This document shows, one piece after another, positions 1 to 64,000 of a stretch of DNA of 64,000 bases. This DNA comes from Thalassotalea sp. PP2-459 (GTDB lineage Bacteria > Pseudomonadota > Gammaproteobacteria > Enterobacterales > Alteromonadaceae), in contig NZ_MKQD01000033.1 of NCBI RefSeq assembly GCF_001913705.1, forward strand, positions 1 to 64,000, read 5' to 3'. The notes under the pieces were generated by a model. The model had not been told where the DNA came from. It ran no database searches and saw only the letters and a program-made list of their open reading frames with translations. Position 1 is the first letter of the stretch; the number at the start of each line of letters is the position of its first letter. The position numbers were made by a program, and so were the translations under genes.

Positions 1-153
1 TTACTTGAATTAACCATAGAATGACTATGCAATAATCCAAGTGCCGCGATCAGAAGGCGTTTAATTTGAACAAAACTTAAACAGCAAAGATCAATACGCT
101 CTAAAAGATCTCACATTTCTATAGAATTTAATGGCGATCAGATTCTAACTGAT

Positions 154-188
154 AAAAAAGCCGATAAACACTGTTTATCGGCTTTTTT
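154..188 (-). terminator. Rho-independent terminator downstream of tolC
   Basis: A perfect 16-bp stem (154-169 with 173-188) closes a 3-nt loop. The arms carry A and T runs, so the hairpin reads as a terminator on both strands. It sits 17 nt beyond the tolC stop codon on the minus strand. The first 150 bases of the window show no gene. Confidence 0.85.
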
Positions 189-204
189 ATCGCTTCATAG
201 ATAA

Positions 205-1581
205 TTAACTTGCGGTTTTTAACCCTTGGTTAATTGCGATAATGTCTTTTTCACTAATGGTGCCACCAGCACGTTTTAAATTTAAAATTGCTTGAATATA
301 ATTATATCGAGTTGATGATAAATTACGCTTAGCGTTATATAAATTACGTGTACTGTCTAGTACATCCACAATGGTACGAGTTCCCACTTCAAACCCGGCT
401 TCAGTAGCTTTTAATGCACTTTCAGCAGAAATTACAGACTGTTGTAATGCTTTAATGCTTGAAACATTAGCAATGACTGTATTGTAAGAGTTTCTTGCAT
501 TACGAACGACATTTCGATGACTCTGCTGAAGGTCTTGACTTGCTGCAACATAGTTTGCTTGAGCTTGTCTTACCGCACTTGTGGTAGCACCGCCAGAATA
601 GATTGGTACTCTTAAAGTAATACTAATAGATTGGCTGTCATTGTAAGGCGACTCAGGAAAGCTCTGCGTCACGCCTCCGGTAGTAAAATCCGATTGTGCT
701 TTGTCTTGACCATAAGAACCGTTTAAATCGAGTGTGGGATAATGACCAGCACGGGCAATGTTGATACTTTCTTTAGCAATATCAACGGATATCTTCTCTA
801 TTATTAAATCAAGATTTTTCGCTTCTGCTGTTTGTTGCCACTCATTCGCACTGTCTGGTGATGGGCGTGAAGCACTAAAACGCTCAGTATTGAGAATGTT
901 TAGATCGCGCGGGTATACATTTGTGATAACGCGTAATGCTTCTTCGGCGTTATACACATTATTTTCTGCGCGAATCTCTGCTGTTACCGCATTATCAAAT
1001 TGCGCTTGTGCTTCATGCACAGCTGTTACCGCAGTTAGGCCTACAGCATGACGCTGTTTTGTTTGTTCTAACTGTCGTTCAATGGCTTTTTTCTCAGCTT
1101 TAGCAAACTCTAAATCATCTTTCGCACTTAATACGGCAAAATATGCTTCTGTAACGCGAATGATCAAATCTTGCTTGGCAACCTGATACGAGATATCACT
1201 TCTGTGCGCTATTTTTTTCGCGTTGTCGAGTCTTAACCAAGTATCATGATGGTATAACTGCATGTTTAAATTAGCACCATAACTAGTAGAGTCTGTTTTT
1301 GTGGTTATGTTGCTACCAAAGCCACCTAAGTCACTGTTGTAGTTTTGGCTATCACGCTCACTGGCTGTTATGCTCGCGTTTGCTGACAGTTGTGGTAATA
1401 ATAAAGAGCGAGCTTGTACTATTCCTTCCTGAGAGGCGTTAAATTGTGCTTGCGCTTTAAGAACAACTGGGTCATTCGCTTTTGCTAGTTCATAAGTCGA
1501 TAATAGATCTTGCGCATAAGTAAAAGCGCTACTTGTAGCACATACAATGCCGATAATTATCGAGGTAACTGATTTTTTCAT
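205..1581 (-). CDS. tolC: TolC-family outer-membrane efflux channel
   Basis: This is a 458-residue outer-membrane factor of the TolC family, the exit duct for tripartite drug efflux pumps and type I secretion. Residues 1-23 form a signal peptide ending in a Thr-Tyr-Ala-Gln cleavage region. The rest shows the two internally similar halves typical of TolC, each with long Gln/Ala-rich heptad helices and a Pro-Ile-Tyr-Ser-Gly-Gly strand near residue 325. The length is close to the usual 450-490. It is divergent from nudF across a 180-bp AT-rich spacer, the same arrangement as tolC/nudF in Escherichia coli, which supports the tolC name over other outer-membrane factors. A strong hairpin terminator follows the stop codon. 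Confidence 0.93.
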   Translation of the reverse strand: MKKSVTSIIIGIVCATSSAFTYAQDLLSTYELAKANDPVVLKAQAQFNASQEGIVQARSLLLPQLSANASITASERDSQNYNSDLGGFGSNITTKTDSTSYGANLNMQLYHHDTWLRLDNAKKIAHRSDISYQVAKQDLIIRVTEAYFAVLSAKDDLEFAKAEKKAIERQLEQTKQRHAVGLTAVTAVHEAQAQFDNAVTAEIRAENNVYNAEEALRVITNVYPRDLNILNTERFSASRPSPDSANEWQQTAEAKNLDLIIEKISVDIAKESINIARAGHYPTLDLNGSYGQDKAQSDFTTGGVTQSFPESPYNDSQSISITLRVPIYSGGATTSAVRQAQANYVAASQDLQQSHRNVVRNARNSYNTVIANVSSIKALQQSVISAESALKATEAGFEVGTRTIVDVLDSTRNLYNAKRNLSSTRYNYIQAILNLKRAGGTISEKDIIAINQGLKTAS

Positions 1582-1760
1582 GTCGAAGCAATTCCTTAGA
1601 TATGCTATTAGTGCTTATTATTAATATGTCGTTATCCTACATGGACATAGGATTAACCTAAATAGAATAAATGTTTTCAAGGGCATTCTAGTGTAACAAA
1701 ATATTTATTACTATTTCTAAAAATTTATTTCGTTACATTTGAAAGGGTGAATTTTACACA

Positions 1761-2387
1761 ATGAAACACACATTTACATCACCACCGATATTAGGTTACA
1801 CGCAAAACGATTATACATTACATAACAAAGAAACATTATATCAAGGTTTTTTTAAGGTTGATGGTTATCACGTTAGCCATAAAAAATATGATGGTAGTGT
1901 CAGCGAAGTAATTAGTAGAGAAGTATTTGAACGTGAAGATGCTGTGGTTGTCATTCCTTATGATCCAGCATTAGACCAGGTTATTTTGATTGAACAATTT
2001 AGAGCTGGGGCTATTCGATACGGTGGTAACCCTTGGTTGCTAGAATTTGTTGCTGGTATGTTTGAAAAGCATGAATCTCCGATTGATGTTGCAATACGTG
2101 AGGCCAAAGAAGAGGCAAATATTGATATTGCACCAGAAAACATGCAAAAAGTGATGACGTATCTTTCGAGTCCTGGCGGCATGAGTGAGGCGATGCATGT
2201 CTATTTGGCTAAAGTAAGCAGTGAAAATATTGGAGGGGTTTTTGGCTTAGATGAAGAACACGAAGATATACTCGTGCATGTGATAAAAAGGGAGCAAGCA
2301 ATGGCTTTACTTTCGGAAGGAAAAATCACTAATGCTGCAACGATAATTGGGTTACAATGGCTAGCCTTAAACTATCAAACTTTGTAA
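1761..2387 (+). CDS. nudF: ADP-ribose pyrophosphatase (Nudix hydrolase)
   Basis: NudF hydrolyses ADP-ribose to AMP and ribose 5-phosphate, removing a reactive by-product of NAD turnover. The 208-residue protein has a Nudix box at residues 99-121 with Gly99, Glu105, Arg113-Glu114 and the metal-binding pair Glu117-Glu118. The glycine normally expected near the end of the motif is Asn120 here, a small departure that leaves the catalytic glutamates intact. It is the first gene of a tight co-directional set nudF-yqiB-cpdA-yqiA-parE, the same order as in E. coli. The ATG has no strong ribosome-binding site just before it, but no better in-frame start is available. Confidence 0.93.
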   Translation: MKHTFTSPPILGYTQNDYTLHNKETLYQGFFKVDGYHVSHKKYDGSVSEVISREVFEREDAVVVIPYDPALDQVILIEQFRAGAIRYGGNPWLLEFVAGMFEKHESPIDVAIREAKEEANIDIAPENMQKVMTYLSSPGGMSEAMHVYLAKVSSENIGGVFGLDEEHEDILVHVIKREQAMALLSEGKITNAATIIGLQWLALNYQTL

Positions 2388-2412
2388 TCGCTACCGGATT
2401 TTTATTTAACTA

Positions 2413-2862
2413 ATGAGCACTGTAAATACACCATATCGTCCTAAATTGTCTACATTGATGACAATATGTGAGGTTAATTATATGCTGCTTTTAAGGTTGC
2501 TTGCTGGTAAAGAGCAGCAAGGTGAGTCTCGGCATTTTTTTATTTCTGATTTTCTCTCATTTGCGTTAACGGTAAATGAAGTGACTCGCTACACTTCCTT
2601 AGTGACCATAAAACAAGAAGCAACAATCAAGGGTGTTGATTTATCAGCATTTTTACGTCCTAAAATGGTCATTCGCTTATACCATGATGCCCGCATGGCT
2701 GAAGTAGTGTCTAATCAAGATGTGCGACAAATTAAGCCACGATATGACTACCCAAATAAGCGTATGCACTTGCCTGATGAGAAAGAGCAAATAAATCAGT
2801 TTTTGACCGAATGGTTGCAATTAAGTTTACAATTGGGTCAAAGTCATGTTGCTTTGTCATAA
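2413..2862 (+). CDS. yqiB: DUF1249 family protein YqiB
   Basis: This is a 149-residue soluble protein of the DUF1249/YqiB family, whose function is unknown. The recognisable parts are the N-terminal Tyr-Met-Leu-Leu-Leu-Arg-Leu-Leu segment and the central run ending in Tyr-His-Asp-Ala-Arg-Met-Ala-Glu-Val, followed by an Ile-Lys-Pro-Arg-Tyr-Asp-Tyr-Pro-Asn motif. There are no signal peptide or membrane segments. It lies 25 nt after nudF and 15 nt before cpdA. The conserved position between these genes in gammaproteobacteria is the main clue that it belongs to the same transcription unit. Confidence 0.88.
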   Translation: MSTVNTPYRPKLSTLMTICEVNYMLLLRLLAGKEQQGESRHFFISDFLSFALTVNEVTRYTSLVTIKQEATIKGVDLSAFLRPKMVIRLYHDARMAEVVSNQDVRQIKPRYDYPNKRMHLPDEKEQINQFLTEWLQLSLQLGQSHVALS

Positions 2863-2877
2863 GTTTAAGGCAGAAAA

Positions 2878-3624
2878 TTGACTGTATCGTTCGCGCAAAT
2901 TTCAGATTGTCATTTGTTCGCTGACCGTCAAACTTGTCATCATGGCGCGAATGTTTATGACAATTTAGTGAAGGTGTTAACCGATATAAAAAACAATCAA
3001 AATATTGATTTTATTGTGTTTACTGGTGATTTAACCCAAGATCATTCTGATGGCGCCTATCAACTCTTCACCGAAGCAATTAAACGATATGGACCGGATA
3101 AACCTATCTATTATTTAGCGGGTAATCATGATGAGCCAGATAAGTTCTGCCAATTTTTTACTGATGACGTATTTAGTCATGAAAAAACGGTTGATTTACC
3201 GCACTGGCAAATACAATTGATAAACACTAAAAGTGCTACGCCTGCTGGGGTATTTAGTGCTGAAGAAGCAGCTCGGTTAGCCAAGAGTATTACCCCTGAA
3301 AAGTATCAATGTATTTTAATGCATCATCACCCGAAGCACGTGGGTTACTTTATTGACAAACACCCATTAATAAATGATGCGTTTTTTAATCAATTTCTGG
3401 CTAAATATGATAATATTCAGGCGGTTGCATGCGGTCATGTGCACAATGCCATGACATTATCGCTAGACGTTAATGACATGCCCTTATTTACCTGTCCTGC
3501 GACATCAATTCAATTCGATAAAACAGCTGATACGGTAGTAAACAGTTACTTACCGGCTGGATTTCGGCTATTTACTATCGATCAAAACAATGTGCTAACG
3601 ACTCAAGCGGTATTCTTATCTTAA
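2878..3624 (+). CDS. cpdA: 3',5'-cyclic-AMP phosphodiesterase CpdA
   Basis: CpdA is a class III cyclic-nucleotide phosphodiesterase that hydrolyses cAMP to AMP and so tempers CRP-dependent regulation. The 248-residue protein shows the calcineurin-like metallophosphoesterase motifs in order: Asp-Cys-His near residue 10, Gly-Asp-Leu-Thr near 51, Gly-Asn-His-Asp-Glu near 82, a His-His-His-Pro block near 150 and Gly-His-Val-His near 187. Translation appears to begin at a TTG codon, because the ORF opens directly into the first metal motif and no ATG or GTG lies upstream in frame. It is 15 nt downstream of yqiB and only 4 nt from yqiA. Confidence 0.92.
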   Translation: MTVSFAQISDCHLFADRQTCHHGANVYDNLVKVLTDIKNNQNIDFIVFTGDLTQDHSDGAYQLFTEAIKRYGPDKPIYYLAGNHDEPDKFCQFFTDDVFSHEKTVDLPHWQIQLINTKSATPAGVFSAEEAARLAKSITPEKYQCILMHHHPKHVGYFIDKHPLINDAFFNQFLAKYDNIQAVACGHVHNAMTLSLDVNDMPLFTCPATSIQFDKTADTVVNSYLPAGFRLFTIDQNNVLTTQAVFLS

Positions 3625-3628
3625 ACAT

Positions 3629-4204
3629 ATGACTAAACATCTTTTATATTTACATGGCTTTAATTCGTCGTCTCAATCAGAAAAAGCAATATTAACGAAA
3701 CAATATATTCATGATAAAAACATTGATGTTATTTTTCATTGTCCACAAATGTCGAGTTCACCTTTAGCCGCTATTGCGCAATGTGAAGCAATATTAGCGA
3801 GTGAACCGAATGAACAATGGGTTTTGATGGGGTCATCATTAGGTGGTTATTTTGCTACTTACTTAGCGGAAAAGTACGGTTATTCGGCCGTATTAATTAA
3901 TCCTGCGGTGAAGCCTTTTGAGTTGCTTCATGATTATATTGGTGAGCAAAAGAACCCATATACAGGTGAGACTTATGATGTGACTGAACAACATATGCAT
4001 GAATTACACGATCTTTATCACAAAAAAATATCAATAAATCGTTATATGATGATGGTACAAACAGGTGATGAAGTGTTAGATTATCGTCAAGCAGTAGAAA
4101 AATATCAGGGTAATCGTTTAATTGTGCAAACAAACGGCGATCACAGTTTTGTTGATTATCAAAAAATGTTACCTGAAATAATGGTATTCTTGTCTCTGCA
4201 ATAA
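3629..4204 (+). CDS. yqiA: YqiA-family alpha/beta-hydrolase esterase
   Basis: YqiA is a small esterase with an alpha/beta-hydrolase fold; the E. coli protein acts on short acyl esters, but its physiological substrate is not known. This 191-residue protein has the N-terminal Leu-His-Gly-Phe-Asn-Ser-Ser motif (oxyanion region), the nucleophile elbow Gly-Ser-Ser-Leu-Gly-Gly near residues 68-73, and a C-terminal Gly-Asp-His-Ser-Phe that supplies the catalytic histidine. It lies between cpdA and parE, as in enterobacteria. Confidence 0.9.
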   Translation: MTKHLLYLHGFNSSSQSEKAILTKQYIHDKNIDVIFHCPQMSSSPLAAIAQCEAILASEPNEQWVLMGSSLGGYFATYLAEKYGYSAVLINPAVKPFELLHDYIGEQKNPYTGETYDVTEQHMHELHDLYHKKISINRYMMMVQTGDEVLDYRQAVEKYQGNRLIVQTNGDHSFVDYQKMLPEIMVFLSLQ

Positions 4205-4241
4205 CATCAATTCACAGTCATAATAATTATTAGAACCCATT

Positions 4242-6131
4242 ATGAGCGAACAATATAATTCTGAATCAATAGAAGTCCTCAGTGGCTTAGACCCTGTCCG
4301 TCACCGTCCAGGTATGTATACCGATACTAATCGGCCTAACCATTTAGGCCAAGAGGTTATCGATAATTCTGTTGATGAAGCACTAGCTGGTTATGCCCAA
4401 AATATTTCCGTGATCTTGGATAAAGATCAATCGTTAGAAATTATTGACGATGGTCGCGGAATGCCTACAGATATTCACCGAGAAGAAGGTGTTAGTGGCG
4501 TAGAGTTAATTTTTTGTAAGCTACATGCTGGCGGAAAGTTTTCCAATAAAAATTATCAATTTTCCGGTGGTTTACACGGTGTAGGTATCTCTGTTGTTAA
4601 CGCGTTATCAAAACGTGTTGATGTCGCTGTTCGCCGTGAAGGAAAAGTTTTTGAAATGGCGTTTGAAAACGGTGATAAAGTAGAAGAATTGCATGAAACT
4701 GGGACTGTTGGCCGACGTAATACTGGTACCAGAGTAAAGTTTTGGCCAGATGAAAAATACTTTGATTCGGCTAAATTTTCAGTACGTAGATTGGTGCATT
4801 TGTTAAAAGCGAAAGCTGTTTTATGCCCTGGTTTGACGATAAAATTCCACGATAAAAATGAAAACCAAAAATATCAGTGGTGCTATGAAGATGGCCTGTG
4901 TGACTACCTAAAAGAGTCAGTAAAAAATTACGAAAGTTTGCCAGAAGAGCCTTTTATCGGCACTTTCTCTTCTCAAAATGAAGCTGCTGACTGGGCTGTT
5001 ACTTGGCTACCCGAAGGTGGTGACGGTATTGCGGAAAGCTATGTTAATTTAATTCCAACCGTTCAAGGCGGTACACATGTGAATGGATTGCGCCAAGGCT
5101 TGTTGGAATCTATGCGGGAGTTTTGTGAATTTAGAAACCTTATTCCTCGAGGTGTAAAACTAACGCCTGATGATATTTGGGATAAATGTGCTTTTATTTT
5201 GTCAGTTAAAATGGAAGATCCACAATTTGCTGGCCAAACGAAAGAGCGTTTATCTTCCAGACAATGCGCGGCGTTTGTAACCGGTGTTGTTAAAGATGCG
5301 TTTAGCCTTTGGCTTAATGAACATACCGAAATTGCCGAAGCATTAGCTGAGTTTTGTATTTCAAATGCGCAGAGACGATTAAAAGCCGCTAAAAAAATAG
5401 TGCGTAAGAAGGTAACACAAGGACCAGCTTTACCCGGCAAGCTAACTGATTGCGGTAGCCAAGACTCTACACGAAGCGAATTATTTTTAGTTGAAGGTGA
5501 CTCTGCCGGGGGCAGTGCAAAGCAAGCACGCGATCGAGAATTTCAAGCAATCATGCCATTGCGTGGGAAAATATTAAATACCTGGGAAGTTGATTCTGGT
5601 CAAATTTTAGCTTCTCAAGAAGTACATGATATATCTGTGGCATTAGGTATTGACCCTGATAGCGACGATTTATCAGGGTTGCGTTATGGAAAAATTTGTA
5701 TTCTAGCCGATGCTGACTCAGATGGGTTACATATTGCCACGCTATTGTGCGCGCTGTTTACTCAACATTTTCTGCCATTAGTGCAAGCAGGTCATGTGTA
5801 TGTTGCTATGCCACCTTTATATCGCGTTGATGTGGGTAAAGAAGTGTATTATGCACTCGATGAAGATGAAAAAAATGGTATTTTAGATCGTATTGAAGCT
5901 GAGAAAAAACGCGGTAAAGTTAACGTTCAACGCTTTAAAGGGTTAGGTGAAATGAACCCGTTACAATTACGTGAAACAACTATGGATCCAAATACTAGAC
6001 GGTTAGTGCAGCTAACGGTTGATGAGTTTGACGCGACAATGGAAATTATGGACATGCTCTTGTCGAAAAAGCGCAGTGGCGACAGAAAAGAATGGTTGCA
6101 AGAACACGGCGATCGAGTAGAAGTTATATAA
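4242..6131 (+). CDS. parE: DNA topoisomerase IV subunit B
   Basis: ParE is the ATPase and TOPRIM subunit of topoisomerase IV, which separates linked daughter chromosomes. The 629-residue protein has a GHKL ATPase domain (Glu-Val-Ile-Asp-Asn-Ser-Val-Asp-Glu near residues 38-46, Gly-Gly-Leu-His-Gly-Val-Gly near 109-115) and a TOPRIM domain (Val-Glu-Gly-Asp-Ser-Ala-Gly-Gly near 415, Asp-Ala-Asp-Ser-Asp-Gly further on). Its length matches ParE (about 630) rather than GyrB (about 800). Its partner parC lies 9 kb downstream, separated by a block of signalling genes. Two tandem hairpins follow the stop codon. Confidence 0.97.
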   Translation: MSEQYNSESIEVLSGLDPVRHRPGMYTDTNRPNHLGQEVIDNSVDEALAGYAQNISVILDKDQSLEIIDDGRGMPTDIHREEGVSGVELIFCKLHAGGKFSNKNYQFSGGLHGVGISVVNALSKRVDVAVRREGKVFEMAFENGDKVEELHETGTVGRRNTGTRVKFWPDEKYFDSAKFSVRRLVHLLKAKAVLCPGLTIKFHDKNENQKYQWCYEDGLCDYLKESVKNYESLPEEPFIGTFSSQNEAADWAVTWLPEGGDGIAESYVNLIPTVQGGTHVNGLRQGLLESMREFCEFRNLIPRGVKLTPDDIWDKCAFILSVKMEDPQFAGQTKERLSSRQCAAFVTGVVKDAFSLWLNEHTEIAEALAEFCISNAQRRLKAAKKIVRKKVTQGPALPGKLTDCGSQDSTRSELFLVEGDSAGGSAKQARDREFQAIMPLRGKILNTWEVDSGQILASQEVHDISVALGIDPDSDDLSGLRYGKICILADADSDGLHIATLLCALFTQHFLPLVQAGHVYVAMPPLYRVDVGKEVYYALDEDEKNGILDRIEAEKKRGKVNVQRFKGLGEMNPLQLRETTMDPNTRRLVQLTVDEFDATMEIMDMLLSKKRSGDRKEWLQEHGDRVEVI

Positions 6132-6143
6132 TTTGCTTTGTAG

Positions 6144-6182
6144 AAATGCATCGCGATGCATTTAACGACTCATAGAGTCGTT
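6144..6182 (+). promoter_or_regulatory. Two tandem perfect hairpins between parE and the MHYT kinase
   Basis: A perfect 20-bp palindrome (6144-6163, centred on TCGCGA) is followed at once by an 8-bp stem with an ATA loop (6164-6182). The second is trailed by TTTGATTTTG, a weak T tract. Together they fill most of the 71-nt spacer. They could terminate or attenuate parE transcripts, or be a protein-binding site; the sequence alone does not decide. Confidence 0.6.
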
Positions 6183-6202
6183 TGATTTTGGAGTTTTGAT
6201 GT

Positions 6203-9200
6203 ATGTTAGATTGGGTGATTACACAATTTACAATCTCAGCCGACAGTATTCTTATTTATGGTAACTATAATCCCTGGCTTGTAGCACTTTCCATTTTTAT
6301 TGCAATATTCGCCTCTTTTATGGGACTGCAGGTTGCAGCCCAAGCAAAGGGGAAAGTATCAGCATTACGTCGACACAGTATGCTTGGCATAGGTAGCGTT
6401 GCGTTAGGTGGCGGCATATGGAGTATGCATTTTATCGGTATGCTCGCTTTTGATTTATGCACAACCGTTGAATATAACGGATTAATTACCTTTTTTTCTA
6501 TGCTACCAGGCATTTTCGCTTCGTGGGTTGCGTTAAATTATATTAATAGTCACAAAAAAGGCTTTTTATCGTTATTAATCGGTGGCGTTTTGGTAGGAGC
6601 AGGGATCGGCACCATGCATTACTCTGGAATGGCAGCGATGGAGATGGCGCCTTTATTGCGATATGAGCCTTGGATGTTTGCTTTGTCGATAGTTGTTGCT
6701 GTTACGTTGGCAATGCTGTCTTTATGGATTTATTTTGGTCTAACGTTGTTGAGCAAGAAAGAGTTTAAGTGGTGGTCCCCTCATTTATGGGCAAGCATCG
6801 TGATGGGATGCGCGATAACAGGAATGCATTACACTGGCATGGCGGCAGCACGATTTGTTAGACCTCCTGGGCTTGAGTTAAGCAAGCAAACGTCCGAAAT
6901 ATCCATTTACTTAGCGTTAGGTATTTCAATTACCACTATTGTGATTATCTGTTTAGTGTTAGGACTAAACATGATTTATCGTTATAAAGATATTTCAAGA
7001 AAGGCAGCCGAAAGTGAACATCGCATGCGTGCCATGATGAACACCGCGGTCGATGGCATTATTAGCATTGATAATACAGGCACTATTTTAAGTATCAACC
7101 AAGCGACAGAACAGTTATTGGGTTGGTCGTCGGCTGAGCTAATAGGGCAAAACGTAAAAATTATCGTACCTTCACCGTATCATGAACAACATGACAACTA
7201 TATTGAGCGGTATTTAGCGACTGGCGAAGCAAATATTATTGGTAAAGGCCGAGAAGTAGAAGCTGTACATAAGGATGGTAGCAGTGTTGCAATTCGCCTT
7301 GGCATAGGACACGTTAAATTAAGCACTAATGATTTTTTTGTTGCGTTTATTTCAGATATTAGACCTCGTATACGCATGGAAAGAGCGTTACGTGAAAATG
7401 AAGAAAAATATCGTTCATTAATTACCAATATTTCAGGCATTGCTTATCGATGTAAAAATGTGCCTGGCCGGCCAATGATCTTTATTAGTGAAGCTGTTGA
7501 AGCTATCACTGGGTATCCACCGGAAGATTTTTTATTACCATCTCCTAAGCGAAGCTTTTCAGAGCTGGTTCACCCTGACGATATTGACAATATAACAGCA
7601 AAAGTTACTCTTGGCGGGGCATTTAATATTGAATATCGTATCATTACCCGAAGCGGTGACATTCGTTGGATGATTGGGCAGGGGCGTCATGTGCAAGATG
7701 AAGAAAAAAATGAATCTTGGATAGACGGTTTCATTATGGATATCACTGAACGACGAGTAATGGAAGAAGAGCTTAGAACGGCTAAAGAGTCTGCTGAGCA
7801 AGCTGCGTCTGCAAGAGCAAGTTTTATGGCAAACATGAGCCATGAAATTCGTACACCAATGAACGCGATTATTGGCTTCAGTGATATTTTACTAGAAAGT
7901 GGCTTAGCGGCTGAACCACAGCGACATTTAAAAACCATCAATAATTCTGCTAAGTCTTTGTTACATTTATTGAATGATATCTTAGATAGTGCGAAATTAG
8001 ATAAAGGAAAACTGGATCTCGAAATTCGTGATTTTTCATTAATTCAAGAAGTCGACGAAGTTGTCTCTACCTTATGGTTACAAGCAAGAAATAAAGGGCT
8101 TGAATTAACCGTTGACGTATCACCTAAATTAAAGAAGACATATGCAGGTTCTCCAGAAAGAGTTCGTCAAGTACTCACCAACTTAGTGAGTAATGCCGTC
8201 AAATTCACGCAACAAGGTTATGTGAAAATAACCGTATCACCAACCCAAGATAACAACATTGAATTTGTGATTGAAGACAGTGGAATAGGCATGAGTAAGT
8301 CACAACTTTCTGCTGTATTTGACCCTTTTACTCAGGCAGATGCTTCAATGAGTCGCCGCTTTGGTGGCACAGGGCTAGGAACAACGATTAGTAAACAACT
8401 TGTCGAATTAATGGGGGGTAAAATTAGTGCGACAAGTGAAGAAAATAAAGGCAGTACCTTCAGATTTACTCTTCCACTCCAAGCGCGTAAAAACCTTGTT
8501 GTAGAACAAAAACAAGAACGTATCAAGTTACCACCAATGACGGTTTTAGTTGTTGATGATATTCAGCAAAATATTGATTTACTTTCTGTTTTATTAGAGC
8601 GAGAGGGGCATACGGTGTTAACAGCTCGTGATGGTCAACAAGCGTTAATTCGCATGGCCGCAGAAGACAACTTAGACCTGGTGATTATGGATGTTCAAAT
8701 GCCTATCATGGATGGTTTAACTGCAGCCAAAGAGCGGCGAAAAGTAGAGCAGGAAGAAGGGCTTGATCATATTCCTATTATTGCCTTTACTGCGAGTGTA
8801 TTGGACGATGATCGGGTTGCTGCAAAAAATGCTGGTATGGATGGCTTTGCTAATAAACCTGTTGATATTTTTGCATTGTTCAATGAGGCCGCTCGCGTGT
8901 TAGGTGTTGAGACTTGTCAACCAGATATAACAGAACCAGAAGAAGCATTAGGTAAACTCATTGATGAGAAAAAAGGGGTTGCTTTGTGGGGATCAAAAGA
9001 AGGATATTATCAAGAACTGGTGAAGTTTACCCAGCAATACCCAGAAGATTTTACGTTGTTAACGCCATTATGCGAAGCACAAAATTGGCAAGAATTAAAA
9101 GCACTCGCACATAAGCTAAAAGGCGTTTGTGGTAACTTATCGTTAATTAGTTTAATGCGTCATTTAGAAAAATTAGAAGCAATCATTACTAGTCATCCGA

Positions 9201-9523
9201 TGCAAAGCGCTCCTGTTATTGATGCTATTCAAGCGATGTTCGATGCAGTAAAAGCTGAAGTAGAGCAAGAAGGGAATACGGTAGCTTCAACAGAAGGAAA
9301 CCTTGGCAATGCAGATGAACTTATTGATACATTGCAAATATTAAAAGCTGCAGCGGAGCAAAATGAAATAGATGAACAGGCGCTACTTAAAATTACGGAC
9401 ATTCAAGGACAACAGTGTTTTCAGTCTGAGCTTAATGCAATTAATCAATCGATTAACGATTTTGAATTTACACAAGCTGTCGCATTGATTGAAGATGTAT
9501 TAAATCAAATGGCTAATCGTTAA
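6203..9523 (+). CDS. MHYT-domain hybrid sensor histidine kinase (PAS-PAS-HisKA-HATPase-REC-HPt)
   Basis: This 1106-residue inner-membrane kinase begins with a seven-helix MHYT sensor domain (residues ~10-255). Its Met-His-Phe/Tyr-x-Gly-Met motifs recur three times; MHYT domains are proposed to bind copper and sense a diatomic gas or redox state. Two PAS domains follow (~272-390 and ~398-520), then HisKA with phospho-acceptor His547, a HATPase domain ending in Phe-Gly-Gly-Thr-Gly-Leu-Gly, a receiver domain with Asp830, and a C-terminal HPt domain with His970. This is the full set for an internal four-step phosphorelay. A GGAG ribosome-binding site lies 10 nt before the ATG. The next gene, 12 nt downstream, encodes an HD-GYP response regulator, the likely output. 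Confidence 0.93.
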   Translation: MLDWVITQFTISADSILIYGNYNPWLVALSIFIAIFASFMGLQVAAQAKGKVSALRRHSMLGIGSVALGGGIWSMHFIGMLAFDLCTTVEYNGLITFFSMLPGIFASWVALNYINSHKKGFLSLLIGGVLVGAGIGTMHYSGMAAMEMAPLLRYEPWMFALSIVVAVTLAMLSLWIYFGLTLLSKKEFKWWSPHLWASIVMGCAITGMHYTGMAAARFVRPPGLELSKQTSEISIYLALGISITTIVIICLVLGLNMIYRYKDISRKAAESEHRMRAMMNTAVDGIISIDNTGTILSINQATEQLLGWSSAELIGQNVKIIVPSPYHEQHDNYIERYLATGEANIIGKGREVEAVHKDGSSVAIRLGIGHVKLSTNDFFVAFISDIRPRIRMERALRENEEKYRSLITNISGIAYRCKNVPGRPMIFISEAVEAITGYPPEDFLLPSPKRSFSELVHPDDIDNITAKVTLGGAFNIEYRIITRSGDIRWMIGQGRHVQDEEKNESWIDGFIMDITERRVMEEELRTAKESAEQAASARASFMANMSHEIRTPMNAIIGFSDILLESGLAAEPQRHLKTINNSAKSLLHLLNDILDSAKLDKGKLDLEIRDFSLIQEVDEVVSTLWLQARNKGLELTVDVSPKLKKTYAGSPERVRQVLTNLVSNAVKFTQQGYVKITVSPTQDNNIEFVIEDSGIGMSKSQLSAVFDPFTQADASMSRRFGGTGLGTTISKQLVELMGGKISATSEENKGSTFRFTLPLQARKNLVVEQKQERIKLPPMTVLVVDDIQQNIDLLSVLLEREGHTVLTARDGQQALIRMAAEDNLDLVIMDVQMPIMDGLTAAKERRKVEQEEGLDHIPIIAFTASVLDDDRVAAKNAGMDGFANKPVDIFALFNEAARVLGVETCQPDITEPEEALGKLIDEKKGVALWGSKEGYYQELVKFTQQYPEDFTLLTPLCEAQNWQELKALAHKLKGVCGNLSLISLMRHLEKLEAIITSHPMQSAPVIDAIQAMFDAVKAEVEQEGNTVASTEGNLGNADELIDTLQILKAAAEQNEIDEQALLKITDIQGQQCFQSELNAINQSINDFEFTQAVALIEDVLNQMANR

Positions 9524-9534
9524 GGTATAGAGAC

Positions 9535-10521
9535 ATGCAAGATAATAGACCATTAATTTTAGTTGTTGATGATGAACCTGCCAATTTACGGGTACTGAAA
9601 CAAATTTTACATCAAGATTATCGTTTGGTATTTGCTAAAAGTGGTGAAGAAGCACTTAGATTAGCAGTAAGTAAACAACCAAATTTGATTTTACTTGATA
9701 TTATGATGCCAGACTTGACGGGTTTTGATGTTTGTAAGCAACTAAAAGAAGCAGAGCTTACGAGAAAAATTCCCGTTATATTTGTCACGGCGTTAAATCA
9801 TGAAACAGATGAAACACAAGGTTTTGAGATTGGCGCTGTTGATTACATTACAAAACCAGTCTCATCTGCAGTTGTTAGAGCAAGGGTTGCTACCCATTTA
9901 TCATTAGTGAATGCTGAAGAATTAAAGGAAACGCGTTTACAAATTATTCAACGCTTGGGAAGAGCGTCTGAATTTAAAGATAACGAAACAGGTATGCATG
10001 TGGTTCGTATGAGCCATTACTCAAAAATAATTGCTTTAGCGTATGGGTTCAGTGAAGCTAACGCTGACATGCTTTTACATACTGCACCTATGCATGATGT
10101 TGGCAAAATAGGTATACCAGATCATATCATGCTCAAACCGGGTAAATTAACCGATGAAGAATTTACCATTATGAAAACTCATCCTCAAATAGGCGTTGAA
10201 ATTTTAGGTGAAGATGATTCTGAGTTAATCAGCCTAGCAAAAGTGGTTGCTTTAACCCATCATGAAAAATGGGATGGTAGTGGTTATCCTAACGGATTAA
10301 AAGGTGAAGATATTCCTATAGAAGGGCGTATAGTTGCATTAGCTGATGTATTTGATGCACTAACGAGTAAACGGCCTTATAAAGATGCTTGGAGCATCGA
10401 CAAAACCATGAGCTTTATTAGAGAACAAAGAGGTAAACACTTTGAGCCTAAGCTCGTTGATTTACTGGATCAAGAACTTGATAAAGTACTCGCAATTAAG
10501 CAGCAATATCAAGATGAATAG
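9535..10521 (+). CDS. RpfG-like response regulator with HD-GYP phosphodiesterase domain
   Basis: This is a 328-residue two-domain regulator. The receiver domain (residues ~6-120) carries phospho-acceptor Asp55, an acidic Asp-Asp-Glu pocket near the start and the Lys of Thr-Lys-Pro near residue 106. The HD-GYP domain (~140-325) has the His187-Asp188 metal pair and a full His-His-Glu-x-x-x-Gly-Ser-Gly-Tyr-Pro signature, so it should be an active cyclic-di-GMP phosphodiesterase giving pGpG/GMP. It sits 12 nt after the MHYT hybrid kinase and probably receives phosphate from that kinase's HPt domain. Its stop codon overlaps the start of cutC by 8 nt, so the three genes are probably co-transcribed. 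Confidence 0.93.
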   Translation: MQDNRPLILVVDDEPANLRVLKQILHQDYRLVFAKSGEEALRLAVSKQPNLILLDIMMPDLTGFDVCKQLKEAELTRKIPVIFVTALNHETDETQGFEIGAVDYITKPVSSAVVRARVATHLSLVNAEELKETRLQIIQRLGRASEFKDNETGMHVVRMSHYSKIIALAYGFSEANADMLLHTAPMHDVGKIGIPDHIMLKPGKLTDEEFTIMKTHPQIGVEILGEDDSELISLAKVVALTHHEKWDGSGYPNGLKGEDIPIEGRIVALADVFDALTSKRPYKDAWSIDKTMSFIREQRGKHFEPKLVDLLDQELDKVLAIKQQYQDE

Positions 10522-11224
10522 CATTGAAGTTTGCCTAGATACTGACAATGTAGCCATCTTGGCACAAAATGCGAAGACATGTAACAAAGCAGGTGTCGAT
10601 AGAATCGAATTATGTGCTGATATGCATGTAGATGGCTTGACCCCTAGTGTTGACGCTATCAGAGTCACTCGGCAACATTTTCCAAAGGGCGAACTTTTGG
10701 TAATGATACGCCCTAGAGCGGGGGATTTTAATTATGTTGTCGATGAGCTGATTACAATGAACGAGCAAATCATACAAGCTAAAGAGTGTGGAGCAGATGG
10801 TGTAGTTTTTGGCGTGGTTGATCAACAGCAGCAAATTAACCTAAATGCTTGCCAAATGTTACTCTACACAACAAAAAAGTTATCATTAAAAACAACCTTT
10901 CATCGTGCTTTTGATGCGATATTGGAACGAGAAACCGCACTAGCACAATTAAAGGATTTAGCGTTTGATCGTGTGTTAACGTCTGGTGTTGCCTGGAAAA
11001 CAGAAGGTAATGCACTGGACGGAATTGATAATATCAACCGGTACCTTACACTGGCGGATGAACACATTGAAGTGGTGATAGGTGGAGGCGTCTCGGCCAA
11101 GAACATATCAGCAATTACTAGCTCGCTTTTCCCTGATAGCGCACGTGTTAGCTTCCATAGTTATTCAGGCGTATTAAATAATGGCCTTATTGATGCGTTA
11201 GCTATCAAAAACTTAAAATGCTGA
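10514..11224 (+). CDS. cutC: CutC family copper-homeostasis protein
   Basis: CutC is a TIM-barrel protein linked to copper tolerance; its biochemical activity is unsettled. The 236-residue protein begins Met-Asn-Ser-Ile-Glu-Val-Cys-Leu-Asp and contains the family blocks Asp-Arg-Ile-Glu-Leu-Cys-Ala, Met-Ile-Arg-Pro-Arg-Ala-Gly-Asp-Phe, Thr-Phe-His-Arg-Ala-Phe-Asp and Val-Ile-Gly-Gly-Gly-Val. I chose the ATG at 10514 because the family begins there; the frame stays open upstream to 10442, but that stretch is the HD-GYP coding region in another frame. The 8-nt overlap implies translational coupling. Its linkage to a MHYT sensor is notable because MHYT domains are proposed to hold copper. Confidence 0.9.
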   Translation: MNSIEVCLDTDNVAILAQNAKTCNKAGVDRIELCADMHVDGLTPSVDAIRVTRQHFPKGELLVMIRPRAGDFNYVVDELITMNEQIIQAKECGADGVVFGVVDQQQQINLNACQMLLYTTKKLSLKTTFHRAFDAILERETALAQLKDLAFDRVLTSGVAWKTEGNALDGIDNINRYLTLADEHIEVVIGGGVSAKNISAITSSLFPDSARVSFHSYSGVLNNGLIDALAIKNLKC

Positions 11225-11361
11225 AGCGATTATTTTCTCACAAAAAGCCTTTTACTAACCTGTTATTTACATTATTGTTAGTAATTTAAATACTTTTAAA
11301 GCCATAACGTTTCATTTTTTATCGTGGTAACCTAATCTTTTAATAATTGTAAACATTCGAG

Positions 11362-11763
11362 ATGATTGAACAAAGAGTTAACCGAAGTATTTGCCACGCC
11401 TCTATCGGCACAAATGATTTACAGCGAGCGAAAACGTTTTATCAACCGATATTAGCTGTTTTAGGTATAAAGTTAGTGAGTTCATATGAACATGCTATCG
11501 CCTTTGGTAAAGGGTACCCAGAGTTTTGGGTGCAACAACCCTTTGATAAAAAACTGGCGTCACCTGGTAATGGTGTTCACTTTGGCTTTGTAGCAACATC
11601 AATGGAACAAGTTGATCAATTTTACGATTTAGCGTTGTCCTTAGGTGGTAAGTGTAACGGTAAACCGGGCGGTAGAACTGAATATGGTGAACCATATTAT
11701 GGTTGTTTCATCATTGACCATGATAGTAATAAAATAGAAGCAAGTTATTGGCGACTTAGTTAA
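11362..11763 (+). CDS. VOC family (glyoxalase/bleomycin-resistance-like) protein
   Basis: This 133-residue single-domain protein has the vicinal-oxygen-chelate fold. His14 in Cys-His-Ala-Ser-Ile-Gly and a C-terminal Lys-Ile-Glu-Ala-Ser-Tyr-Trp block supply typical metal ligands, and Asp-Leu-Gln-Arg-Ala-Lys-Thr-Phe-Tyr is the usual first helix. The family includes glyoxalase I, dioxygenases and antibiotic-binding proteins, so the substrate cannot be assigned. It stands alone, 137 nt after cutC and 110 nt before a diguanylate cyclase. Confidence 0.82.
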   Translation: MIEQRVNRSICHASIGTNDLQRAKTFYQPILAVLGIKLVSSYEHAIAFGKGYPEFWVQQPFDKKLASPGNGVHFGFVATSMEQVDQFYDLALSLGGKCNGKPGGRTEYGEPYYGCFIIDHDSNKIEASYWRLS

Positions 11764-11873
11764 CAAGTTTGCCTGTTAAATGAATATGTAAGATATATCG
11801 ATTTAAACATTAACAACCGATGTTATTTCAGGTTAATATTTTTCCACCGTGTTATCTGTGTAAGGAAATTTAG

Positions 11874-13802
11874 TTGTCTAATAAATTTACATTTAACTAT
11901 GTCAAAATTAGCTACTTAGTTTTCTTTTTGTTTTTGTTAAATATTTGTGAAGTAGTTGCAAGTGAAGTGTTAAATAAGGCTCGATTCGACCAGTTCGTTG
12001 CAGAGATTGAACAATTAAAAGATAACAACCCTAGCAAAGCATTTCATGAACTTGAAAAGCAAATTATACATATACATTTGCTTTCTATAGAACAACAATT
12101 AGTTTTTTATAAGTTACAAACTGAACTTTTTGTAGAGCAGGCGCGTTATCAACAAGCGCAAGAGATTGCTGATGAAGCATTAAAGCTTGCCAGAGAATTA
12201 TCAACCCCTAGTATTGTTACAACTGAACTTTTATATGCCCGAGGTTTTTCTCATGAAAGTTTAGGAGATTACACCAGTGCAAGGGAAGATTATTTAAATG
12301 GTTTTGAAATTGCCAACTCACTAAAAAATCAAAAGTTTGTCGCCACAGGGTTAATTAATCTTGGCGCACTAGATTATCTTATGGAAAAGTTTGATCGTGC
12401 ATTAATTATGTTTAATGATGCTTTAGCCATTGCTAACAAAATTCAAGATAGTGAATTATTAGGCTTTATTAATACTGAATTAGGTATTCTTTATGATTAT
12501 CTCAATCAAAAAGAAAAATCATTAACTTTTTATCAGAAAGCAAAACAGCATTACCTTGACGCCGGTAAAAACCAATATGCATATAATACCATGCGCAATA
12601 TTGCACAACATTATTCATCTATTGAACAATATGAAAAAGCTATAGAAGCATATAAAGAAGTATTAGCTGACATTGATAAAATTAGTAATAACGAACTAAT
12701 TGCTTCAGTTTATGTAGGTTTAGCATGGGCACACGCCAGAAAGAAAAATAAAAACCCAGAAGCATCGTATCAATATATGCGCATGGCAAGTAATTATATA
12801 GAAGATGCAGAACAAGCAGATATTCCAATTAATCATGCTTTAAACCAAGCGTATTTATTTTTTGAACTTGCACGGTTTGAAGATGCACTCTTAGCCTTGG
12901 ATAAGGCAAGTGAATACATGGAGCCTTACCAAAACAGTAATCATAGGGCAGTAGCTAATAACGCCAAACTTGATTTGTTATATCTAAAAGGTGAATTACA
13001 TTACCAGTTAAAGCAGTATAAAAAAGCAAGCGATGCTCAAAATGCATTGATTGAATTTGTGACACACTTACTTAAAAAAAGTAATGTTGATGAAGTAGAA
13101 GATTTACGTATGCGCTATGAAAGCCAACAAGCTGATATAGAAAAGCAACTGTTACAACAAAAAGAAAGTGTGCAGGCATTGATGTTGAGTGAAACTCAAC
13201 GAACAGTAGAAAGCCGTCAATGGTTCATTGTGTTTTTTGGTATCGTGGCATTAATGTTAGGCTGGATATTAATTAAAATAGCATCAGGTCAGCGTAAACT
13301 GTTACATGCCACTCGAACAGACTCTTTAACAGGCGTAGCTAATCGTCGCCATATTATTGAGCAAGTAGAGAAAGCGTTTCTTGCCGCTACACAACAAGGT
13401 ACGCCACTTAGTCTGTTTATGGTGGATGTTGATGACTTTAAAAAAATCAATGATCAATGCGGGCATAAAGTTGGTGATCAAGTACTTACAAGAATCGCAT
13501 TAATTGGTCAAGCGTTAATGCGTGAAACCGATACTTTTGGCCGTTATGGTGGTGAAGAGTTTATTGCTGTGTTACCTGGTGTAGCCTCTACACAAGTAAA
13601 TACTATTGCTGAACGTTTACGAAAACAAGTGGCAGAAAGTAGATGGAAACACAACAGCTCAGCTACCGTTACTTTAAGTATTGGCGTGGTAAGTTTAAAC
13701 CAAGGCAATTATACTAGTAGCCAAGCATTACTGAAAAAAGCTGATCAGTTGCTCTATAAAGCAAAACATCAAGGGAAGGATAAGGTGTTTTGCGATGAGT
13801 AA
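11874..13802 (+). CDS. TPR-containing membrane diguanylate cyclase
   Basis: This 642-residue protein makes cyclic di-GMP. It has an N-terminal signal peptide (residues ~1-29), a periplasmic array of tetratricopeptide-like helices (~50-400), a Gln-rich coiled coil, one transmembrane helix (~447-467) and a cytoplasmic GGDEF domain (~478-640). The catalytic loop is Gly-Gly-Glu-Glu-Phe at 559-563. A product-inhibition I-site, Arg-Glu-Thr-Asp, lies at 550-553, exactly five residues upstream. Translation probably starts at TTG 11874, which has AAGGA 7 nt upstream; no ATG fits. Its 3' end overlaps the next cyclase by 8 nt. The TPR array suggests that a periplasmic protein or peptide signal is sensed. 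Confidence 0.92.
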   Translation: MSNKFTFNYVKISYLVFFLFLLNICEVVASEVLNKARFDQFVAEIEQLKDNNPSKAFHELEKQIIHIHLLSIEQQLVFYKLQTELFVEQARYQQAQEIADEALKLARELSTPSIVTTELLYARGFSHESLGDYTSAREDYLNGFEIANSLKNQKFVATGLINLGALDYLMEKFDRALIMFNDALAIANKIQDSELLGFINTELGILYDYLNQKEKSLTFYQKAKQHYLDAGKNQYAYNTMRNIAQHYSSIEQYEKAIEAYKEVLADIDKISNNELIASVYVGLAWAHARKKNKNPEASYQYMRMASNYIEDAEQADIPINHALNQAYLFFELARFEDALLALDKASEYMEPYQNSNHRAVANNAKLDLLYLKGELHYQLKQYKKASDAQNALIEFVTHLLKKSNVDEVEDLRMRYESQQADIEKQLLQQKESVQALMLSETQRTVESRQWFIVFFGIVALMLGWILIKIASGQRKLLHATRTDSLTGVANRRHIIEQVEKAFLAATQQGTPLSLFMVDVDDFKKINDQCGHKVGDQVLTRIALIGQALMRETDTFGRYGGEEFIAVLPGVASTQVNTIAERLRKQVAESRWKHNSSATVTLSIGVVSLNQGNYTSSQALLKKADQLLYKAKHQGKDKVFCDE

Positions 13803-14994
13803 CCTGCATAGTTATTATCTTCTCTTGTTATTTTTTTTCAGTACTAACATTGAAGCATCTCAACAAGAACCTAGCGAAAGCAAGCTGCTTACTCAGCAGC
13901 AAACATTGCCTGTTGATGACCGAATTATCGATTTAGTTGAAAAAGTGCGGAAAAAAGAGGGTGATATAACGACAATTTTTCAACGATTACAGTCACAAGA
14001 AAGCACCTTCAATATTGCAGAAAAGTATTTGATGCTAATGATCAGTGCTTATATTCATAAGCAAGAAGGTGCATTAGCGCTCAGTGTCACAGAATTAACA
14101 CAAGCACTTTCATTTGAGGAGAGAATGGATACCGCTCAACTCAATACTGAAAATTTTTCACATATTCATTTATTGCTAGCTGAAATTTATCAAATTCAAG
14201 GGCAATATAAACTTGCGTATGATGAAAAAAAACATTACTTAGAAAAAAGAAAAAAGAACCGATCAGTATTACAAAAAATACGTTTAGCGAGCTTGAATGA
14301 AAAATACGCGACTGATTTGAAAATCAAAGAAAATGAGTTACTCGAAAACGAACAAAAGCTAAAGTCACTTCAATTGGCTGAAGCAACAAAGCGGCGCGAA
14401 TCACAACAACGTAACTTAGCAATTTTAATGGTAACCGCTTTAATTATTTTAGTGTTACTTATTAGACAGCTAAAAATAAGGGCAACCCTAAAGTACCTTG
14501 CAAAAACGGATAGTTTGACTGGATTATATAATCGCCGTGTATTGTTTACACAAGGTGTATTACTTTTACAAGAGCACCAACAAAGGCAAATCCCGCTCAG
14601 TGTAATGATGCTTGATATTGATCATTTCAAATATATAAATGATACCTATGGACATGATGTCGGAGATAAAGTGATTATTGCTGTGGCTAATTTGGGAAAA
14701 GAAACATTGAGAGCCAAAGATATTTTTTCACGAATTGGTGGTGAAGAGTATGCCATTATTTTACCACATACCGAATTAAAAGAAGCCAAAGCAATAGCTG
14801 AACGATTGAGAGAAAAGGTACAGCAACACGTCTTTGAATTAGAAGATAAAACGACTGAAAATTTTAACGTAACTATCAGTATCGGTGTAGCAACTCTATC
14901 TTCTGAGAATACAGACTTTGATCAGCTATTGCATGCAGCAGATGAAGCAATGTATCGAGCTAAAACCTCAGGCCGTAATCAAGTTTGTCAATGA
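13795..14994 (+). CDS. Membrane diguanylate cyclase, second of a tandem pair
   Basis: This is a 399-residue paralogue-like partner of the preceding cyclase. It has a signal peptide (~1-22), a shorter helical periplasmic region (~30-170) with weak TPR character, a charged coiled coil, one membrane helix (~204-222) and a GGDEF domain (~235-398). The active-site loop is Gly-Gly-Glu-Glu-Tyr at 315-319, and an I-site Arg-Ala-Lys-Asp lies at 306-309, so it should be active and feedback-inhibited. The ATG lies inside the end of the previous gene (8-nt overlap), pointing to coupled translation. A hairpin terminator follows. Confidence 0.91.
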   Translation: MSNLHSYYLLLLFFFSTNIEASQQEPSESKLLTQQQTLPVDDRIIDLVEKVRKKEGDITTIFQRLQSQESTFNIAEKYLMLMISAYIHKQEGALALSVTELTQALSFEERMDTAQLNTENFSHIHLLLAEIYQIQGQYKLAYDEKKHYLEKRKKNRSVLQKIRLASLNEKYATDLKIKENELLENEQKLKSLQLAEATKRRESQQRNLAILMVTALIILVLLIRQLKIRATLKYLAKTDSLTGLYNRRVLFTQGVLLLQEHQQRQIPLSVMMLDIDHFKYINDTYGHDVGDKVIIAVANLGKETLRAKDIFSRIGGEEYAIILPHTELKEAKAIAERLREKVQQHVFELEDKTTENFNVTISIGVATLSSENTDFDQLLHAADEAMYRAKTSGRNQVCQ

Positions 14995-15031
14995 TTAATG
15001 AACCAAGATAATCCCTAGACCGATAGCGAAT

Positions 15032-15076
15032 AAACAGTTTGCTGTATTTCAAAATATATACAACAAACAGTTTTTT
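15032..15076 (+). terminator. Terminator after the tandem diguanylate cyclases
   Basis: A 16-bp stem (15032-15047 with 15058-15073) with one mismatch and one G-U pair encloses a 10-nt loop and runs into six T residues. It starts 38 nt after the second cyclase stop codon and separates that operon from parC. Confidence 0.75.
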
Positions 15077-15214
15077 CCAGTGCAATAATTCGCTAAGCTA
15101 CAAAGGAGAGTTGAAGTTATGTAGCAACTTAACTTTTTTAAGAAGAAAAAAACAATATACGAGTAATTATTGCTATTGATACATAAAATCGTTAGCAAAT
15201 TTTGGGAAAGATGA

Positions 15215-17521
15215 ATGTCTGATGCGCTTGATTATAGTTTAGACGGAATAGAACAACGTCCGTTAAGACAGTTTACTGAAGAAGCTTACTTAAATTATTC
15301 CATGTATGTCATCATGGATCGTGCATTGCCACATATTGGCGATGGCCTGAAACCAGTACAGCGTAGAATCGTATACGCAATGTCAGAGCTAGGTTTGTCA
15401 GCCGTTGCTAAATACAAAAAATCGGCGAGAACCGTCGGTGATGTGTTAGGTAAGTTTCACCCTCATGGTGACTCTGCGTGTTATGAAGCCATGGTGTTAA
15501 TGGCTCAACCATTCTCATACCGTTATCCATTAGTGGATGGTCAAGGTAACTGGGGGGCTCCAGATGATCCTAAGTCATTTGCCGCTATGCGATATACCGA
15601 AGCACGGCTTTCACGATTTAGTGAGGTACTATTAGCTGAGTTGGGACAGGGTACGGTAGATTGGGTGCCTAACTTTGACGGTACGATGAAAGAGCCTAAA
15701 ACTTTACCTGCGCGTTTACCTCATATCTTGTTAAATGGTATTACAGGGATTGCGGTAGGTATGGCGACCGATATTCCTCCTCATAATGTTCGTGAAATAT
15801 CTAGTGCTTGTGTGCAACTCCTTGAAGCCCCTAAAACAGAGTTACATGAATTACTTGAACACGTAAAAGGTCCTGATTATCCAACTGACGCAGAAATTAT
15901 AACGCCTAAATCTGACATTGAAAAAATTTATCAGACAGGTCGCGGAAGTATAAAAATGCGGGCTGTTTATGATATTGAACACGGTGAAGTTGTGATCACC
16001 GCATTGCCTCATCAAGCTTCGGGCGGAAAAGTTTTAGAGCAAATAGCAGCTCAAATGACAGCAAAAAAACTACCGATGGTTGTTGATCTACGTGATGAAT
16101 CAGATCATGAAAATCCAGTACGCCTCGTTGTGGTGCCGCGCTCTAATCGTGTTGATATTGAACAGTTAATGCAACATTTATTTGCGACGACTGATCTAGA
16201 AAAAAATTACCGTGTTAACCTCAACATGATTGGTTTAGACGGTAAGCCTGCGGTTAAAAACTTACGTGATATTTTGTCAGAGTGGCTAGTGTATAGGCGT
16301 GATACCGTCACCAGAAGATTACAGTACCGTTTAGACAAAGTCTTAGCAAGGTTACACTTGCTTGAAGGTTTATTAATAGCGTATTTAAATATCGATGAAG
16401 TTATTGAGATCATTAGAAACTTTGATGATCCAAAAGCTGAGTTGATTTCCCGTTTTTCGCTATCTGAGCGTCAAGCAGAAGCGATTTTGGAGATTAAACT
16501 ACGTCAACTTGCTAAATTAGAAGAAGTTAAAATAAAAGCAGAACAAGACGAACTCAACAAAGAACGAGAATATTTAGAGAAAACGCTTAATTCTAAAGCG
16601 AGAATGAATACGTTATTGAAAAAAGAAATTCTTGCTGCTGCTGAAAAATATGGGGATGAACGACGTTCAACAATTGTTGAGCGTACAGAAGCTAAAGCCC
16701 TGTCAGAAAAAGATTTAGTACCAAGTGAACCTGTCACTGTTGTGATTTCAGAAAAGGGCTGGGCGAGGTGTGCAAAAGGTCATGATATTGACCCTCAGGC
16801 GATGAGCTATAAAGCTGGTGATACCTTCTTGTGTTCTGCCCGCGGTAGAAGTAACCGTCCAGTGGTCTTCATAGATTCAACAGGGCGTGCATATGCAACA
16901 GATGCCCATTCTTTGCCTACAGCACGTAGTCAAGGAGAGCCGTTAACCGGTCGTTTTAACCTACCAACAGGTGAAAATTTTGAACAAACTGTTATGGCTG
17001 ATGACGAGAGTAGTTATTTGCTAAGTAGCGATGCTGGTTATGGCTTTGTCGGTAAATTTTCTGACATGGTAAGCCGGAATAAAAATGGTAAAGCCCTGTT
17101 AAGTTTACCAAGTAATGCCAAGGTTTTAACACCTAAGCCTATTGATAACTTCGAGTCTTCTTTAGTGCTAACCATTACATCTGAAGGCCGTATGTTGGTT
17201 TTTCCAGTGAAAGATTTACCGGTATTAAGTAAAGGTAAAGGCAATAAAATTATAAATATTGCTTCAGCGCGTGCTAAAGCAAGAGAAGAGTTTGTCACCC
17301 TCATTGAAATTATTGCAGAAGGCGACGCTGTAACGCTTCACGCTGGTAAGCGTAAATTAACCTTAAAAGCCACCGATATTACCCATTACCGTGGAGAAAG
17401 AGGTCGTCGAGGCAATAAACTGCCAAGAGGTTTACAACGTGTTGATCGCATCGATATTGAATCGGTTCATGTGGGATCAGAAATTGAAGGATCAGAGCAT
17501 ATAGATATTGAAGGCTCATAA
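15215..17521 (+). CDS. parC: DNA topoisomerase IV subunit A
   Basis: ParC is the DNA-cleaving subunit of topoisomerase IV. The 768-residue protein has the winged-helix cleavage domain with catalytic Tyr127 in Ala-Met-Arg-Tyr-Thr-Glu, a coiled-coil tower and a C-terminal beta-pinwheel region that lacks a GyrA box, which fits ParC rather than GyrA. The quinolone-resistance-determining region reads Gly-Asp-Ser87-Ala-Cys-Tyr-Glu91, the unmutated form at both positions that usually change in resistant strains. It begins at ATG 15215 about 220 nt after the cyclase operon, so it probably has its own promoter. Confidence 0.96.
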
Positions 17522-17613
17522 GAGAGATTTTTCGTAAAACAAGAATAAAGGTGCTGTTTTTGTCATAAAAATGTCACACATAGCACCTACTATGCACTGG
17601 TAAGGAGATTCTA

Positions 17614-18387
17614 GTGTATAGAGAAATTGAAAAAATAATTAATAACAAAGCGGTAAGTACTGTTTTTCAGCCGATCTTTGATGTTCAAAATAAATCCATC
17701 CTAGGATACGAAGCGTTAACGCGAGGCCCTAAAGATAGCGCATTGCATTCTCCAGATCGTTTATTCCAATGCGCAACTGATTTAGGATTGTTATCTGAAC
17801 TTGAAATTATTTGCCGTGATATTGCTATCAAAAAGTTTGTTCAGCTAGGGCTTAAAGGAAAGCTATTTCTTAATATCAGTCCATTAGTACTCCTTGATAA
17901 GGCTCACCCTCAAGGAGAAACAATAAAGTTAGTTGAATTAGCAGGGTTAAATTGTCACCAAATTGTTATTGAGTTAAGTGAGAAGTATCCCTACCCGAAT
18001 GCAACGATGTTGAAACAAGCATTAGAAAAATACCGTCAATTTGGCTTTGATGTGGCCATTGATGATCTAGGTGCTGGCTATTCTGGTTTAAAAATGTGGA
18101 GCTTATTGCGACCTAACATTGTAAAAGTTGATCGTTATTTTGTTGAAAATTGCCATCAAGATAGCTTTAAACGAAAGTTTCTAACTGCTATTTTTGAGCT
18201 AGCAAAGTCTGCTAACGCAGAAGTTATTGTAGAAGGAATTGAAAACCATCAAGAGTTCACTCTTTTACGTAGCTTAGGCATGCGTTTTGCTCAAGGATAC
18301 TACCTTGCTATGCCTGCTAGTGAGCCTAGTCAAGTCTATCCCCCATGGTTACTTAGTGGTAATTTATATCAACTGAGTGCCTTATAA
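17614..18387 (+). CDS. Stand-alone EAL-domain cyclic-di-GMP phosphodiesterase
   Basis: This 257-residue protein is almost only an EAL domain, with no sensor or membrane part. The signature Glu-Ala-Leu-Thr-Arg is present near residue 33. The other metal and catalytic positions can be followed: Asn-Ile-Ser in the Asn strand, Glu-Leu-Ser, Asp-Asp-Leu-Gly-Ala-Gly-Tyr near 149-155, Lys-Val-Asp and Glu-Gly-Ile-Glu. It should therefore linearise cyclic di-GMP to pGpG. Translation starts at GTG 17614, chosen because AAGGAG lies 6 nt upstream. It follows parC and overlaps the convergent downstream gene by 19 nt. Confidence 0.92.
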   Translation: MYREIEKIINNKAVSTVFQPIFDVQNKSILGYEALTRGPKDSALHSPDRLFQCATDLGLLSELEIICRDIAIKKFVQLGLKGKLFLNISPLVLLDKAHPQGETIKLVELAGLNCHQIVIELSEKYPYPNATMLKQALEKYRQFGFDVAIDDLGAGYSGLKMWSLLRPNIVKVDRYFVENCHQDSFKRKFLTAIFELAKSANAEVIVEGIENHQEFTLLRSLGMRFAQGYYLAMPASEPSQVYPPWLLSGNLYQLSAL

Positions 18388-18923
18388 AAATCAGGAAACG
18401 ATTGTTTCAGCAGCTGGCATAAATAAGTGATTTTTTCATTAGTCAGTTGCCGATAGTCGAAATAAGGGCAAATGATTAACTGTTGCTCACTTTTTATAGC
18501 AAAGTCTTCACTTAACCAAAAACATCGTTCAGTTAGTGATAGTTTCTTTGCATATCCTTTGCCCATTACAATATGAATAGCGTCACTTTTGTTAATGTTG
18601 CGTTTTAACTGCTCAGCTGAGCATGAAAGCCAAAGACATAACGATGATCCCACTTGTAATAATTGTTTATCACGGAATTGTTGCCAATTTTCAAAAGAGC
18701 GAGCTTCATCAGTCGATAATTCATAGATAAACTTTGCATACACGTTAAACACTTTTCGCCAGCCATTGCCGGCTTGTTGGCCAATGGCGTTAATCTCATT
18801 CATGTCCATAAAGCGGCAAGTAGTTTGCTCAAGATATTTATCAATATTAGGTGTTGATTCTACATAAACATTTATTGCGGCGTTTTTATTGCCAAGGCCT
18901 TTAATAACTAACTCCGTTAACAA
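18369..18923 (-). CDS. Uncharacterised protein, possibly DUF6942 family
   Basis: I do not firmly recognise this 184-residue soluble protein; it recalls an uncharacterised Alteromonadales family listed as DUF6942. Visible features are an N-terminal Asn-Val-Tyr-Val-Glu-Ser strand, a Trp-Arg-Lys-Val-Phe-Asn-Val-Tyr-Ala-Lys-Phe block, Ile-His-Ile-Val-Met-Gly-Lys-Gly-Tyr, and a C-terminal Cys-Pro-Tyr-Phe-Asp-Tyr-Arg-Gln-Leu-Thr. There are no membrane segments. The start is uncertain: the open frame begins at a TTG without a ribosome-binding site, while a GGAG lies inside codons 3-5, so translation may start a few codons later, possibly at a rare codon. It is convergent with the EAL gene. Confidence 0.7.
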   Translation of the reverse strand: MLTELVIKGLGNKNAAINVYVESTPNIDKYLEQTTCRFMDMNEINAIGQQAGNGWRKVFNVYAKFIYELSTDEARSFENWQQFRDKQLLQVGSSLCLWLSCSAEQLKRNINKSDAIHIVMGKGYAKKLSLTERCFWLSEDFAIKSEQQLIICPYFDYRQLTNEKITYLCQLLKQSFPDFYKALS

Positions 18924-18944
18924 TTAATAATTAATAATTAATAA

Positions 18945-18968
18945 AAAACCCAGTCGAAACTGGGTTTT
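18945..18968 (-). terminator. Terminator of the DUF3545 gene (UUCG tetraloop)
   Basis: On the minus strand a 10-bp stem closes a TTCG tetraloop, and the T-rich arm continues into six T residues. It lies 20 nt beyond the DUF3545 stop codon. Just beyond, a 7-bp unit (ATTAATA) is repeated three times at 18923-18943. Confidence 0.85.
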
Positions 18969-18987
18969 GTGTAATGGCTTGTGTTCG

Positions 18988-19161
18988 TTAAAACTCATCC
19001 AACATATACTCAAGTGAATCTTCGTATTCCTTGAGTTCTTTTTCGAGTTGGAACCGTTCTTTTATTTGTTCTATTTCTCGCCATTTTCGCTTTTTATTGC
19101 TTGATGTTGACGCCTTAGGTTGCTTACTTAGTGAGTCCAATATTTGTTCTACGTTATTCAT
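18988..19161 (-). CDS. Small DUF3545-type protein
   Basis: This 57-residue, highly charged, helical protein carries the Lys-Lys-Arg-Lys-Trp-Arg-Glu-Ile-Glu motif typical of the DUF3545 family of small gammaproteobacterial proteins of unknown role. I set the start at the ATG at 19161 because AAGGAG precedes it by 5 nt; the frame stays open for 14 more codons upstream, but nothing supports their translation. It has its own terminator, so it is probably a single-gene unit. Confidence 0.75.
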   Translation of the reverse strand: MNNVEQILDSLSKQPKASTSSNKKRKWREIEQIKERFQLEKELKEYEDSLEYMLDEF

Positions 19162-19313
19162 GGAATGCTCCTTTTTTCTACAACAGCATGTTTTTAATAC
19201 CATACTCTGTTATATAAATGAAACATTTTTTAACTAAATTTTAATAAAAAATGAATTTTACGTGTTTTTTATTTCCAAAAGCCAATTGAATAACAATAAA
19301 ACGTATATTGATA

Positions 19314-20267
19314 TTAAAATAAGTCGTTTAACTGTTGCTCTAGTTTTACTTGATCAGCGGCAAAATTACGGATGCCTTCTGCAAGCTTTTCTGTTGCCAT
19401 TGCATCTTGGTTTAATGCCCAACGAAATTGAGCTTCTGTTAATGCAGCTTCTGGCTCTAACGGAGCTTGATTTGCAGCAAGTTTTTGGGTTAAAGGAGCA
19501 TCGGTTGACGCTAACTCATCAAGTAATTGTGGACTGATGGTCAATCTATCACAACCAGCTAATTCGAGAATTTCACCACTGTTTCTAAAACTTGCCCCCA
19601 TGACAACTGTCTTATAGCCTTTAGCTTTATAATAGTTGTATATTTTGGTCACTGAGATCACACCAGGATCTTCATGAGATAAGTATTCAGTTTTACCCGT
19701 ATCTTTTTTGTACCAATCTAAAATGCGACCCACAAAAGGAGAAATTAAAAATGTTCCTGCTTCTGCACACGCTTGCGCTTGAGCAAAACTAAACAGTAAG
19801 GTTAGATTACAATTAATACCGTCTTGTTCGAGCTTTTCAGCTGCTTTGATCCCTTCCCATGTTGAAGCAAGTTTAATTAATATTCTATCGTTACTAATAC
19901 CTGCTTCGTTATACATTGCTATTAACTTGTGGGCTTTTTCAATAGATGCCGCAGTATCATAAGAAAGACGTGCATCTACTTCTGTTGAAATACGGCCAGG
20001 TATAATGTTTAAAATTTCTAAACCAATTAACACTGACAGCTTGTCACTGGCATCAATAATTTGTTGCTTTCTGTCTGATGATTGCTCTTTAGCCCATGTA
20101 ACCGCTTGCGTTAATAAATGCTGGTAAGAAGGTAATGAAGCTGCTTTTAGTAGTAGCGATGGGTTAGTGGTTGCATCTTGCGGTTGAAACTTTGCAATAG
20201 CTTCAATATCACCGGTATCTGCTACTACTGTTGTCATTTGTTTCAATTGTTCTAATTGCGTCGCCAT
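19314..20267 (-). CDS. tal: Transaldolase
   Basis: Transaldolase moves a dihydroxyacetone unit from sedoheptulose 7-phosphate to glyceraldehyde 3-phosphate in the non-oxidative pentose phosphate pathway. The 317-residue protein matches the TalA/TalB class in length. It has Asp-Ala-Thr-Thr-Asn-Pro-Ser near residue 31 and the Schiff-base Lys132 in [10 protein letters not shown]. It is transcribed alone, divergent from yaaA across a 200-bp spacer. Confidence 0.96.
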
Positions 20268-20470
20268 ACTTGTTGCCTTAATAAATTCCTAAAAGAGAGG
20301 TTGATCATGGTGCTGATTAACCTTTGTTAACGATATTGTTAATTTGAGTTTCAGCTCTAATATGCCCTAACAAACAGCTTGAATGCAAGAGACTTCTTAG
20401 TGCAAATTATTTTAATTGTATATCGCTGTGATATAGTAGTTAATTATCGTCTTTTTCTGTTAGGTATTCT

Positions 20471-21241
20471 ATGTTATTCGTTGTTTCTCCCGCAAAAAAC
20501 TTAGACTTTGAGTCGCCGTTAGCTACAGATAAATACTCGCAACCGGAGCTTTTATCACATAGTCAAATTTTGGTGGATCGTTGTAAAAAATTATCACCTG
20601 CTGATATCGCAAGTTTGATGAAAATTAGTGATAAATTAGCTGGGTTAAATGCTGCACGTTTTGGTGATTGGCAGCAACCATTTACCACTGATAATGCAAG
20701 GCCTGCAGTGTTAGCATTTAATGGTGACGTTTATACTGGCTTAGATGCAGCAAGTTTATCAGATGACGATTTTGATTTTGCTCAACGTCATATGCGTATA
20801 TTGTCAGGTCTTTATGGTATTTTAAAACCACTTGATTTAATGCAAGCTTATCGTCTTGAAATGGGTATTAAGCTTGATAATGAACGTGGCACAAACCTCT
20901 ATCAGTTTTGGGGAGATATCATCACAGACAAGTTAAACGATGCTATTTCAGCGCAGGGTGATGACACTTTAATTAACTTGGCATCAAACGAATATTTTAA
21001 ATCGGTAAAGAAAAAGCAATTAAAGGCTAATGTGATCACCCCTGCGTTCAAAGATTGGAAAAATGGCCAATATAAAATGATCAGCTTTTTTGCGAAAAAA
21101 GCACGTGGCTTAATGGCGCGATATATCATTGAGAACAAAGTAGATAGTTTGTCATCTTTAAAAGCCTTTAATGCTGCAGGATATCAGTACAATACTGATT
21201 TATCTAAAGGTAACGACTGGGTTTTTACCCGTAAAGAGTGA
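20471..21241 (+). CDS. yaaA: Peroxide-stress protein YaaA (DUF328)
   Basis: YaaA limits intracellular free iron and so oxidative damage during peroxide stress in E. coli, and it can bind DNA. The 256-residue protein has the characteristic start [11 protein letters not shown], the [10 protein letters not shown] block near 88, [12 protein letters not shown] near 110, and Phe-Phe-Ala-Lys-Lys-Ala-Arg-Gly near 206. The length is the usual one. It converges with the TonB receptor gene downstream, with only 31 nt between the stop codons. Confidence 0.94.
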
Positions 21242-21272
21242 TCATGTGAATTAATGTTGGCTGCGGTTATTG

Positions 21273-24149
21273 TTAAAAATGATACCGTAAGCCAACATAA
21301 TAATATTGCCCGTTAAAGCCAAAGGGGGCTGAGCGTCTTGAATATTTAAAGACTCCGTCGCTTTCCACAATTACTTCATTATTTGAATTGATAATAGTGC
21401 CGCTATGCGCATTACCAATGTTATTTTTATCGGGCATTATATCAAAAAGATTGTTGATACCAGCATATAAAGACAGGGCAGGTGTCAGTTTTTGCTCAAT
21501 ACTGATATCTGTTAACCATTCAGCTTCGAATCGCTGTTTACCGCCATCTTGGATGGTATAAGCTCCGTAACGGTTTAATGCAAAATTAACGCGCCAAGTA
21601 TGACGTTGGAAATCAGCAATGAAGCTTACTCTGTCTTGAGGTTGCCATGTTTCAATGATAGAAATGTCTTGCGAGGAAAAAACATCATCGACATTAAGCA
21701 CATGTAGCTCACTGTTTTTAGGTGAGTATAATTGAGTGACTTCGGTCTTAGTGATGTTGGCTGCAAGAGTAAACGCTAATTCACCGTATGGTAGTTGTCT
21801 ATCTATAGTCGCGATGAAATCGAGGCCTCGTGTTTTTGTATCAGCAGCATTGAGAAACACTTGTGCTTTATCAACATGTTCCTGTGCCAGTGCTTCGGTA
21901 AGAACTGTTGAATAATCAGCACATAACTGATTACTGATCACGATGCGGTCTTTAATGTTGATCGCGTAATAATCAAGCGTCATTTTTAAGTCATCAAAAT
22001 CTAACACGCCGCCTAACGAAAAGTTTGTCGATTTCTCTTCTTTTAACGTGGGAATGCCGATTGATTTTGCGAGTTGGCTATCATTTCTAAACGTGCCTAT
22101 TTGTTCTGCTACAAGATGTTGACTATCTTCAACTACGAATTGAGTACTGGTGTTGTTAAAATATAGCTGCTGCATCGACGGAGCTCTAAATCCTGTGCTA
22201 ACAGAGCTTCTTAGGGCAAGAGCTTTGTTTACTTGCCAATTAGCGGCTAATTTAAAATTAGAAATATCGTTAACGCCATCATAGTCGTCAAAACGCAATG
22301 CCCCCGTAAAGTCAATATTTGGCGTGATACTAGTGTTTAGCTCGAGGTAGAATGATAAAACATCACGTTGTTCATCTACGGCTTCGTCTGGTGAAATACC
22401 AGGAAATCCTTGGATCCCCGGAAGTGCATTAACGGGGAGTTGTAAGTGTTGGTCATAATCAAAGTAACTGTATTGTTCCCCTGCAATGACTTGATAATGA
22501 TCTTTTCTGACTTCTAGGCCAAAGGCTAAATCAAATTCACTGAATTGGCGTTTTAAATCAAGATTTACTGTTTGTAATGATAACGATAAACCGTATGCAC
22601 TTGCGTTAGTAGGTGTTTTGTTTCTTATATCCTCCGGAGAAAATTGTGTTTGTAATGAATTCGCGTAAGAAGCATTTATGGCGTTCTGGGTTTCATAATC
22701 AATGCTGTTTTTTCCATAGGAATATGAAAGATCATAAAATAAATCTTTAGCCATTGTTCCTTTATAGCCCAGTGTGAACGATTTATCAGTGATGTCTGAA
22801 TCAATGAAGGGTAGATAACCATCTTTCACCGTTGCAAGACCGTCTGCTAATACTGGGTTTGCCTCTTGGCTATTCGCGTGTCTGAAAAAAGCAGCAGTGT
22901 TATTGTGACGCTCTGAATACACAGCGAAGCTATAGAGTTTTCCCTGAGCTAAGGTAAATTCTGAATGATAGGCTAGGTTAAATTGTTTAGAATGAGGGTC
23001 ACCGATGCGAAATGTTTTACGATTGGCGGCAGCTTCTCTAGGATCATCTGATAGGTACTTTCCTTCTTCCAGTTCTTTACAGTTTGTGTATTGGCAAGTG
23101 CCATGTAAGCTTGAACGATCTGTACTGTTGTGGTGTATTAATGACAATGTCGTATTTATGAAGCCCTTGGTACCAATAGCGTGATGATAATTTATGCTGG
23201 TGTTTACCGTTTCCCCGTCGCCTTTATGATATTGACCGATAGAAGTACTTATATTATTTTTTTGACGACCGGACTTTAAGACGATATTGATGACTCCAGC
23301 TATTGCATCTGAGCCATATTGTGCAGCCGCACCGTCTCGAAGAATTTCTACTCGATCAATAGCGTTAGCAGGGATAGCATTAATATCAGCACCAGCAGTA
23401 CCACGGCCTACTGAGGTATTAATATGAATTAAACTTGCATGGTGTCTACGTTTACCATTAATCAGTATTAGTGTTTGGTCCGGGCCTAAGCCTCTGAGTG
23501 TGGCGGGTTTTAAAACATCAGTGCCATCACTGATTGAAGAGCTTGAAAAATTAAACGAAGGGGCGAGCTTTTGAATCATTCGACCTAATTCTGTTTCTCC
23601 GGTTGCTAATAATGCCTTGTTGGTTAGAATATCAACCGGTATTGTTAGTTCGGTAATGCTTCTCGAAAATCCCCGATTGCCAATAATGGCAATCTTTTCA
23701 ATGAGCCCTTTAGTATTGTTGTCAGTATTTTCTACTATTTTATCATTCGTTTTTGCAATAGCGTTGTTCGAGTTTTCATGTTGTTTAACAATCTTTATTT
23801 CACCCGTTTTACTTATTTTTGCGTGCAGACTAGTGTTACGTAATAAAATACGTAACGCCTGTTGCTGCGTGTAATATCCATGTACCGCGTTTGATGTAAA
23901 GGGGTGGGTTAATTCGTATGAGTAAATTAACGTTTGTTGTGTTTGCTGGCCAAATAAGCTTAGTGCTTTATCGACACTTTGCGCATGTATCTCGAACAAA
24001 TACAGATCATTAGTATTAGCTCTGCTGGCAACAGTAACGAGTATAATGGTACAAAATATCAATAGCTTAAAGCTGAAGAATTTTGCCCAATAGACACGCT
24101 TTTTTTCTCTTGTGGTTAGTTGAGAAAACAACATAAAAGTCTGTGGCAC
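21273..24149 (-). CDS. TonB-dependent receptor with N-terminal STN signalling domain
   Basis: This is a 958-residue outer-membrane transporter. A membrane-targeting stretch (~25-45) is followed by a secretin/TonB short N-terminal (STN) domain (~50-125), which in FecA-type receptors touches a FecR protein in the periplasm. The plug domain (~165-300) contains Arg-Gly-Leu-Gly-Pro-Asp-Gln-Thr-Leu and Asp-Gly-Ala-Ala-Ala-Gln-Tyr-Gly-Ser-Asp-Ala-Ile-Ala-Gly-Val. A 22-strand barrel follows and ends in Tyr-His-Phe. The substrate is unknown; the STN domain does not prove iron. The start is GTG 24149 or ATG 24134. A fecR-like gene lies 78 nt upstream in the same direction, but no ECF sigma gene is adjacent. 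Confidence 0.9.
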   Translation of the reverse strand: MPQTFMLFSQLTTREKKRVYWAKFFSFKLLIFCTIILVTVASRANTNDLYLFEIHAQSVDKALSLFGQQTQQTLIYSYELTHPFTSNAVHGYYTQQQALRILLRNTSLHAKISKTGEIKIVKQHENSNNAIAKTNDKIVENTDNNTKGLIEKIAIIGNRGFSRSITELTIPVDILTNKALLATGETELGRMIQKLAPSFNFSSSSISDGTDVLKPATLRGLGPDQTLILINGKRRHHASLIHINTSVGRGTAGADINAIPANAIDRVEILRDGAAAQYGSDAIAGVINIVLKSGRQKNNISTSIGQYHKGDGETVNTSINYHHAIGTKGFINTTLSLIHHNSTDRSSLHGTCQYTNCKELEEGKYLSDDPREAAANRKTFRIGDPHSKQFNLAYHSEFTLAQGKLYSFAVYSERHNNTAAFFRHANSQEANPVLADGLATVKDGYLPFIDSDITDKSFTLGYKGTMAKDLFYDLSYSYGKNSIDYETQNAINASYANSLQTQFSPEDIRNKTPTNASAYGLSLSLQTVNLDLKRQFSEFDLAFGLEVRKDHYQVIAGEQYSYFDYDQHLQLPVNALPGIQGFPGISPDEAVDEQRDVLSFYLELNTSITPNIDFTGALRFDDYDGVNDISNFKLAANWQVNKALALRSSVSTGFRAPSMQQLYFNNTSTQFVVEDSQHLVAEQIGTFRNDSQLAKSIGIPTLKEEKSTNFSLGGVLDFDDLKMTLDYYAINIKDRIVISNQLCADYSTVLTEALAQEHVDKAQVFLNAADTKTRGLDFIATIDRQLPYGELAFTLAANITKTEVTQLYSPKNSELHVLNVDDVFSSQDISIIETWQPQDRVSFIADFQRHTWRVNFALNRYGAYTIQDGGKQRFEAEWLTDISIEQKLTPALSLYAGINNLFDIMPDKNNIGNAHSGTIINSNNEVIVESDGVFKYSRRSAPFGFNGQYYYVGLRYHF

Positions 24150-24227
24150 TTACTCATAAGTGAATGTAATTATGCGTTAGTATATTACGATGAGATTAAA
24201 GGGCAAAGGCAATCATTACATAATCGC

Positions 24228-25250
24228 CTATTTTAATGATAATTGTACGGTGTTTGTCGCGTTGTACTTGTATTGAATATTAAAATTATGTGCTAAAGAT
24301 GCTAATAATTTTTTTACATCACCAGTGTTATAGGTGCCTGATATTTCAATGTTAGCTATATCGCTCGACAATATTTCAAATTGAATGTCTGTATAACGAC
24401 TCACTTCTTGCAACACTTCCATTAGAGGTTGGCTGTCGAAAATTAACATACCTTGCTGCCAAGCCAGTGCTTTTGATAATTGCGGCATAGATAGCGTAGC
24501 TACGTGTTGATTTCGTGAGTTTTCAATGCTTGCTTTCTCATGTGCAGTAATAATGTCCCTTGAGTGAGTTTTTTGTTGCTCGTGGTTGATACGTTGTTTT
24601 AATTGAGCATGATCTAGGGTTGAGTCACTAATTAAAACCACACCTTCGGTGACAATGAGTTCCATGTCCATTTCGTTGCTTTTTTCAACATTAAAAATGG
24701 TGCCTAATGCGGTAAAGGACTTGCGCCCAACAATAACAATAAAGGGTTTATCAGCATTTTTTTCGACATTAAATTGACCTTCACCATAAATTAAATTAAC
24801 GACTCTTGAGGTTTCCGAATAATTTACGCTGACTTTGCTGTTAGAGTTTAGTAATACTTTACTGCCATCAGGTAAAGTGTATTGGTGTGATTCACCAATG
24901 TTCGTGGCATAAAAACGTGTAGATGGTGTGTTGTTGAGTTTTTTAATCCAATAGAAAGAAGCAACCGTTAAAGAAATGGCAATTGCCAGTAGGATGGCGG
25001 TAGAAATGATGACGTTAGTTGTCCAGATACGGGGATTTTCTTCTAAAGGAAATACACCATTGAGTTCTTCAAGGTGGGCAATATTATCAAAAAAGGAAGC
25101 ACATTTATAAATGGCTTTATGATGTTTAGGGTTTTGATTAATCCATGCGATTAATTGCGGCTTTTCTTCATCTGTTAGCCCACGATTTAAGCGGCTTATC
25201 CAAGCACTCGCTTGTAAACGTATAGGGTCATGAACAGAATGATTTGCCAT
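24228..25250 (-). CDS. FecR-like transmembrane sigma regulator
   Basis: FecR-family proteins pass the signal from a loaded TonB receptor to an ECF sigma factor. The 340-residue protein has the family order: a cytoplasmic N-terminal helix domain (DUF4880; Gln-Ala-Ser-Ala-Trp-Ile-Ser-Arg-Leu-Asn-Arg-Gly near residues 13-24), one membrane helix (~77-101), a periplasmic FecR beta domain (~115-205) and a C-terminal STN-like domain (~265-340) that contacts the receptor. The partner receptor is the next gene. No fecI-type sigma gene is found on either side: 188 nt upstream is the unrelated srmB. The cognate sigma must be encoded elsewhere or be lost. Confidence 0.9.
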   Translation of the reverse strand: MANHSVHDPIRLQASAWISRLNRGLTDEEKPQLIAWINQNPKHHKAIYKCASFFDNIAHLEELNGVFPLEENPRIWTTNVIISTAILLAIAISLTVASFYWIKKLNNTPSTRFYATNIGESHQYTLPDGSKVLLNSNSKVSVNYSETSRVVNLIYGEGQFNVEKNADKPFIVIVGRKSFTALGTIFNVEKSNEMDMELIVTEGVVLISDSTLDHAQLKQRINHEQQKTHSRDIITAHEKASIENSRNQHVATLSMPQLSKALAWQQGMLIFDSQPLMEVLQEVSRYTDIQFEILSSDIANIEISGTYNTGDVKKLLASLAHNFNIQYKYNATNTVQLSLK

Positions 25251-25438
25251 CGCGCTTATTTTTCCTTAAATGTAGCTCGTTGTCTATTTTGAGTAAAAAG
25301 CATTAAAAATAGCTAATAAAATACCAACAGCAGATAATACTTAATATAGTATACAATCTAGCGAGATGGTATTTTTACTTAATTTATATTACTTGGCAAC
25401 CAAATTTGTTCAAATGTTCAATTTAAAACGATGAACGA

Positions 25439-26674
25439 CTACTTCTTTACACGCTTACTAATTTTTTTTGCTTTGGCTTTTTTTTGTGCGGCTGATTTTT
25501 TTACTTTAGGTTTTTTTACTGCAACGCGTGCTTCTTTATGTTTGGGCCTTAATGATTCAATGACTCTTCTAGCTAGACGCTCGCCCATATAACGCTCTAT
25601 TTTAGCAACGTTCGCCATGTCATGCGCTTCTGTTAATGAAATCGCGGTGCCTTTGTTGCCTGCTCGACCTGTTCGACCAATACGATGTAGGTAAATATCA
25701 GCTTTACGTGGCATATCAAAATTTATAACGTGAGATATATCGTCTATATCTAAGCCTCGCGCTGCTACATCAGTGGCAATTAGAACGCGTACTTTTCCAT
25801 TTCGTACACGCTCAACGGCACTGTTTCTTTTATCTTGTGGCATTTTCCCCTCAAGCCATGCACAGGGAATTTGTGCAGCATATAACTTGCCAGATAATGT
25901 TTGTACGGTTTCTCTTTTATTGGCGAAAACTACGGCCCTAGTAACTTCTTCTTGTTTTAATGTGTTAATTAATAGATCTAATTTATGATCTTTATCATCA
26001 GCTAGGTGGATCCACTGATGAATTTTGCCTTTTTCTTTTCTAGATGGCGTAGCTTCAAGGTATACTGGTTCATTAAGAATATCTTTTGAAAATTTTACAA
26101 CCCCTGACCCCTCTAATGTGGCTGAAAACAACATGGTTTGTTTTCGCCAGCGAGCTTCTCCGATAATTCGATTAATAGTTTCTGAAAAGCCCATATCTAA
26201 CATTCGATCAGCTTCATCAAGGATCAATATTTCAATTTCACGTGCATCAAATTGCTCTGTTTCTATGTACTCTAATAGCCTACCAGGAGTGGCAATCAGC
26301 ATGTCTGTAGTTGAGGTGAGTATTTCTTTATGGCTACCGTAATTTACACCACCCGTGATCACGCCCGTTTTTATATTGGTTTGCGCGGTTAACTGTTCGC
26401 TATGTTCGCTGATTTGCAGAGCAAGTTCACGTGTTGGTGTTAGCACTAATACTCTAGGAAAGCCGGGTTTTGTTCTTGGATAATCAAGCAAATGCTGAGC
26501 AGCGGGTAATAAAAATGCTGCGGTTTTTCCAGTACCTGTAGGAGCTGATGCAAGAATATCTTTTCCTGTCATTGCTTCTGGAATAACTAAAGATTGAATT
26601 GAAGTCGGCTTCTTATAACCCGCCTCTTTAATACCGGCTAATAGGGCTGAATCAAGTTCAAAAGGTTCAAACAT
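25439..26674 (-). CDS. srmB: DEAD-box RNA helicase SrmB
   Basis: SrmB is an ATP-dependent RNA helicase that helps early assembly of the 50S ribosomal subunit. The 411-residue protein has all core motifs: Gln motif near residue 24, Ala-Pro-Thr-Gly-Thr-Gly-Lys-Thr (motif I), Pro-Thr-Arg-Glu-Leu-Ala (Ia), Asp-Glu-Ala-Asp (II), Ser-Ala-Thr (III), and His-Arg-Ile-Gly-Arg-Thr-Gly-Arg (VI). The C-terminal tail (~375-411) is a Lys-rich RNA-binding extension. The opening residues and the Trp-Arg-Lys-Gln-Thr-Met-Leu-Phe-Ser-Ala-Thr-Leu-Glu-Gly block fit SrmB better than RhlE, RhlB or CsdA. Monocistronic. Confidence 0.9.
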   Translation of the reverse strand: MFEPFELDSALLAGIKEAGYKKPTSIQSLVIPEAMTGKDILASAPTGTGKTAAFLLPAAQHLLDYPRTKPGFPRVLVLTPTRELALQISEHSEQLTAQTNIKTGVITGGVNYGSHKEILTSTTDMLIATPGRLLEYIETEQFDAREIEILILDEADRMLDMGFSETINRIIGEARWRKQTMLFSATLEGSGVVKFSKDILNEPVYLEATPSRKEKGKIHQWIHLADDKDHKLDLLINTLKQEEVTRAVVFANKRETVQTLSGKLYAAQIPCAWLEGKMPQDKRNSAVERVRNGKVRVLIATDVAARGLDIDDISHVINFDMPRKADIYLHRIGRTGRAGNKGTAISLTEAHDMANVAKIERYMGERLARRVIESLRPKHKEARVAVKKPKVKKSAAQKKAKAKKISKRVKK

Positions 26675-26900
26675 ATATACTGCTTTGGGTTGTTAACAAA
26701 AATTGGCGCTAATTATAATGGGTTTAAACAAAATTAGCTAAGATTATTACTCGGGTGTGTTGATCTTTGCTGAACACTTTAGCTGCGTTATATTTGCTGT
26801 TTGTACAAGCCTGAACTTATGTGCAGGGGCGTTCATTTATAAATAAGTGAAAACGACATAGAAAATAAAAAACAACTACAAGTAACGTTGAACAATCAGA

Positions 26901-27425
26901 TTAATGTTGCAGAATTTCTGATATTTCATTTGTAATCTGTTGGCACCAAGTGGCAATACGCTCATCTGATAAGTCATATTGGTTGTCTTCATCAAGTGCA
27001 AGACCGACAAAATGTTCACCATTTTCAGTTAATGCTTTAGATGCGGCAAATTCATAACCGCTATTAGGCCACTGACCAATAACATAACCGCCTTGGGCGA
27101 TAACTTGATCATGTAATAAACCAAGCGCATCTTGAAACCAGTCTGTGTAACCAATTTGATCACCCATGCCATAAAGGGCGATAATTTTCCCATTCAGATC
27201 TAATAGCGCAATGTCTTGCCATTGGCTTTCCCAATCTTCTTGAATTTCGCCGTAATCCCATGTGGAAATCCCAAAAATCAGGATGTCGAATGTTAAACAT
27301 TCACTTAGGCTCGTTTCTTTTAAATTAAACAACGTGATGCTGTGTTCTGGAAATTCTGCCTGTATTTTCTCAGCTGCTATTTCGGTGTAGCAGGTTGTTG
27401 AACCGTAAAAAAGACCAATATTCAT
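26901..27425 (-). CDS. fldB: Flavodoxin 2
   Basis: This is a 174-residue FMN-binding electron carrier. The phosphate-binding loop Gly-Ser-Thr-Thr-Cys-Tyr-Thr-Glu lies near residue 9. The aromatic FMN-stacking loops are visible as Thr-Trp-Asp-Tyr-Gly-Glu-Ile-Gln-Glu-Asp-Trp and Tyr-Gly-Met-Gly-Asp-Gln-Ile-Gly-Tyr, and the end reads Leu-Ala-Leu-Asp-Glu-Asp-Asn-Gln-Tyr-Asp-Leu-Ser-Asp-Glu-Arg. These match the long-chain FldB type closely. I prefer the ATG at 27425 (Met-Asn-Ile-Gly-Leu-Phe-Tyr-Gly) over the upstream one at 27443 by comparison with FldB; neither has a clear ribosome-binding site. In E. coli fldB also neighbours xerD-dsbC-recJ-prfB-lysS; here xerD is absent. Confidence 0.92.
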   Translation of the reverse strand: MNIGLFYGSTTCYTEIAAEKIQAEFPEHSITLFNLKETSLSECLTFDILIFGISTWDYGEIQEDWESQWQDIALLDLNGKIIALYGMGDQIGYTDWFQDALGLLHDQVIAQGGYVIGQWPNSGYEFAASKALTENGEHFVGLALDEDNQYDLSDERIATWCQQITNEISEILQH

Positions 27426-27698
27426 TGAGTTATTGAACGCCATATTTAAGTGAGTAGTAGAATACGCGCGCAGTTTATCAGATGCTGATAGTATCTTGCT
27501 AGTTTGTCATCACAAGTACTTAGCATGACGTAATTTTATTGTCTGTTTTCAGGTCTTATTTTTACAGATTAACAGTTGAGCTTTTTTCACATCATCTTTA
27601 ATCTTCATTTATCGGTGAAGGATTTAGCGATAATCGGTTTATTTGTCTATTTTGCTAATGATACACTGTGGTTAATAATTCGATATTTAGGTAGTTTT

Positions 27699-28466
27699 AT
27701 GTTTTCAACACGTGTTTTTTCCGCTGCGATATTTAACGCAGCACTATTGTTTTCTTCAATAGCTGCGGTAAGCGCAGCTGAGAGTATACCCACAGAGAGT
27801 CAAAAATTATCACAACGACTGAACCAATTAATTGGTTTGGACGTTCAATCTATTACACCAACGCCGGTTGATAACATTATTGAAGTGACAACAGATCAAG
27901 GGATTTTTTATGCCAGTGCAGACGGAAAGTTCCTGATCCAAGGTAAGCTATATGGTATTGGGGATAACGTGATAAATTACACTGAGAGATCGCTTGCTAA
28001 ATTACGCATGACAGGGCTCTCTAAGTTTGAAGAGGATATGATCGTATATCCTGCTAAAGATGAAAAACATGTCGTTACCATCTTTACTGATATTACTTGT
28101 GGCTACTGTCGTCAGCTACATCAACAAATGAGTGACTATAACGATCTTGGCATAACAATTCGCTACTTGCCTTATCCGCGTTCTGGTGTTGTAGACCGTT
28201 TTGGTAATTTAACGCAAGGCTTTAAAGATTTACGCTCTATTTGGTGTCATGAAAAGCCAGATAACGCGCTGACAAAAGCTAAAGCCGGCTCTTCTGTTGC
28301 ACAACGTATTTGTGATAAACCGCTTGAAGCAGAGTTTGAGTTTGCCCGCCAAGTAGGTGTTAATGCAACACCAGCGATTGTTTTTGATAATGGCATGATG
28401 ATCCCAGGTTATAAAACGCCATCATCTTTAATTGAAATATTAGAAAGTATGCCGACTGATGGTTAA
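27699..28466 (+). CDS. dsbC: Periplasmic thiol:disulfide interchange protein DsbC
   Basis: DsbC is the periplasmic disulfide isomerase that reshuffles wrongly paired cysteines. The 255-residue precursor starts with a signal peptide (Met-Phe-Ser-Thr to about residue 27, cleavage after Val-Ser-Ala-Ala). An N-terminal dimerisation domain (~30-90) and a thioredoxin-fold domain with the redox motif Cys-Gly-Tyr-Cys follow. A second cysteine pair further on is the structural disulfide. I chose ATG 27699 because the signal peptide begins there; the frame is open 41 codons further up, into AT-rich DNA that does not look coding. It is followed after 12 nt by recJ. Confidence 0.92.
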   Translation: MFSTRVFSAAIFNAALLFSSIAAVSAAESIPTESQKLSQRLNQLIGLDVQSITPTPVDNIIEVTTDQGIFYASADGKFLIQGKLYGIGDNVINYTERSLAKLRMTGLSKFEEDMIVYPAKDEKHVVTIFTDITCGYCRQLHQQMSDYNDLGITIRYLPYPRSGVVDRFGNLTQGFKDLRSIWCHEKPDNALTKAKAGSSVAQRICDKPLEAEFEFARQVGVNATPAIVFDNGMMIPGYKTPSSLIEILESMPTDG

Positions 28467-28478
28467 TAAGTAATAGTA

Positions 28479-30215
28479 ATGACACAATCAATGACGATTA
28501 CACGTCGAGCTATCGTTGACGATAGCTTCCTTCCTAATGAATTACATCCAACAATCAAGCAAATTTATGCCAGTAGAGGAGTTAATCATGCTGATGAATT
28601 AACCCTCAACGTAAATAAGCTTATTGACGTAAAGCAATTGATGGGGCTTGATGCTGCCTGTTCGGTATTACACCAAGCGATAATCAGCCAAGAAACAATT
28701 GTCGTAGTTGGCGATTTTGACGCCGATGGTGCAACAAGTACAGCATTAATGATGCAGGCATTAACTTGGCTTGGCAGCAAACATCATCATTTTATTGTGC
28801 CAAATCGTTTTGAATATGGTTATGGGTTAACACCTGAAATTGTCGATATCGCCCACCAGCAAAAAGCAAAGTTATTAATCACGGTAGATAGCGGTATTAG
28901 TTGCCTTCGTGGCGTTGCGCACGCCAAATCGTTAGGCATGAAAGTGATTGTCACAGATCATCATTTACCTGGGCAAACGCTTCCCAATGCTGATGCTATC
29001 GTTAATCCAAATCAACCTGAGTGCCAGTTTCCAAGTAAGTCTTTAGCCGGTGTAGGTGTTGCTTTTTACTTTATGTTGGCAATGCGAAAGTATCTTAGAG
29101 ATATTAATTGGTTTACTGAGCAAGCGTTGGCAGAACCTAATTTAGCGCGACTTTTAGATTTAGTGGCGCTTGGTACCGTGGCTGATGTTGTTTCGTTAGA
29201 CAATAACAATCGCATTTTAGTGGAACAAGGGTTAAAAAGGATCAGAGCAGGGCATACAAGGCCAGGTATTCAAGCATTGATCGAAGTAGCGAATAAAGAT
29301 CAACGACAATTAGTCGCTAGTGATTTTGGCTTCGCGCTTGGTCCGCGTATCAATGCTGCTGGTCGACTTGATGATATGTCGTTTGGCATTCATTGTTTAT
29401 TAGCACCTGACATGATGTCAGCAAGAACAATGGCAATAGAGCTTGATGCATTAAATAAGTCTCGACGAGAAATCGAACAAGGCATGCAACAAGAAGCGGA
29501 AACTATATTACAACGCTTAGATGTTGATATTAACACCTTACCGTATGCAATATCACTATTTCACCCGCAATGGCATCAAGGTGTAATCGGTATTGTTGCA
29601 GGGCGAATAAAAGAAAAGTATTACCGACCTACCATTGTGTTTGCAGCCAATGAAGCTGGTGATGAACTTAAAGGCTCTGCACGGTCTATTGCCGGTTTAC
29701 ATATTCGTGATTTACTCGAACATATTGACAGTCAGCATCCTGGGCTTATTTTAAAATTTGGTGGTCACGCGATGGCTGCAGGGCTTAGTATTGTAAAAGC
29801 GGATTTTTCACGTTTTCAAAAACTGCTAAATCAATACGCACAACAGTGGATTGCTGCCGATAAATTACAAGGGCAATTGCTTACCGACGGAGAGCTTGCC
29901 ATTAAAGACATGACGTTACCTTTTGCGGAATTACTCAGACAAAGTGGGCCTTGGGGACAGGCGTTTCCAGAGCCTGTATTTGAAGGTGTTTTTACCCTAG
30001 AGCAGCAACGAATTGTTGGTGAAAAACATTTAAAACTGGTGTTAGCAAAAGATAAGCAAGTGTTTGATGCCATCGCGTTTAACGTTGATGTTAATCTATG
30101 GCCAAATCATGCTGCTACCTACGTTCGTGTAGCATATAAGCTAGATATAAATGAATTTAGAGGACAACGAAATGTTCAACTTTTAGTTGAACAAATACTG
30201 GTGGAACCTCGTTAA
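28479..30215 (+). CDS. recJ: Single-stranded-DNA-specific exonuclease RecJ
   Basis: RecJ degrades single-stranded DNA 5' to 3' in RecFOR recombination, mismatch repair and base-excision repair. The 578-residue protein has the DHH phosphoesterase motifs Gly-Asp-Phe-Asp-Ala-Asp-Gly-Ala-Thr (I), Val-Asp-Ser-Gly-Ile (II), Thr-Asp-His-His-Leu-Pro-Gly (III) and the later Gly-Thr-Val-Ala-Asp-Val. The DHHA1 region ends in Gly-Gly-His-Ala-Met-Ala-Ala-Gly-Leu, and an OB-like C-terminal domain follows. Length is normal. It is in the expected dsbC-recJ-prfB-lysS order. Confidence 0.96.
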   Translation: MTQSMTITRRAIVDDSFLPNELHPTIKQIYASRGVNHADELTLNVNKLIDVKQLMGLDAACSVLHQAIISQETIVVVGDFDADGATSTALMMQALTWLGSKHHHFIVPNRFEYGYGLTPEIVDIAHQQKAKLLITVDSGISCLRGVAHAKSLGMKVIVTDHHLPGQTLPNADAIVNPNQPECQFPSKSLAGVGVAFYFMLAMRKYLRDINWFTEQALAEPNLARLLDLVALGTVADVVSLDNNNRILVEQGLKRIRAGHTRPGIQALIEVANKDQRQLVASDFGFALGPRINAAGRLDDMSFGIHCLLAPDMMSARTMAIELDALNKSRREIEQGMQQEAETILQRLDVDINTLPYAISLFHPQWHQGVIGIVAGRIKEKYYRPTIVFAANEAGDELKGSARSIAGLHIRDLLEHIDSQHPGLILKFGGHAMAAGLSIVKADFSRFQKLLNQYAQQWIAADKLQGQLLTDGELAIKDMTLPFAELLRQSGPWGQAFPEPVFEGVFTLEQQRIVGEKHLKLVLAKDKQVFDAIAFNVDVNLWPNHAATYVRVAYKLDINEFRGQRNVQLLVEQILVEPR

Positions 30216-30327
30216 AAAATAAACAGATAAAACCGTCGGAAAGCGTTTATTTGCCTAATGTTTTACGCTACAATGCGCGATTGTTTTTTCGTTATCTAAA
30301 GAACCCTAATAATTTCAGAAAATGGCT

Positions 30328-31426
30328 ATGTTTGAAGTAAATCCAGTAGTAAATCAAATAAAAGAAATTCGCGAACGCACACAGATGCTTCGGGGGTACC
30401 TTTGACTATGATCTTAAAGCAGAGCGACTTGTTGAAGTTGTAAGGGAATTAGAATTACCCGATGTTTGGAACGAGCCCGAACGCGCGCAAGCGCTGGGTA
30501 AAGAACGTGCTAACCTAGAAGCCGTGGTAGAAACCATTGTTACGCTAGAAGCAGGTTGTGAAGATATTGAAGGATTAATTGAGCTAGCCGTAGAAGAAGA
30601 CGACGAAGAAACCTTTGAAGATGCGCAACAAGAAGTTGCTGTTTTAGTCGAAAACCTTGAAAAACTAGAATTTCGCCGCATGTTTTCTGGCGAACAAGAC
30701 GCCGCTGATTGTTACTTAGATATACAATCAGGATCTGGCGGCACCGAGGCACAAGACTGGGCTGAAATGCTGATGCGTATGTACTTACGTTGGGGTGAAG
30801 CTCACGGATTCAAAACCGAAGTTATCGAAGTAACGGATGGTGATGTGGCTGGTATAAAAGGCTGTACGATTAAATATACGGGTGATTATGCTTACGGATG
30901 GTTGCGCACTGAAACTGGTGTTCACCGTTTAGTGAGAAAATCACCTTTTGACTCTAGCGGTCGAAGACATACCTCATTTGCCTCAGCGTTTATTTATCCA
31001 GAAATTGATGACAATATCGACATTGATATTAACCCTGCTGATCTACGTGTTGATACCTTCAGAGCATCTGGTGCTGGTGGGCAACATGTAAACAAAACAG
31101 ACTCTGCTATTCGTATTACGCATATTCCTACTGGTGCAGTTGTGGCATGTCAAAGTGATCGCTCGCAACATAAAAACCGTGCAACAGCCATGAAGCTATT
31201 AAAAGCAAAATTGTATGAAATGGAAATTCAAAAACAAAACGAAAGTAAGCAAGAACTAGAAGATGGTAAGTCTGATATTGGCTGGGGAAGCCAAATACGC
31301 TCTTACGTACTTGATGACAGTAGAATTAAAGATTTACGAACCGGTGTTGAGAACCGCAATACACAAGCTGTACTCGATGGCGATTTAGATAAATTTATTG
31401 AGGCAAGCCTTAAATCGGGTTTGTAG
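30328..31426 (+). CDS. prfB: Peptide chain release factor 2, expressed through a programmed +1 frameshift
   Basis: RF2 ends translation at UGA and UAA codons. The first 25 codons (from ATG 30328, Met-Phe-Glu-Val-Asn-Pro) run to an in-frame TGA at 30403. The remaining frame resumes at GAC 30404 (Asp-Tyr-Asp-Leu) and continues to 31426, giving about 366 residues. Release-factor marks are the stop-codon-reading Ser-Pro-Phe and the peptidyl-hydrolysis motif Gly-Ala-Gly-Gly-Gln. The frame break is the normal autoregulatory design of this gene, not a mutation. An in-frame ATG at 30322 (Met-Ala-Met-Phe) is an alternative start. lysS follows, as in E. coli. Confidence 0.95.
30392..30406 (+). promoter_or_regulatory. 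prfB programmed +1 frameshift site
   Basis: The slippery codon and stop CTT-TGA-C lie at 30400-30406. An internal Shine-Dalgarno-like GGGGG at 30392-30396 is placed three bases before the CTT, the spacing used by the classic E. coli site. When RF2 is scarce the TGA is read slowly and the ribosome slips +1. The base just before the G run is C rather than the A of E. coli. Confidence 0.95.
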
Positions 31427-31485
31427 TACATAAAAACATGCCCAATGTTTTATTGGGGAAGCATAAGTAACACTTGAGAATTCAA

Positions 31486-33039
31486 ATGACAGAGCAAATT
31501 CAAGACGAAAATAAATTGATTGCCGAGCGTCGCGGCAAATTAGCGCAAATTCGAGAAAACTGTTCGGCCAATGGTCACCCAAACAAGTTTGATCGAAAAC
31601 ACTATGCAGCTGATTTACAAGCTGCACATGGCGAGAAAGATAAAGAAACGCTTGAATCTGAAACTGACGTTTATAGTATTGCTGGCCGTGTAATGGCGAA
31701 GCGTGGTCCATTTTTGGTGCTTCAAGATATGTCAGGTCGCGTGCAAGCTTATGCCGATAAAAATGTACAAAAAGATATTAAAGCGCGTTGGGGCTTGTTA
31801 GATATTGGTGACATTATTGGTGTAACGGGTACCTTGCATAAATCAGGCAAAGGTGATTTATACGTTAATATGAATGAATATCAGTTATTAACTAAATCAT
31901 TGCGGCCGTTACCTGAAAAATTTCATGGCTTACAAGATACAGAAACAAAATATCGTCAACGTTACGTTGATTTGATCATCAATGAAGAAACACGCAATAC
32001 CTTCAAAGTTCGTTCGAAAGTTGTTGAAGGTATACGTCGCTTTTTAGCCGAGCGTGACTTTATGGAAGTTGAAACGCCAATGCTACAAACCATACCTGGT
32101 GGTGCAACGGCAAAACCATTTGTTACCCATCATAACGCGTTAGACGTTGAAATGTTTATGCGTATCGCGCCAGAGTTATATTTGAAGCGTTTAGTTGTCG
32201 GTGGTTTTGAGCGTGTATTCGAAATTAACCGTAACTTTAGAAATGAAGGCTTATCAACGCGTCATAACCCAGAATTTACCATGATTGAATTCTATCAAGC
32301 GTATGCTGATTATAATGACTTGATGGATTTAACCGAAGAAATGCTTCGTACCGTTGCTGAAGAGGTATTAGGCACAAGCATGATCCGTAATACGGTGAAG
32401 AACGCTGATGGTGAAGTGGTTGAAGAAAAGTTTTATGACTTTGGTAAACCATTCGCTCGTTTATCAATGGTTGACGCCATTCTAAAATATGCACCGGAAG
32501 GCTTAGTTACTTCTGAAGATGAAGCGGCATTGCGTGACCCTAAAAATAACGTTGAAACGATAAAAGCGTTAGCGAAAAAGGCGCATGTGAAAGAAGGTGA
32601 AGCGGCAAAAGTTTGGGGGCCAGGTAAATATATCTGTGAGATCTTCGAAGAATTAGCTGAACATCAGCTTGATCAACCCACGTTTATCACAGAATACCCT
32701 TGGGAAGTGTCACCGTTAGCACGTCGCAATGACGAGAATTCCTTCATTACGGATCGCTTCGAGTTTTTCGTTGGTGGTCGAGAACTTGCTAATGGCTTTT
32801 CAGAGTTAAATGATGCAGAAGATCAAGCAGAGCGTTTTCGTAAGCAAGTAGAAGAAAAAGACGCTGGCGATGACGAAGCAATGCATTTTGACGATGACTA
32901 TATTCGTGCTTTAGAGCATGGTATGCCGCCAACAGCCGGTGAAGGTATTGGCATCGATCGATTAGTGATGTTATTTACAGATTCTCCAACGATTAAAGAC
33001 GTTATTTTATTTCCGCATATGAGACCAGTTGCTGAGTAA
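31486..33039 (+). CDS. lysS: Lysyl-tRNA synthetase, class II
   Basis: LysRS charges tRNA-Lys. The 517-residue protein has an N-terminal OB-fold anticodon-binding domain (~60-165) and a class II catalytic domain with motif 1 around Phe-Met-Glu-Val-Glu-Thr-Pro-Met, motif 2 [10 protein letters not shown], and motif 3 Gly-Ile-Gly-Ile-Asp-Arg-Leu-Val-Met. I start at ATG 31486 (Met-Thr-Glu-Gln); a TTG four codons upstream is possible. It follows prfB after 59 nt and ends before a strong terminator. Confidence 0.96.
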
Positions 33040-33056
33040 AAATAACGTTCATATTG

Positions 33057-33087
33057 AAAAAGGCAATCGATTGATTGCCTTTTTTTG
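33057..33087 (+). terminator. Terminator after lysS
   Basis: A 12-bp stem (33057-33068 with 33073-33084) with a 4-nt loop leads into seven T residues. It ends the dsbC-recJ-prfB-lysS unit; the next gene is convergent. Confidence 0.88.
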
Positions 33088-33110
33088 TGGATATCAACAG
33101 GATGTGTCCG

Positions 33111-34340
33111 CTAACTAGGAAGGTCTGTCACCCCCCAAATAAAAGCGATTAAAAAGGCGATAGTTAATAACAGTATATAAATTATTCCTATGACTCCATA
33201 CTTGAGCAGCGTGAAAAAATGACCTTGTTGATACACACGCACTTGCATGAGGTATAAGTAAACTGGTATCCAAATGATGCCGAGGGTAATAATAAATTGT
33301 AAGCCATCAACCATAATGCCGCTTGAAGGTGGCAGCATATCTTGAAGCAAAGATATTAATTCAATTAATAACACGGCTAAAAAGATAAAACTGTGGCTGT
33401 GTAAAGCAACGGTCAGGTGTTCTAAATAAAGTCTTTTTGAAAACATATACATTATTTTCAATAACACGGCAAAAATAGGTAGTAACACAAACATTAGTTG
33501 CGGCAATTTATCTAACGCTTGCTCAAATAGTTGCTCTAAAGATGAGTTTTGTACCTTTTTCTCAATGGTGTTGGTTGCTTGTTCAAGTTTTTTATTTGCA
33601 CTCGGGGTTAACCAATTAAACGTAAAAGTACCATCGGGATTATTGCTAAATTGCACACCACCTGTGTTGTTTGGCTCAGCCTTTCCTGCGAGAACATTCT
33701 GCCATTTAGCGACAAGCTTTTGATATTGTTCTTGCTCCTCAACGGTTAATTTCTTTGCTGTGGTTTGTTTTTTTTCCGCTTCAACTAGTTTTTGTATTAA
33801 TAGGTATAAATTACGATTATTAATGGTGTCCTTTTCTTTTATATCAGCAAGTTTACTTTCTAAAGAGGCTAATAACGTTAGCTTATCAGAAATGTTTACT
33901 GTGGCTTCTTGTGCTTTATAAATTGCCTCAATTTTACTAATTTCCTTTGATAAACTTTCAATTTCCTTAGTATGTTCTGATTGTAAATCTGCGGAAGCAA
34001 AAAACTTTAAAGAGATAAAAAAGATAATACTGATAAACAAATAAAGTCTAAGCGGGGGAATATAATGTACCCTATGACCTGCAAAGTATTGATTAGTTAA
34101 AAAGCCAGGGCGAAATAACAAGGGCAATAATGTTCGATTAGCGCGTGAATCAAAGCTAAATATATCGTCTAGAATATGTAGAATGACCGTCCAAAAATAT
34201 GTCAATGTTGATTCAGCCTCTTGCCCACATTGTGAACAATAAGGCCCGTTTATTGGCGCATGACAGTTATCACATTCTTTGATGTGTGGTTGAGCGGATG
34301 CCTCAGGAGGACTTCTTTGAAGCTGCTGTTCGTGATCCAT
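33111..34340 (-). CDS. DUF3667-type zinc-ribbon membrane protein
   Basis: This 409-residue protein starts with a zinc ribbon (Cys-Asp-Asn-Cys ... Cys-Ser-Gln-Cys, residues ~23-40), followed by the DUF3667 block Leu-Arg-Pro-Gly-Phe-type (here Leu-Phe-Arg-Pro-Gly-Phe-Leu-Thr-Asn-Gln-Tyr). A first membrane helix lies near 100-115, then a long charged coiled-coil region (~120-260), and four hydrophobic helices at the C-terminus (~285-405). The family is uncharacterised. It stands alone and converges with lysS; I cannot assign a function. Confidence 0.82.
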   Translation of the reverse strand: MDHEQQLQRSPPEASAQPHIKECDNCHAPINGPYCSQCGQEAESTLTYFWTVILHILDDIFSFDSRANRTLLPLLFRPGFLTNQYFAGHRVHYIPPLRLYLFISIIFFISLKFFASADLQSEHTKEIESLSKEISKIEAIYKAQEATVNISDKLTLLASLESKLADIKEKDTINNRNLYLLIQKLVEAEKKQTTAKKLTVEEQEQYQKLVAKWQNVLAGKAEPNNTGGVQFSNNPDGTFTFNWLTPSANKKLEQATNTIEKKVQNSSLEQLFEQALDKLPQLMFVLLPIFAVLLKIMYMFSKRLYLEHLTVALHSHSFIFLAVLLIELISLLQDMLPPSSGIMVDGLQFIITLGIIWIPVYLYLMQVRVYQQGHFFTLLKYGVIGIIYILLLTIAFLIAFIWGVTDLPS

Positions 34341-34515
34341 AATAATAAAAACACATTAAAAAAGTTAATATTATCAGTTCATTGTTAGCGGCAGTAGCAA
34401 TTTTTTAAAGATATTGTCATGAATTCGTATCTTTTACGTGATGAATGCAAAATGTTCTGTTAAATTTAGTCTATTGAGAATTTCTCACAAAAAAGCCAAC
34501 AGTAGGAGAATTATA

Positions 34516-35064
34516 ATGGCGTTTGAAGTGACCTTTGAATTATCAGATTCAGATCTAGACCATTTTCGTGATGTAATGAAGAAAGCTCAACAAGGAGCAA
34601 AAATATTATCACAAGCGAGTATTTTAGATAATGCGCGTAAATTAAGCGAAGATGTAAAAGGTGGTGTTCCTGCTTTTGTTAGTGAGCGTATTAAAAAATT
34701 AGAAACGCTAGTCGCGATGATTGAAGATAGTGAATGGCAAATACCAGAAGAAGAAAAAAACGACGTACTTACAGCACTTGCTTATTTTAGTGATCCTGAA
34801 GATCTCGTGCCTGATCATATTCCAGCATTAGGCTTTTTAGATGATGCCATCATGATTGAACTCGTGGCCGAAGAACTAAAAGATGATATTGAAGCGTTTG
34901 AAGAGTTCTGTGCTTATCGTGAAAGAGAGCAAGCACGCTCTGGTGACGCACCAATTACTACCGAAGATTGGTTAGATGCAAAACGACGTGAACTTCATAG
35001 CCGTATGCGTAACCGTAGGTCTACACGCCGAGGTGGCCGCTCATCATTCCGTTCGATTTTCTAA
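34516..35064 (+). CDS. YkvA/DUF1232 family protein
   Basis: This 182-residue protein contains a DUF1232 (YkvA) segment around residues 85-125, recognisable by Tyr-Phe-Ser-Asp-Pro-Glu-Asp-Leu-Val-Pro-Asp-His-Ile-Pro-Ala-Leu-Gly-Phe-Leu-Asp-Asp-Ala. An acidic helical N-terminus and a very basic Arg-rich tail (Arg-Arg-Ser-Thr-Arg-Arg-Gly-Gly-Arg) flank it. The tail could bind nucleic acid or membrane; the function is unknown. I chose ATG 34516 because TAGGAG lies 7 nt upstream, although the frame stays open back to 34438. It has its own terminator. Confidence 0.85.
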   Translation: MAFEVTFELSDSDLDHFRDVMKKAQQGAKILSQASILDNARKLSEDVKGGVPAFVSERIKKLETLVAMIEDSEWQIPEEEKNDVLTALAYFSDPEDLVPDHIPALGFLDDAIMIELVAEELKDDIEAFEEFCAYREREQARSGDAPITTEDWLDAKRRELHSRMRNRRSTRRGGRSSFRSIF

Positions 35065-35088
35065 TCGACACCAGTTAACAGAATAAAC

Positions 35089-35122
35089 AAAAGCACTAAT
35101 CGTATTCCCGTTAGTGCTTTTT
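35089..35122 (+). terminator. Terminator after the YkvA-family gene
   Basis: An 11-bp perfect stem (35089-35099 with 35111-35121) with an 11-nt loop ends in a short T run. It lies 25 nt after the stop codon. Confidence 0.78.
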
Positions 35123-35249
35123 AATGAAAAAACGATAATTATTCAAATATATTTCGTTAGATTGGTCTGATACTGTATGAAAAATACTTAGATGAAGTTC
35201 TCTAAAAGCTAAAGCGAACAGGCGTTATCTAGTAACCTCTGATAGCTTC

Positions 35250-36638
35250 TTATTGCCCTATTTTATGCTGTAGGGATGCTTCAATGCTATCTGTGCTGTA
35301 TCCAACACCTTGTTTAAATACAGTTTTAATATTATTGATCACATTTGGGTTTTTCTTTAAGCTTCCTGTTAAAATTAAAAAGTCTGCACGTTTTCCCTCT
35401 TTAATTAAACCGATATCATTCCTTTTTAGGATCCTAGCACCATTGTATGTCATCACTTGTATCGCTTGTTCTGTGCTGAATCCGGCTTCCAGAAAAAGTT
35501 TAAAGTTACGTTGATCGCCATAACCTGGTAATAAGAATCGTCCAGCATCTACTCCAGCACCAAGCAGTCCACCCATGTTGTAGAATTGGTAATCAAATGC
35601 CATAATTCGTTTAAGTCTTTGCTCTCGTTGATGGTCGCTTTTGCCTTTATGCTGCTGTGAACTTTGATAGCGTTGTTTCATTTGTTCTGACATGAGTAGA
35701 ATACTCCGTTGGTCAGCTTGCGAACGGTGCGAAATAGATGATTCGAAAATAGACAAGGTGGACGTTAAAAATACATTATTAGAGATCATTAACTGTTGTA
35801 GAGCTTTAACTTTGGGACTAGCAACATCAATAATATCTATGTATTCACGGCCGCCATTACATTGTCCAAATGTTTTATTCGTTCTAAAATCACTCGCGCT
35901 GTTGAGGCCGTGCTGTATCCCATCAATGCCCATGTTGATAGCTTCTGCAAAGGTTATCGAGCAAAGATGACCAGTCACGAAGAGTTTTAATTTATGTGCT
36001 TCAGTGATTATCGTTTGTAACTGAGTAGGCTCTATATGTCTATAGACTTTAATCCATTTTACGCCTTTGTCTTTCCAGTATTTTAAAGTTTTAGCAATAT
36101 CTTTAGCTTTATTTACTTGTTGCATATTATTGTTACCATCAGAGCCGGTAAAATAAGGGCCACTAGCAATAATTTCGGGTCCAAGTTTTTGACCTAAGGC
36201 TATGTCATTCGCTAGAGCAATTTCTTTCTCTGGAAACGCGGAGCCTACTGTTTGAATACTTGTGACACCTGCGGCTAAATATAGCTTAGCTATATTATCG
36301 CCATTATATTTATGACCAGAAATATGCAAGTGGTTATGAACGCCAATAAATCCAGGTATCACGGTGTGATTTTTTACGTTAACGAGTTCGTAGCCAGAGG
36401 GAATGTTTAATTTGCTAGTGTCGCCTATTTTTACTATGCGATCATTCACAACGAGAATAGTTTGATCGTACTTTACCTTCTCACCTGTACCATCTATTAG
36501 CTGCACATTGATAAAAGCTCTTGCACCTTTGTGGTAAGTAATAACATGTTGGGAAGCTTCACTATTAGCGACAACAAATAGGCTATTAAGAAGTAAACCT
36601 CCTAGCAATAATAATGCAACTGCATATGAAGCTTTCAA
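35250..36638 (-). CDS. Secreted amidohydrolase (imidazolonepropionase-like metal hydrolase)
   Basis: This 462-residue TIM-barrel metallohydrolase of the amidohydrolase superfamily has a signal peptide (~1-28), so it probably acts in the periplasm. The first metal motif is His-Asn-His-Leu-His in Val-Ile-Pro-Gly-Phe-Ile-Gly-Val-His-Asn-His. Further ligands are likely in Gly-His-Leu-Cys-Ser, Gly-Ile-Gln-His-Gly and Gly-Val-Asp-Ala-Gly. The barrel is flanked by the usual composite beta-sandwich at both ends, ending in Lys-Arg-Ala-Asp-Phe-Leu-Ile-Leu. Relatives cleave cyclic amides, dipeptides or carbamates; the substrate here is unknown. Its ATG overlaps the deacetylase stop by 4 nt, so the two are translationally coupled. 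Confidence 0.86.
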   Translation of the reverse strand: MKASYAVALLLLGGLLLNSLFVVANSEASQHVITYHKGARAFINVQLIDGTGEKVKYDQTILVVNDRIVKIGDTSKLNIPSGYELVNVKNHTVIPGFIGVHNHLHISGHKYNGDNIAKLYLAAGVTSIQTVGSAFPEKEIALANDIALGQKLGPEIIASGPYFTGSDGNNNMQQVNKAKDIAKTLKYWKDKGVKWIKVYRHIEPTQLQTIITEAHKLKLFVTGHLCSITFAEAINMGIDGIQHGLNSASDFRTNKTFGQCNGGREYIDIIDVASPKVKALQQLMISNNVFLTSTLSIFESSISHRSQADQRSILLMSEQMKQRYQSSQQHKGKSDHQREQRLKRIMAFDYQFYNMGGLLGAGVDAGRFLLPGYGDQRNFKLFLEAGFSTEQAIQVMTYNGARILKRNDIGLIKEGKRADFLILTGSLKKNPNVINNIKTVFKQGVGYSTDSIEASLQHKIGQ

Positions 36639-37543
36639 TGTAAAATTACCTGTTGTTTGAACTTTTCTTCAAGGTAGTTCTCATTCAGGCTATGATGCCA
36701 TAAATTTTTATTTTGCCCGTTATCTTTTGCGATTTCACCGATTCGACCTGGGTTGAACTTGAATATATTTTCTGTTTTATAGTTAGCAATTTCGTCAGTA
36801 TATGCTTCATCCACAGATATAATTTTCCATTCCAGCCTTCTAAGTTCATCTACTAGTCCGCCGATAAAAAGGGCAGAGATATCCATTTCATGCAGTAATA
36901 ATACGTGCTTTGGTGAGCGGCCTAAGTGCTTAATTGCCATGTCATCATAGTAGGTTATGCTTTCTATTAGTTGCTCCACATAAAATTTTTCCATGCGTTG
37001 CATATCAATCTTTATACCTTGTTTGACCGCCTGCTGAAATAAGCTTTCAATATACCAATCGTAATTGTTCAACGAAACATAAGCATTTTTGTAACGGTAT
37101 TTAGTTAATAATTGTCGCATTCCATTGCGTTTTTCTAAGTTGTCTCCTTCTCTCAGATATGGAAACCTGAACCAAGAACGGAAGTTATCATATGAGTGGA
37201 GTTTGGTGTGAGCTTGTAAAAAGTCATCACCGTAATCATTTAGATTTGATTGGTTGATGTTAGGGTGACTATCCGTATGGTTTGCTATGATATGTCCTGC
37301 ACTCGCATAACGTCTTAATCGTGCAGTTCCTTCTGCATCTAACCTGTTAGACACGGAAAAAAAAGCGACTTGCGGTACATTGTGCTTGGCCAATTGTTTA
37401 ATCAATAATTGCGATCTGGTTTTACCATCTAAATAACCATTTGCATGTCTTGGTGAGTCATCAAAAGTAATCGCTAATTCTTTAGCAAAAATGCTTGGAA
37501 AGTACAGAAAACAAAAAACAGTACATAGGGCTTTATAATTCAT
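36635..37543 (-). CDS. Secreted polysaccharide-deacetylase-family (NodB-fold) protein
   Basis: This 302-residue carbohydrate esterase family 4-type protein has a signal peptide (~1-21). The NodB motifs are visible: Ile-Thr-Phe-Asp-Asp-Ser-Pro with the catalytic and metal aspartates (~25-31), and His-Thr-Asp-Ser-His-Pro with two metal histidines (~90-95). The arginine-containing motif reads Trp-Phe-Arg-Phe-Pro-Tyr-Leu-Arg-Glu-Gly. A C-terminal Leu-Leu-Leu-His-Glu-Met-Asp contributes the last histidine. Such enzymes remove N-acetyl or other acyl groups from glycans. It is the first gene of a two-gene operon with the secreted amidohydrolase, which suggests one periplasmic breakdown path. Confidence 0.87.
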   Translation of the reverse strand: MNYKALCTVFCFLYFPSIFAKELAITFDDSPRHANGYLDGKTRSQLLIKQLAKHNVPQVAFFSVSNRLDAEGTARLRRYASAGHIIANHTDSHPNINQSNLNDYGDDFLQAHTKLHSYDNFRSWFRFPYLREGDNLEKRNGMRQLLTKYRYKNAYVSLNNYDWYIESLFQQAVKQGIKIDMQRMEKFYVEQLIESITYYDDMAIKHLGRSPKHVLLLHEMDISALFIGGLVDELRRLEWKIISVDEAYTDEIANYKTENIFKFNPGRIGEIAKDNGQNKNLWHHSLNENYLEEKFKQQVILH

Positions 37544-38588
37544 GAATATTCTTTATTCGAGTTTTTCTTTAGCCTATCAAAAATTACACGATCGTCACAT
37601 AGCTCTAGTTAATTTTCAATTTTTTGAAAGTGAAGTTGGATGTAACGGTCAAAGTCGGTTGAGGTCTATGGTAAATCTCATCCATCTGCGTTAAATGATG
37701 ACAGCATATTCTAACCCAGCCAAGGAGGTTGCATTTGCATTACCCTTTTTATAATTTGAATTAGTAATAAATTACTTTGGTATCCACTAACAAATAACCA
37801 TAATTCACACTAGTGCGTTAAATATAATCACATTTCACGCTCCGTAATTGTTTTTCACGCACAATATAGTTTGTAATCATAATTCATGAAGTGGTGCTTT
37901 ATATAATTATTTTTCATGGTAAATCATCATTTTTAGGTGGGAAATATGGTATTAGCTAAACGCGCAAAGTTCTTTGATTAACGACATCAAAGCCTATTTT
38001 GCCAGTATTCACAGCGGCCAGAGAGTAACTTACATCCAGCGAACTACCAGTCAGAGACTTTATTCTAAACCGAACATAATAAGAGTGATTTGAGCTGGTC
38101 CAGCGGTGAAATGGGGACTTGACGGTAAATGAGTGAGGGAATTTCAGGTATGATACTTAACCAGAGGAGCAAAAAGGTGGTTTATACTTCCTATATCCTT
38201 AATAAGAAATAATCAATTTTTACACCCGCCTTCCACGTGCCTATGTATGATCACTATTATCGTTACTGGCTGCTCACAATACGTGGGTCAGATAAAGTCG
38301 GTTTTTGTGTTTGAGCAAAGGTTTTTTCATCAGGTGATATATGCTTGAACTATAAATGAGACAGTACGTCCATCACCCAGTAAGAAAGGAAATAACCGCG
38401 ACATCGCACCGACTCGCTTACCTCGCTATTTGCTCACCACTGCCAAAGACTTTACCCTTGATTGATTATCCAATATCGGACAAGCCGATAAATTAGTTAA
38501 GCTGCATCAAATATAAATTAATGTTTGACACCTAAAATTACCTTATTGTAACCTTAGGGTGTCATAAAGGTCGAAAAAGGTGTCGAAT
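37544..38588 (+). other. About 1 kb without an intact gene, possibly decayed DNA
   Basis: No open frame of useful length, ribosome-binding site or RNA gene is visible on either strand. Short coding-like bits occur: a 12-codon frame after ATG 37947 that hits a stop, and adjoining open stretches in two other frames up to about 38100, as if a gene had collected frameshifts. I could not name a parent gene. The right end holds the promoter of the membrane-protein/XRE pair. Confidence 0.45.
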
Positions 38589-39080
38589 ATGAAAAATACT
38601 GAGCAAACAGCACACTCGATAGAGCAGCTTGAACAATATGAAAAGAATAAATTTTTTGTACTGAAAGGACTCATTTTAAGTTTTATTGGCTGGCAACTAG
38701 GGCAAATAATGGGCGATCATTTCACTGACATTCTTCACCCTTATGTTCTATTTGTATTTCAATTAATCAACTTGCTGGGGGCACTTGCTTGGGTTGGCTT
38801 TATTCTTTATTTCATTAAAATAGGTCGGTTTCTAAAAAATAATCTGGCTTTAAATCATCAAATTAACGATGAGCGTACAAAACTGATCAGACTTCGGGCA
38901 ATGTCTTACGGACTAGTCATTACACTTGGTACAACCGCCTTGCTTTTTGGGGCATCAATATTGTTTGATGCGTTCGCCCAAAACTTTGCCTTAAGTGGCA
39001 CCTTAGTGGCGAGGTCTGTTCTTTTGGTCGCGGTAGCGTCCACCTTAATTAGCTATTTATTGTTGGAAAAAGACGCATGA
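38589..39080 (+). CDS. Four-helix membrane protein paired with an XRE regulator
   Basis: This 163-residue protein has four predicted membrane helices (~27-45, 53-77, 106-128, 137-157) and a short charged loop with Asn-Asp-Glu-Arg between the pairs. That loop is seen in DUF2178-like membrane proteins that sit beside small HTH regulators. The start is ATG 38589, with AAGG 8 nt upstream; an in-frame GTG at 38580 is the alternative. It overlaps the regulator gene by 4 nt (ATGA), so the two are made together. Function unknown; a membrane sensor or antagonist of the regulator is an inference. Confidence 0.75.
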   Translation: MKNTEQTAHSIEQLEQYEKNKFFVLKGLILSFIGWQLGQIMGDHFTDILHPYVLFVFQLINLLGALAWVGFILYFIKIGRFLKNNLALNHQINDERTKLIRLRAMSYGLVITLGTTALLFGASILFDAFAQNFALSGTLVARSVLLVAVASTLISYLLLEKDA

Positions 39081-39289
39081 GTTATAAAGTAAACAACTGC
39101 ATCAAAGTCTGGCGCGCTAAGTTGGATATTACCCAGCAAGAGTTGGCACAAAAAGTATTGGTCTCACGCAAAACAATTAGTACTTTAGAAAGAGGTGTTT
39201 ACATGCCCTCTGTGGGTTTGGCCTTAAAACTGGCGGAATTATTTGATACCAAAGTAGAGGAAATATTTACGCTTGATGACAAGACTTAA
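39077..39289 (+). CDS. XRE/Cro-family HTH regulator
   Basis: This 70-residue protein is a single Cro/CI-type helix-turn-helix domain. The recognition region reads Thr-Gln-Gln-Glu-Leu-Ala-Gln-Lys-Val-Leu-Val-Ser-Arg-Lys-Thr-Ile-Ser-Thr-Leu-Glu (~18-37), and the C-terminal helix ends Val-Glu-Glu-Ile-Phe. It resembles the YozG-like group of tiny regulators that are coupled to membrane proteins. The start overlaps the upstream membrane-protein stop by 4 nt. Confidence 0.88.
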   Translation: MSYKVNNCIKVWRAKLDITQQELAQKVLVSRKTISTLERGVYMPSVGLALKLAELFDTKVEEIFTLDDKT

Positions 39290-39474
39290 TAACCTTAACT
39301 TTCGCAGTGCAATAGAAATTTTGTATCTAACACAAGGGTTCAGGCTGCATATTTTAAGCTGGAAAATGGGGTCAGGTACATTAAATGCTTAGTTGATTAC
39401 TACAGACTTTAGTAAACGTGGTTATTTATTTTGAGTAAGCCAAGTCTACAGATGTGAATGGAAATAGGCTTGTG

Positions 39475-39648
39475 TTAAGGGTGGGTGACAAAAAGCATGA
39501 GAACAAAAAAAGCGATGATTACCGCATTAAAGGTAATAATATAAGCAAACCCTTTAATACCCTCTTTAACTGTGTATCCTTTAGCGTTGAGGTACCACCA
39601 CCAAACGCCACACATGATTATGGGTAATAAGAAAAAAAGACGGATCAT
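39475..39648 (-). CDS. 57-residue small membrane protein
   Basis: This short frame runs from ATG at 39648 to TAA at 39475. It has two hydrophobic helices, one at residues ~2-20 (Phe-Phe-Leu-Leu-Pro-Ile-Ile-Met-Cys-Gly-Val-Trp-Trp-Trp-Tyr-Leu) and one at ~34-54, joined by a basic loop with Lys-Gly-Tyr-Thr-Val-Lys-Glu-Gly-Ile-Lys-Gly. Positive residues in the loop favour both ends outside the cytoplasm. The regular helix-loop-helix design and triple Trp make chance unlikely. There is no strong ribosome-binding site. Function unknown. Confidence 0.6.
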   Translation of the reverse strand: MIRLFFLLPIIMCGVWWWYLNAKGYTVKEGIKGFAYIITFNAVIIAFFVLMLFVTHP

Positions 39649-39843
39649 ATTTAAACATCAAGTGATTGATTAATAACAGTATGGTAGTTTATTTTAGCGC
39701 TATTTGCACTGAAAGTTGATAAAAAGCGTTAAACATTATTTATCGGCTGGGCGTAACGCTTAAAAGTCTACCTTTATTTATGTGTTGTATTAATACCTAG
39801 TTACCCATATATCATTGAAAGAAATGGGGAACTTGGTGAAAAT

Positions 39844-40098
39844 ATGGATTTTTTGAGTGTTAGACTTATTACAGTCTTGTTAATTATCATCAGTTGTTGC
39901 TTGCTCGGTTTTGTGATGTTTCGCTTGGTGAAGTGGAGTAAAAAGATGCCAAAAGGCGCATTTATTTTTCTGGCACTTTTCCCGTTAATTTCTATATTTC
40001 CTATTCCGCCACAAGAAATAAAAAAATTAGAAAAAATAAAGCAGCAACAAATAAAAAAGGAAAAGGAGAACTCAGAGCCTCACGAAAGCTCTGAATAA
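39844..40098 (+). CDS. 84-residue small membrane protein with charged tail
   Basis: This protein has two hydrophobic stretches (~6-27 and ~38-52) and a Lys/Glu-rich C-terminal tail (~56-84) that should be cytoplasmic and helical. I do not recognise a family. GGTG lies about 8 nt before the ATG as a weak ribosome-binding site. It is convergent with ampG, 12 nt away. It could be real but small; confidence is moderate. Confidence 0.55.
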   Translation: MDFLSVRLITVLLIIISCCLLGFVMFRLVKWSKKMPKGAFIFLALFPLISIFPIPPQEIKKLEKIKQQQIKKEKENSEPHESSE

Positions 40099-40110
40099 AT
40101 GTTTATCTAA

Positions 40111-41709
40111 CTACCCGTTTACTTTGTTTTGTTGCTCAATAAGTGCTGTTAATGGTTTTCTAATACTGTATAAAAACAGCAAACTAGGGATCACCATAGC
40201 GGAAGTCAATATGAAAAATAATGCCCAATTGCCATCAAGCCAATCTACAATAATGCCAGAATACGAACCGACCATAACTCTTCCAAAGGTACCTAATGAT
40301 GCCATTAATGCATATTGGCTCGCAGTAAAGCTTTTATTACAAAGCACTGAAAGCAATGCAACAAAGGCGACCGATCCCCAAGCCGAAGTAAAGCCATCAA
40401 CAAAGACCGTTAGGGCGAATAGTGCTTTATCTGGGCCTACAACCGCCATCGCAGAGAAGAGCAAGTTACTCGCAGACATCGCAATACCGCCAATAAATAA
40501 CCCTTTTAAAATACCAAAACGTATAGTGAATATACTCCCTAATAAAGAGAACACGATTGTAGTGCCCCAGTTAATGAGTTTCGAATAATAAGCAATATCT
40601 TCGTTGGAAAAACCTACCTCACGATAGAACACGATCGACATACGCCCTAAGTACGCTTCGCCAATCTTAAAGAGAAAAATAAACATCAAAATTGAAAATG
40701 CTAATTTGGTGCCATTTCGGGTAAAAAATTCTTGTATGGGGGAAACTAATGTAGCTAATAACCAAGCAGTAAGCTTATGTACTCGTTGAATACTTGGGTT
40801 ACTATTATCAATCAATTCATGATGGGAAATACTGCGATTAAGCCTGGTTAATTGGCGATAAAATAATGCGATTAAACCGACAACGGTTATTGATAAGGCA
40901 TGAAATCGATAGGTTGTGCTGATCACATTGTCTGGCCAGCTTGGATAGCCAATATTAGCGTAAATAATCGCAGAGAAAATCAGCGGGATAATGAGTAAAA
41001 TAAGCCAAGCTTCACGCGTGTAATGGGGTAATACCTTTACGTAATCGGTTTGTATTTTATTCAGCACTGCTTCACGGTTGTTTTCATTTGGTTCTTTTAC
41101 GATAAAAGCAGTTAACATTAGTAGTAACATTATTAAGGCTAGCACTAAAAATACTTCTGACCACTGCCATTGAGGGTCACTGGCTAAAATAAACGGAATG
41201 CTGCCTAGACCTGCGTAACCAGTCCACCAGCCGGCGGTAGCCATAGCCGAACCCGCAGCCATTAAATTGTTATCTTTTGCTTGTAGAATATCAATACGAT
41301 AAGCATCAATTGCGATATCTTGTGTGGCTCCGGCAATAGCGATAACCAAGCCGAAAAATGCCATTAAGTGCAACTGATGTTTTACATCAAAGGCACTAAG
41401 CTGTAGTGCAGCCAATACTATAATGGCTTGGGTCGCGATAATCCAACTACGTCGTTGTCCAAAGCTAGCGGTTAGCCAGGGTAGCTTTATTCTGTCGGCT
41501 AAGGGAGACCATAAAAAGTTAATACTATAAGCAGCAAATATTAAACCAAATAATCCGATACTTGAACGGCTTAGGCCTTCATCTTTTAACCAGCCGGTCA
41601 TTGCTGAGCCTATCATTACCCAAGGGAAGCCGCTGGCCACGCCAAAAAAGAAAACTGTTAATAAGCGTTTATTTTTAAAATAGAGAAGCGTTTGTTTAAT
41701 ACTTTGCAC
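40111..41709 (-). CDS. ampG: AmpG-like muropeptide/MFS permease
   Basis: AmpG carries GlcNAc-anhydroMurNAc peptides into the cytoplasm for cell-wall recycling. The 532-residue protein is a major-facilitator-type transporter with 12-14 hydrophobic helices. The AmpG signature region is visible as Gly-Val-Ala-Ser-Gly-Phe-Pro ... Leu-Trp-Ser-Pro-Leu-Ala-Asp-Arg ... Gly-Gln-Arg-Arg-Ser-Trp-Ile. It is about 40 residues longer than E. coli AmpG, mainly in a central loop. In E. coli ampG is beside yajG; here yajG is two genes upstream in the same direction, which supports the name. Substrate specificity is inferred. Confidence 0.85.
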   Translation of the reverse strand: MQSIKQTLLYFKNKRLLTVFFFGVASGFPWVMIGSAMTGWLKDEGLSRSSIGLFGLIFAAYSINFLWSPLADRIKLPWLTASFGQRRSWIIATQAIIVLAALQLSAFDVKHQLHLMAFFGLVIAIAGATQDIAIDAYRIDILQAKDNNLMAAGSAMATAGWWTGYAGLGSIPFILASDPQWQWSEVFLVLALIMLLLMLTAFIVKEPNENNREAVLNKIQTDYVKVLPHYTREAWLILLIIPLIFSAIIYANIGYPSWPDNVISTTYRFHALSITVVGLIALFYRQLTRLNRSISHHELIDNSNPSIQRVHKLTAWLLATLVSPIQEFFTRNGTKLAFSILMFIFLFKIGEAYLGRMSIVFYREVGFSNEDIAYYSKLINWGTTIVFSLLGSIFTIRFGILKGLFIGGIAMSASNLLFSAMAVVGPDKALFALTVFVDGFTSAWGSVAFVALLSVLCNKSFTASQYALMASLGTFGRVMVGSYSGIIVDWLDGNWALFFILTSAMVIPSLLFLYSIRKPLTALIEQQNKVNG

Positions 41710-41798
41710 TGAAATTTATTTTACGGTAAGTAAAGCTGCTAGCAGGGTAACAGGTTCTAAAAAGGGACAGAAGTAAAATATGTACACAAATATAGTTT

Positions 41799-42128
41799 TT
41801 ACGCTAACGGGCGCCAACCTATGCAATCAATAGGGTAGCTGCCAATACCTTCAAAAAACTCAATACAGGTTTTTATTTCACTTTGAAAATATAAATTAGT
41901 GAGCAGCGATTGGCTGCCATGTAGTGAAAATTGATGTATCACATGCCAAAACACTCGCTCTTTTGCGCTACCGGGGGTTTCATCAGTAACGTTGATGAGT
42001 GTCCACTCTTCCATGGTGTCGTTTACGAAGCGGTCAAGTTCGGTGTAGTGTAATGTGTTGTCTATGACGGCTTTAACGTATGCTGTTGTTTGTAAAATTT
42101 TTTCATTGATGAACTGCTCAATGATCAT
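41799..42128 (-). CDS. Hypothetical protein, 109 residues
   Basis: I do not recognise this small acidic soluble protein. It has a helical N-terminal half and a C-terminal block Glu-Phe-Phe-Glu-Gly-Ile-Gly-Ser-Tyr-Pro-Ile-Asp-Cys-Ile-Gly-Trp-Arg-Pro. I start at ATG 42128 because GGGGA lies just upstream; the frame extends four codons further to a TTG. It lies between the cyclophilin gene and ampG in the same direction. Confidence 0.65.
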   Translation of the reverse strand: MIIEQFINEKILQTTAYVKAVIDNTLHYTELDRFVNDTMEEWTLINVTDETPGSAKERVFWHVIHQFSLHGSQSLLTNLYFQSEIKTCIEFFEGIGSYPIDCIGWRPLA

Positions 42129-42357
42129 GACTTTCCCCAATTGAGTTCTCGCGTATGCTTGAGCTACCGTAATATGAACTAGCTGAGATGGTGTGCAAGT
42201 CTGATTGTTATTTTTATTGGGAGGCTGCTACACGTACTATTTAGTTATCGTTGATAAATTGAATTCTGTCAAAATTTAACGCGTATTACTGTTGGGACAA
42301 ATAGAAGAATGCGAGCACAAAGAGTAGCCCGCAATACAGGTAGCTTGTTTAACTGGT

Positions 42358-42942
42358 TTATTGTCCTTCAGGTAATAAGGTTGCTTTTTTGAGTATTACT
42401 TGCTCAATGGGTACATCTTCCCAACCGAGTTCTTCATTAAAGTCTGTTTTTACTTTTGCCATTTCAGTGACAATTTCTTCACCTTCAACGATTAACCCGA
42501 ATACGGTATAACCCCAACTCACGCCTGGGTCTAAATTGGTGTTTTCGCCAATATTAAAGAAAAACTGTCTGTTAGCGGAGTGAGGTTGGCGCTCTCTAGC
42601 CATGGCTATGGTGCCTGTTACATTCTTCAACCCATTTCCTGATTCGTTAACAATATCACCGTTAGTTTTCTTTATTTTGAGATCGGTATCATAACCACCA
42701 CCTTGTACTACAAAGTCTTCTACAATACGGTGGAAGATAGTATTGTTATATTCGCCACTCACTACATAGGTTAAAAAATTATCAACGGTTAAAGGCGCTT
42801 TAACACGATCAAGTTCAACAACTATCACACCTTTATTGGTTTCAAGTTTTACTTTTGGATACAAATTGTAAGGATCTAACTCCATATTTTGCGCAAACGT
42901 TTGTTGAATAAAGCACGTTAATATTAAAAGTAAGTATTTCAT
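42358..42942 (-). CDS. Periplasmic cyclophilin-type peptidyl-prolyl isomerase
   Basis: This 194-residue precursor has a signal peptide (Met-Lys-Tyr-Leu-Leu to about residue 18) and a cyclophilin domain. Active-site pieces are Phe-His-Arg-Ile-Val-Glu-Asp-Phe-Val-Val-Gln-Gly-Gly and Asn-Arg-Gln-Phe-Phe-Phe-Asn-Ile-Gly. It should speed proline isomerisation during folding of exported proteins, like PpiA. I chose ATG 42942, which follows AGGA by 6 nt and opens the signal peptide; the upstream extension overlaps yajG. It lies 7 nt after yajG, so the two form an operon. Confidence 0.9.
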   Translation of the reverse strand: MKYLLLILTCFIQQTFAQNMELDPYNLYPKVKLETNKGVIVVELDRVKAPLTVDNFLTYVVSGEYNNTIFHRIVEDFVVQGGGYDTDLKIKKTNGDIVNESGNGLKNVTGTIAMARERQPHSANRQFFFNIGENTNLDPGVSWGYTVFGLIVEGEEIVTEMAKVKTDFNEELGWEDVPIEQVILKKATLLPEGQ

Positions 42943-42949
42943 TATTTTC

Positions 42950-43552
42950 CTATCGTACTGAATTTTTTTGCACAAATTGTTGTAACTCTGGATCTTGCAC
43001 CACTTGTGTTAGCAAAGAGCTAAGTTGTTGATTAAAATCTCGCTCAAGCACTGCCATATCGGCTTTCAAAATACCATTGCTAGTGGTAGTGCTGTTGAAG
43101 GTTTTCGTTAATGTTTTTTCACCCCCTGAAAACTGAGCCGTCAAACGAATAACAGAGCGACTAGCATATTTTGAAAGTGATTGTTCAACGGTAATTTTTG
43201 CCTGATTTATCACTAAGCGCAGTTGATTTTCTGACGTTGGTGAAACATCTAAGCCACTTTTTTTTAAGCCCGCAGAAAATGCAGTAGCAATATCTGTTTG
43301 TAAAGGAGTACGAGACGTTACGATATGTGCTGCACTGTCGTCTTTTATTATTTCTAATACATGATGTGCAGTACGCATATCTTCTACTGCCACAGAAGCA
43401 TGTTGTCCAGAATAATGAGTATTTGTTTGCAAATGTAATTGCGGAGTAACAATGAAAGCATTTGGTGTAGTGCTACATGCTGTGGTTATAGCACTGGTAG
43501 CGATTACCGTACTGATCGCGAAAAAGCGACGAAAATATGAGATTTTTATCAT
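42950..43552 (-). CDS. yajG: YajG-family lipoprotein
   Basis: This 200-residue lipoprotein has a basic N-terminus, a hydrophobic helix and a lipobox ending in Thr-Thr-Ala-Cys at residue ~26. It fits the YajG family by its Val-Thr-Pro-Gln-Leu opening of the mature part, the repeated beta-alpha pattern, and its place upstream of ampG. The function of YajG is not established; a cell-envelope role is likely. It is followed after 7 nt by the cyclophilin gene. Confidence 0.85.
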   Translation of the reverse strand: MIKISYFRRFFAISTVIATSAITTACSTTPNAFIVTPQLHLQTNTHYSGQHASVAVEDMRTAHHVLEIIKDDSAAHIVTSRTPLQTDIATAFSAGLKKSGLDVSPTSENQLRLVINQAKITVEQSLSKYASRSVIRLTAQFSGGEKTLTKTFNSTTTSNGILKADMAVLERDFNQQLSSLLTQVVQDPELQQFVQKNSVR

Positions 43553-43605
43553 GAGTTAATAGCCGTAAATCTTCTGAGAGTTTGTAATATTCCTTGATTA
43601 ACATT

Positions 43606-43625
43606 ATCACACATTCGTGTGTGAT
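43606..43625 (-). promoter_or_regulatory. Perfect hairpin or operator upstream of yajG
   Basis: An 8-bp perfect inverted repeat (ATCACACA / TGTGTGAT) surrounds a central TTCG, 54 nt before the yajG start. No T run follows on either strand, so it is unlikely to be a terminator. The half-sites recall a CRP-like TGTGA core, but the spacing (TGTGA facing outward) is not that of a standard CRP site. Confidence 0.45.
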
Positions 43626-44050
43626 GAATATGGTAGCTTAGTTGATTCTTATCTTTTTACGTTGATCTTTTTTAAAGAAATACCATAAAAAACAGGTGTA
43701 TTCATGTATCAATATCAAACATCAAAGGGTAAATGTAACAGGTTATGGTTTGTTGTATTTCGCATTTAGTTCGAACAAAGTCCAATCTCAAAAGTTCAAC
43801 AGACCTTAGTTAAACTCAATTTTTATCCTTCTCATTTCCCCCGCCAATAGGCAAATTCTATCTATGTATATTAATAGTACTATTTATTATTAGTTATAAT
43901 TTTTTAATACATTATATTAATTGTAAATATAATGTATACAATCTTTACAGGGGGGTTAATGGGGTGTAGTATCGGCTGAGCATAATGTATACAATATATT
44001 AAAAAATAAGTGTGCATTATGTTCTCTGTTACAATTCAGGAAACACAATA
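43626..44050 (+). promoter_or_regulatory. AT-rich control region of the Oar-like receptor with repeated palindromic sites
   Basis: This 425-nt stretch has no gene. The 14-mer ATAATGTATACAAT occurs twice, at 43929-43942 and 43982-43995, 53 nt apart, each centred on the palindrome TGTATACA. A 12-bp inverted repeat (43907-43918 with 43926-43937, 7-nt spacer) overlaps the first copy. The layout suggests a repressor or activator site governing the TonB receptor gene; the regulator is not known. Confidence 0.55.
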
Positions 44051-47017
44051 ATGATGAATACAAAAACAATATTAAAACGTTCAGCTTGTGCATTAGCCGT
44101 TGCGTCAGCTGTTGCGATTACAACACCAACTATTGCAAATGATGCTTTTAACGGTACGGTTAAAGGGGTTATTTCTTCGGCAAGTAATCAACAACTTGCA
44201 GGTGCAACTATCACCTTGAAGCATAAAACCAAAGGTATTACTCGTACGATAATTACTGATGAGAATGGTAATTATACGCTTCGGAAGTTACCTATTGGCT
44301 TATATACAATGACCATTGAAAAGTCAGGTTTTGAACAAATACAAGCGCAAGATTTACTCGTTAAAGTGGGTAGTGCCATTGTTTACAATGGGGTGCTATA
44401 TTCAAGCGGTACTGATATGGAAACCATTCAAGTCACTGGTAGTCGAATTGCGCCTGTTAATATGGAGTCCTCAGCAGGTGGTATTGTAATCACTGCAGAA
44501 GAACTTGAACGCTTACCCGTTGAAACTGGTTTTGAATCTATCGCGTTACTTGCGCCAGGTGTAGTTGGCAGTAACAGCTTTGGCGCTTCAAGTGTCGGGG
44601 GAAGCTCCTCAGCAGAAAATGCGTATTACCTAAATGGTATTAACATTACATCAATAAAAACAGGTATTGGTTCTATCGGTCTTCCATGGGAAGCCGTAGC
44701 ACAAACTGAAGTGATTACGGGTGGAGTAGCACCAGAGTTTGGTGGTGCATTAGGTGGGATTGTTAATGCAGTATCTAAGTCAGGGTCAAATGAATGGGAA
44801 TTTGGTGCATATGGCCGCATCGACCCAGCTGCGACACAATCACAGCATAATAACTTGTTAACCACTGAAGGGGATTACTTTTCGAATACGGAGCAAGACG
44901 AAAGCACTTTCACTCGTGCCTCAATTTGGGCAAGTGGCGCGTTAATTGAAGATTCACTGTTCTTCTACGGTATTTATGCGCCACAAAAAAATGAGTACGA
45001 TGCAGCGGGTAGAAATACCATTGATATTGGTGAAAACACGGCAGATCGTTACTTAGCAACACTTGATTGGTTTATTAATGATGACCATTCAATTACAGCA
45101 ACCGCGATTGGCTTTACTAATAAAGGCAAAGGTAAAACGTATGCCAATGATTGGGAAACACAAGATGTTGGCGAAGAATTAAGTCATTATAAATCACGCA
45201 GTGGCGGCGATATATTTGGTTTAACGTATTCTGGTATCTTAAATGACGACATGTCAATCGAGGTTGTTGCAGGTAGAACCAAAGACAAAACTTATAATAC
45301 TGCAACAAGTAGTGACCCACTTGTATGGTCACAATTGACAGGGGGTTGGGTTAAAGTTTCTCGAGAAACAGCTTCATCAATTACTGAAAGTGAGTTTGTA
45401 CGTGATCAGTTTCGTGCTGATTTTAGTTGGATGCTAGAAAATCACGATATTAAAATTGGCTTTGATTACACCAATATTGCAATTGAGTATGAAAATAGCC
45501 CTAACGGCGTAGGTGATCGAGTTGGTTGGTGGGATGTTTATTATGCATGGGCGAACAACCCTGTAGATTATCCAGTAGGTGACCCATATATTCGCCAGCG
45601 TATACGTACTGACTTTACAGACTCAGAAGTAAGCTCTAGCGCGTTATATATTCAAGATACTTGGGCTGTGACTGATCAACTCGTGTTAAATCTGGGCTTA
45701 CGTTACTCAAATGTATACAACACTGTTTCTGACGGCCGTAAATATGTTGATGTAAAAGGCCAGTTTGCGCCGCGTGTACAAGCTATTTATGATTTAGAGG
45801 GCGATGGAACTTCAAAAGTATATGCAACTTTTGGTCGCTACTTTCAACCTGTATCTGCAAATATGAATATTACACAAGGCGGCCAACGTCGTGATGTAAG
45901 ACGTTTTTATGAACTTGGTCAAGTTGATGCGAACGGAGAAGTTGTTCTTGATGCAGACGGAGCACCGAATGTTGGGGATTATTTAGGTGAAAATGTTGTG
46001 CAAGAAGGTATTAGTGAACCTACCTTAATTGCTAGCCAAGATATGGAATCTATGTATTCAGATGAATTTACTATCGGTTATGAAAGTGAATTTATGGAGG
46101 GTGATTTAGTGTACGGTATTCGCGGTATTTATCGTGAGCTAAAACGTTCCATTGAAGATACTGACTATGCACCTGTGTTACAAAAATGGTTTGCAGAAAA
46201 CGGTATGTCAGGGGCTCCTAGTAGTGCATACGTACTTAATAACCCAGGTTCTGGCTTAGACATCAGCTATGACTTTGATGGTGATGGCGTGGCAGAAAGA
46301 GTTAATATTCCTGCGAGTTATATTGGCTTACCTGAACCTGAACGTAAGTATGCTGCCATTGAAAACACGTTGTCTGGTAAAATAGGTGAGAAGTTTAACT
46401 ATAACGCTTCTTATACATGGTCACATAGCTGGGGTAATACAGAAGGCTTAGTGCGTACTGATAATGGCCAGGCTGATCCAGGTTGGACTACTTCATATGA
46501 CTACGCTGAGTTGATGGATCATTCAAATGGTAATTTACCTAATGATCGCCGTCATTCATTTAAGTTAAATGGTTACTATCAAATTAATGATGAATTAACA
46601 CTTGGTTTTAACACGCGTATTGCTTCAGGTGCACCGATCAGTAAGTTCTCTCGTCATCCATTGGGTGTTGACAGTTGTGCTGCCGGCTCTGTTTGGGAAG
46701 CTTGTTCTGGTGCAGGGTATGGACATGTATCGTTTTATGATGCAGAGGGAAATCCAGCTCCTCGAGGTATTTACGGTGAAACTGATTGGCTTAAAGAGTT
46801 TGACATGAGCCTTGCCTATAACACTACACTTGGTGAGGGTGATTTAATGCTTAAAGCGACAATCTATAATGTCTTTAATTTTGATACGCAAACGTCTATA
46901 CAACAAGCATTTTCTCGTGATGGCGATAATGGTATCGAAGAGAACCCAAATTGGGGCATGACTACAGGTCGCTTAGGCGCTCGTTATGTTAGTTTTGAAG
47001 CGCGTTATAGCTTTTAA
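44051..47017 (+). CDS. Oar-like TonB-dependent receptor with carboxypeptidase-regulatory-like domain
   Basis: This 988-residue outer-membrane receptor has a signal peptide (~1-30, ending Thr-Ile-Ala-Asn) and a carboxypeptidase-regulatory-like beta domain (~35-110; Gly-Ala-Thr-Ile ... Thr-Asp-Glu-Asn-Gly-Asn-Tyr-Thr-Leu). A plug domain (~120-230) with Gly-Gly-Val-Ala-Pro-Glu-Phe-Gly-Gly-Ala-Leu-Gly-Gly follows, then a large barrel ending in Glu-Ala-Arg-Tyr-Ser-Phe. Oar-type receptors often handle peptides, proteins or glycans, but the substrate here is not determined. I start at ATG 44051, with AGGAA 8 nt upstream; a second ATG follows at once, and the frame is open back to 44012. A strong terminator follows. 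Confidence 0.9.
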   Translation: MMNTKTILKRSACALAVASAVAITTPTIANDAFNGTVKGVISSASNQQLAGATITLKHKTKGITRTIITDENGNYTLRKLPIGLYTMTIEKSGFEQIQAQDLLVKVGSAIVYNGVLYSSGTDMETIQVTGSRIAPVNMESSAGGIVITAEELERLPVETGFESIALLAPGVVGSNSFGASSVGGSSSAENAYYLNGINITSIKTGIGSIGLPWEAVAQTEVITGGVAPEFGGALGGIVNAVSKSGSNEWEFGAYGRIDPAATQSQHNNLLTTEGDYFSNTEQDESTFTRASIWASGALIEDSLFFYGIYAPQKNEYDAAGRNTIDIGENTADRYLATLDWFINDDHSITATAIGFTNKGKGKTYANDWETQDVGEELSHYKSRSGGDIFGLTYSGILNDDMSIEVVAGRTKDKTYNTATSSDPLVWSQLTGGWVKVSRETASSITESEFVRDQFRADFSWMLENHDIKIGFDYTNIAIEYENSPNGVGDRVGWWDVYYAWANNPVDYPVGDPYIRQRIRTDFTDSEVSSSALYIQDTWAVTDQLVLNLGLRYSNVYNTVSDGRKYVDVKGQFAPRVQAIYDLEGDGTSKVYATFGRYFQPVSANMNITQGGQRRDVRRFYELGQVDANGEVVLDADGAPNVGDYLGENVVQEGISEPTLIASQDMESMYSDEFTIGYESEFMEGDLVYGIRGIYRELKRSIEDTDYAPVLQKWFAENGMSGAPSSAYVLNNPGSGLDISYDFDGDGVAERVNIPASYIGLPEPERKYAAIENTLSGKIGEKFNYNASYTWSHSWGNTEGLVRTDNGQADPGWTTSYDYAELMDHSNGNLPNDRRHSFKLNGYYQINDELTLGFNTRIASGAPISKFSRHPLGVDSCAAGSVWEACSGAGYGHVSFYDAEGNPAPRGIYGETDWLKEFDMSLAYNTTLGEGDLMLKATIYNVFNFDTQTSIQQAFSRDGDNGIEENPNWGMTTGRLGARYVSFEARYSF

Positions 47018-47068
47018 TTAAACCACAAGTAACGGTTTACCGCGTTAACCTATTTAACGTGGGTATAT

Positions 47069-47106
47069 AAAATGCTCGACACTTAGTTTCGAGCATTTTA
47101 TTTTTT
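47069..47106. terminator. Bidirectional terminator between the receptor and rlmG
   Basis: An 11-bp stem (47069-47079 with 47089-47099) and 9-nt loop has A/T-rich arms and a T run on the plus strand. It lies between the converging receptor and rlmG genes and overlaps the last bases of rlmG. Confidence 0.8.
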
Positions 47107-48237
47107 CGCAGAGAAGATCACGAATTTCTTATTACTGGCGATTAACGTTGCGTTACCAAAAATACGCTTTAATTTGATGTGATAGCCAAGTTGTCTGTTA
47201 CCTACAATGGTTAATGTTCCGCCTTTTTTCAACACACGGTAGCAGTCGTTGAACATCTGCCAAGCAATATGATCAGTAGTGGCATTTTGTTGATGAAATG
47301 GTGGGTTACATAAAATTTTATTTGCACTTGAAGCTTGCTCATCTGTTAAACAATCATTAACCATAAAACGACATTGGTCTAGAAGCTGTGGCAAGTTATG
47401 CGCAACAGTGTCTCGAGCTGATGCTACTGCCATATATGATTCATCACTAAAGGTGAGTTTCGCGTTTGGTTGTTGTGCTAGAATATGTAATCCCAATACG
47501 CCATTACCACAACCTAAATCAATTAGATGTTCATGTTCAGTAACATTGGGTAAATGTGCTAATAACAACTGAGCGCCAATATCTAATTTGTCTCTGGCAA
47601 AGACATTTGCATGATTGACTATTTCAAATTGATGGACTTCTGTTTTCCAGCGTTTTACGATTGGAAAAGTAGTATCAGTAACTTCTGCGTTAAGTTCTGA
47701 AAAAACTAAACGTGACTTTTTTACCGCTAATGACGTTGTGGTAGTGCCTAAATAACGCTCGAAATATTTTAAGGTATTGCTGTGTATGTTTTTCGCTTTA
47801 TCTACCGCGATAAATATCAGCTTACTATTAAAAGTTTGCCTAATCTTTTGCAGTTGTTCTTTCAGTAAGTTGTTACTTTTTGGTATTTTATACAACACAA
47901 TGTCAACATCAGCGGGCAACTCGCTTACACTGGTTATTTGCGTAAGATTTTCCAGCGATAGATGGTTATGTTCAGCATTATTCTTTAAGCCACATTCACT
48001 GATATATGAATCTGAAACGGTCGTTACTTTTTGCAAAGGAAAATTTAACGAGATAGCACCAAAGTTATCGTTCATCACTAAAATATGACTTTCGTGGGTC
48101 AGTAACTCCGATTCTTGAACATGGTTAATGATATATTCGTCTGCAGAATCCCATGCTTGTAAACTACGTGTTACTTGGTTTGCGGGATATCTTTCTAAAA
48201 ATAGGTTTCGATCATTTACAATAAAAGGGCTAATCAT
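47098..48237 (-). CDS. rlmG: 23S rRNA (guanine-N2)-methyltransferase RlmG
   Basis: RlmG methylates G1835 of 23S rRNA (E. coli numbering) with S-adenosylmethionine. The 379-residue protein has an inactive N-terminal methyltransferase-like half and a catalytic C-terminal half. The SAM site is Asp-Leu-Gly-Cys-Gly-Asn-Gly-Val-Leu-Gly near residue 245, and the catalytic motif is Asn-Pro-Pro-Phe-His-Gln-Gln near 315. The last block, Ile-Phe-Gly-Asn-Ala-Thr-Leu-Ile-Ala-Ser-Asn-Lys-Lys-Phe, distinguishes RlmG from RsmC. I start at ATG 48237, giving the family length (E. coli 378); an upstream ATG at 48279 adds 14 residues and lacks support. Confidence 0.9.
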   Translation of the reverse strand: MISPFIVNDRNLFLERYPANQVTRSLQAWDSADEYIINHVQESELLTHESHILVMNDNFGAISLNFPLQKVTTVSDSYISECGLKNNAEHNHLSLENLTQITSVSELPADVDIVLYKIPKSNNLLKEQLQKIRQTFNSKLIFIAVDKAKNIHSNTLKYFERYLGTTTTSLAVKKSRLVFSELNAEVTDTTFPIVKRWKTEVHQFEIVNHANVFARDKLDIGAQLLLAHLPNVTEHEHLIDLGCGNGVLGLHILAQQPNAKLTFSDESYMAVASARDTVAHNLPQLLDQCRFMVNDCLTDEQASSANKILCNPPFHQQNATTDHIAWQMFNDCYRVLKKGGTLTIVGNRQLGYHIKLKRIFGNATLIASNKKFVIFSAKK

Positions 48238-48380
48238 GATGTTTATACAGTGCGGATTGGCTGGAAGCAGAAAGTACATTGTGCCAAAATTCGTGTATCG
48301 ACTCTATATAAAATTAAGAGCTTGTTATTAAAATTCCACTAACTGATGCTGATGTTACCTTTTTACCTAATTTTATTGCA

Positions 48381-48902
48381 TTGTCTGAAAGTAAGGTATT
48401 GGCTCAACAACTATACGCCGACATACCTTGGCGGCATGATGAGTTAATGATGTACGGAAAGCCTGTTAAAGTACCTCGGTTACAGGCATGGTATGGTGAT
48501 CAAGGTACGGATTATACGTATTCACAATTAACAATGGCGCCGTTGCCTTGGACTAATCAATTACTTACGTTGAAACAGCAAATAAGTGAAGCGACAAATG
48601 CAGAGTTTAATTCTGTTTTAGTCAATTGCTATCGGAATCATCAAGACTCAGTGAGTTGGCATAGTGATGACGAGCCAGAATTAGGTGAAATGCCTGTGAT
48701 AGCGTCGTTGTCGTTGGGTGCAGAGCGCTTTTTTCACTTAAAACATAAGTTCAAGCCTTTATCACATAAGTTTAAATTACCATCTGGTAGTTTGTTGATT
48801 ATGAAAGGAAATACTCAGAAGTATTGGCAACATGCTGTACTTAAATCACGTATTTATGCACCAATGCGGATTAATTTAACCTTTCGAAAAATAATTAAAT
48901 AA
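48381..48902 (+). CDS. AlkB-like 2-oxoglutarate/Fe(II) dioxygenase with a disturbed 5' end
   Basis: AlkB-type enzymes oxidise away alkyl groups from damaged DNA or RNA bases. The 173-residue open frame has the iron ligands His-x-Asp (Trp-His-Ser-Asp-Asp-Glu) and a distal His (Trp-Gln-His-Ala-Val), and the 2-oxoglutarate-binding Arg-Ile-Asn-Leu-Thr-Phe-Arg. It starts at a TTG without a ribosome-binding site. Upstream coding-like sequence (Ile-Pro-Leu-Thr-Asp-Ala-Asp-Val-Thr, 48334-48360) lies in a different frame and would join as one protein if the T4 run at 48361 had five T. So the true N-terminus may be longer and frameshifted. The catalytic part is intact. Confidence 0.8.
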   Translation: MSESKVLAQQLYADIPWRHDELMMYGKPVKVPRLQAWYGDQGTDYTYSQLTMAPLPWTNQLLTLKQQISEATNAEFNSVLVNCYRNHQDSVSWHSDDEPELGEMPVIASLSLGAERFFHLKHKFKPLSHKFKLPSGSLLIMKGNTQKYWQHAVLKSRIYAPMRINLTFRKIIK

Positions 48903-48939
48903 ATTTTAGTTTTACTAGCAAAGAGTTAGTGTTTTAAGC

Positions 48940-48975
48940 GATAATTTAGCCATCTAGATAGATGGCTAAATTATC
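48940..48975. repeat. Perfect 16-bp inverted repeat between the alkB-like gene and bolA
   Basis: Two exact 16-bp arms (48940-48955 and 48960-48975) flank an AGAT loop. Neither strand shows a T run directly after, so it is not a textbook terminator, though it could shield the alkB-like transcript or act as a bidirectional hairpin. It lies 38 nt after the stop codon and 52 nt before bolA. Confidence 0.65.
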
Positions 48976-49027
48976 ATGGCTAACTAAACTTAAGCCTGAG
49001 CATGATGAAAAATAACAAGGGAATTTT

Positions 49028-49357
49028 ATGAGTATCGAAGTTGTCATTGAAGAAAAACTCTTGTCGGCATTTTCTCCCATTCACTTAGATGTTGTTAATG
49101 AAAGTCACCAACATAATGTAGCACCCGGCAGTGAATCACACTTTAAAGTGATTATCGTTTCTAAATCTTTTGAAGGAGAGCGGTTAATTAAACGTCATAG
49201 AGCAGTGAACGCGACGCTATCAGAAGAGTTATCTGAGCACATTCACGCATTAGCATTGCATACATATACTGAAAAAGAATGGCTAGAATATTATGCCGAT
49301 AACACGCCGCTATCACCAAAGTGTTTAGGCGGCAGTAAAAAAGAGCAGCGTATCTAA
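49028..49357 (+). CDS. bolA: BolA family stress/iron-sulfur-related regulator
   Basis: BolA affects cell shape, biofilm and stress genes and partners monothiol glutaredoxins through a shared [2Fe-2S] cluster. The 109-residue protein has the family block His-Asn-Val-Ala-Pro-Gly-Ser-Glu-Ser-His-Phe-Lys-Val near residues 29-41, Arg-His-Arg-Ala-Val-Asn near 56, and the invariant His-Ala-Leu-Ala-Leu-His-Thr-Tyr-Thr near 72. It is monocistronic with a strong terminator. In E. coli bolA neighbours yajG-ampG; here it is 5 kb away from them. Confidence 0.94.
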   Translation: MSIEVVIEEKLLSAFSPIHLDVVNESHQHNVAPGSESHFKVIIVSKSFEGERLIKRHRAVNATLSEELSEHIHALALHTYTEKEWLEYYADNTPLSPKCLGGSKKEQRI

Positions 49358-49381
49358 TTTATGTAGCTGTTATTCCAATAG

Positions 49382-49414
49382 AGCCATAAGGTGATGTTAT
49401 CTTATGGCTTTTTT
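49382..49414 (+). terminator. Terminator after bolA
   Basis: A 9-bp stem (49382-49390 with 49401-49409) and 10-nt loop followed by TTTTT, 25 nt after the bolA stop codon. Confidence 0.83.
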
Positions 49415-49479
49415 GTTTCCTGCGATGAAAAAGCTTGCTAAGCTGTAACGTACAAAAATAAGAAAAATTATTGACTAAT

Positions 49480-50004
49480 ATGTCTGTGTCTAAACTAGAA
49501 TCTTTTGTTAAACATCTCGATACTTTTACTGAATATACTGGCCGTATTATTTCCTGGTTTTCCTTAATCATGGTGTTACTCACGTTTACCATTGTTATAT
49601 TGCGGTATGGTTTCAATATTGGCTGGATAGCCATGCAAGAATCCGTGCTGTATTTTCATGGTTTTGCCTTTATGCTGGGAGCAGCTTATACGTTAAAACA
49701 TGATGGACATGTTCGTGTTGATATTTTTTATCAAAAATTTTCGCCGAGAAATAAAGCCCACGTCAACTTTTTTGGCAGCCTGTTATTGTTGTTGCCTGTG
49801 TGTATTACCATTGCAGTGATCAGTTGGGATTACGTAGCAACGTCTTGGCGAATATTAGAAGCTTCAGGCGAAGCCGGCGGCTTGCCATTTGTCTTTTTAA
49901 GTAAATCATTATTAATATTGCTTGCCTTAACATTAGGTATTCAAGGTATTGCCGAGTTACTCAGAAGCCTTAAGCAAATACAAGAAAGTCAGGAGCACAA
50001 ATAA
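49480..50004 (+). CDS. dctQ: TRAP transporter small permease (DctQ type)
   Basis: The 174-residue protein is the small membrane subunit of a tripartite ATP-independent periplasmic transporter, which uses an ion gradient to import organic acids. It has four predicted membrane helices (~22-45, 55-75, 97-118, 138-160). The DctQ motif Gln-Glu-Ser-Val-Leu-Tyr-Phe-His-Gly-Phe-Ala-Phe-Met-Leu-Gly-Ala-Ala-Tyr is clear. I start at ATG 49480; a TTG three codons earlier is possible. It overlaps dctM by one base (TAATG). Confidence 0.92.
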   Translation: MSVSKLESFVKHLDTFTEYTGRIISWFSLIMVLLTFTIVILRYGFNIGWIAMQESVLYFHGFAFMLGAAYTLKHDGHVRVDIFYQKFSPRNKAHVNFFGSLLLLLPVCITIAVISWDYVATSWRILEASGEAGGLPFVFLSKSLLILLALTLGIQGIAELLRSLKQIQESQEHK

Positions 50005-51389
50005 TGGAATATTTGTCTTTAGTGATGTTTCTTGTTGTTTGTATTGTGTTGTTATTTGGTTACCCGGTGGCGTTAACCTTGGCTGGTACCTCGTTAATTT
50101 TTGCAGGTATTGGTTGGAGCGTTGGGGTTTTTGAAGCGGGTTTCTTGAACGCATTGCCAAACCGTATTTTTGGGGTGATCAATAATCAAACGTTATTAGC
50201 GGTTCCACTCTTTGTTTTTATGGGAGCCATGCTTGAACGGGCAAAAATTGCTGAAAATCTACTGAATGCCATGTCGATTTTATTAGGGCGTTTTAAAGGT
50301 GGTTTAGGGATTTCAGTAACACTAGTGGGAATGCTACTTGCTGCAAGCACCGGTATTGTCGGTGCAACAGTAGTAACTATGGGGTTATTATCATTACCGA
50401 CCATGCTTAAACGTGGTTATAGCCCACAATTTTCAACGGGAATTATTTGTGCAACGGGTACATTAGGACAGATTATTCCACCTTCAATTGCCTTAGTGTT
50501 ACTAGGTGATGTGTTATCAAGCGCCTATCAACAGGCGCAGTTGAATATGGGCATATTTAGCCCAGAAACCGTTTCAGTAGGGGATTTATTTGCCGGTGCA
50601 GTCATACCTGGACTAATGTTGGTAAGCATGTACTTACTTTACTGTGTCATATATTCAGTGATTAAACCTGAACAAGTGCCGAGTTTAACCGAGCAAGATA
50701 TTAAAGATATTAAACAGGAACGCTCAATTATTGAGTTAATGTTTTCAGCATTGATCCCACCTTTATTGCTGATTGTTGCAGTGCTAGGCTCTATTTTATT
50801 AGGTTTTGCCACGCCAACTGAAGCAGCAGGAGTTGGTGCAACAGGCTCAATTTTGTTAGCGCTATGGCAGAGACAATTAACATTGATTAATTTAAAAGCG
50901 GTGATGGATAGCAGCTTAAAAATTACCTCAATGGTATTTTTAATTTTTATCGGTGCTAGTTTATTTTCCTTAGTGTTTCGTGGTTTTGGTGGTGAAGATC
51001 TCGTTCATAGTTTTTTTCAACAGATGCCAGGTGGCGTAGTTGGCGCAATTATCATTGTGATGGCGATTATCTTCTTGCTCGGCTTTATTCTTGATTTCAT
51101 TGAGATCACGTTTGTTGTTGTGCCCATTGTTGCACCCATTTTACTATCGATGGGGGTAGATCCGCTTTGGTTAGGGATCATGATTGCCATCAATTTACAA
51201 ACCTCTTTTTTGACGCCCCCGTTTGGTTTTGCTTTATTTTATTTAAGGGGCGTAGCATCATCTGCGGTGAAAACTGCTTCAATATACAAAGGTGTTATTC
51301 CCTTTATCATTATACAGTTGATACTATTGGTGGTGTTGGCGCAGTGGCCTGAATTAGTAACATGGTTACCGGAAAAAATTTATGGTTAA
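50004..51389 (+). CDS. dctM: TRAP transporter large permease (DctM type)
   Basis: The 461-residue large permease subunit forms the ion-coupled path of the TRAP transporter. It has about 12 membrane helices. Family motifs are Ala-Ala-Ser-Thr-Gly-Ile-Val-Gly-Ala-Thr-Val-Val-Thr-Met-Gly near residue 113, Gly-Gln-Ile-Ile-Pro-Pro-Ser near 151, Ala-Thr-Pro-Thr-Glu-Ala-Ala-Gly-Val-Gly-Ala and Leu-Gln-Thr-Ser-Phe-Leu-Thr-Pro-Pro-Phe-Gly near 400. It is coupled to dctQ and followed after 23 nt by dctP. Confidence 0.94.
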   Translation: MEYLSLVMFLVVCIVLLFGYPVALTLAGTSLIFAGIGWSVGVFEAGFLNALPNRIFGVINNQTLLAVPLFVFMGAMLERAKIAENLLNAMSILLGRFKGGLGISVTLVGMLLAASTGIVGATVVTMGLLSLPTMLKRGYSPQFSTGIICATGTLGQIIPPSIALVLLGDVLSSAYQQAQLNMGIFSPETVSVGDLFAGAVIPGLMLVSMYLLYCVIYSVIKPEQVPSLTEQDIKDIKQERSIIELMFSALIPPLLLIVAVLGSILLGFATPTEAAGVGATGSILLALWQRQLTLINLKAVMDSSLKITSMVFLIFIGASLFSLVFRGFGGEDLVHSFFQQMPGGVVGAIIIVMAIIFLLGFILDFIEITFVVVPIVAPILLSMGVDPLWLGIMIAINLQTSFLTPPFGFALFYLRGVASSAVKTASIYKGVIPFIIIQLILLVVLAQWPELVTWLPEKIYG

Positions 51390-51412
51390 TAATAAAAAGG
51401 AAAGGAAAACCA

Positions 51413-52510
51413 ATGACAATAAACATGATTAAAAAGTGGCTTGTAGGATGTTTAGCATTCGCAGCCTTAGTGGGTTGTAACAGCGAACAAAAGCAAGATA
51501 CCAATGCGAATGCACAACCGCAAAAGCAATATCAATGGAAATTGGTAACTTCTTGGCCGAAAAACTTTCCCGGTTTAGGATTAGGCCCTGAAACATTTGC
51601 TAAGTATGTCAATGAAATGAGTGCAGGTCGATTGACGGTAAAAGTGTATGGTGCCGGAGAGCTTGTACCTGGTTTTGAAGTATTTGATGCGGTTTCTCAA
51701 GGTACAGCCGAAATGGGGCACAGTGGTGCATATTATTGGAAAGGTAAAATGTCAGCGGCACCTATTTTTAGTGCTATCCCCTTTGGTATGACCGCCACAG
51801 AGTTTAATGCTTGGCTACACTTTGGTGGTGGCCTTGAAATGTGGCAAGCATTATACAAACCATTCGGTGTAGTACCTATGGCGGGTGGAAATTCAGGGGC
51901 GCAATTTGCGGGTTGGTTTAAAAAAGAAATCAACAGCGTTGAAGATCTTAAAGGCTTAAAAATGCGAATCCCTGGTCTAGGTGGCGAAGTTTTAAAACGC
52001 GCAGGTGCTATTCCTGTTAATTTGACGGGTGGCGAAATATTTTCTTCTTTACAAAGTGGTGCGATTGATGCGTCAGAATGGGTTGGCCCATATAACGATT
52101 TAGCGTTTGGTTTTCACCAAGCGGCGGAGTATTACTATTCATCTGTATGGCATGAAACGGGCACAAATTTAGAGTTTTTAGTCAATGAAAAGGCGCTAAA
52201 CTCATTACCAGAGGACCTACAGAAAATTGTTGAAGTCGCCGCACGTGCCGTCAATCAAAACATGCTTGATGAATACAACGCCCGTAATAATAATGCGTTA
52301 CAAACACTCATTAATAAACATAATGTGCAAGTAAAACAATTTCCTGCTGATGTTATGTTAGCGTTAAAAAGTTACACCAAAGAAGTGATCGAAGAAAAAG
52401 CCAATGCTGATGAAACATTTGCAAAGGTATGGGCGTCGTATAGTGAGTTTTTAGCCAATGCGCGCCAATATAACGATTTAACAATGAAAGCCTATTATGA
52501 AAATCGTTAA
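51413..52510 (+). CDS. dctP: TRAP transporter substrate-binding lipoprotein, TakP-like
   Basis: This 365-residue DctP-family solute-binding protein has a lipobox (Leu-Val-Gly-Cys, Cys at residue ~22), so it is likely membrane-anchored rather than free. The mature part begins after a Gln/Asn-rich linker with Trp-Lys-Leu-Val-Thr-Ser-Trp-Pro-Lys. The Met-Arg-Ile-Pro-Gly-Leu-Gly-Gly segment holds the conserved carboxylate-binding Arg. The blocks Ala-Trp-Leu-His-Phe-Gly-Gly-Gly-Leu-Glu and Gly-Gly-Asn-Ser-Gly-Ala-Gln resemble the 2-oxo-acid-binding TakP group, so pyruvate or a similar 2-oxo or hydroxy acid is a fair guess. ATG 51413 has a GGAAAGG ribosome-binding site; a terminator follows. Confidence 0.92.
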   Translation: MTINMIKKWLVGCLAFAALVGCNSEQKQDTNANAQPQKQYQWKLVTSWPKNFPGLGLGPETFAKYVNEMSAGRLTVKVYGAGELVPGFEVFDAVSQGTAEMGHSGAYYWKGKMSAAPIFSAIPFGMTATEFNAWLHFGGGLEMWQALYKPFGVVPMAGGNSGAQFAGWFKKEINSVEDLKGLKMRIPGLGGEVLKRAGAIPVNLTGGEIFSSLQSGAIDASEWVGPYNDLAFGFHQAAEYYYSSVWHETGTNLEFLVNEKALNSLPEDLQKIVEVAARAVNQNMLDEYNARNNNALQTLINKHNVQVKQFPADVMLALKSYTKEVIEEKANADETFAKVWASYSEFLANARQYNDLTMKAYYENR

Positions 52511-52528
52511 ATCATAATTTTAATCATG

Positions 52529-52553
52529 ACGCTTGCGTTGCAAGCGTTTTTTT
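52529..52553 (+). terminator. Terminator after the TRAP operon
   Basis: An 8-bp stem (52529-52536 with 52540-52547), 3-nt loop and six following T residues, 18 nt after the dctP stop codon. Confidence 0.87.
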
Positions 52554-52632
52554 CAACTGCTCGTACCTCTTATTTTAATAACAAGGGTACACTATGCGGC
52601 AATTTAGTAAGAACAACACGAAAGGCGTTTAT

Positions 52633-53823
52633 ATGGTCATCAAACCTAAAATCCGTGGCTTCATCTGTACAAATGCACACCCAGCAGGGTGTGAAGCTCA
52701 TGTTAATGAACAAATAGCATATGTAAAAAGCCAACCTCAACCGGAAAACAAACCTAAAAATGTGTTAGTGATTGGGGCATCCACCGGTTATGGATTGGCA
52801 TCTCGTATCACGGCTGCTTTCGGCTGTGGCGCAAAAACCTTAGGTATTTTCTTTGAGAAAGCACCTACAGATAGAAAAACAGCCTCAGCGGGTTGGTATA
52901 ATACTTCAGCGTTTCAAAAAGCTGCTGATGCAGCAGGATTGTGGTCAAAAAATATTAATGGCGATGCCTTTTCCCATGAGCTGAAAGCGAAAGCGATTGA
53001 TGTTATCAAAGAAGAACTTGGCCAAGTAGATTTGATCATATACAGCTTAGCTTCTCCGCGTCGTACTGATCCTGATACAGGTGAAGTGTATTCCTCTACG
53101 TTAAAGCCTATTGGTCAAAGCGTGACTACCAAAAATTTAAATACGTCTAAGCGCATCATTGACTCGGTCAGTGTTGAACAAGCTACCGAAGAAGAAATTC
53201 AAGGTACTGTTGATGTTATGGGCGGCGCTGATTGGGAATTATGGATCAAGGCGTTACAAGAAGCAGACGTTTTAGCAAAGGGCTTTAAAACGACTGCTTA
53301 TACTTATATAGGTAAAAAATTAACCTGGCCAATTTATGGCCATGCAACAATTGGTCGTGCAAAAGAAGATCTTGATCGCGCAGCAAGTGCGATTAAAGCG
53401 TCAACTGAAAATATTTCAGGCCAAGCCTATGTTACTTCATTAAATGCGGTAGTTACGCAAGCAAGTTCTGCGATACCAATTATGCCACTTTATATTTCAG
53501 CAATGTTTAAAGTGATGAAAAGTGATGGTACTTATCAAGGCTGTATTGAACAAATTCAATCATTATTTAATGAAAACTTATATAGTAATACACCGCGTTT
53601 TGATGAAGCTGGTCGCTTAAGCCAAAATTATAAAGAGCTTGAAGATGGCGTACAAGAACGTGTTCAAACGATTTGGGATTCTGTTGACAGCGATACCATT
53701 GATGAACTTACGGATTATGAAAGCTACCATAATGAGTTTTTAAAGTTATTTGGTTTTAATGTTGCTGGTGTTGACTATGAAGCGGACCTTAGTCCAGTGA
53801 CTGAGATAAATAATTTAGTGTAA
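52633..53823 (+). CDS. fabV: FabV-type trans-2-enoyl-ACP/CoA reductase
   Basis: FabV carries out the last reduction of each fatty-acid elongation cycle with NADH, and is the triclosan-tolerant alternative to FabI. The 396-residue protein starts Met-Val-Ile-Lys-Pro-Lys-Ile-Arg-Gly-Phe-Ile. It has the nucleotide-binding Gly-Ala-Ser-Thr-Gly-Tyr-Gly-Leu-Ala-Ser-Arg, and the catalytic Tyr/Lys region Tyr-Ile-Gly-Lys-Lys-Leu-Thr-Trp-Pro-Ile-Tyr-Gly-His-Ala-Thr-Ile-Gly near residue 230. Length matches the family (about 400). I chose ATG 52633 (AAAGG upstream); the open frame reaches further up, into the terminator of the TRAP operon. Monocistronic. Confidence 0.95.
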   Translation: MVIKPKIRGFICTNAHPAGCEAHVNEQIAYVKSQPQPENKPKNVLVIGASTGYGLASRITAAFGCGAKTLGIFFEKAPTDRKTASAGWYNTSAFQKAADAAGLWSKNINGDAFSHELKAKAIDVIKEELGQVDLIIYSLASPRRTDPDTGEVYSSTLKPIGQSVTTKNLNTSKRIIDSVSVEQATEEEIQGTVDVMGGADWELWIKALQEADVLAKGFKTTAYTYIGKKLTWPIYGHATIGRAKEDLDRAASAIKASTENISGQAYVTSLNAVVTQASSAIPIMPLYISAMFKVMKSDGTYQGCIEQIQSLFNENLYSNTPRFDEAGRLSQNYKELEDGVQERVQTIWDSVDSDTIDELTDYESYHNEFLKLFGFNVAGVDYEADLSPVTEINNLV

Positions 53824-53851
53824 AAATTACTAACTTATAACTGTTGATGTA

Positions 53852-53889
53852 AAAAAAGAGCAATGATTTTATAACATTGCTCTTTTTTG
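53852..53889 (+). terminator. Terminator after fabV
   Basis: A 14-bp perfect stem (53852-53865 with 53875-53888) and 9-nt loop with A- and T-rich arms, 29 nt after the stop codon. Confidence 0.9.
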
Positions 53890-54194
53890 TTTTTGTAAGA
53901 TTATTAAAATCGAGTGATTAGTCTAAAAAAACAGCAAAGTCGTAAAAATAATACAGAAAGTGTTACAGGATAATGGCGCAATTCTCTAAAATTATGCTAA
54001 AATTCGTGCCAGAATATTTTTAACTTAAGAGCCGGTAGATACTTTTTGTTAGCGTAATGTTAATAAAGAGCTTTTCTACTGAAATACACTGAAATCAAAT
54101 GTTTTCTCACTTAATTACTTTAAGGTTTTGATTTAAAAGTACTTAGGTGAGAAATCGGCTGATTTTTACTCCCGTCAAAGTAGTGCAAGTGTTT
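53890..54194 (+). promoter_or_regulatory. Promoter region of the nqr operon
   Basis: This 305-nt AT-rich spacer has no gene. It must contain the nqr promoter; several TTATGCTAAAAT/TAATGTTAAT-like -10 candidates lie between 53990 and 54075, but I cannot select one. No palindromic operator stands out. Confidence 0.4.
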
Positions 54195-55544
54195 ATGATT
54201 ACAATAAAAAAAGGTCTGGATGTTCCTGTTCAAGGTGCTCCCCAGCAAGTAATCCATGATGGTCCGTCCATCAAAAGCGTTGCGACACTCGGTGAAGAGT
54301 ATGTGGGTATGCGACCAACCATGTTTGTTAAAGTGGGTGATCGTGTTAAAAAAGGTCAAGCGCTTTTTGAAGACAAAAAGAATGCTGGCGTTAAATTCAC
54401 AGCTCAAGCTGCAGGTGTAGTAACAGAAATCAATCGTGGTGAAAAGCGTGTGTTACAGTCTGTTGTTATCACTCTCAATGAAGAGTCAGATAGTAACGAA
54501 CAAGAAACATTCGCTAAATATGCTGAATCTGATTTAGCCACCATTAACCGTGAAGATGTTGTTAGCAACTTGGTTAATTCTGGTTTATGGACCGCACTTA
54601 GAACGCGTCCATATAGTAAAATTCCAGCGATAGACTCCACCCCAAAAGCTATTTTCATTAGCGCAATGGATACTAATCCGTTAGCTGCAGATCCTGAAGT
54701 GATCATTAATGAACAAAGCGAAGCCTTTAAACACGGTTTAACGGTATTAAGCCGTTTAACAGAAGGTAAAGTGTTTGTTTCTAAAGCACCTAATGCAAGT
54801 ATCCCAACAACAGGTAATGAAGAAGTAAATGAATTTTCAGGTAAACATCCTGCTGGTTTAGTAGGTACCCATATTCATTTCTTGTCACCAGTCGGTGCTG
54901 AAAGCATTGTATGGCACATTGGTTACCAAGATGTTATTGCTTACGGTAAATTATTTACTACCGGTGAAATTGATGCAACACGTGTTGTTTCGATTGCTGG
55001 TCCAGAAGCAAAGAATCCAAGATTAGTTCGTACACTTACTGGCGCAAGCACAGAACAGCTTATTGCTAATGAAACTAATGATGTTGAATTACGCGTAATT
55101 TCTGGTTCTGTATTGCAAGGTTGTGAAGCTGCTGGCGTTCATGCTTATTTGGGGCGTTATCACACACAAATTGCGATATTAAAAGAAGGCCGTGAGAAAG
55201 AGTTTATGGGTTACATGTACCCAGGACCGAATAAATTTTCGGTGACTCGAGCTTACATGTCTCATCTTTTTCCAAGTAAATTATTTAACATGACAACAAC
55301 AACTAATGGTAGCCCACGTGCCATGGTACCTATTGGTAACTATGAGCGTGTGATGCCGTTAGATGTACTCCCTACCGTGTTATTACGTGATTTATGTGCT
55401 GGAGATACCGATGGCGCTCAGCAACTTGGTGCTCTAGAGCTAGACGAAGAAGATTTAGCGTTATGTACGTTTGTTTGCCCAGGCAAAACAGACTACGGCG
55501 TATTACTTCGTGACTGTCTAACCACAATAGAGAAGGAAGGTTAG
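54195..55544 (+). CDS. nqrA: Na+-NQR subunit A
   Basis: NqrA is the cytoplasmic, quinone-associated subunit of the Na+-translocating NADH:ubiquinone reductase. The 449-residue protein starts [11 protein letters not shown]. It has the biotinyl/lipoyl-like N-terminal fold with Val-Gly-Asp-Arg-Val-Lys-Lys-Gly-Gln, and the [12 protein letters not shown] block near residue 218. The ATG at 54195 is chosen by family alignment; the frame runs 16 codons further upstream without support. nqrB starts 2 nt after the stop. Confidence 0.95.
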
Positions 55545-55546
55545 TC

Positions 55547-56749
55547 ATGGGCTTGCAAAAGTTTATTGAAGATATCGAGCCGCATTTTGAAAAAGGCGGC
55601 AAACATGAAAAATGGTTCGCTTTATATGAAGCGGTAGCAACAGGTTTATTTACACCTGGTTATGTGACTAAAGGTAAAACGCACGTACGTGATAGCATTG
55701 ACTTGAAGCGTATTATGATCACAGTGTGGTTAGCGGTGTTTCCTGCCATGTTTTTTGGTATGTACAACATTGGTTTCCAAGCGACTGAAGCATTAGCTGC
55801 TGGTTACGCTTTACCTGATTCTTGGCAGGTTGGTTTATTCCAAATGCTAGGTGGTGAACTTTCAGCTGACGCTGGCTGGTTTGCGATGATGCTTTACGGC
55901 GCATGTTTTTTCCTTCCTATTTATGCGGTTACCTTTGCGGTAGGTGGTTTTTGGGAAGTATTATTTGCGGCTGTACGTAAGCATGAAGTAAATGAAGGCT
56001 TCTTTGTTTCATCTATTTTATTTGCATTGATTCTTCCTGCATCAATTCCATTATGGCAAGTTGCTATCGGCATCACTTTTGGTGTTGTTGTGGCAAAAGA
56101 AATCTTCGGTGGTACAGGTAAAAACTTCTTGAACCCTGCTTTAGCGGGTCGTGCGTTTTTATTCTTTGCTTATCCGTTAGAAATTTCTGGTGATGCAGTG
56201 TGGGTAGCGGTTGATGGTTTCTCAGGAGCTACAGCGTTAAGTGCTGCTGCTTCAGGCCAACTTAGCTATGCATTAGATGCCAGCTGGTGGAACGCATTTT
56301 GGGGTTATATCCCAGGCTCTGTTGGTGAAGTATCTACATTCTGTATTTTACTCGGTGGTGCTTATATCCTCTATAAAGGTATAGCTTCGTGGCGAATTGT
56401 CTTAGGTGTATTTTTAGGTATGGTGTTAACGTCTTATCTATTTAATATGATTGGTAGCGATACTAACCCGATGTTTGCTATGCCATGGTATTGGCATTTT
56501 GTACTCGGTGGTTTTGCCTTCGGTATGATGTTTATGGCGACAGACCCTGTATCAGCTTCATTTACCAATACTGGTAAGTACGCTTTTGGTGCCTTAGTCG
56601 GCATCATGGTAGTGCTTGTACGTGTTGTGAACCCAGCATTCCCAGAAGGTATGATGTTAGCGATATTATTTGCTAATTTATTCGCACCATTATTCGACTA
56701 TTTTGTCGTTCAATCGAATGTGAAACGGAGGCTTGCACGTGTCAGCTAA
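55547..56749 (+). CDS. nqrB: Na+-NQR subunit B
   Basis: NqrB is the main membrane subunit and forms part of the sodium path. The 400-residue protein has about ten membrane helices. The covalent FMN attachment threonine lies in Gly-Phe-Ser-Gly-Ala-Thr-Ala-Leu-Ser near residue 228; ApbE, encoded downstream, would attach the flavin. A GAAGG ribosome-binding site precedes the ATG. The 3' end overlaps nqrC by 11 nt. Confidence 0.96.
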
Positions 56750-57518
56750 AAAAGAAACATTTGGTAAAACGCTTGGATTTGTTATTGCAGTATGTTTAGC
56801 ATGTGCTGCATTAGTATCAATTTCAGCGGTTCAATTAAAGCCTCTACAAGTAGAAAATAAACTATTTGATCAACAAACAAAAATTTTGCAAGCAGCAGAT
56901 ATTTTGTCAATGACAGATGGCACAAAAGCGTCAATTCAATCGACCTTTGAGCAATTTGTTGATGCGAAAATGATTGACTTAGACTCAGGTGAGTTTATTG
57001 AAGGCAACCCGAAATTATTTGATGAACGTCGTAACGCTCGTGATCCTGAAAAGTCGTCAGATCTTGAAGAAGATATTGCGGGCATTAATCGTCGTTCACA
57101 CACTGCCGTTGTTTACTTAGTGAGCAATGGTGCAGGTGAAATTGAAACTGTTGTCTTACCTATCGTAGGTTCTGGTTTATGGGACTTAATGTATGGTTAT
57201 GTTGGCTTAAAGTCAGATTTAAATACGGTAAGAAATCTTATTTATTCAGACCATAAGGAAACTCCTGGCTTAGGGGCAGAAGTTATAAACCCCAAGTGGA
57301 TTGCTAAATGGCCAGGTAAGAAAATTTACGATGAAGCGGGTAACGTTGCGATAGAACTTGTTAAAGGCGGTGCGAAAGCAAGCAATGAACATGGCGTTGA
57401 TGCCCTGTCAGGTGCTACGCTAACAAGTAACGGTGTTACACGTACGTTGCAATTTTGGTTTGGTGAAAAAGGTTATAAGCCTTTCATTACTAAATTTCGT
57501 ACTCAGGAGGTTAAATAA
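56739..57518 (+). CDS. nqrC: Na+-NQR subunit C
   Basis: NqrC is a periplasm-facing flavoprotein anchored by one N-terminal helix (~9-30). The 259-residue protein has the FMN-carrying threonine in Ser-Gly-Ala-Thr-Leu-Thr near residue 225. I chose GTG 56739 because CGGAGG lies 7 nt upstream and the family starts there; a TTG at 56733 is two codons earlier. Stop and start overlap with nqrD (TAATG). Confidence 0.94.
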
Positions 57519-58141
57519 TGTCTGCTGATAACAAAAGTGTTTTAACAAAACCGATTGTAGATAATAACCCGATTGCCTTACAAGTATTAGGGATTTGTTC
57601 AGCATTAGCTGTAACAAGTTCAATGACTAATGCCCTAGTAATGACAATTGCGGTAGTTATTGTTACGGGTTTTTCTAACTTGTTTATTTCGATTATTCGA
57701 AATCAAATTCCATCAAGTGTGCGTATTATCGTACAAATGGCAATTATTGCGTCGTTGGTAATTGTTGTTGACCAAGTGCTTAAAGCGTTTTCATATCAAT
57801 TATCGAAAGAGCTATCAGTATATATTGGCTTGATCATTACTAACTGTATTGTTATGGGTAGAGCTGAAGCGTTCGCCATGAAAGAAAAGCCAGGTGTTAG
57901 CTTTTTAGATGGTATTGGTAACGGTTTAGGGTATGGCTTTATTCTTCTTGTTGTTGCTTTCTTCCGCGAGTTATTCGGTTTTGGTACCTTGTTTGGAATG
58001 GAAATATTACCATTAATTCAAAATGGTGGTTGGTACCAAGCAAACGGTGTATTAGTATTGCCATTTAGCTCATTCTTTATCATTGGTTTTATCATTTGGG
58101 CGATTCGCCAATGGAAACCAGCTCAAGTTGAGAAGGACTAA
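57518..58141 (+). CDS. nqrD: Na+-NQR subunit D
   Basis: NqrD is a 207-residue subunit with six membrane helices. It pairs with NqrE in inverted topology around an intramembrane iron centre. The cysteine in [12 protein letters not shown] is one of the cluster ligands of this family. An AGGAGG ribosome-binding site lies upstream. It is coupled to nqrC and followed by nqrE after 5 nt. Confidence 0.95.
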
Positions 58142-58146
58142 TCACG

Positions 58147-58770
58147 ATGGAACATTATATAAGTTTATTTGTTAAATCGATTTTTATCGAAAACATCGCG
58201 TTAACCTTCTTTTTAGGGATGTGTACATTCTTAGCCGTATCTAAAAAAGTCAGTACGGCGATAGGTTTGGGTGTAGCGGTTATTGTTGTACTTGGTATCG
58301 CAGTACCTGCTAACCAAGTTATTTACCAAGCGATTTTAGCGCCGGGTGCATTAGATAGCGTATTAGGGATCACTGATCCAGCTGAATCAGTTGATTTAAG
58401 CTTTTTATCTTTTATTACCTTTATCGGCGTAATCGCTGCGTTAGTACAGATCCTTGAAATGGTACTAGATAAATATTTCCCACCGCTATACAACGCATTG
58501 GGTATATTTTTACCGTTAATCACAGTTAACTGTGCAATTTTCGGTGCGGTAGCATTTATGGTTGCTCGTAACTATACATTAACGGAGTCACTTATTTACG
58601 GAGTTGGCTCAGGTGTTGGTTGGGCATTGGCTATCATCTTACTTGCAGGTCTTCGTGAAAAAATGAAGTATTCTGATGTACCAGATGGCCTTAAAGGATT
58701 GGGTATTACGTTTATTACTGCAGGATTGATGGCGTTTGGCTTTCTTTCTTTCGGTGGTATTTCGTTATAA
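58147..58770 (+). CDS. nqrE: Na+-NQR subunit E
   Basis: NqrE is a 207-residue, six-helix subunit homologous to NqrD. The motif Val-Asn-Cys-Ala-Ile-Phe-Gly-Ala-Val near residue 119 supplies its cluster cysteine, and a second cysteine in Gly-Met-Cys-Thr-Phe lies near residue 26. It is 5 nt downstream of nqrD and 62 nt upstream of nqrF. Confidence 0.95.
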
Positions 58771-58832
58771 TAAGATTAACGTAGAAAGTAAGTTCTGCTT
58801 GCTTTCTCAAGATAAGTGCTAAGGAAAAGTCG

Positions 58833-60056
58833 ATGGAAATTATTCTCGGCGTATCGATGTTTACAGCAATTGTTGTTGCACTTGTTTTGGTAATTTTATT
58901 TGCCAAATCTAAGTTAGTTTCAACAGGAAATGTAACCATTTCAATTAATGGCGACCCTGATAAAGCTGTTACGGCTCCTGCCGGTGGCAAGTTATTAGGT
59001 GTGTTAGCCGATCAAGGTATATTTATCCCGTCAGCGTGTGGCGGCGGTGGTACATGTGGTCAGTGTCGAGTAGACATTCATTCTGGTGGCGGTGATATCT
59101 TGCCAACGGAACAAGGTCATATTACTAAACGTGAAGCAAAAGATGGTTGTCGTTTAGCATGTCAGGTTGCTGTAAAGCAAGATTTAGACATTGAACTAGA
59201 AGACGAAATTTTTGGTGTTCAACAATGGGAATGTGAAGTTATCTCAAATGATAACAAAGCAACATTCATCAAAGAATTAAAGCTTAAAATTCCTGATGGT
59301 CAGTCAGTACCATTTCGTGCTGGCGGTTATATTCAAATTGAAGCTCCTGCACATCATGTTAAATACAAAGATTTTGATATAGAAGATCAGTATCGTGGTG
59401 ATTGGGAACATTTTGGCTTTTTTGATGTTGAATCAAAAGTTGATGAACCTACATTACGTGCCTACTCGATGGCGAACTACCCAGAGGAAGAAGGCATTAT
59501 CATGCTGAATGTGCGTATTGCTACGCCACCTCCTGGTAAGTTACATTTACCTGCGGGTAAAATGTCATCATTTATCTTCAATTTGAAGGCTGGCGATAAA
59601 GTAACAATTTCAGGTCCATTTGGTGAGTTCTTCGCTAAAGATACTGATGCTGAAATGGTCTTTATTGGTGGTGGTGCTGGTATGGCGCCAATGCGTTCAC
59701 ATATTTTTGATCAGTTAAAACGTCTTAAATCAAAACGTAAAATGACCTTCTGGTATGGTGCACGCTCACTTCGTGAAATGTTCTACGAAGATGACTACAA
59801 CATGTTAGCGTCTGAAAATGATAATTTTGAATGGCATGTTGCCCTGTCAGATCCACAGCCTGAAGATGATTGGGATGGCTTAACAGGCTTTATTCATAAT
59901 GTATTGTATGAACAATACTTAAAAGATCATGAAGCACCAGAAGACTGTGAATATTACATGTGTGGTCCACCAATGATGAATGCAGCGGTTATTCACATGT
60001 TGCAAGATCTTGGTGTGGAAGACGAAAATATCATGTTAGATGATTTCGGCGGTTAA
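58833..60056 (+). CDS. nqrF: Na+-NQR subunit F (NADH-oxidising flavoprotein)
   Basis: NqrF takes electrons from NADH. The 407-residue protein has one N-terminal membrane helix (~3-24) and a [2Fe-2S] ferredoxin domain with ligands in [10 protein letters not shown] and a distal Cys in Arg-Leu-Ala-Cys. The FAD-binding Arg-Ala-Tyr-Ser-Met-Ala-Asn-Tyr motif and NADH-binding Gly-Gly-Gly-Ala-Gly-Met-Ala-Pro-Met complete the electron path. AAGGA lies 8 nt before the ATG. A terminator hairpin follows, so apbE and nqrM may be expressed by read-through or separately. Confidence 0.97.
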
Positions 60057-60081
60057 CCTTAGATCATCTTATGGTTAGTTT

Positions 60082-60107
60082 AAAAAGGTAGCTTCGGCTG
60101 CCTTTTT
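60082..60107 (+). terminator. Terminator or attenuator after nqrF
   Basis: An 11-bp stem (60082-60092 with 60097-60107) with one G-U pair and a TTCG tetraloop, ending in TTTTT, 26 nt after nqrF. It separates nqrA-F from apbE. Confidence 0.83.
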
Positions 60108-60145
60108 GTTTACATAGAGTAAAGAAGGTTAATAGGACTATTAAC

Positions 60146-61183
60146 ATGAATAAATTTTTATACGGTACCGTTTTTTTAGCCTTGATAATGCTTGCAGGTT
60201 GTTATCCAAGTAATGAGTTAGAGAAAGAGCAGATACACCTGCAAGGCATCACGATGGGAACGGTCTCTTATAATATTAAATATATTGATCAATCAGCAGA
60301 ACAGAACCAGTCGATTCCGGATGAAAACGTGATACATGAAAACGTTGAACAAATTTTAAAGCAACTGAATCAAGATATGTCTAACTGGATCTCAGATTCA
60401 GAGCTTTCGAAATTCAACAGCCATAACTCAATGGAGCCAGTCGAAATATCTGAAGGTTTAAGGCGTGTACTAGCAGAGTCTATTCGTTTGGGCCACTTAA
60501 GTGAAGGTAAACTCGATGTAACGATTGGCCCGCTTATAAATTTATGGGGTTTTGGACCTGAAGGTCGTCCAGAAAAAGCGCCAACACAAGATGAAATAGC
60601 ACAGGCAAAAGCCCGTATTGGTATTGATAACTTAACACTTGAAGGCAATATGCTCGCAAAGCGTATTCCTGATCTTTACGTTGATCTATCAACCATTGCC
60701 AAGGGGTATGCAGTTGACTTAGTGGCTGAATATTTAGATGAAGTTGGTGCTCATAATTACCTTGTAGAAATAGGGGGTGAATTACGTGCAAAAGGTTTTA
60801 AACATACTGGTGAATTATGGTCGGTTGCGATAGAAAAACCTGTAACCACTGAACGGGCTGTGCATCAAATTATCATTCCAAAAGATAATGCGATTGCGAC
60901 ATCAGGAGACTATCGAAAATATTTTGAAGAAGAGGGTCAACGTTTTTCTCATATTATTGATCCTGATACAGGTAAACCGATAAATCATACTCTAGTGTCA
61001 GTGACGGTAATTCATCCATCTTCAATGACAGCTGACGGTCTATCTACCGCCATGATGTTAATGGGTCCTGAAAAAGCGTTTGAGTTTGCAGAAACACATC
61101 AGATAGCTGCTTACTTGATCAGCAAATCAGAAAATGGCTTTATCGAGCAAATTACGGTAGAATTTATGCCGTATTTGAAATAG
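60146..61183 (+). CDS. apbE: FAD:protein FMN transferase ApbE
   Basis: ApbE moves FMN from FAD to threonine residues of NqrB and NqrC in the periplasm. The 345-residue lipoprotein has a lipobox (Met-Leu-Ala-Gly-Cys, Cys near 19). The conserved blocks are Met-Gly-Thr-Val-Ser, Asp-Val-Thr-Ile-Gly-Pro-Leu-Ile-Asn-Leu-Trp-Gly-Phe-Gly-Pro, Asp-Leu-Ser-Thr-Ile-Ala-Lys-Gly-Tyr-Ala-Val-Asp and the metal-binding Thr-Ala-Asp-Gly-Leu-Ser-Thr-Ala. AGGA lies 9 nt before the ATG. Its place after nqrF fits its substrate. Confidence 0.95.
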   Translation: MNKFLYGTVFLALIMLAGCYPSNELEKEQIHLQGITMGTVSYNIKYIDQSAEQNQSIPDENVIHENVEQILKQLNQDMSNWISDSELSKFNSHNSMEPVEISEGLRRVLAESIRLGHLSEGKLDVTIGPLINLWGFGPEGRPEKAPTQDEIAQAKARIGIDNLTLEGNMLAKRIPDLYVDLSTIAKGYAVDLVAEYLDEVGAHNYLVEIGGELRAKGFKHTGELWSVAIEKPVTTERAVHQIIIPKDNAIATSGDYRKYFEEEGQRFSHIIDPDTGKPINHTLVSVTVIHPSSMTADGLSTAMMLMGPEKAFEFAETHQIAAYLISKSENGFIEQITVEFMPYLK

Positions 61184-61210
61184 TAATGGCTGAATATAAG
61201 GGCTGTAATA

Positions 61211-61435
61211 ATGGCAATATTTTTAGTGACCTTTGGCTTTTTTCTACTGATAGTTGTAGCAATGGCTGTAGGCTATATTTTTCAGCAAAAGTCACTTGCA
61301 GGTAGTTGTGGGGGCCTGGGTACCCTAGGTATCGATAAAGCATGTGATTGTGATGATCCTTGTGAAAAACGTCAAGAGAAAGAGCGTAAAGCTGCTATCA
61401 AAGCAGAACATAAAATAGATATCAAAAATATATAA
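61211..61435 (+). CDS. nqrM: Na+-NQR maturation protein NqrM
   Basis: NqrM is a small membrane protein needed to insert the iron centre into NqrD/NqrE. The 74-residue protein has one membrane helix (~3-25) and the conserved cysteines Ser-Cys-Gly-Gly-Leu-Gly and Cys-Asp-Cys-Asp-Asp-Pro-Cys, which likely bind iron. It is 27 nt after apbE, preceded by AAGGG. Confidence 0.95.
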   Translation: MAIFLVTFGFFLLIVVAMAVGYIFQQKSLAGSCGGLGTLGIDKACDCDDPCEKRQEKERKAAIKAEHKIDIKNI

Positions 61436-61466
61436 AAATAGCGGCTGAAAGCCGCTATTTTTTTCC
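61434..61466 (+). terminator. Terminator after nqrM
   Basis: A perfect 13-bp stem (61434-61446 with 61450-61462), GAA loop and following T run, overlapping the nqrM stop codon. Confidence 0.9.
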
Positions 61467-61488
61467 TTTTAGTTTCATAACTCAATTC

Positions 61489-61802
61489 ATACCAATTCGC
61501 ATAAAGATTAAGTCAGTTCAGAGCGATGTCAGAGGTGGGAGAATAAACGAAACGTGTGCAGATATAGTTGTTTCTACATCAAACACGTTTTGCGCAATTA
61601 TCGCGCCTCTAACACGCTCCCAAAGGGCGAGTTTAAACGCTTCATAGCCTGTGTTGTTGATTTTGACAAGGACGCTACAAGAATGTAGCTTATTAGAGAA
61701 CGCAGGAGACGTTCTCCTGAATAACCATTCTCTGCAATCAACGCCGTGCCTCTAAAGCGTTTAATTCTCGCTGAATGACTGAATATTTATGCGAATTGGT
61801 AT
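61489..61802. mobile_element. MITE-like element with 17-bp terminal inverted repeats
   Basis: Exact 17-bp inverted repeats (ATACCAATTCGCATAAA at 61489-61505 and its complement at 61786-61802) bound a 314-bp segment with no full gene. The ends include a TA on both sides, which would suit a TA-targeting (IS630/mariner-like) enzyme. On the minus strand an open frame without a start codon (61598-61786) reads Leu-Ile-Ala-Glu-Asn-Gly-Tyr-Ser-Gly-Glu-Arg-Leu-Leu-Arg; it may be relic coding. A 7-bp inner hairpin lies at 61703-61719. No transposase is encoded. It fills most of the spacer between nqrM and dinB. Confidence 0.72.
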
Positions 61803-61868
61803 CATTTACGTGTCAACTGTTGAGCATGCTCCACTCCATAAGCTTGCGATAACCCATAAAATATGAAA

Positions 61869-61888
61869 TACTGTTTTTATATACAGTT
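61869..61888 (+). promoter_or_regulatory. LexA (SOS) box of dinB
   Basis: The sequence TACTGTTTTTATATACAGTT contains the canonical CTGT-N8-ACAG LexA site at 61871-61886, with an AT-rich centre. It lies 49 nt before the dinB start, overlapping the expected promoter, so dinB should be repressed by LexA and induced by DNA damage. Confidence 0.9.
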
Positions 61889-61935
61889 TATTTTGTTGGT
61901 TTGAGTCTCTCATTCGCTTTGAATATAAATGCCGT

Positions 61936-63039
61936 ATGACAAACGTAATTATGCCTAATGCAAAACGTAAAATAATCCATATAGATATGGATGCTTTTTA
62001 CGTGTCAGTTGAAATACGAGATAATCCTGAGCTGCAAGGTAAGCCAGTTGCCGTTGGCGGTCCTGGAAATACCAGAGGGGTTTTATCGACGTGTAATTAT
62101 ATTGCAAGAAAGTATGGCGTACGTTCAGCCATGGCAAATAGTGTTGCGTTAAGAAAATGCCCTGAATTATTAATAGTGCAGGGTAGAATGTCGGTGTATA
62201 AAGAAACAAGTTCAAGGCTTCATGAGATATTTCAACGCTATACATCAAAAATAGAACCATTATCACTCGATGAGGCCTATTTAGATGTAACTGACTGCCC
62301 ATTATTTTCCGGTTCTGCAACGTTAATCGCGCAAGATATCAGAAAAGTTATCTTTGATGAGTTACAGTTAACTGCCTCGGCTGGTATCGCGCCACTAAAG
62401 TTTCTTGCCAAAATAGCATCAGATCAACATAAACCCAATGGTCAATGTGTTATTGCGCCAGACAGCGTTATGGCGTTTATTGAAAGTATGCCACTGAATA
62501 AAATACCTGGTGTTGGAAAAGTCACGTTTAATAAACTTCAACAGCATGGCTTACATACGGGAGCGGATGTTAGGCAAAGCTCACAAACTGTTTTGATGAA
62601 AACATTCGGTAAATTAGGCGCTTCTTTATGGCAAAAATGTCATGGCATAGATAATAGAGCGGTAGAGGTTACCAGAGTGAGAAAATCAGTTGGTGTTGAA
62701 CACACGTTCTCTAAAGATAAAAATGAGCTTGATGAATTAACTGATTATATGTTGCAGTCATTAATACCCGAGTTATTAACACGTTCAAAATCATATACCG
62801 TTGAACGTGGGATCAGTAAGCTTGGTGTAAAAGTTAAGTTTAACGATTTTCATCAAACTACCAAAGAAATACAACATCAAGATATTGATTCAGCGTCATT
62901 TATATTATTACTAAAAGAAGCATTATCAAGAGGTGAAGGGAAACCTGTTAGATTGTTAGGGGTTCATATTGGTTTAAAAGATATTGAACCAAAGGTAAAT
63001 CATCAATATCAATTTGAATTAGCGTTGCCTATCAATTAA
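61936..63039 (+). CDS. dinB: DNA polymerase IV
   Basis: DinB is a Y-family polymerase that copies past bulky guanine lesions. The 367-residue protein has the catalytic motifs Ile-Asp-Met-Asp-Ala-Phe-Tyr near residue 16 and Ser-Leu-Asp-Glu-Ala-Tyr-Leu-Asp near 113, the steric-gate region beside the first, helix-hairpin-helix Pro-Gly-Val-Gly-Lys-Val near 192 and a little-finger domain. It is about 15 residues longer than E. coli DinB at the N-terminus; internal ATG 61951 is an alternative start. The C-terminus lacks an obvious E. coli-like beta-clamp tail (ends Ala-Leu-Pro-Ile-Asn). An SOS box lies upstream. Confidence 0.95.
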   Translation: MTNVIMPNAKRKIIHIDMDAFYVSVEIRDNPELQGKPVAVGGPGNTRGVLSTCNYIARKYGVRSAMANSVALRKCPELLIVQGRMSVYKETSSRLHEIFQRYTSKIEPLSLDEAYLDVTDCPLFSGSATLIAQDIRKVIFDELQLTASAGIAPLKFLAKIASDQHKPNGQCVIAPDSVMAFIESMPLNKIPGVGKVTFNKLQQHGLHTGADVRQSSQTVLMKTFGKLGASLWQKCHGIDNRAVEVTRVRKSVGVEHTFSKDKNELDELTDYMLQSLIPELLTRSKSYTVERGISKLGVKVKFNDFHQTTKEIQHQDIDSASFILLLKEALSRGEGKPVRLLGVHIGLKDIEPKVNHQYQFELALPIN

Positions 63040-63120
63040 CCGCATTAATATTAAAGATAATATAAGACTAAGGTCACATGTGTTGATATGTAAAATAGAC
63101 CGTAAACAGTAAAGTGATAT

Positions 63121-63162
63121 ACAAGGGTTATGTTTTTTATGAACGGCATAACCCTTGTTTGT
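63121..63162 (+). terminator. Probable terminator after dinB
   Basis: A perfect 12-bp stem (63121-63132 with 63147-63158) with a 14-nt T-rich loop; the T run after the stem is short (TTTG), so efficiency is uncertain. It lies between dinB and the convergent katG. Confidence 0.6.
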
Positions 63163-63202
63163 ATCATAAGACTCTTTAAAGCTTACTTAACCCGAGCTCA
63201 GA

Positions 63203-64000
63203 TTACTTAACATCAAAACGATCGAGCATCATCACTTTAGTCCAAGCGGCTATAAAGTCTTCAACAAATTTTTCTTTGGCATCGTCACAGGCATAAACTT
63301 CCGCTATTGCTCTTAATTCAGAGTTAGAGGCAAAAACTAAGTCACAACGTGTTGCAGACCAGCGTTCTTTACCTGATTTTCGATCAATACCTTTATACAG
63401 GTTATATTCTTCGGATTTCTGCCATTTGGTATTCATGTCAAGTAAGTTGATGAAATAATCGTTAGTTAACATGCCAGAAGTATCGGTTAAAATGCCATGA
63501 TTACTTTGTAAGTAATTGATATTTATAGCTCTAAAACCACCAATAAGCACTGTCATCTCTGGCGCCGTTAACGTGAGTAAGTTTGCTTTATCTAGCATCA
63601 ACTCTTCGGGTGTTGTACCCAAATCGCTTTGACTATAATTTTTAAACGCGTCAGCTTTAGGCTCTAAAACGGCAAAGGATTCTACATCTGTTTGTTCCTG
63701 TGTTGCGTCAACCCTTCCTGGTTTGAATGGCACCAAAACGTTTTGACCTGCATTTCGGCAAGCGATTTCAATACCTACATTACCAGCAAGCACAATAAGA
63801 TCTGCTAAAGAAACGCGTTTACTGGTTTTCTCTTTAAAGCCTGATTGAATAATTTTTAGCGTACTGATGGTTTTCTTAAGCTGATCAGGTTGATTCACTG
63901 GCCAGGAATTTTGTGGTGCTAAGGCGATTCTTGCGCCATTTGCACCACCACGTTTATCTGAGTCACGATAGGTTGAGGCTGCTGACCAAGCAGTGAAAAT
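63203..64000 (-). CDS. katG: Catalase-peroxidase KatG, C-terminal part (runs off the window)
   Basis: The open frame continues without a stop to the window edge, so only the last 265 residues are seen. They correspond to the C-terminal, haem-free domain of bifunctional catalase-peroxidase, which removes hydrogen peroxide. Landmarks are [11 protein letters not shown], [13 protein letters not shown], [10 protein letters not shown], and [12 protein letters not shown]. The end, [11 protein letters not shown], is standard. The GTG at 63898 is an internal valine, not the start. Confidence 0.95.

Follow-up and report, generated by a model that had tools for sequence, protein, structure and literature searches.

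The 312-bp element that lies between nqrM and dinB in the window, the 64,000-nucleotide stretch of Thalassotalea sp. PP2-459 DNA analysed here, is a genuine MITE that has moved within the lifetime of the species. The reading that we favour, with a probability of roughly 0.86, is that it is a non-autonomous DNA transposon with TACCAA-N6-TAA ends which is moved in trans, can fold on itself and offers a landing pad to an insertion sequence (IS). Copy number, target duplication, empty sites, nesting, covariation and IS insertions were all observed directly. The element is short with terminal repeats, is flanked by a target duplication, has no transposase gene and occurs in multiple copies with matching empty sites.

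Results

The element and its surroundings

We judged the boundaries of the MITE proper (61490-61801, TACC...GGTA) by the target duplication. The perfect terminal inverted repeats claimed by the initial annotation are present, with the 17-base ends at 61489-61505 and 61786-61802 being identical in inverted orientation and forming part of a longer repeat of 32 bases with 88% complementarity. The "TA at both borders" described earlier is better read as a 3-bp duplication of the pattern T-N-A, here TCA on both sides. The element interrupts neither nqrM nor dinB, nor the nqrM hairpin, nor the box before dinB, and its neighbours had been named correctly: Pfam identifies ApbE, NqrM (PF04400) and an impB/mucB/samB DinB-type polymerase (PF00817). 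The CTGT-N8-ACAG sequence before dinB, a pattern with at least one match also in 53 of 100 shuffled windows, is what we take to be a LexA-type box. No sigma-70-like promoter was found in 61400-61940. The features are as follows.

61434-61462, plus strand: terminator-like hairpin 3' of nqrM, left of the MITE
61487-61489, no strand: left target duplication TCA, T-N-A pattern
61490-61801, plus strand: MITE, TACC...GGTA, based on the 3-bp duplication over 54 sites and on empty sites
61490-61521, plus strand: left terminal repeat of the TACCAA-N6-TAA type, forming a basal stem with 61771-61801
61523-61617, plus strand: hairpin arm 1, with compensatory changes in 13 of the 13 pairs of its main helix
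61619-61627, plus strand: CCCAAAGGG palindrome at the arm junction, the insertion site of an IS4-family element in eight MITE copies of G059, the copy at this locus included
61628-61770, plus strand: hairpin arm 2, holding the most conserved non-coding core of the family
61672-61718, plus strand: 47-bp module near the tip of arm 2, variably present among copies in the genus
61771-61801, minus strand: right terminal repeat, basal stem partner of 61490-61521
61802-61804, no strand: right target duplication TCA, T-N-A pattern
61871-61886, no strand: putative LexA-type box CTGT-N8-ACAG before dinB, intact and outside the MITE

The module of 47-48 bp (columns 231-278 of alignment A1, described below) is present or absent among subfamilies of a single genus, as if copies had exchanged it or had lost it repeatedly.

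Copy number, target duplication and empty sites

Our search for the end sequence in the draft genome of the strain itself (G000; 4.08 Mb, 85 contigs), a search that the initial annotation had proposed, revealed 61 exact 16-base ends and 76 with at most two mismatches, against 10 for a reversed control. BLAST of the same genome returned 68 matching stretches, a figure that counts fragments of single copies and end-to-end matches. Many G000 contigs terminate within a MITE copy, so that full copies are hidden in this draft. A second, complete genome of the same species (G059) gave 102 end matches against one for the control.

Sixty complete elements from this and related genomes provided 54 distinct sites, six having been set aside for ends too unlike or for a repeated site. 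The flanking 3-mers were equal at 47 of the 54 and were nearly always TTA or TAA; at the other seven an equal 3-mer was absent. Pairing left and right flanks at random (2000 permutations) gave a mean of 22.9 equal 3-mers and a maximum of 33.

Empty sites were sought through the flank ends of G000 copies (n = 68), 36 of which match known G059 loci, mostly copies common to both genomes. The remaining 32 were searched for in G059, where 13 places were read. Four of these are clean empty sites, with a single TNA where G000 has two around the element; two correspond to copies that are complete in G000 (L003 and L013, with two substitutions beside the L003 site) and two to copies whose halves lie on separate G000 contigs (C71/C18 and C75/C34). 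Three more places seem empty and are readable from one side only, three are unclean, with an end remnant or otherwise (C61/C70, L058 and L080), two are shared copies, and one gave no alignment. The claim that this is a mobile MITE is thus borne out by multiple copies, by the target duplication and by clean empty sites in the second genome of the species, and a lone copy with no empty site anywhere, the outcome named as speaking against it, is not what we found.

Nesting was also observed: in L108 a copy of subfamily 2 sits within a copy of subfamily 1 with TTA on both sides, and L110, L111 and L018 seem to have arisen later by recombination of such MITE-in-MITE nests. At the locus in the window, the element is present in both genomes of the species (G000 and G059). 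It is absent from the locus in all three of the other species of the genus that we examined (G001, G002 and G003), where the flanks have diverged and do not form a clean empty site. The sequences suggest that most insertion sites are intergenic; a stop-free frame of at least 200 codons runs across the joined flanks at 2 of 49 distinct sites, many of them with short flanks.

Copies also decay. G000 contains derivatives of at most 80 bp in which ends are fused to inner parts (L044, L062 and L064), apparently deletion products. Degradation by deletion is visible between G000 and G059 because the G059 copy L107, compared with C73/C50 of G000, is missing its right half and border, a loss that ran through a short word in common (TTTAAACG / TTAAACG).

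Searching with the consensus, we found relatives in 90 of the 246 genomes sampled and in 26 of 52 genera of the same bacterial family, the species itself included, and weak matches (E about 1e-4) in 2 of 24 genomes that belong to other families in the order. A strict scan for the core pattern in a collection of named genomes matched only a Thalassotalea marina record, and blastn at E 1e-5 against 72,556 plasmid and 50,697 phage records found no match.

Search for a transposase with matching ends

The initial annotation had also proposed matching the ends to a full insertion sequence, and no such match emerged in G059 or among the ends listed for relatives, in searches that would miss mismatched ends. 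In G059, pairs of ends 0.7-5 kb apart (best 100 of 102 ends) comprised only IS4-interrupted copies or ends of neighbouring copies, and all 50 of 50 ends of the complementary pattern gave the same outcome, with no transposon bearing such ends; one 4.3-kb interval contains ordinary genes. Among relatives, where ends were sought in 11 genomes and results come from the ends listed for G006, for G010, for most of G027 and, in G159, for the best 100 of 179, pairs 0.7-5 kb apart in G010, G027 and G159 enclosed no transposase. The intervals contain flagellar, transporter, oxidoreductase, RuvC, racemase and radical-SAM genes or small repeats. Over the searches as a whole, five of the longer intervals contain ordinary host genes. 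Two shorter pairs were rejected as partners, namely a 777-bp pair in G159 made of tandem near-identical repeats and a 545-bp pair in G010 made of two small repeats. A separate 163-bp repeat in G159 (L212, C1:53845-54007) has TACCAA-N6-TAA ends and T-W-A flanks around a different middle, and among the ends listed many G159 pairs show its spacing, as do G010 pairs at a similar spacing. The ends and flanks of L212 suggest that one kind of transposase serves several repeat families.

None of these searches yielded an autonomous element with the same ends, so movement of the MITE in trans is inferred. Its transposase would either have been lost, be encoded apart from such ends, have ends outside the searched patterns or lie beyond the listed ends. 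In the mechanism that we propose, a trans-acting transposase would make a 3-base staggered cut at T-N-A, mostly TTA or TAA, and insertion of the MITE would duplicate the three cut bases. The MITE, itself without a gene, can form a three-way hairpin from its complementary ends and two internal arms, and in this reading the 9-bp palindrome CCCNNNGGG at the junction is a favoured target, and so a landing pad, of an IS10-like element of the IS4 family.

Fold and covariation

The inner hairpin noted earlier is real, and the strand folds far beyond shuffled sequences: a single strand folded as RNA reaches -122.1 kcal/mol (z = -11.6) and folded as DNA has z = -10.5, with none of 100 shuffles as good in either case. 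We followed the pairing through two alignments. A1 comprises 27 of the 60 complete elements, from 10 genomes and 6 genera, with composites and most near-identical copies left out. A2 comprises 33 elements from 28 genomes and 14 genera, 12 of them shared with A1 and 21 remaining from 23 newly collected elements once one with weak ends and one near-duplicate had been removed; equal duplications earned end candidates a bonus when those 23 were collected, and their duplications are left uncounted.

In A1, pairing holds in 94.7% of cells, and both sides have changed in 41 of the 69 pairs, against 25.4 when columns were shuffled and 12-16 when the partner was slid along the sequence. The number of further pair types (79 against 74.8 in shuffles, reached by 56 of 500) is hardly above chance. 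Carrying the same structure over to A2, we found that 94.6% of cells pair and that 42 of 69 pairs have compensatory changes (shuffles 26.4, slid partner 16-21), with all five measures beating all 500 shuffles. Because the sequences are related, the shuffle counts cannot be read as probabilities; relatedness is retained in the control with a slid partner. Free structure prediction on A2 kept the arms and the basal stem, giving 81 pairs of which 48 had changed on both sides, and lacked the small CCC/GGG stem.

Conservation is uneven along the element. Conservation is 98.8% over the outer six bases of the ends, drops to 65.4% over the next six, and stands at about 90-92% in the core and about 72-75% in arm 1. 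The six-base spacers of left and right ends agree on average at 4.63 of 6 positions, against 2.85 when ends were reassigned, and none of 10,000 reassignments of the 19 distinct pairs matched as well.

The fold may be needed for movement, or it may be a by-product of how the arms mutate. A stronger version holds that the pairing itself is selected, with the folded strand or a cruciform being recognised or moved by a stand-alone transposase not itself flanked by such ends; we regard this as a possible but unlikely account.

We consider it improbable that the element owes its retention mainly to the fold of its transcript, as a structured RNA or regulatory unit, with its spread being secondary. 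The strong fold and covariation would suit such a role, as would the core, in which column identity is about 90% in paired and unpaired columns alike. G-U pairs are also somewhat commoner than A-C mismatches, but selection on one strand predicts G-U far above A-C, and the counts, for pairs chosen by a rule that favours G-U, were 59 G-T against 46 A-C in A1 and 73 against 48 in A2 with one constant pair left out. This near balance is compatible with pairing that is maintained on the DNA, whether by selection or by arm-to-arm copying during replication, and some RNA role alongside may exist. The location of copies, moreover, differs between strains. An Rfam search of 61200-62000 returned no family at the gathering score, so identity with a curated Rfam family was rejected; its 15 weak matches all lie at or adjoining the nqrM terminator and reach at most the first 29 bases of the element.

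The interior

The initial annotation had suggested that the interior could be a decayed transposase or a passenger, on the strength of a 63-codon open stretch. That stretch exists, but its length is ordinary: among 2000 single-base shuffles, 679 reach 63 codons, and in a separate set 362 of 1000 do so. A decayed insertion sequence, or a carrier of a decayed passenger gene, could draw on the longest stop-free run of the element (77 codons, minus strand) and on the 85-codon open run of many near-identical copies. However, 234 of the 2000 shuffles reach 77 codons and 120 reach 85, and the longest run in the 26 complete elements of other subfamilies is 42-61 codons in 21 and 68-82 in five. The most conserved core moreover holds single-base indels between subfamilies (CCCAAAGGG versus CCC-AAGGG), and the interior shows compensatory pair changes instead. 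A coding interior was rejected, its open runs being no longer than shuffles give, and we hold this origin to be very improbable.

An IS4-family element inserted in the MITE

In G059 the MITE copy at the locus of the window is split by a 1277-bp IS4-family element inserted at CCCAAAGGG, equivalent to window positions 61619-61627. The element has CTGACG ends and a 9-bp target duplication, CCCAAAGGG, and target duplications of about 9-12 bp are usual in the IS4 family. Its transposase matches NF033591 (transpos_IS4_2; 291 bits, cut-off 152) and PF01609, and YSKRMQIEQNFRDDK within it fits the signature Y-(2)-R-(3)-E-(6)-K given for IS4 (PMC2266710). Both the DDE transposase signature and the length of the duplication place it in this family.

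Eight of the 18 full IS copies in G059 lie at the exact same MITE site. Another nine are in a different intergenic repeat, which was identified not by alignment but by a fuzzy 15-base motif around CCCNNNGGG. The last copy is at CCCGAAGGT, with a row of tRNA genes about 170 bases away. The duplications are perfect in 16 of the 18, with middle bases differing in two. G000 has six IS fragments, each no more than 100 bases from the end of a contig, and two of these occupy the same MITE site; no copies were found in G001-G003. The nearest plasmid-borne relative, from Pseudoalteromonas, is 65% identical, with others among those listed near 40%; presumably the inserted IS and these relatives are IS10-like. 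The second repeat (G059 L121, L126-L128 and L131-L135) is also palindromic and intergenic, with a left part TTGAACCCNNNGGGC or near variants and, in some copies, ends like GTTATTCCA / TGGAATAAC; its motif TTGAACCCNNNGGG has no copy in the window.

Across G059 there are 244 CCCNNNGGG sites against 122 for the reversed pattern, a count that pools all contexts, so that a preference for the MITE or a hairpin is not separable from one for non-coding CCCNNNGGG. CCC/GGG (or CAC/GTG) pairing is possible in all 33 A2 rows, and exact CCCNNNGGG followed by CGA occurs in 17 of 27 A1 rows and 25 of 33 A2 rows, several others having two bases between. Because pairing extends to all rows and the exact sequence to only part of them, the palindrome is older than the IS and not kept for it. 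The presence of the IS inside eight G059 copies might suggest that it is what moves the MITE, but its ends (CTGACG) and duplication (9 against 3 bp) differ and the MITE family is present in G001-G003 where the IS was not found, which leaves that idea hardly credible.

Discussion

ERIC is a hairpin-forming intergenic repeat spread over related gammaproteobacteria; the MITE family is like it in all these respects and appears unlike it in length, ends and core. Prokaryotic MITEs, as set out in a review that also mentions ERIC, are short, with terminal inverted repeats, a target duplication, AT-rich intergenic sites and stable stem-loops, all of which apply here, including the size (PMC10969869). 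Unlike that general account, the inner part of the terminal repeat varies here while left-right pairing and a non-coding core are kept across genera, and no parent insertion sequence was found. A MITE serving as an IS target has a parallel in QMITE2 of Coxiella burnetii, which is a target of IS1111, with a GTAG palindrome recognised and a duplication of 7-9 bp (PMC10969869). In our case, by comparison, an IS4-family DDE element uses CCCNNNGGG and the MITE duplication is 3 bp. REP sequences are likewise described as intergenic palindromes that are IS hot spots (PMC1525189). The target here differs from REP as described there in being part of a 312-bp element that is itself mobile and has a 3-bp duplication of its own. 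IS231A, also of the IS4 family, inserts into GGG-N5-CCC in the ends of Tn4430, and shares with the present IS a G/C palindrome inside a different mobile element as its target; the spacing is 3 here against 5, and the target is a MITE and not a transposon end. IS231A is stated to show some insertion specificity (PMC2266710).

Going by titles and the openings of abstracts, with most subscription papers outside the scope, we recognised nothing in the literature as this MITE family, and no MITE study of these free-living marine bacteria turned up there. What is novel here is that the two ends vary in step with each other on either side of a non-coding core that is conserved, together with the IS landing pad. 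MITEs are commonly described as keeping their terminal repeats while the middle decays. In this family, by contrast, it is the six outermost bases and a non-coding core that persist, and the rest of the ends drifts in matched pairs. The mobility is layered, with MITE inserted in MITE and an IS inserted in the MITE at one exact base, in free-living marine bacteria.

The question of whether MITE hairpins are used or are a by-product becomes testable in this family by breaking and restoring single pairs. If the unlikely account in which the pairing itself is selected were true, the six-base spacer of the ends would be free to change provided that both ends change together. With the REP/RAYT arrangement as the comparison for a stand-alone transposase, the family would then be a DDE-type counterpart of that arrangement, long kept across a bacterial family.
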